From: a bacterium | GTDB lineage: Bacteria; T1Sed10-126 | Direction of reading: 5' to 3' | Length of the DNA stretch: 18,804 bases | NCBI GenBank assembly: GCA_003557545.1 | Contig: PWOD01000186.1 | Coordinates: 1-18,804, forward strand | Shown here: positions 1 through 18,804 of the stretch, piece after piece | How positions within the stretch are numbered: the stretch's first letter is position 1 | Layout of the letters: each line of letters starts with the position of its first letter | Program-made: the position numbers and the translations under genes | The notes under the pieces: generated by a model | What the model saw: only the letters and a program-made list of their open reading frames with translations | Told to the model about the DNA's origin: nothing | Databases searched by the model: none

Positions 1-932
1 AGTCCTCCAATATATTGTTTAAGCCATTCTACCGGTGGGAATGGTGTGCCCCCCCCTCCTAGCTGGTGGCTGATAAAACCACTAAAACAGGGAAGCTCTT
101 TTGCCCAATCGTAATATTCCGGCCGGGCACAGAGGTTTGCAGCCAGTCTTCCTGTCGGATTGATTCCTTCCAGGTATCGACAGTTGATTTTTTGGGGATC
201 AGTACTAATAATCATATCCGGTTTAATTCCTGCATCAACCATCGTTTTTAAGGCAGTATCAACCACCAGCAGCAGGAATCGCTCCTGATAGGTAAAAATC
301 CAATCGAGTGAGTTGGCAAGACCAGGTCCCGCAGCAGCTATCAGAAGCGGCCGGTTATTCCAATAATTCTTCAGTGAATTAAGGCTGTAACAGGACTCTA
401 TCCTTGGGATGTTACCGATTAAGTTTTCAAACCACAGCCAGTAAAACTCTCGCCGGGTCTGTCTTTCACGGAGAACTTTTCTTAATGAGATTCCTATCTC
501 TCTCTTTACTTTTTCTAACTCTCCGGGGAATAGCTGTTGATAGCTGGGATGGACCAGTATAAGGCTATTTTGTACCTGGCTGTTTTTAACATCTCGAAGC
601 TGTTGTTCTAAATCCTCTTGCAGATTTAAAAAAACTGTTTGATTATTTTGGTGCAGTTGATACGCCGGACAGTCGTGCGGTGGTGAAAATCTTGGAAGAG
701 GTTCTAAAACCAACAGTTCAAACCCCTGATTAATCAGTTTTTTTGAATAATAACCAAGCCCTCCACCCAGTAGAATAAGACGCTTGTTATTAACCGCTGA
801 GCGGATTTTTTTAAACCAGCACTCGGCCTCATCAGTTGGAGAGTAACGGCTGTGGAGGGTATGTTTTTTACCAGCTTTATCTACTTCCATGTAATATCCG
901 GTTTTTCGTGCTGGTTTGAAGTTGATTTTCAA
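1..932 (-). CDS. Maf/DUF115-type motility accessory (flagellin glycosylation) protein, N-terminal part
   Basis: Partial gene read on the minus strand: 310 residues from a TTG start at 932, with the C-terminus beyond the left edge. The start follows AGGAGGT (938-944) with 5 nt between. The frame is open throughout. An N-terminal glycine-rich turn (LLGGGLGYY, about 54-62) suggests a Rossmann-like fold. The diagnostic part is AAAGPGL (199-205) followed by VVDTALKTMVDAGIKPD (223-239) and a STDPQ motif (243-247), the signature of the DUF115/MptE-like domain of Maf proteins. Maf proteins act in the cytoplasm and are implicated in loading nonulosonic (sialic-acid-like) sugars onto flagellin; that role is family knowledge. 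No flagellar gene is visible in the window, so the context probably lies to the left. A run of eight G (minus strand) lies inside the gene near residues 292-295. Confidence 0.8.
   Translation of the reverse strand, partial: MKINFKPARKTGYYMEVDKAGKKHTLHSRYSPTDEAECWFKKIRSAVNNKRLILLGGGLGYYSKKLINQGFELLVLEPLPRFSPPHDCPAYQLHQNNQTVFLNLQEDLEQQLRDVKNSQVQNSLILVHPSYQQLFPGELEKVKREIGISLRKVLRERQTRREFYWLWFENLIGNIPRIESCYSLNSLKNYWNNRPLLIAAAGPGLANSLDWIFTYQERFLLLVVDTALKTMVDAGIKPDMIISTDPQKINCRYLEGINPTGRLAANLCARPEYYDWAKELPCFSGFISHQLGGGGTPFPPVEWLKQYIGG
49..56. repeat. Homopolymer C8 (G8 in the maf coding strand)
   Basis: Eight consecutive C on the plus strand lie inside the Maf/DUF115 gene and encode part of a Gly-Gly-Gly-Gly stretch. 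Reading through in the observed phase keeps the frame open to the window edge, so the gene is ON as sequenced. Tracts of this length are known slippage sites in maf genes of Campylobacter. Whether this one varies is unknown. Confidence 0.6.
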
Positions 933-949
933 GTTATACCTCCTGATCC

Positions 950-996
950 AGATGGTTGAGCTGGTCGTTTAATTGTTATAAAATAACTGACCATCT
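950..996 (-). promoter_or_regulatory. Structured leader (nested inverted repeats) upstream of the maf-type gene
   Basis: AGATGGT (950-956) and ACCATCT (990-996) form a perfect 7-bp inverted repeat. It encloses GTTAT-AAA-ATAAC (975-987), itself a perfect 5-bp hairpin. A competing pairing, TGGTC (962-966) with GACCA (989-993), is also possible. On the minus strand the outer stem ends 5 nt before the AGGAGGT site of the maf-type gene, so folding could affect ribosome access. A TTGACA hexamer (minus strand, 1056-1051) lies upstream, but I find only a poor -10 partner. The repeat is seen directly; function is inferred. Confidence 0.35.
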
Positions 997-1069
997 CGGT
1001 TGTTTAGTGATTTGAGTTATTTTACTGAACTGTTAGATATTGTTGAACGAATGTCAATAATTTTATCAT

Positions 1070-1083
1070 AACAAAATTTTGTT
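1070..1083. repeat. 14-bp perfect palindrome AACAAAATTTTGTT in the divergent intergenic region
   Basis: A perfect AT-rich palindrome sits 13 nt upstream of the -35 hexamer of the oxidoreductase promoter, between the two divergently transcribed genes. It could be a regulator binding site. In sequence this AT-rich, a chance palindrome is also plausible. Confidence 0.3.
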
Positions 1084-1096
1084 CTTTGATTGAGGG

Positions 1097-1125
1097 TTGA
1101 CCATCAACGGTATTTTTGAGATAAT
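1097..1125 (+). promoter_or_regulatory. Sigma70-type promoter for the 2-oxoacid oxidoreductase operon
   Basis: TTGACC (1097-1102) and GATAAT (1120-1125) are separated by 17 bp, the optimal spacing, with one or two mismatches per hexamer. Transcription would start near 1132 and give a leader of about 50 nt carrying the GGGAGG ribosome binding site (1171-1176). Confidence 0.65.
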
Positions 1126-1185
1126 TTTCTATCTTTCTGTGAGTAGGATACAAAAAATTTTACGCATGCTGGGAGGCTTTTGGTC

Positions 1186-2133
1186 GTGAAATATAACTTA
1201 CCATATCAGGATAAATATGGGTTTTGTAATATATTAATGTCTGCTATCGGTGGTGATGGTGCCAATACTGTCGGAAAGATGGTGTTTGAACTGGGGGTTC
1301 ATCAGTTCAATCTTGATGGTGGTTATGATGCCAAATACGGCTCAGAAAAAACCGGCACTCCAACATCAGTTTCGATTCGTCTCTGCCCCGACTGTACCAA
1401 CATCCGTTTTAGCGGGCCAACGCTTTTCCCCCAGATTCTTATTGGGTTTCATCCCCGGGTTTTAATTAAACAGAATTTCCATAAAAACCTTCCGGAAGAT
1501 GCTACGGTGGCCCTTAACACTACGATGACTCCGGCAGAGGTTCGTGAGGAGTTACAGCTATATGGTGGACGTGTTATAACTCTTGATGCTAAGAAAATAG
1601 TTGAAGAGACCGGTTCCCGGCTGAATATGCCGATGCTCTGGGTTCTGGTCAAAGTTCTGGATTTCCCCTTTGATGAGGTTGAGGCCGCGGTTGCTAAAAA
1701 GTGGCCGGCTTTTAAAGAAACTAATCTTTCCGCTTTCCATCAGGCTGAGGAGATATTTCAGGATGAGTATTTTGAACCGGATGAAAAATTTAAGCAGGCT
1801 CCTGAAAAAGCATCCGGACCTTCACAGATTGGCTATGAAAATATGCCTTATGGTGCCAGCTTACCGGCAAAATATTTTCTCTCAGATCCACATCCGGAAA
1901 GGACCGAGGCACTGGGTTCTACGCCACAGTTTGACCCGGATATCTGTATTCACTGTGCAAACTGTGATCTTATCTGTCCCGATCCAGGAGCTATTGTTTT
2001 TGATGAACAAAAGATGCAGGGGATTAATTCTACATACTGCAAACGCTGTATGCGTTGTGTTACAGTCTGTCCCCAGACTAAAAAAGGGAAGGCTTTGACA
2101 ATGCCTTCCAAAACCAAAGAGGAGGCAAAATAA
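1186..2133 (+). CDS. 2-oxoacid:ferredoxin oxidoreductase, fused gamma-delta subunit
   Basis: A 315-residue protein with two parts. Residues 10-180 match the gamma (POR/KOR catalytic gamma) domain: a glycine-rich AIGGDGANTVG loop (20-30) followed by the GGYDAKYGSEKTG segment (45-57). Residues 248-300 form a bacterial-type 2[4Fe-4S] ferredoxin (delta) domain, with ligands C254, C257, C260, C264 and C285, C288, C291, C295. It would carry electrons from the thiamine-diphosphate site in the partner subunit to external ferredoxin in the cytoplasm. GTG at 1186 is preferred because it lies 9 nt after GGGAGG; an upstream in-frame TTG at 1180 is only 3 nt from that site. The stop overlaps the next start (TAATG), indicating translational coupling. 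The substrate (pyruvate, branched-chain or aryl 2-oxoacid) cannot be assigned. Confidence 0.88.
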   Translation: MKYNLPYQDKYGFCNILMSAIGGDGANTVGKMVFELGVHQFNLDGGYDAKYGSEKTGTPTSVSIRLCPDCTNIRFSGPTLFPQILIGFHPRVLIKQNFHKNLPEDATVALNTTMTPAEVREELQLYGGRVITLDAKKIVEETGSRLNMPMLWVLVKVLDFPFDEVEAAVAKKWPAFKETNLSAFHQAEEIFQDEYFEPDEKFKQAPEKASGPSQIGYENMPYGASLPAKYFLSDPHPERTEALGSTPQFDPDICIHCANCDLICPDPGAIVFDEQKMQGINSTYCKRCMRCVTVCPQTKKGKALTMPSKTKEEAK

Positions 2134-4397
2134 TGGGTTCAAAGGAAAAACAGACCGAGTTGGAGGAGGGGGCTGCTGCGGTAGCCCAAAAGATTGAGGT
2201 TGTTAATGGTAATGATGCGGTGGCTCGCGCCATTGTACATGTCGGATATGATGGTGAGGGTTATTATCCGATTACACCCTCCAGTGATGTGGGTCATGAG
2301 GTTGATCGGTTATTTGCTGAGGGTGAGACTGATGTTCGGATAGTCAGGGCCACCAGCGAACTGGCCGCCATCAGTGTGGCAGCAGGAATGTCTCTGGCCG
2401 GAGGTAGGGTTGTAGATGTGACATCGGCTAACGGGCTGCTGCTGAAAGCTGAGGAGATGCCGGTTATTAGTGGGCTTGGTCTGCCCGTAGTTATGAATCT
2501 GGCCACCCGTGATGTCTCAGCTCCACTTAATATAAAAAATGGTCATAGTGATCTGGCAGCTGCACTCGGATATGGATGGATGATCTTGCTGGCCCCTAAT
2601 GTTCAGGCGGCCTATGATATGAATATTATCGCTCCCCGGCTGGCGGAAGCGGTTAATTTACCTGTTCTTGTCGCTTATGATGGTTTTCATACCTCTCATG
2701 GAACCCGAAAAATTAGAGTTTTTGAAAATCGTGATGATGTGCGTAAATTTGTTGGGGAGCCTCCCGAAAGACCAACCTTTTTAGATGTTGATGATCCTCG
2801 CACCTTTGGACCCTATATGAATGATGATCTGATCAACACTAAAGTTGTTATTGAAAAAAAGATGGAACGGGCTGCCGACCTGCTTCCGCAGTTCTTTGCA
2901 GAGTTTGCTGAGTTGACCGGCCGTCAGTATTCTGAAGTTCTTTCTTATGGCGACGATCAGGCAACCGCTGGTATGATTGCCCTGAATACTGCTGGAGAAA
3001 CAACCAGAGTTGCCGTTGATGATCTGGCCCAGGAAAATATCCAGACTCGGTTGATTGAACCGTTGGTACTTAGACCTTTCCCCGGAAAACAGCTTTTAGA
3101 GGTTGTTTCTGGCCTTGATACCCTGGTCTGCGCTGAAAGGGTATCTCAATATGGAGCTGGCAACTATCTGGCCAATGAGCTGGGAGCGCTGCTTCAACAG
3201 CATGGTATCAACAGTACTATACTTGAGCGGACCTATGGTATTGGTGGGCTCAGGTTCGATGTGGATGATGCAAAAAACCTTCTGAAACTGGCCGTTGATT
3301 ATCCTGACCTGTCTGAAGATCAAAAGAAACGTAAGGATTATTATGGCGCCTGGCCCGGCGATGTCGATGCTGAACTGGAAGAAAAAATGCAGCCGCTGTC
3401 GGCGGAGGATACTATTTTCACTCTTGACGCTGATGATGATAAGGCCCGCAGCCGGGTAAATACTCGTCAGTTAACTGAAATGCCCTCCCGAATCGGTCCC
3501 CATTCGGCCTGTCCGGGTTGTGGTATTTTTGCTAATCTGGATACCTTTCTGCGGGGTATTGAGGGTCACGTGGCAGTTCTTTTTAATACCGGTTGTGGTA
3601 TGGTGGTTACTACCGCATTTCCGGAAACATCTTTTAAAATTCCTTATTTTCATAATCTTTTCCATAATGCGTCCAGTACCGCAACTGGAATTACTGAGAT
3701 TTATCAGCGGTTCAGGGAGCAGAATAAAATCGATGAGGAGATAACTTTTATTGTTGTTTCCGGTGATGGTGGTAATGATATCGGTATGGATCAGGTTATC
3801 GGCTGTGCCCTGCGTAATGATCCTTTTATTCTTCTGGAATATGACAACAAGGGTTACATGAATACTGGGAATCAGGTCTGTTATACCGGTTATGAGGGTC
3901 AGTATAATACTAATGCAAATGTTGGTCCCGAACAGATTGGTAAACCTCACGCCCATAAAGATATTGTGGAGATCTTGCGGGGAACTTATGCGCCCTATCT
4001 TTTCCAGGCTGCTGATGTTGAACAGCGTGATATGATCGCCAAAGCCCGGAAAGCACAGGATGTCGTTCGCTCGGGTGGATTTGCCTTTGGAAAGCTTTTT
4101 TCTGTCTGCCCGCTTAACTGGGGCCTGGCTTCCCATAAGGGACCAGAAGCGGTTAGCAAAGCAATTCAGAGCTGTGTCTTCCCGCTTTATGAGATTGAAA
4201 ATGGTAAGACAGTTTTGAACAAGAATCCCGAAAAACGGGATAGTAAGATACCGGTTTCTGAGTTTCTGGCCTCCATGGGTAAGGCTTTTGCACATCTTAA
4301 TCTCGAGGACAATCCCGAGCTTGTGGATAAGATTCAGGGGGATGTTGATTATCGCTGGGAGCGACTTAAAGCTCTGGCGGATCATGATCTTCTTTGA
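2133..4397 (+). CDS. 2-oxoacid:ferredoxin oxidoreductase, fused alpha-beta subunit
   Basis: A 754-residue fusion. Residues about 22-380 are the alpha (pyrimidine-binding) region with YPITPSSD (45-52) and the adjoining transketolase-C-like domain II. A charged linker of about 65 residues leads to the beta region (448-754). Beta carries the thiamine-diphosphate/Mg motif GDGGNDIG (544-551) with the downstream NKGYMNTGN, and cysteines C460, C463, C488 and C659 placed like the ligands of the proximal [4Fe-4S] cluster of pyruvate ferredoxin oxidoreductases. With the gamma-delta protein it makes all four classical subunits from two genes, catalysing CoA-dependent oxidative decarboxylation of a 2-oxoacid with ferredoxin as acceptor, or the reverse. 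Its start overlaps the previous stop by one base. An extra cysteine (C583) follows the NTGNQ motif. Substrate is not determinable. Confidence 0.88.
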   Translation: MGSKEKQTELEEGAAAVAQKIEVVNGNDAVARAIVHVGYDGEGYYPITPSSDVGHEVDRLFAEGETDVRIVRATSELAAISVAAGMSLAGGRVVDVTSANGLLLKAEEMPVISGLGLPVVMNLATRDVSAPLNIKNGHSDLAAALGYGWMILLAPNVQAAYDMNIIAPRLAEAVNLPVLVAYDGFHTSHGTRKIRVFENRDDVRKFVGEPPERPTFLDVDDPRTFGPYMNDDLINTKVVIEKKMERAADLLPQFFAEFAELTGRQYSEVLSYGDDQATAGMIALNTAGETTRVAVDDLAQENIQTRLIEPLVLRPFPGKQLLEVVSGLDTLVCAERVSQYGAGNYLANELGALLQQHGINSTILERTYGIGGLRFDVDDAKNLLKLAVDYPDLSEDQKKRKDYYGAWPGDVDAELEEKMQPLSAEDTIFTLDADDDKARSRVNTRQLTEMPSRIGPHSACPGCGIFANLDTFLRGIEGHVAVLFNTGCGMVVTTAFPETSFKIPYFHNLFHNASSTATGITEIYQRFREQNKIDEEITFIVVSGDGGNDIGMDQVIGCALRNDPFILLEYDNKGYMNTGNQVCYTGYEGQYNTNANVGPEQIGKPHAHKDIVEILRGTYAPYLFQAADVEQRDMIAKARKAQDVVRSGGFAFGKLFSVCPLNWGLASHKGPEAVSKAIQSCVFPLYEIENGKTVLNKNPEKRDSKIPVSEFLASMGKAFAHLNLEDNPELVDKIQGDVDYRWERLKALADHDLL

Positions 4398-4454
4398 CCT
4401 GCATAGAGCAGTCGTTTGCTGCTCCGGCTAAAATAGCGGCCCTCTACCTCTGAC

Positions 4455-4478
4455 TGCTGTTTGACAGTACTCTTTTTT
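4455..4478 (+). terminator. Probable intrinsic terminator after the oxidoreductase operon
   Basis: TGCTGT and ACAGTA pair (6 bp, one G-T) across a TTG loop, followed after CTC by six T. The stem is short, so this is only a moderate candidate. It sits between the operon end and the ArsR promoter, where a terminator is expected. Confidence 0.4.
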
Positions 4479-4507
4479 AAGATTCAGATAAGCTATCCTT
4501 TTTTGTC

Positions 4508-4536
4508 TTGACTGCATAACGATATGGTTATATAAT
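4508..4536 (+). promoter_or_regulatory. Near-consensus sigma70 promoter of the arsR-trx-MMPL operon
   Basis: TTGACT (4508-4513) and a perfect TATAAT (4531-4536) are separated by exactly 17 bp. This is the strongest promoter in the window. A strong core promoter with an operator in the spacer is typical of an operon kept off by a repressor. Transcription would start near 4543, giving a short leader to the ArsR start. Confidence 0.8.
4516..4531. promoter_or_regulatory. Candidate ArsR operator: ATAAC-N6-GTTAT
   Basis: A perfect 5-bp inverted repeat with a 6-bp centre fills the promoter spacer and overlaps the first base of the -10 box. ArsR/SmtB dimers commonly bind AT-rich imperfect palindromes of this sort and autoregulate. 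The arsR-type gene starts about 30 bp downstream, so autorepression is the simplest reading. Position and symmetry are seen; binding is inferred. Confidence 0.5.
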
Positions 4537-4560
4537 TATGAAGTTTTAGAGATTCCAGCT

Positions 4561-4938
4561 ATGGTGGAGATGATCGATTTGGTTCAACCTTTAGATAATT
4601 CGGATGATGTCTGTCATAAGATTTCCGACCTTTTTCGGGCGTTAAGTCATCCTATCAGAATAAAAATAGTTCGTGAACTTAATAGAACCCCGAGTAATGT
4701 CAGTTCTCTACGTGATATTCTGGGCAGCAGTCAGGCTAATATTTCTAAACATCTCAACGTTCTTCTGGAGAGCTCATTGGTTGAACGGAAGCGTGAAGGG
4801 GTAGAAAATATTTACCGGCTGGTTAATTCCCAGGTACTTGAACTCTGTTGTTGTGCCCTGCGCTGTATAAAACATCAACTTCAGATTGAAATTAATCTTT
4901 TGGAATGTCTTGATACGGCTGAATCTCAGTTTGACTAA
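4561..4938 (+). CDS. ArsR/SmtB-family transcriptional regulator, cysteine-rich
   Basis: A 125-residue winged-helix protein with the ArsR hallmarks FRALSHPIRIKIVREL (25-40) and the recognition-helix segment SSQANISKHLNVL (56-68). The classical metal motif ELCVCDL is absent from alpha3. Instead there is one N-terminal cysteine (C18) and a cluster in the C-terminal alpha5 helix (C96, C97, C98, C102), plus C116. One alpha-helical Cys near the N-terminus paired with Cys in alpha5 resembles persulfide/redox sensors such as SqrR and BigR; alpha5-type metal or metalloid sites are the alternative. It is the first gene of the operon, with thioredoxin 22 nt downstream. ATG at 4561 has a weak ribosome site. 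An in-frame TTG at 4579 lies 9 nt after GGTGGAG (4563-4569) and may be the true start, removing six residues. Confidence 0.85.
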   Translation: MVEMIDLVQPLDNSDDVCHKISDLFRALSHPIRIKIVRELNRTPSNVSSLRDILGSSQANISKHLNVLLESSLVERKREGVENIYRLVNSQVLELCCCALRCIKHQLQIEINLLECLDTAESQFD

Positions 4939-4960
4939 TCTAATTATGGAGTGATTGCTG

Positions 4961-5269
4961 ATGACGCAAAATTTAACTTCTGACCAGTTTCAAAACAAGG
5001 TGATTGAGGCCTCTAATGAGGAAAAAATCGTGGTTGATTTCTGGGCTCCCTGGTGTGCACCCTGTCAGATGCTGGCTCCTACTCTTGAGCAGGTCTGTCA
5101 GGAGTCCGGGGTGAAGCTTTACAAGGTAAATGTTGACCAGGCTCCGGAACTGGCTCAAACCTATGGTGTTCGTGGTATACCAGCAGTTAAGTTGTTTCAC
5201 AAGGAACAGATTATCAATCAGTTTACCGGAGTTCAACCGGCCACTAAAATTAAGCAGTTTTTACAGTGA
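4961..5269 (+). CDS. trxA: Thioredoxin
   Basis: A 102-residue single-domain cytoplasmic thioredoxin with no signal peptide. The active site is WCAPC (31-35) in the context VDFWAPWCAPCQ, with the cis-proline at P74 (RGIPAV). It would reduce disulfides or persulfides. The usual WCGPC is replaced by WCAPC, a known natural variant. ATG at 4961 lies 7 nt after GGAGTG; the upstream in-frame TTG at 4955 is too close to that site. Its place between a Cys-rich ArsR regulator and a transporter suggests it serves that operon, for example by resetting the regulator or delivering thiols, rather than being the housekeeping thioredoxin. That role is inferred. Confidence 0.9.
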   Translation: MTQNLTSDQFQNKVIEASNEEKIVVDFWAPWCAPCQMLAPTLEQVCQESGVKLYKVNVDQAPELAQTYGVRGIPAVKLFHKEQIINQFTGVQPATKIKQFLQ

Positions 5270-5303
5270 TTTTTCAGTTGATTAGCGGAGAGGAGTTTTT
5301 TAA

Positions 5304-7634
5304 ATGAAACAGAGTTGGAAAAGTTGGTTACCCCGTTTTTCCTGGGATCATCCCTACGTACTATTTACAGTTGTTTTATTATTAACAGTTCTGGCAGCTT
5401 TCCAATTTCCTAATATTGAGATTAATACTGATCCGGAGGATATGTTATCAACTGATCATCCGGCCCGGGTGGAGGACCGGGAGATAAGTGATGAGTTTTA
5501 TATTCATGATATGGTAGCTGTTGCCCTTGCTCTTCCAGAGGATCAGTCTGACCTGAATGTAGAACGGTTTCGGCTGATTTATGATCTTATTCGGGAAATC
5601 GAGCGGCAACCCGGTGTTATCAGTCAGGATATTATCAGTTTTTATACCAGTGATGATATTGAGGGGTTTCCCGGTGGAATTGAGGTCGAACGGTTTCTTC
5701 GGAGCCCACCTGCCAGTTCTCAGCAAGTAGAGCGGCTGCTTGACAGAGTTGAACAACATCCAATTTTAGAGGGTATGATTGTTAATCGGGAAACCGGCGG
5801 AATTGCCCTTTTCATACCACTTCGTGACAAACAATATAGTTACCCGCTCAGTCAGGCGGTTCTACAGTTCTGGGATCAGCAACCTTCTGATATCGGCCAG
5901 CTGCACATTGCCGGTCTGCCGGTTGCGGAGGAGACTTTTGGGGTCCAGATGTTCTATCAGATGGCGACGACAGCTCCATTGGCTTTTCTTATTATCGGTC
6001 TGCTTATGTTGCTGTTCTTTCGCAGTTTTAGTCTGGTTACCTGGGCGCTGTTACAGGCGGCGGTGGTGGTTGTCTGGATAATGGGGGCCCTGATTGGTCT
6101 TGGCTATACGGTCCATATAATGAGTTCTATGATTCCGATTTTTCTTCTACCAGTAGCGGTTGTTGATAGTATTCACATACTGAGTGATTTCACTGACAGG
6201 ACTGCTCCCGACAGATCGCCGCGTGATACGATGGCAGAAGTTTATGAGGATATCTTTTATCCAATTCTCTTTACATCCCTGACTTCAGCCGCCGGCTTTT
6301 TTTCCCTCGCCACTACGGGGATTCCACCTGTACAGGTCTTTGGGGTGGCGGTGGGGATCGGTATTCTGGTAGCCTTTTTTACCACCCTTACAGTTCTCCC
6401 GGCCGGAGCCCGGCTCTGGACACCTGATCCCCGGACCAGGGGAGATAAATCATTTGTTGCTAAACTGGTTAGTTGTTGTGATGATTGTTCCTGTGTTGCT
6501 CGGCAGCACCCCTATCTGGTTGTTATAGTAGGTCTTTTATTACTGCTCTTCGGTCTGGCCGGAATGACCCGGATAACTGTTAACGATAATCCTACTCGCT
6601 GGTTTATGGCCGGTCATCCGATTCGTGAGGCAGATAGTTTTATTAACCAAAATTTTGCCGGTTCCTATCCTGCTTACATGGTTCTGGAGCACCAGGAAAA
6701 TTGGTATGATCCTGACCAGCTGGCCCGGTTGGATCGGCTGGCGGCGCGTCTGGAACAGCATCCAGGAGTGGGGAAGGTTACCTCTGTAACCGATCTTGTT
6801 CAAAAAATTCACCTGGAACTGCACGGTGGAGAACCTCCATCTCAGCTGCCAGCAACTTCAGCCGCTGTTCAGCAGTATCTGTTTCTTTTTGAAAACAGTG
6901 GTAATCCTCAGGACCTGTTTCGATTAATAACTTTTGATGGGACCCGCATAAATATCTGGTTTAATCTTCTCAGCGGGGATAATCAGGTAATGGCTGATGT
7001 TAAGCAGACCAGCAATCAGCTGGTTTCTCAAGCCGGGTTCGATCTTTCAGAAAATAATCCTGAACCGGAGTGGGCCGGAATAACAGTGGTAAACTTAATC
7101 TGGCAAAACGTCATGGTTAGAGGAATGGCCTGGGCACTTCTTAGCAGTTATATTGTAGTTTTTCTGATGATGATAATACTTTACCGCAGTTTGCGCTGGG
7201 CCATCTTGTCCCTTGTGCCACTTACTTTTACTCTGGTTCTGGTCTACGGGCTGGTGGGCTGGGTAGGTAAGGATTATGATATGCCAGTCGCGGTTCTTTC
7301 GGCCTTGAGTATCGGTATTGCCGTTGATTTTGCGATCCATTTTATTCAACGAGGCCGCCAGCTTGTCGAACAGACCGGCTCCTGGGAGCTGGCCCGGGAA
7401 AAAATATCCGGCGAACCTGCCCGGGCTATTGTGCGTAATGGAATCGTCATTGCAGTTGGTTTTTCACCCCTTTTACTGGCACCTCTGGTACCCTATGTTA
7501 CTGTGGGAGTTTTTATGATTTTAATTATGTCTTTTGCCGGATTTTCAACCCTTTTGGGACTGTTTGCAATCTTTCAGATAACTCATGCTTATTTACCATT
7601 TAAATTTCAGGAGGTAGTATCCGATGACAGTTAA
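5304..7634 (+). CDS. MMPL/RND-family transporter (HAE3-like), inner membrane
   Basis: A 776-residue protein made of two homologous halves, as in the RND superfamily. Helix 1 (about 18-34) is followed by a large extracytoplasmic loop (35-220) and a five-helix bundle (222-370). Helix 7 (403-420) is followed by a second loop (422-600) and another bundle (608-762). Each half has an intramembrane aspartate in the proton-relay position: D288 (VAVVDSIHIL) and D675 (GIAVDFAIHF). The family uses proton motive force to move lipids or hydrophobic compounds out of the inner membrane. Odd: the cytoplasmic segment just before helix 7 holds four cysteines in seven residues (C391, C392, C395, C397; SCCDDCSC). 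The start lies 8 nt after AGGAG, and the 3' end overlaps the next gene by 11 nt. The LolA-like and beta-barrel partners follow in the same operon. Confidence 0.88.
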   Translation: MKQSWKSWLPRFSWDHPYVLFTVVLLLTVLAAFQFPNIEINTDPEDMLSTDHPARVEDREISDEFYIHDMVAVALALPEDQSDLNVERFRLIYDLIREIERQPGVISQDIISFYTSDDIEGFPGGIEVERFLRSPPASSQQVERLLDRVEQHPILEGMIVNRETGGIALFIPLRDKQYSYPLSQAVLQFWDQQPSDIGQLHIAGLPVAEETFGVQMFYQMATTAPLAFLIIGLLMLLFFRSFSLVTWALLQAAVVVVWIMGALIGLGYTVHIMSSMIPIFLLPVAVVDSIHILSDFTDRTAPDRSPRDTMAEVYEDIFYPILFTSLTSAAGFFSLATTGIPPVQVFGVAVGIGILVAFFTTLTVLPAGARLWTPDPRTRGDKSFVAKLVSCCDDCSCVARQHPYLVVIVGLLLLLFGLAGMTRITVNDNPTRWFMAGHPIREADSFINQNFAGSYPAYMVLEHQENWYDPDQLARLDRLAARLEQHPGVGKVTSVTDLVQKIHLELHGGEPPSQLPATSAAVQQYLFLFENSGNPQDLFRLITFDGTRINIWFNLLSGDNQVMADVKQTSNQLVSQAGFDLSENNPEPEWAGITVVNLIWQNVMVRGMAWALLSSYIVVFLMMIILYRSLRWAILSLVPLTFTLVLVYGLVGWVGKDYDMPVAVLSALSIGIAVDFAIHFIQRGRQLVEQTGSWELAREKISGEPARAIVRNGIVIAVGFSPLLLAPLVPYVTVGVFMILIMSFAGFSTLLGLFAIFQITHAYLPFKFQEVVSDDS

Positions 7635-7824
7635 TCGTGCACTACGCTTAACCGCTGGAATCATTGTTGGTCTGTCAGTTTTACTGGCTTATTTTCATTC
7701 ACAATACTGGCTCTGGTTAACCGGATTTGTCGCTCTTAACCTAATCCAGTCCGCTTTTACTGGAGGTTGTCCGGCCAGCTGGTTTTATCGTTCGATCGGG
7801 TTGAAAAACTGTTGTGATGATTAA
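7624..7824 (+). CDS. Small two-helix membrane protein, DUF2892/YgaP-like transmembrane domain
   Basis: A 66-residue protein starting with VNRALRLTAG, then two hydrophobic helices (about 9-24 and 29-46) and the NLIQSAFTGGCP motif (39-50), which is the signature of DUF2892. In YgaP this domain anchors a rhodanese; here it stands alone. Family members are often found next to sulfur-handling or thioredoxin-type genes. Arginines at both ends suggest N-in, C-in topology. The tail ends in LKNCCDD, placing two further cysteines on the cytoplasmic side. The start overlaps the MMPL gene by 11 nt and uses AGGAGGT inside that gene, so the two are translationally coupled. The function is not established. 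Confidence 0.85.
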   Translation: MTVNRALRLTAGIIVGLSVLLAYFHSQYWLWLTGFVALNLIQSAFTGGCPASWFYRSIGLKNCCDD

Positions 7825-7851
7825 CTTATTCTTTTAGGAGGTTGTTCTGTT

Positions 7852-8682
7852 ATGAATCATCGTTGTAATTTCATTACTTTGATTGTTGCTCTATTATTTA
7901 TTCTCTCTCCGGCGGTCCTGCAAGCTTCTGCTGAACTACCTGCAGAGTTTGAAACCGCCCTTGAACTGGCTCTGGAGTCTTACGAAGCCTCATATTTTCC
8001 CGGTGAGGATGTTCGCTGGCAGGTTGAAATGGAAATAGTTGATTCTCGGGGGCGAACCCGAGGACGTGAACTGACGATTTTACGTAAAAACCTGGCAGAA
8101 TACCGCCAGAAATATTATGCTTATTTTCATCAGCCTTCACAGCTTTCTAGAATGGTTTTTCTGGTCTGGACCCAGGCGGAAGCTGATGACGATCGCTGGC
8201 TTTATATGCCGGCAACCGATATGGTCCAGAGAATCTCCGGACGTCAAAAACGCAGTAGTTTCGCCGGTTCCGATTTCACCTATGAAGATATGACCGGTCG
8301 CCATCCGGCTCAGGATCAGTTTAGTTACCTTGGAGTTGAGGAGCTGGATGGTCGTCAGCTTTATCTCCTTCGTGGAGAACCGCTCGATTCTTCTCTGGTT
8401 GAATTTGCCCATTATAAGATGTATATCGATACTGAAACCCTGCTGGCCCTTCGTGGTGAATTTTATGATCCACAGGGAGAACTTCATAGAACTCTGACTG
8501 TTGAACAGGTTGAGGAGATCGATGGTTATCCGACTCCGATAGTTCAGCGGGCGAAAAATCACAGTACCGGCTCAGAAACGGTAAATACCATGTCGGAGAT
8601 CGAATATGATCTGGGAATTCCAGAAAATATTTTTCAAGAGCGCTATTTGCGCCGTCCGCCTACGCCATGGATTACACCCTGA
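7852..8682 (+). CDS. LolA-like outer membrane lipoprotein-sorting family protein, periplasmic
   Basis: A 276-residue protein with a clear signal peptide (hydrophobic 8-20, likely cleavage after LQASA near residue 27). The mature part matches the LolA-like family that accompanies MMPL transporters: DRWLYMPATDMVQRISG, then RSSFAGSDFTYEDMTGR, YLLRGEP and a C-terminal EIEYDLGIPENIF segment. This fold is a half-barrel that shields lipid. The sequence alone does not say whether it carries lipoproteins or another hydrophobic cargo; the neighbouring pump and barrel favour the latter. The start lies 11 nt after AGGAGG. There are no cysteines in the mature part, so it is probably soluble rather than a lipoprotein. 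Confidence 0.85.
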   Translation: MNHRCNFITLIVALLFILSPAVLQASAELPAEFETALELALESYEASYFPGEDVRWQVEMEIVDSRGRTRGRELTILRKNLAEYRQKYYAYFHQPSQLSRMVFLVWTQAEADDDRWLYMPATDMVQRISGRQKRSSFAGSDFTYEDMTGRHPAQDQFSYLGVEELDGRQLYLLRGEPLDSSLVEFAHYKMYIDTETLLALRGEFYDPQGELHRTLTVEQVEEIDGYPTPIVQRAKNHSTGSETVNTMSEIEYDLGIPENIFQERYLRRPPTPWITP

Positions 8683-8718
8683 GCTATATAAACCGAACTT
8701 TTTTGGAGGTTTAACCAG

Positions 8719-10023
8719 ATGTTACTGTGCAAACTAAAATCGCTATCTTACCTTGGATTTTTCCTTTTCGTTCTGTTGGTCAGTCATGGTTATAGTCATA
8801 TAAAACCGGCGTCGGCGGCGATTAATCTACGTGGGTTTGTTGAACCTGCTTATTCTGTCAGATTTGACAATGTCGGACCAATATCAGATCGTAATATGCT
8901 CAATGAAACCCGGTTTATTATGGAAAATCAGTGGTATGGTCGTCAGGGGGAGATGCTCGATCTAAGGTTGCTTGGTGCTGCTGATTTTTCCACCGGTCAC
9001 TCCTCTGATCTGGAATTAAGAGCCGCCTCTGTTTTTGTCCCGTTAACTACTAATCTTGAATTAAGTTTAGGTCGTCAGGTACTGGATTGGGGTCCGGCTC
9101 AGTTTGAGTTTGTTAACGATTATTTCAGCAAGGATTTTACAGCTTTTTTTCTGGGCCGTGATCTAGAGTTTATGAAGGCCCCTTCCGATGCGCTACGGGT
9201 GCGCTGGTATTCAGCTCTTGCTGATTTTGACCTTGCTGTAATTCCTGAATTTCATTCCGATATTGGCCCGGCAGGGCAGAAGATTCCTCTTGTCCATCCT
9301 GATCCAGACACGGGACTGGTTTCGGCTGATCAGCTCCGGGCTGCTGGTATCGATCAAACTTTTCCAGTTTCATCTCCGGAGCGGGGAGAGGTTCATTTGA
9401 GAATTAGTCGCCTGGTTTCTAGTTGGGAAACTGCTCTCTATGGTTATCGTGGTCATACAGGAACTCCTGCAGGATATGATCAGCAGGCTGAACAGTTCTA
9501 TTACCCCCAGCTGGCGGCGGTTGGCGGTTCTATCCGCGGCCCCCTTCTTGGCGGAATATTTTGGTCGGAAGTCAACTATGAGGATATACGCGAACCGCTA
9601 GCCGGCGATACTGTTGGTCTGCCTCCCGATCAGTTTAACCTGCTCGTTGGGTATCAGTTTGATCCGTCTCCTGAGAGACGCTATCTGCTTCAGGCTCACT
9701 GGCTACGTCAGCTCAGTGCGGACGGCCTTCGAGCTGCTCTTGTTGATCAGCCGGACCATCCTCTGGCAGAACGTGATCGTTATCGAGTTCAATTTGCCGC
9801 AGAACAGAGTTTTCTGGCAGATCGACTGACCCTCGCTGCCCGGTTTTTTTGGGGAATACAGGTTGAGGATTGGCATCTTCGGTTGGAAGCTGATTATCAG
9901 TGGAGTGATGCTGTTAGGTTTTATCTGGGGACGCTATTTTATGATGCGGAAAATCCAGCCTCCCGATTTGGTCCGCTACAGGATCACGATCTAATTTATA
10001 CCCGGTTGAGATACAGTTTTTAA
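8719..10023 (+). CDS. DUF1302-like outer-membrane beta-barrel protein
   Basis: A 434-residue protein with a signal peptide (hydrophobic 11-22, probable cleavage near ASA at 31-33). The mature part has alternating polar/hydrophobic strands and no further transmembrane helix. The segment LELSLGRQVLDWG followed by the VNDYFSKDF region resembles DUF1302 barrels, which occur beside LolA-like and MMPL genes in Proteobacteria. It ends in YTRLRYSF; a C-terminal aromatic in an amphipathic strand is the usual signal for insertion by BamA. This supports a diderm host. It follows the LolA-like gene by 36 nt, with GGAGG 10 nt before the start. It may be the outer-membrane acceptor or exit channel of the system. 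Exact family membership is less sure than the barrel call. Confidence 0.75.
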   Translation: MLLCKLKSLSYLGFFLFVLLVSHGYSHIKPASAAINLRGFVEPAYSVRFDNVGPISDRNMLNETRFIMENQWYGRQGEMLDLRLLGAADFSTGHSSDLELRAASVFVPLTTNLELSLGRQVLDWGPAQFEFVNDYFSKDFTAFFLGRDLEFMKAPSDALRVRWYSALADFDLAVIPEFHSDIGPAGQKIPLVHPDPDTGLVSADQLRAAGIDQTFPVSSPERGEVHLRISRLVSSWETALYGYRGHTGTPAGYDQQAEQFYYPQLAAVGGSIRGPLLGGIFWSEVNYEDIREPLAGDTVGLPPDQFNLLVGYQFDPSPERRYLLQAHWLRQLSADGLRAALVDQPDHPLAERDRYRVQFAAEQSFLADRLTLAARFFWGIQVEDWHLRLEADYQWSDAVRFYLGTLFYDAENPASRFGPLQDHDLIYTRLRYSF

Positions 10024-10095
10024 CCAGGTTAATTGCTGTTTTGATATTGTTCTGACCGCTTATTTTTTAAGTGAATTTTTTAGGAGGTTATTGTT

Positions 10096-10296
10096 TTGCC
10101 GACTTATCAATATTCCTGTGAAAGCTGTGATGCAAAGTTTCAGCTGCAAAGACCAATAGATCAGCGTGATACTGAGATAAGCTGTCCCGATTGTTCTTCT
10201 GACAGAGTTCATCGATTGCTCAGTCAGTTTTCCGTTGGCAGTTCCTCCTCGGTTGATACCAAGCCATGCGCTGGAGGAAGCTGCCCATTTTCCTGA
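10096..10296 (+). CDS. FmdB-family zinc-ribbon protein
   Basis: A 66-residue protein beginning MPTYQYSCESCDAKF, the hallmark of the FmdB/CxxC_CxxC_SSSS family. Zinc-ribbon cysteines are C8, C11, C30 and C33 (CPDC). A serine-rich tail carries two more cysteines (C58, C63; CAGGSC), as is common in the family. FmdB-type proteins are small regulatory or accessory proteins of mostly unknown role. The TTG start lies 8 nt after AGGAGG. It follows the beta-barrel gene by 72 nt on the same strand with no convincing terminator between, so it may be read through from the ArsR operon. Confidence 0.85.
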   Translation: MPTYQYSCESCDAKFQLQRPIDQRDTEISCPDCSSDRVHRLLSQFSVGSSSSVDTKPCAGGSCPFS

Positions 10297-10304
10297 ATTG
10301 TTTA

Positions 10305-10355
10305 GCGGTAAATAGCACCGCCCGATCTGCTGGTCTGCAGCCAGGATAAATTTTT
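10305..10355 (+). terminator. Weak hairpin pair and T5 run between the fmdB-type and Nudix genes
   Basis: GCGGT (10305-10309) pairs with ACCGC (10317-10321), and CTGG (10330-10333) pairs with CCAG (10341-10344). A run of five T follows at 10351-10355 after a 6-nt gap. Stems are short and the T run is not adjacent, so attenuation or termination is possible but unproven. Confidence 0.25.
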
Positions 10356-10394
10356 AATTCTAAAAACCAGTCTTATTTTCAGGAGTGAGTTCAG

Positions 10395-10886
10395 TTGAAA
10401 AACCTTAACCAGCAGGCTGTTTTAGCAACTCTTTGCTATCTCCAGCAGGACGGTTGCACATTGATGTTGCACCGGAATAAGAGTGAAAATGATGTTCACT
10501 CGGGGAAATGGAATGGGCTGGGTGGAAAGTTTGAACGTGGTGAGACACCTGAAGAATGCGTTGCTCGTGAAATTCATGAGGAGTCAGGAGTTAAACTTAT
10601 CAGTCAACAGTTGCACGGGGTCCTGACTTTTCCTGATTTTACCCAGAACCGTGACTGGTATGTTTTTGTTTTTACTTCGACTGATTTCTCAGGTAGAGCT
10701 GTCGAACATGGACCGGAAGGTGAGTTGCAGTGGATTCCTGACGAGCAGTTGCTGAAACTTAATCTCTGGGACAGCGATCGTTATTTTTTAAACTGGCTCA
10801 AACAACCAGCTTTTTTTTCCGGCAAATTCTTCTACCATGACGGTCAGCTCTTAGATCACCAGTATCAGTTTTATTCCTTTAAATAA
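10395..10886 (+). CDS. Nudix hydrolase, MutT/8-oxo-dGTP diphosphatase-like
   Basis: A 163-residue protein with a complete Nudix box: G44, E50, R58-E59, E62-E63 and G65, in the segment GKFERGETPEECV followed by REIHEESGV. The NGLGGKFE entry to the box and the short WNG motif upstream resemble MTH1/MutT-type 8-oxo-dGTP diphosphatases, which clean oxidised nucleotides from the pool. Substrate specificity within Nudix proteins is hard to assign from sequence, so the nucleotide-pool role is likely but not certain. The TTG start lies 5-9 nt after AGGAGTGAG. It is 98 nt downstream of the zinc-ribbon gene and convergent with recQ, only 20 nt away. Confidence 0.88.
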   Translation: MKNLNQQAVLATLCYLQQDGCTLMLHRNKSENDVHSGKWNGLGGKFERGETPEECVAREIHEESGVKLISQQLHGVLTFPDFTQNRDWYVFVFTSTDFSGRAVEHGPEGELQWIPDEQLLKLNLWDSDRYFLNWLKQPAFFSGKFFYHDGQLLDHQYQFYSFK

Positions 10887-10906
10887 CAGTTGAATTGACA
10901 GCTCTA

Positions 10907-12436
10907 TTAACCTCCTGGTTTCACCAGAAAGACTGCTCCCTTTCCCTGGAGTAAACCGTCAGCCTTCAAGGTTAGATTAATTGTGTTATATTGACCGGTT
11001 TTTTTGAGGAAATTTTGACAGAGCATCTGGCTGATGTAATGACGGATTGAATGATAAGTTTCATCAGCCATACTTCCATAGGAGTGCAGTCGGTCATGTC
11101 CGACGTTGAGGACTGCTTTTGCAGTTGATCCGTGAAGAATTCTGGCCACCTGTGTTGCGCCGTATTTGCCATCTAATTCCCAGATACAGTTAATTATTTT
11201 TCGGGCTTTCTCCTGACTGTCCGGCAGGATCACCAGTTCGTTCAGACAGTAGTCACAGCAGTTACAGTTATCCCGGGGGTAGTTCTGTCCAAAATATTCT
11301 GTGATAAAGCGGTGACGACATACCGGGGAAAAACAGTAGTTGTAAACCGCTTCGATCTGCTTCGATCGATTGTTATTATCTGCTTCGATCTGTTCTTTTT
11401 TTGTCATAAGATCGTTGGGCCCATATAGCAGTAAACATTCCGCGGGATTGCCGTCACGCCCCGCTCGACCTGTTTCCTGTTGGTAGTCCTCAATTGAGGC
11501 GGGCATTGAACTATGTAAGATGAAACCTATATCCGGCCGATCAATTCCCATACCAAAGGCAATTGTCGCTACCATGATATCTGTTTTTCCGTTTAGAAAG
11601 CTTGTCTGATTATCCGCTCTTTCCTCAGCGGTCAGTCCGGCGTGATAGGGGGCCACCTTGTAGTTTTCTTCAGTCAGTATCCTCGTTGTTTTTTCCACCT
11701 CTTTTCTTCGTGAACAATAAATAATCCCGGCTTTACCGGCCTGTTTTTTGACAAATTTTTTTAGCTGTGCTGTTCTATTTTTACGGGGTTTGACTCGGTA
11801 AGTTAGGTTTGAACGGTCGATTTCGCCAACTGTTTCCAGTGGAGTTTTAAGTTTTAATTGAACTTTTATGTCCTCCTGCACCTCTGGAGTTGCCGTTGCA
11901 GTAAATGCATGAACTGAGCTGTCGGGAAACTGTCTTTTTAAGCAGCTCAGGTTCAGGTAAGATTGTCTGAAATCATGACCCCAGCGGCTGATACAGTGGG
12001 CTTCATCAACTACAAAATAAGCTGGATTCAATCGTTTAAGACGGTTGAGCGTATCGTTTATTTTTAGCCGTTCAGGTGACATATAGAGTAGACATAGCTG
12101 TTTTTGAAAGGCCTGTTCCCAGATCTTTTCGATTATTTTCGGTTTTAAGGTGGAATTTAAATAGGCCGCTTTGATACCACGATTTTTAAGGTTTTCAACC
12201 TGGTCCTCCATCAGTGATATTAATGGCGCAATGACTATTGCCGGCCGGTCAAATAGTGCCGGTAGCTGGTAGCAGAGGGATTTGCCGCCGCCTGTCGGAA
12301 AAACAGTTAGACTATCTCTGCCGTTGAGAATTGCTGCTATGACTCGCTCCTGGTAGGGATATAACTCAGCTATCTTCCAGTGCTTTTCTAACAACTCAGA
12401 TAGTCTGGATAAAAATCCTGCTGTCTTTGGACACAT
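10907..12436 (-). CDS. recQ: RecQ-type ATP-dependent DNA helicase
   Basis: A 509-residue superfamily 2 helicase with 3'-5' unwinding activity expected. Motif I is [13 protein letters not shown] (K52-S53), motif [16 protein letters not shown] (DEAH 144-147), motif III TATATP, and motif [13 protein letters not shown] (about 320-329). The RecQ zinc domain follows (C373, C391, C394, C397; CRHR then CNCCDYC). An RQC-like winged helix fills the C-terminus ([11 protein letters not shown], then DRLHSYGSM). There is no HRDC domain, so it is a short RecQ. ATG at 12436 is chosen because GGAGAG lies 8 nt upstream and the promoter at 12520-12492 would put the transcript start inside the longer open frame that reaches 12532. 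It would act in recombinational repair or fork restart. Confidence 0.93.
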
Positions 12437-12491
12437 CGTAAGCTCTCTCCGATAATTGGGTGAATCGTTGGCGGCTGTTGAACTGCAGTTT

Positions 12492-12520
12492 AGTATAATT
12501 GCCATAGTCCTTTTAGACAA
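12492..12520 (-). promoter_or_regulatory. Sigma70-type promoter of recQ
   Basis: On the minus strand TTGTCT (12520-12515) and TATACT (12497-12492) are separated by 17 bp. Transcription would start near 12485, giving a leader of about 50 nt with the GGAGAG site before ATG 12436. This agrees with the shorter RecQ start and argues against the 32-residue N-terminal extension. Confidence 0.6.
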
Positions 12521-12678
12521 ACGGTTTATCAATCAGCTCCTGACTCTGGCTGGTTTGCTTAAAAATATAATCACCCTGTTATTTCTGTTCTTGGTTTCTT
12601 TTTTATCTGTTTGAGGGTAAAATTGTTAAGCATAGTTGATAAACTGGTCCGACTATACTTTACTGGTGTGATGGATCA

Positions 12679-15600
12679 ATGGTTTTCAAACTTAAGCCTG
12701 CCCGATTTTTTCAAATTTATTGCTATTCTCTTCAGCAACTATTTAAAGCTTATTTTTTTGTCCAGTTCTGTCTGCTTCTGTTGATTTTATCAGGACAGCT
12801 GTTTGCCCAGCCCCGGGTGGAAACATTAGCCCCCGAGGTTCTCTCCGACACAGTCGTGGTTTTGCATGGAGAACTGGTAGATCCCGGTACGGCCCCATCC
12901 GTATTTCAGTTTTTTCAGTACCGCCGTAAAGCGACTGTTAACTGGAATATTTTGCCGGTGGATTATAGCAGTAACCCCGGTCAGTTTGAGTATACCCTCT
13001 CCGATTTGCAGTCGGCTGTAGAGTATGAGTTCAGGGCTGCGGCTGAGGGAAACTCCCGGGTTTATGGAGATCAGCACCGCTGGGTTACTGATCACAGTCT
13101 TGTCTGGCAAACCAATTATGATTGGCAGCGGGCTGTTGAGCAACAGCGGACAGTTATTGCAGATGATTATCTAACTCTCGATGATGCCAATCTTCAGCTT
13201 GAAAAAAATGCAGTCGATTGTTTGGACTGGGAAAATCATTTTTTTCAGCAAAATTTAGTCTGTCAGGACAATAGTTTAAGTTTGGCCCATCCGGAGGAGT
13301 TTGACACAAAAATCTTTGAACCGACTTCCACGGGCCGGGATGGTGAGATACAGCAGTGGGTTGTTCCCTTCACCGGTGAATATAGAATTACAGCCTATGG
13401 GGCCGCCGGTGGAGGCGGAGATGGTTCGGCAGGTCAGGTTATGCCTGGCGGAGCGGGTGCCCGAATGGCCGGTAATTTTCAGCTTAAGCAGGGGGAAACT
13501 GTGGAAATTTTAGTCGGTCATCGTGGAGAAGGAGATACGACTGGAGCAGGAGGCGGGGGGGGGAGTTTTGTAGTTTTAGAAGATCCGGTTTCTGAAACCG
13601 ATATTCTGCTGATCGCCGGTGGAGGTGGAGGAGGTGGTGAACATGGCGCCGGGGTAGGAGCTGTCACGGCGTCTAATGGGACCCAGGATAGTGAGGGGGG
13701 TAACCATGGTGGGGTTGATGGTTATGGTGGACAGCTGCTGGGGGGTGCCGGCACTGCTGGAAATGCCGGGTCCGGTGCTGGAATATGGGGTGATGGCGAA
13801 GCCGATGGTCATGAATTATCTCTGGCTTTTATTAACGGCGGAATCGGTGGTTCGGGCGGCGGACTTACTCCCGCTCATGGGGCTGAGGGTGGGTTTGGCG
13901 GCGGCGGCGGCGGTTTTCATCATAACTGGGGTCCGGCCGGAGGAGGCGGGGGAGGATATTCTGGCGGGGCGGGTGCTTACCGAGAACAAAATTTAAATCG
14001 GGGTGGCGGAGGGGGTGGTTCCTATAATAATGGTACAGCTCAGTCTAATCAGGGAGCAGTTAATCAGCAGGATGGTCTGGTGATTGTTGAGGTGATCTCC
14101 CGGGAACCTGGATTCCGAATCTCTCAGCCCCTGGAGCTCTCCGAAATCAAAGGGGTCACAGGCTCTTATATTAACTGGCAGGCAGATCAGCCGGGAACAT
14201 CAACTGTTAAGATAGATGTTGCTATTAGCCACTCGCCCGACACCTATCCGCTTGATCAAACTGCCTGGTCGCTGGCTACCCCGTCAAATCCTCTGCCGGG
14301 GATCTCTCCCGGAGATGATCTGACTGATAAATATCTCTGGCTCCGGCAGCGGTTTTATCCCCAGGATTTTGATTATCACCCGCAGCTTAACTGGCTTGAT
14401 CTGCAACTTGAGGGATATACGGAACCGTCTGGCCACCTCCTGACCGAACCGGCTGGTATGCTTCCTTCAAAACCGGTCCTGGTTGATCTTGAATACCGAT
14501 TGAATGGGGGGCAGATTGAACTGGTAGTTGTTGGCAGCCCGGATAGTAGTGATTCTGAAACTGTTGGGCCGGTAATTCTTGATGGTTCCGATACTGCTCA
14601 ATTAGACTGGGAGCAAGCCCATGCCGCCTTTCAGGTAAAGATTTATCTGGAAGCAGATAATCTAAACGATTTTCCTGAGTTTTCCAATCTTACCCTGGTT
14701 CCTTATTACAGCTTGAATGTCACTAAATTGGGCGAAGGAGAGGTTGCAGTAAATGGTTTTGACTATCTTGATCAATTTGAATTTAGAGCTGGCGAATCCA
14801 TAGTAGTTACTGCTGAGCCCGCCCCTTATTCCAGTTTTCTTGGCTGGGCGGGTGAGTTTACCGGGAAGGAAGCCCCGCTTTTTTTTTCGATTGATCAAGA
14901 TTATGATCTGACCGCGATATTTGGCCGCGACACCTATTTACTGACAGTCGAACTGTTTGGTCCGGGACAGGTGCAGGTGAATGGTGAAACTTATCCGGGA
15001 GCTGCTGTAGAGCTAATTGCCGGGGAAACTGTTACCCTCCAGGCAGATCCCGTCGATCATTACATTTTCACTAACTGGGGATATGATATTACCGCTAAAG
15101 ATGATCTGGTTGAATTGTTTATTGATCAGGATTTTGTTGTTTCAGCGCATTTTGACCAGGATTATCATGAACTTGAAATTGATCCTCAGCCGGGCGGTCA
15201 AATATTTATCAATGGTGATAGTTACCCGGGTCATCCTGTCCAATTACCAGCTGGAGAAACTGCCACGTTGGAGATTATCGTGGATCCTGGCTGGGAGTTT
15301 GCTGGATGGAGCGGGGATTTTTCTGGCGAGCAAGATAAGCGGGTTGAGTTTGTTCCTGATAGGGATCTTCAGATTGGAATTGAGTTTTCTCCGGTGTTAC
15401 TTGCTCCTGGTCTGAGTAATTTTATCGTTGGTCCTAATCCCTTTATAGCTGGCGATGGAAATTATGCCACCGGAGAGGATCAGCTGCTGTTTCAGTTCAA
15501 TAGTACTGCTTCCGGACCTTTCAAAATCAAGATCTATTCAATCGGCGGCGGACTTGTCTTTGATACTGTCTATCGTGGTTCAACCAACAGATATCATTGG

Positions 15601-15711
15601 TCCCTTAAAAATAATTCTGGCCGGTCGGTTAGCAGTGGTTATTACATCTATTATGTTGAAGAGCTATCAACCGGTGCTTCGGTTACCGGAAAACTGGCGG
15701 TTGTTCGCTAA
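12679..15711 (+). CDS. Exported glycine-rich (ALK/LTK-like domain) surface protein with InlB-type repeats and FlgD-Ig-like C-terminus
   Basis: A 1010-residue protein. A long-n-region signal peptide ends near LFA (41-43). Residues 45-140 look fibronectin-III-like. Residues 220-472 form a glycine-rich domain with the ALK/LTK-type pattern: TGEYRITAYGAAGGGG (232-247), then GNFQLKQGETVEILVGHRG (265-283), and DILLIAGGGGGGG (308-320), with several G6-G8 runs. Residues 480-675 are probably beta-rich and unassigned. Three divergent InlB-B-type repeats follow (677-749, 752-826, 828-904), each with a GxxxVNGxxY core and a GW or NW motif. Residues 906-1010 match FlgD-Ig-like/secretion-tail domains: VGPNPF (917-922), IKIYSIGGG (950-958), SGYYIYYVEE and a final GKLAVVR. 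This is an adhesin- or matrix-like surface protein by architecture; partner and anchoring are unknown. The ribosome site is weak. Confidence 0.75.
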   Translation: MVFKLKPARFFQIYCYSLQQLFKAYFFVQFCLLLLILSGQLFAQPRVETLAPEVLSDTVVVLHGELVDPGTAPSVFQFFQYRRKATVNWNILPVDYSSNPGQFEYTLSDLQSAVEYEFRAAAEGNSRVYGDQHRWVTDHSLVWQTNYDWQRAVEQQRTVIADDYLTLDDANLQLEKNAVDCLDWENHFFQQNLVCQDNSLSLAHPEEFDTKIFEPTSTGRDGEIQQWVVPFTGEYRITAYGAAGGGGDGSAGQVMPGGAGARMAGNFQLKQGETVEILVGHRGEGDTTGAGGGGGSFVVLEDPVSETDILLIAGGGGGGGEHGAGVGAVTASNGTQDSEGGNHGGVDGYGGQLLGGAGTAGNAGSGAGIWGDGEADGHELSLAFINGGIGGSGGGLTPAHGAEGGFGGGGGGFHHNWGPAGGGGGGYSGGAGAYREQNLNRGGGGGGSYNNGTAQSNQGAVNQQDGLVIVEVISREPGFRISQPLELSEIKGVTGSYINWQADQPGTSTVKIDVAISHSPDTYPLDQTAWSLATPSNPLPGISPGDDLTDKYLWLRQRFYPQDFDYHPQLNWLDLQLEGYTEPSGHLLTEPAGMLPSKPVLVDLEYRLNGGQIELVVVGSPDSSDSETVGPVILDGSDTAQLDWEQAHAAFQVKIYLEADNLNDFPEFSNLTLVPYYSLNVTKLGEGEVAVNGFDYLDQFEFRAGESIVVTAEPAPYSSFLGWAGEFTGKEAPLFFSIDQDYDLTAIFGRDTYLLTVELFGPGQVQVNGETYPGAAVELIAGETVTLQADPVDHYIFTNWGYDITAKDDLVELFIDQDFVVSAHFDQDYHELEIDPQPGGQIFINGDSYPGHPVQLPAGETATLEIIVDPGWEFAGWSGDFSGEQDKRVEFVPDRDLQIGIEFSPVLLAPGLSNFIVGPNPFIAGDGNYATGEDQLLFQFNSTASGPFKIKIYSIGGGLVFDTVYRGSTNRYHWSLKNNSGRSVSSGYYIYYVEELSTGASVTGKLAVVR
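13555..13563 (+). repeat. Homopolymer G9 in the glycine-rich coding region
   Basis: Nine consecutive G encode three glycines (about residues 293-295) directly before SFVVL. As sequenced the frame is open. A change of one G would move translation into a frame that soon stops and remove the repeat and C-terminal domains. It may be only a by-product of GGN codons. Confidence 0.6.
14707..15390 (+). repeat. Three tandem InlB-B-like protein repeats (coding)
   Basis: Residues 677-749, 752-826 and 828-904 of the exported protein repeat one plan of about 73-77 residues: a leading hydrophobic strand, GxGxVxVNG, a tyrosine or aspartate turn, an AGE(S/T) segment (704-707, 781-784, 858-861), a W-containing loop (LGWAGEF, TNWGYD, AGWSGDF) and a closing (A/E)xF strand. 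The repeats are divergent, so recent duplication is unlikely. Confidence 0.65.
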
Positions 15712-15734
15712 CTATACGATAGATCTGATTGTTA

Positions 15735-16280
15735 CTATTTTCTGCTCCAGTACACTCTGGTTAGTGGTTTCGGCTTTTTAATCGTCAGTTCACCACCAAA
15801 TGCATTTTTTAACGCCCGTCCAATATTTTCAGCCAGTTTGCCGTTTGTTGTGTGAAAAACAATTTCTGGTTTTTTTCCTCGATCAATTTCAACTTCAACA
15901 AGTTTACTCAAGGGATTTTTTTCTTGCCGCCGGTGAACTTCGTTTTGAATCAGACCTGAAATATCACCATGATGTTCCTGAGCAAAAGTACCACTTACTC
16001 GGAGCTCTCCGTAATAGTAGTTGTCCTTGACCTTTCGACAGCCGGGGCAGGTAAAATTAAGAGCATTCTCTCCTTCTTCTAACTCATATTGATCGGCTCT
16101 GTACCACCGTTTGTTAGCGTAGATATTGCCACAGACAGAACAGCGGGCGGGCTCTCCCTCCGGTTGTTCGTTGAGGTAGGGATCTCGAGATTCATCAGCG
16201 TGAAGATTTTTATTCCTCGGGGTGGGAGATTTTTCCTTTCTTCCTACGCCGCCCTGTTTAGCTCCGTTATTTTTCATCAT
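15735..16280 (-). CDS. BCAM0308-family zinc-binding protein, function unknown
   Basis: A 181-residue protein with a basic, proline- and asparagine-rich N-terminus. A four-cysteine zinc site follows (C47-C50 in CSVCG, C78-C81 in CPGCR), separated by a YANKRWYR segment. The C-terminal half has the family features VSGTFAQEHHGDISGLIQNE (96-115), KNPLSKLVEVE, HTTNGKLAENIGRAL and TRVYWSR. This matches the conserved uncharacterised BCAM0308 family, which has some resemblance to NMD3-like zinc proteins; no function is assigned. ATG at 16280 lies 7 nt after a full AAGGAGGT (16295-16288), so the longer open frame beginning at 16331 is rejected. It ends 23 nt from the stop of the convergent surface-protein gene. 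Confidence 0.78.
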   Translation of the reverse strand: MMKNNGAKQGGVGRKEKSPTPRNKNLHADESRDPYLNEQPEGEPARCSVCGNIYANKRWYRADQYELEEGENALNFTCPGCRKVKDNYYYGELRVSGTFAQEHHGDISGLIQNEVHRRQEKNPLSKLVEVEIDRGKKPEIVFHTTNGKLAENIGRALKNAFGGELTIKKPKPLTRVYWSRK

Positions 16281-16551
16281 ATCAACAACCTCCTTAAAGA
16301 ATATGTTTGGCCCTCTAATTATTTCAACCATCAGCTTTGAAAAATATTCCCTGTAACTGATAAAATTTCAGCCGGTATTCTAAGCCCTGTTACAGTTTGG
16401 TTGATTCCAATCCTGATTATTCACCTTGCCATTTAGAAGTTGGAATGGTTGGGCGGCTGACAATTTAGCTCTGAGGGCTGTTTGGGGTTGTTTTATCAGG
16501 TCGGGCTACTGCTTCGGTTGTTAGTGGGATTGGTGGTTGAGAACGGGACCC
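16281..16551. other. Intergenic stretch of 271 bases with no recognised gene
   Basis: This lies between the methyltransferase stop and the BCAM0308-type start, both minus strand. It contains the AAGGAGGT site of the latter (16288-16295). I see no open frame with a ribosome site, no clear promoter pair and no strong hairpin with a T run. A promoter for the BCAM0308-type gene probably lies here but cannot be placed. Confidence 0.5.
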
Positions 16552-17223
16552 TTAAACGGTTAATTTTAATGTGAAAAGCATCGGCCAATTTTTGTATTTT
16601 TTGGCTCGTTGATAGTTGTTTAATAACTCTGCATCTGGTTTGTGTTCCCCGATATGTTCGATTTTTAGCTGATTTTTTCGGGCCGCCCGAATGTAATCTC
16701 CGGTCTTGTGAGGAACACTTGGAAGCCGAATTTTTTTCTTGTTGTCGAAGTTTCGATAACTTGCCTGGGCATCTTTTAATCTCATCATTGGGTGCATTTC
16801 TGAGACCAGGATGAATCCGCCATTCCGGGTGATTCTTTTACATTCAGAAAAAATAGGTTCCAATTTTTCTATATGTTCCAGGACGAGGTTGATCAGCAAA
16901 CCATCGAACTGCCCCTTTCTGAAATGAAGCTGTTCAGTTAGATCCATACAATGGAATGTTACATTATTTCCGTCTGTTTTCCGGCGTGCTTTATCCAGCA
17001 TTTTTTCAGAAAAATCAACCGCTTCAACTGTCGCTCCAGCAGTTAGTAATTTTACTGTATTACGGCCGGTTCCACAGCCTAAATCAGCAATAACTTTGTT
17101 TTTTACATCTCCCCACAGCTGGGGAATTACCTGCTCTTCCAGCGCCAGAAGAGGGTTGTTATCAGTATCATATTGTTGGGCCCATTGGTTATAGCCTTGT
17201 TTAACTCCTGGTTGTTTTTCCAT
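16552..17223 (-). CDS. Class I SAM-dependent methyltransferase
   Basis: A 223-residue cytoplasmic protein with a Rossmann-type methyltransferase core: motif I VIADLGCGTGRNT (44-56), motif II acidic residue D70 in VEAVDFSEKML, the NVTFHCMDL segment (87-95) and a motif-IV-like FDGLLINLVLEHI. The order and wording resemble UbiE/Methyltransf_11-type enzymes acting on small molecules, but the substrate is not predictable. The N-terminal YNQWAQQYD is typical of the family. ATG at 17223 lies 9 nt after GAGGTG. It is downstream of truD with a gap of 206 nt, so it may have its own promoter. Confidence 0.85.
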   Translation of the reverse strand: MEKQPGVKQGYNQWAQQYDTDNNPLLALEEQVIPQLWGDVKNKVIADLGCGTGRNTVKLLTAGATVEAVDFSEKMLDKARRKTDGNNVTFHCMDLTEQLHFRKGQFDGLLINLVLEHIEKLEPIFSECKRITRNGGFILVSEMHPMMRLKDAQASYRNFDNKKKIRLPSVPHKTGDYIRAARKNQLKIEHIGEHKPDAELLNNYQRAKKYKNWPMLFTLKLTV

Positions 17224-17429
17224 CTATCTCAGCACCTCTATTCAGGCTGGATATACGATTAAATCAGTATTATTCTATATTTTAACTGTTTACTTCGAAA
17301 ACTCAAACCGGCTCCTGTTATAGGGAGGATAAATTTATAATTTTAGCAGCAGATTTATTTTTTTCATTAATCCCCACGGTTATCTGTTAAATGCTATTCT
17401 CGCCGATAAAAAACGATTCCCTGATGTTG

Positions 17430-18671
17430 TTAGTTTGATTTGATCAGTTCTCGTAATATGGCGGTAGCATATGAACCGCTATTGAGAGAAAAACTAAGCT
17501 GGAGATATTTGCCGATTTCATCCTGTCCTTCCCCTAAGTGGCAGTCATTTAATATTATTCGTAAACTTCTCCGGCACCCGCACAGTCTGGTTTTTTCCAC
17601 TCTCCAGTCGGGGATCTTATCTATTTCATACAGGAAAAAAATCTGCTTTTCTAATCGGCCTGGATCACCACTGGCTTCCAGCAATTTTTTTCCGATAATT
17701 GGCCCTGTCGGGTTTATTTTAAAACTTTCAACTCGGGGCTGTTCGACCGCTGGGTTTTCTACTCTAAAACAGCCACCACTTTCAGTGATTTCAGCAATGT
17801 CCCCTTTTTTAATCTGCGCTATTTCGTTGATCCTTTCCGCCAGTATTCTATTGAAAATGGCGCTCTGGAAAGCTGATAAAAAAAGTTTCTTAAGCCGGTG
17901 GGGAACCTGGTTAATTACAACACCGGGATTTTTACTGCGTTTATAGGCGGCAAGACAGTTGCGCCGGTTGCGCTCTTCAAACGGCCAGAAATCGAAGGGA
18001 CTCTCATAATCCCCTTGATCGAATAACTCCCTGGCCCGATGTTCTACTGGCAAATCGGTTGGCAGGGGTTTTCCCAAGTATAATTTAACAAACTGCTTTT
18101 TATCCTGTTTTATCAGCGCTTCGCCGAGGGCTGCACTGTCCCCCCGTCTTCCAAATCTTTGTGAACAATAATAGTTTGGCACGCCAGTTTTTTTTAACCG
18201 GTCAAGAATTTTTTTGGCTCTGGACAAACTGTTTTTATCGATTCCACGTATTTTAATTTCAAACCGGTTTCCTTGTAGATGGCCGGTCCGAAGTTTATTC
18301 CGGTGATAACCCAGCGATCGGATCTTTAAATCATCAGTTTCAAGCTTTTTTAAGGCTTCAGGTTTAATATGTTCTATACTGATTCTCTGCCGGCTGATCG
18401 CCCTGCTATCCTTGTATCCGGCTACGCCGATATCTTTAGTTTTTATGCCTGCTTCTGCCGCTATTCTTCGCAGGGCTGCCCGGGTGGTTAATTTTTTCTT
18501 TTCTATTTCAAAATAACAGTGGGTTCCCTCACCCTGTGGCTCATACTGAGGTATTTCGGTTACCTTGAAATCTTCTGGAAAGGTTTTGATTCGTCCTCCT
18601 GTGCCCGGTAAATCTCCGGTCAGGTAGGGAAGTTGATCGACCAGATAGGGATAATTCGATTTTAATTCCAT
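17430..18671 (-). CDS. truD: tRNA pseudouridine synthase D (TruD)
   Basis: A 413-residue enzyme expected to make pseudouridine 13 in tRNA(Glu). The catalytic motif GVAGYKDSRAISRQ gives the nucleophilic aspartate as D88. The N-terminal GRIKTFPEDFKVTEIP (26-41) and GNRFEIKIRG are also TruD hallmarks, as are PNYYCSQRFGRRG and FLSAFQSAIFNRIL. It is longer than the E. coli enzyme (349 residues), mainly in the inserted TRUD domain, as is common outside Proteobacteria. ATG at 18671 lies 9 nt after GGGAG. The in-frame TTG at 18680 touches that site and is rejected. It starts 19 nt after the upstream M48-like stop, so the two probably share an operon. Confidence 0.92.
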   Translation of the reverse strand: MELKSNYPYLVDQLPYLTGDLPGTGGRIKTFPEDFKVTEIPQYEPQGEGTHCYFEIEKKKLTTRAALRRIAAEAGIKTKDIGVAGYKDSRAISRQRISIEHIKPEALKKLETDDLKIRSLGYHRNKLRTGHLQGNRFEIKIRGIDKNSLSRAKKILDRLKKTGVPNYYCSQRFGRRGDSAALGEALIKQDKKQFVKLYLGKPLPTDLPVEHRARELFDQGDYESPFDFWPFEERNRRNCLAAYKRSKNPGVVINQVPHRLKKLFLSAFQSAIFNRILAERINEIAQIKKGDIAEITESGGCFRVENPAVEQPRVESFKINPTGPIIGKKLLEASGDPGRLEKQIFFLYEIDKIPDWRVEKTRLCGCRRSLRIILNDCHLGEGQDEIGKYLQLSFSLNSGSYATAILRELIKSN

Positions 18672-18690
18672 CGCTTTCAACTCCCTTTGT

Positions 18691-18804
18691 TTATTTGGAT
18701 TTAGCCGCTATTTTTTTAAGATTTTTAATCCGTTTTTTTAGAGCTGGATGACTCGAGTAGGGGGTTTCTTTCCAGGGTAAAATATTAGCAAATCGCCGCC
18801 GACC
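18691..18804 (-). CDS. C-terminal end of a probable M48-family (HtpX-like) peptidase
   Basis: Only the last 37 codons are in the window; the gene enters from the right edge. The tail reads as WKETPYSSHPALKKRIKNL followed by a lysine-rich end and TAA. A SHPxxxxRIxxL tail is typical of M48 metallopeptidases of the HtpX/Oma1 type. The catalytic HExxH would lie outside the window, so this rests on the tail and its close spacing to truD. Confidence 0.5.
   Translation of the reverse strand, partial: GRRRFANILPWKETPYSSHPALKKRIKNLKKIAAKSK

Follow-up and report, generated by a model that had tools for sequence, protein, structure and literature searches.

Among the described systems closest to the operon analyzed here, AmeABCD of Castellaniella defragrans combines in one cassette an HAE3-type pump, a LolA-superfamily protein and a DUF1302 outer-membrane protein (PMC6394551). 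ArsR-type repressors of the SqrR/BigR/YgaV type, defined by a conserved cysteine in the N-terminal helices and a second near the C-terminus, respond to reactive sulfur, and in the survey of Li et al. (2025) such repressors adjoin genes for RND, TauE, persulfide dioxygenase (PDO), rhodanese and SQR proteins (PMC12423496). In Nostoc, the ArsR repressor RexT adjoins the gene of a thioredoxin, TrxA2, that is under RexT control (PMC8960804). The hopanoid transporter HpnN and the MmpL lipid transporters resemble the pump described below in the RND fold, the MMPL domains and, if the function proposed here is correct, lipid-like cargo. Finally, in Escherichia coli YgaVP, an ArsR-family regulator is paired with the transmembrane domain of YgaP, which is fused to a rhodanese.

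In the window (the whole stretch of 18,804 nucleotides analyzed), six tightly packed genes on the + strand within 4508-10023 encode an ArsR repressor, a thioredoxin, an MMPL pump, a DUF2892 protein, a LolA-like protein and a DUF1302-like barrel, with intergenic spacing of -11 to about 36 bp, which bears out both the content and the order of the operon called in the first-pass annotation. The near-consensus promoter it reported, TTGACT-17-TATAAT (4508-4536, +), has 11 of the 12 consensus bases and is the sole site with at least 11/12 on both strands of the 18.8-kb window (0.28 expected from shuffles). Within the promoter spacer lies the palindrome ATAACGATATGGTTAT (ATAAC-GATATG-GTTAT; 4516-4531, unstranded; 14 of 16 positions palindromic), and promoter and palindrome occurred together in none of 40 shuffled windows. 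The sister genome, L035, has ATAAC-TATATA-GTTAT in the same place, immediately 3' of TTGACA and within a perfect 18-bp palindrome. From these sequence features, we predict that the 4516-4531 palindrome is probably the ArsR operator. An operator-based regulon was considered and rejected, given that the two genomes contain 5 and 6 copies of ATAAC-N6-GTTAT compared to 1 and 4 of the reversed control, the only site with a context common to both genomes being that of this operon. One further copy (C83) sits amid microcompartment-type genes, likely by chance. Directly after the barrel gene, in the window and in L035 alike, a seventh gene, fmdB (10096-10296, +, TTG start), encodes an FmdB-family zinc-ribbon protein (TIGR02605 above the cut-off) and is probably the last gene of the operon; no convincing terminator was detected 3' of the barrel gene or fmdB.

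The host had been labeled a diderm Firmicute. The nearest genome compared is the MAG T1Sed10_126, all others compared sharing the domain only, and this comparison, together with the GTDB phylum, points to a member of the candidate phylum T1Sed10-126 rather than a Firmicute. GTDB lists 2 genomes in this phylum (2.15-2.2 Mb, from soda-lake sediment), and that of the host is 2,151,867 bp long. The phylum has no cultured member. The diderm envelope itself is indicated by Omp85 (BamA/Omp85) in both the host and the sister genome, and by outer-membrane efflux genes read from the sequences as a TolC-MFP-HAE1-like operon (G000:C183).

The pump (5304-7634, +; 776 aa) is an MMPL/HAE3-like RND permease that matches PF03176 in two stretches (6e-24; 85.1 bits against a gathering score of 20.5). 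Its model shows the RND fold (pLDDT 89.1; RND, NPC1 and MmpL structural matches with Z of 41-43), two large periplasmic loops, and an acidic residue in TM4 and TM10. Although TIGR00921 (HAE3) is the best NCBIfam match, its score falls under the subfamily cut-off (140.1 vs 351.9 bits), so we call the pump only HAE3-like. The pairs Asp288/His291 and Asp675/His679 are conserved (Asp288 in 97% and Asp675 in 100%), and by conservation among homologs, none of the pump, the carrier and the barrel has a conserved cysteine, a combination that would fit proton-driven transport of hydrophobic cargo. The LolA_like protein (7852-8682, +), with a signal peptide and a periplasmic lipid-carrier fold, matches PF17131 over its full length (1e-53; 181.8 vs 30 bits; DUF1329 scores only 29.0) as well as the solved structures 9tp6, 4z48, 3bk5 and 3buu; several opposite-strand "neighbors" (F6 and others) are reading-frame artifacts within its gene and were left out of account. 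The barrel protein (8719-10023, +; signal peptide, C-terminal RYSF) has no Pfam match even at E 0.1, and a sequence search for a solved relative yielded none. PF06980 (DUF1302) is matched by 16 of its 39 aligned homologs, and its AlphaFold model is a beta-barrel (pLDDT 84.4; Occ/OprD/AlgE-like, Z about 22). The last bases of the pump gene are shared with the DUF2892 gene (7624-7824, +; 66 aa), whose product carries the CP motif and matches the YgaP-like_TM profile (PF11127; 46.2 vs 25.3 bits). The thioredoxin (4961-5269, +; an alternative TTG start is possible at 4955) is cytoplasmic, with an intact WCAPC (PF00085, 2e-28; TIGR01068 above the cut-off).

The ArsR/SmtB repressor (4561-4938, +; 125 aa; HTH_20, 5e-10; HTH_5, 3e-9) falls in the metalloregulator subfamily (NCBIfam HTH_metalloreg, 74.2 bits vs a cut-off of 55). 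It shares Cys18, Cys96, Cys98 and Cys102 with its sister, has Arg at the first of the two SqrR/BigR/YgaV cysteine sites, and scores 44.2 bits against NF040642, below the cut-off of 155.

With the pump alone as bait, we retrieved 60 loci from many phyla (neighbor counts are over 61). LolA-like and barrel genes lie 3' of the pump gene in nearly all of the 60 loci and also follow it in five further genomes; ArsR is encoded near the pump in 39/61 and the DUF2892 protein (YgaP-TM) in 30/61, and rhodanese, PDO, SQR, DsrE or TauE genes are found there in about 17/61. Near flanks exceed far flanks of the same loci for ArsR (39 vs 4), YgaP-TM (30 vs 1), rhodanese (13 vs 2), DsrE (5 vs 0), PDO (7 vs 2) and SQR (6 vs 2), the last two enrichments being weak taken singly (p 0.04-0.07), with related species in the sample not independent. 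In a Pfam scan of 112 neighbor genes, ArsR came top, with rhodanese among the next, followed by DsrE, metallo-beta-lactamase and TauE. Twenty distant MMPL loci include LolA-like (8) and barrel (6) genes, and counts there are 0 for each of ArsR, YgaP-TM, rhodanese, SQR, DsrE and TauE. In the pump tree, the sulfur genes are spread over two deep branches, and the two-cysteine pattern is present in the ArsRs of 19 of the 48 classified rows; the relatives' ArsRs are mostly of the SqrR/BigR/YgaV type, which the culturable Kangiella, Idiomarina and Marinobacterium also have. SelD adjoins the cassette in L036, L095 and Ilyobacter (Fusobacteriota), the last with SelD-YedF-DUF3343 followed by LolA-like, barrel and pump genes, an arrangement that also speaks for a sulfur-stress role.

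Given that sulfur genes accompany the same pump in relatives from about ten phyla and none accompany the distant pumps, the first-pass view of an inducible-looking, envelope-spanning export operon with a thiol link holds up. By contrast, the combination of ArsR and DUF2892 with MMPL, LolA and DUF1302, presented there as special to the lineage, turns out to be frequent among relatives, and RND genes next to sulfane-sulfur ArsRs had been published before (PMC12423496). Of the anticipated co-occurrence of all six families, the part that stands is the core with ArsR/DUF2892, conserved in relatives; the full set is confined to the two T1Sed10-126 genomes. Thioredoxin, rejected as a general cassette part, is present only in the window, in L035 and, 2 kb off, in L085, and is the sole unusual component compared to the relatives.

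The frequent recurrence of the pump beside reactive-sulfur genes suggests that it expels a greasy compound made under sulfur stress. We tentatively favor, at slightly less than an even chance, an ArsR-repressed, proton-driven exporter that would connect inner and outer membrane, its cargo being hydrophobic and arising from sulfane-sulfur (or related thiol) stress. Starting from gene content, packing, promoter, palindrome, families, folds and the clade-specific sulfane-sulfur gene linkage, we infer induction, export direction, substrate and each binding step. ArsR, bound to the palindrome inside the promoter, would repress its own operon until a thiol-reactive agent, of which sulfane sulfur (polysulfide or persulfide) is the likeliest, modifies or binds its cysteine cluster and releases it from DNA. 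The thioredoxin would reduce persulfides and polysulfides in the cytoplasm and perhaps reset ArsR, and the YgaP-type protein would contribute to sulfane-sulfur handling at the inner membrane. The pump would then lift the stress product (candidates are zero-valent sulfur, an organic polysulfide or a damaged lipid) from the inner membrane and hand it to the LolA-like carrier, which would ferry it to the barrel for release. Several points count against this sulfur-stress exporter: the window operon itself contains no rhodanese, PDO, SQR, DsrE or TauE gene, its ArsR lacks the sensor pair, ArsR is absent nearby in 16/48 of the classified pump-tree rows, and the branch of the window and L035 pumps is long, so that function could have shifted.

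Another argument against it is that the nearest characterized cassettes involve monoterpenes or are alkane-induced (PMC6394551, PMC6304351). AmeABCD (HAE3 pump, LolA-superfamily AmeB, DUF1302 AmeA) confers monoterpene tolerance (PMC6394551), an MMPL/LolA-like protein and a porin-like one of Thalassolituus are induced on n-C28 alkane (PMC6304351), and distant MMPL-LolA-barrel cassettes lack sulfur genes, so the pump might generally remove hydrophobes or solvents, that is, membrane-active organics, with ArsR merely reporting thiol-reactive electrophiles. We consider this unlikely, though worth keeping in view, because the association with sulfane-sulfur genes, YgaP-TM and ArsR is peculiar to this pump clade and terpene or alkane degradation families are absent from the 25 commonest neighbor-gene families. 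The four cysteines kept in the sister could instead make a thiolate site, such that the alpha-5 cluster of this metalloregulator-subfamily ArsR would bind As(III), Sb(III) or similar and the pump would export a hydrophobic (organo)metal(loid) compound; a paper in the reference list of Li et al. describes E. coli ygaVP, in its title, as tributyltin-inducible (PMC12423496). A separate Acr3 arsenite exporter in both genomes, the absence of arsenic gene families from the commonest neighbors, and the lack of a conserved cysteine in pump, carrier and barrel make this improbable. Equally improbable, in our estimate, is transport or repair of envelope lipids, in which a native lipid would be moved to the outer membrane, as by HpnN with hopanoids, upon sulfur or oxidative membrane damage: the RND/MMPL, NPC1-like and LolA folds do carry lipids, and the barrel is similar both to export-type barrels such as AlgE and to uptake channels, but no lipid-synthesis family is prominent among the neighbors, with just phospholipase-D-like (3/112) and short-chain dehydrogenase (2) members turning up. 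A respiratory role was rejected, neither genome encoding molybdopterin (polysulfide/arsenate-type) reductases.

A bolder version of the sulfur-stress exporter, which we regard as distinctly unlikely, would make the cassette a dedicated exporter of neutral zero-valent sulfur, S8-like or organic polysulfanes, passed from the RND pump through the LolA-like carrier to the barrel in about ten phyla under interchangeable ArsRs. Selenium might be a further cargo, as hinted by the presence of SelD next to it in the three lineages named above. Bacterial transport of hydrophobic zero-valent sulfur or organic products over two membranes is poorly understood, and our literature search for MMPL with sulfane sulfur, or for LolA/MMPL lipid transport, returned nothing. 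Little is known of what DUF1302 barrels, LolA_like proteins and DUF2892 do; by recurring next to genes for SQR, PDO, rhodanese and TauE, the cassette ties them to one stress and offers a testable candidate in culturable relatives. It also combines one pump module with ArsR sensors of three or more kinds.

Compared to the known systems, the window operon has the AmeABCD-type core, the barrel being assigned by homology of its relatives, but its carrier belongs to PF17131 whereas AmeB is a DUF1329 protein, it has no extra gene of the size of AmeC (COG4447), and AmeABCD lies in a monoterpene island, with no ArsR, thioredoxin or YgaP-TM described (PMC6394551). HpnN, in contrast, is described as functioning with no periplasmic partner or outer-membrane channel encoded in its operon (PMC6394551). 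The adjacency of the thioredoxin gene and arsR is as in RexT-TrxA2, which includes no pump; RexT senses H2O2 via Cys40 and Cys41 of alpha-3 (PMC8960804), whereas the window ArsR has no cysteine between residues 19 and 95, its cysteines being on other helices. YgaVP lacks pump, carrier and barrel, and YgaV has the two-cysteine sensor. That sensor is required in the survey of Li et al., the main text of which describes no LolA-like, barrel or DUF2892 partners (PMC12423496). The cassette is a variant of the Ame-like HAE3 cassettes, and it is the variant that is new, the placement of RND genes beside sulfane-sulfur ArsRs having been reported already.

The window carries a compact operon for an envelope-spanning transporter whose pump belongs to a clade tied to sulfane-sulfur genes. 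All six genes proposed in the first-pass annotation proved real, in the order it gave and within its span of 4508-10023, all on the forward strand: ArsR (4561-4938), thioredoxin (4961-5269), an MMPL/RND pump (5304-7634), a YgaP-like_TM protein (formerly DUF2892; 7624-7824), a LolA-like protein (7852-8682) and a barrel (8719-10023). The compactness it described is borne out: neighbouring genes lie about -11 to 36 bp apart, and a ribosome-binding sequence precedes the start of most of the genes. In the Pfam and NCBIfam search, the first five products each exceed the curated Pfam scores. The label DUF1302-like holds for the barrel family, with DUF1302 matched by 16 of 39 aligned homologues, but the window protein itself has no Pfam match. 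An FmdB zinc-ribbon gene (10096-10296) lies downstream of the barrel gene in both the window genome and its sister genome, G001. Further out, two 2-oxoacid:ferredoxin oxidoreductase genes with fused subunits (gamma-delta and alpha-beta) lie just upstream of the operon (1180-4397), and 12679-15711 encodes a large secreted glycine-rich repeat protein with a C-terminal domain that, by eye, resembles a sorting or FlgD-like domain.

The near-consensus promoter that had been proposed (4508-4536) matches 11 of 12 consensus bases, as no other site in the window does on either strand; shuffled windows contain on average 0.28 such sites. Its spacer contains ATAACGATATGGTTAT (4516-4531), a palindrome that holds at 14 of 16 positions; in 40 shuffled windows, no comparable promoter-palindrome pair arose. 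In G001, the ArsR orthologue is preceded by the same arms ATAAC...GTTAT, which directly follow TTGACA within a perfect 18-bp palindrome. The spacer palindrome occupies the position expected of an ArsR operator, where ArsR would bind, and ArsR probably controls the operon.

Contrary to the earlier suggestion, the host (genome size 2,151,867 bp, with the window as contig C173) does not appear to be a Firmicute, which would have very many relatives in the search set. The only genome of the same family in that set is G001, with a contig recorded as MAG T1Sed10_126, and all others there share only the domain with the host. This fits assignment to GTDB phylum T1Sed10-126, for which two genomes are listed, 2.15-2.2 Mb in size and derived from sediment of hypersaline soda lakes (PMC11382960), and which is given as lacking cultured members (PMC12942990). 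Gene content indicates a diderm envelope because both genomes encode Omp85 and host contig C183 carries what, as read from the sequences, is a TetR-TolC-MFP-HAE1-like RND operon (3292-9864), with its pump frame split in two (6460-8802 and 8887-9864). Molybdopterin oxidoreductase (PF00384) is absent from both whole genomes, an apparently unusual trait among anaerobes of soda-lake sediments. Host contig C83 carries aldehyde dehydrogenase, microcompartment-shell-like and EutJ-like genes, by eye a probable bacterial microcompartment cluster.

Using the pump as the only bait, we retrieved 60 loci from 84,980 species genomes through exact peptide motifs, which biases the sample toward the pump's own clade; the loci include near copies (Idiomarina, Kangiella, Marinobacter), and gene calls were mechanical. 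LolA-like and barrel genes lie directly downstream of the pump in nearly all of them. Across 61 loci including the window, ArsR occurs in the near flank (407 kb) of 39 loci compared with 4 in the longer far flank (550 kb); the corresponding counts are 30 and 1 for YgaP-like_TM, 13 and 2 for rhodanese, 7 and 2 for persulfide dioxygenase, 6 and 2 for SQR, 5 and 0 for DsrE, and 2 and 0 for TauE. The loci themselves had supplied the seeds for these profiles, so 112 neighbour genes were scanned separately with Pfam; ArsR ranked top (16), followed by FAD/NAD disulfide oxidoreductases and rhodanese (7 each), then DsrE, metallo-beta-lactamase and others. Five more genomes with closer homologues contain pump, LolA-like protein and barrel in 5/5, ArsR in 4/5 and YgaP-like_TM in 3/5, along with rhodanese, persulfide dioxygenase and TauE. 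By Pfam/NCBIfam, the Kangiella locus encodes PDO-like, SQR-like, rhodanese and ArsR proteins, and a Desulfobacterales MAG locus an ArsR-rhodanese fusion, a SelD-like AIRS protein and TauE.

The comparison that matters most is with 20 more distant MMPL loci, of which 8 contain LolA-like and 6 barrel genes; ArsR, YgaP-like_TM, rhodanese, SQR, DsrE and TauE are found in none of the 20, and there is one weak metallo-beta-lactamase match. For ArsR, pump-clade versus distant loci give a Fisher p of 1e-7, uncorrected for shared ancestry.

Among the 48 classified rows of the pump tree, ArsR types group by clade: 19 have the two-Cys SqrR/BigR/YgaV pattern of reactive-sulfur sensors (PMC12423496), 5, from 5 phyla, have ArsR-rhodanese fusions, and 16 have no ArsR nearby; cysteines on the last helix occur in the window, its G001 orthologue and Kiritimatiellota. 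The window ArsR lacks the first cysteine of the two-Cys pair; it is 50% identical to its sister, with Cys18, Cys96, Cys98 and Cys102 common to both. The general ArsR fold would place these at the dimer interface, on helices 1 and 5, and they could either act as a thiol switch or bind a metal(loid). Both genomes encode a separate Acr3 arsenite exporter. A stretch of G001 contig C45 (3842-18763) is a sulfane-sulfur/arsenic neighbourhood apart from that genome's pump operon, with DsrE, OsmC, an ArsR-rhodanese fusion, a rhodanese with a TGA reported inside the family match and, further along, Acr3.

The predicted pump structure (pLDDT 89) shows an RND fold, with structural matches to AcrB-type pumps, Dispatched, NPC1-like proteins and MmpL5; by sequence, the nearest proteins are Dispatched, MmpL4/3 and HpnN. 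The conserved Asp/His of TM4 and TM10 fit a proton-coupled pump. Among solved structures, the LolA-like protein matches proteins with the LolA fold, and the barrel is similar, at Z about 20-22, to Occ/OprD channels and to AlgE, an exporter. No conserved cysteine was found in pump, LolA-like protein or barrel, which would make direct thiolate handling of the cargo unlikely and favour a hydrophobic one. Thioredoxin would suit reduction of persulfides. Induction, direction, substrate and handovers between components are what we infer for this transporter, and our confidence in the overall reading is moderate because the window's own operon lacks sulfur enzymes and its pump-tree branch is long.

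In three unrelated lineages, the pump cassette has a gene for SelD (selenide, water dikinase) or a SelD-like protein as its direct neighbour (L036:8161-9129, L095:3855-4748 and, in Ilyobacter, L139:3402-4427); the annotated order in Ilyobacter polytropus is FAD oxidoreductase, SelD, YedF, DUF3343, small protein, LolA-like, barrel, pump. Together, SelD in three lineages and YedF/DUF3343 in Ilyobacter make a selenium link possible. As far as the literature found shows, the new elements are the full set defined with LolA-like protein, barrel and YgaP-like_TM, the clade specificity of the cassette against the control, the range of phyla that carry it, the exchange of sensors and the candidate ArsR operator. 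RND genes near sulfane-sulfur ArsRs have been noted previously (PMC12423496), and the characterised cassette closest to that of the window is AmeABCD (PMC6394551).
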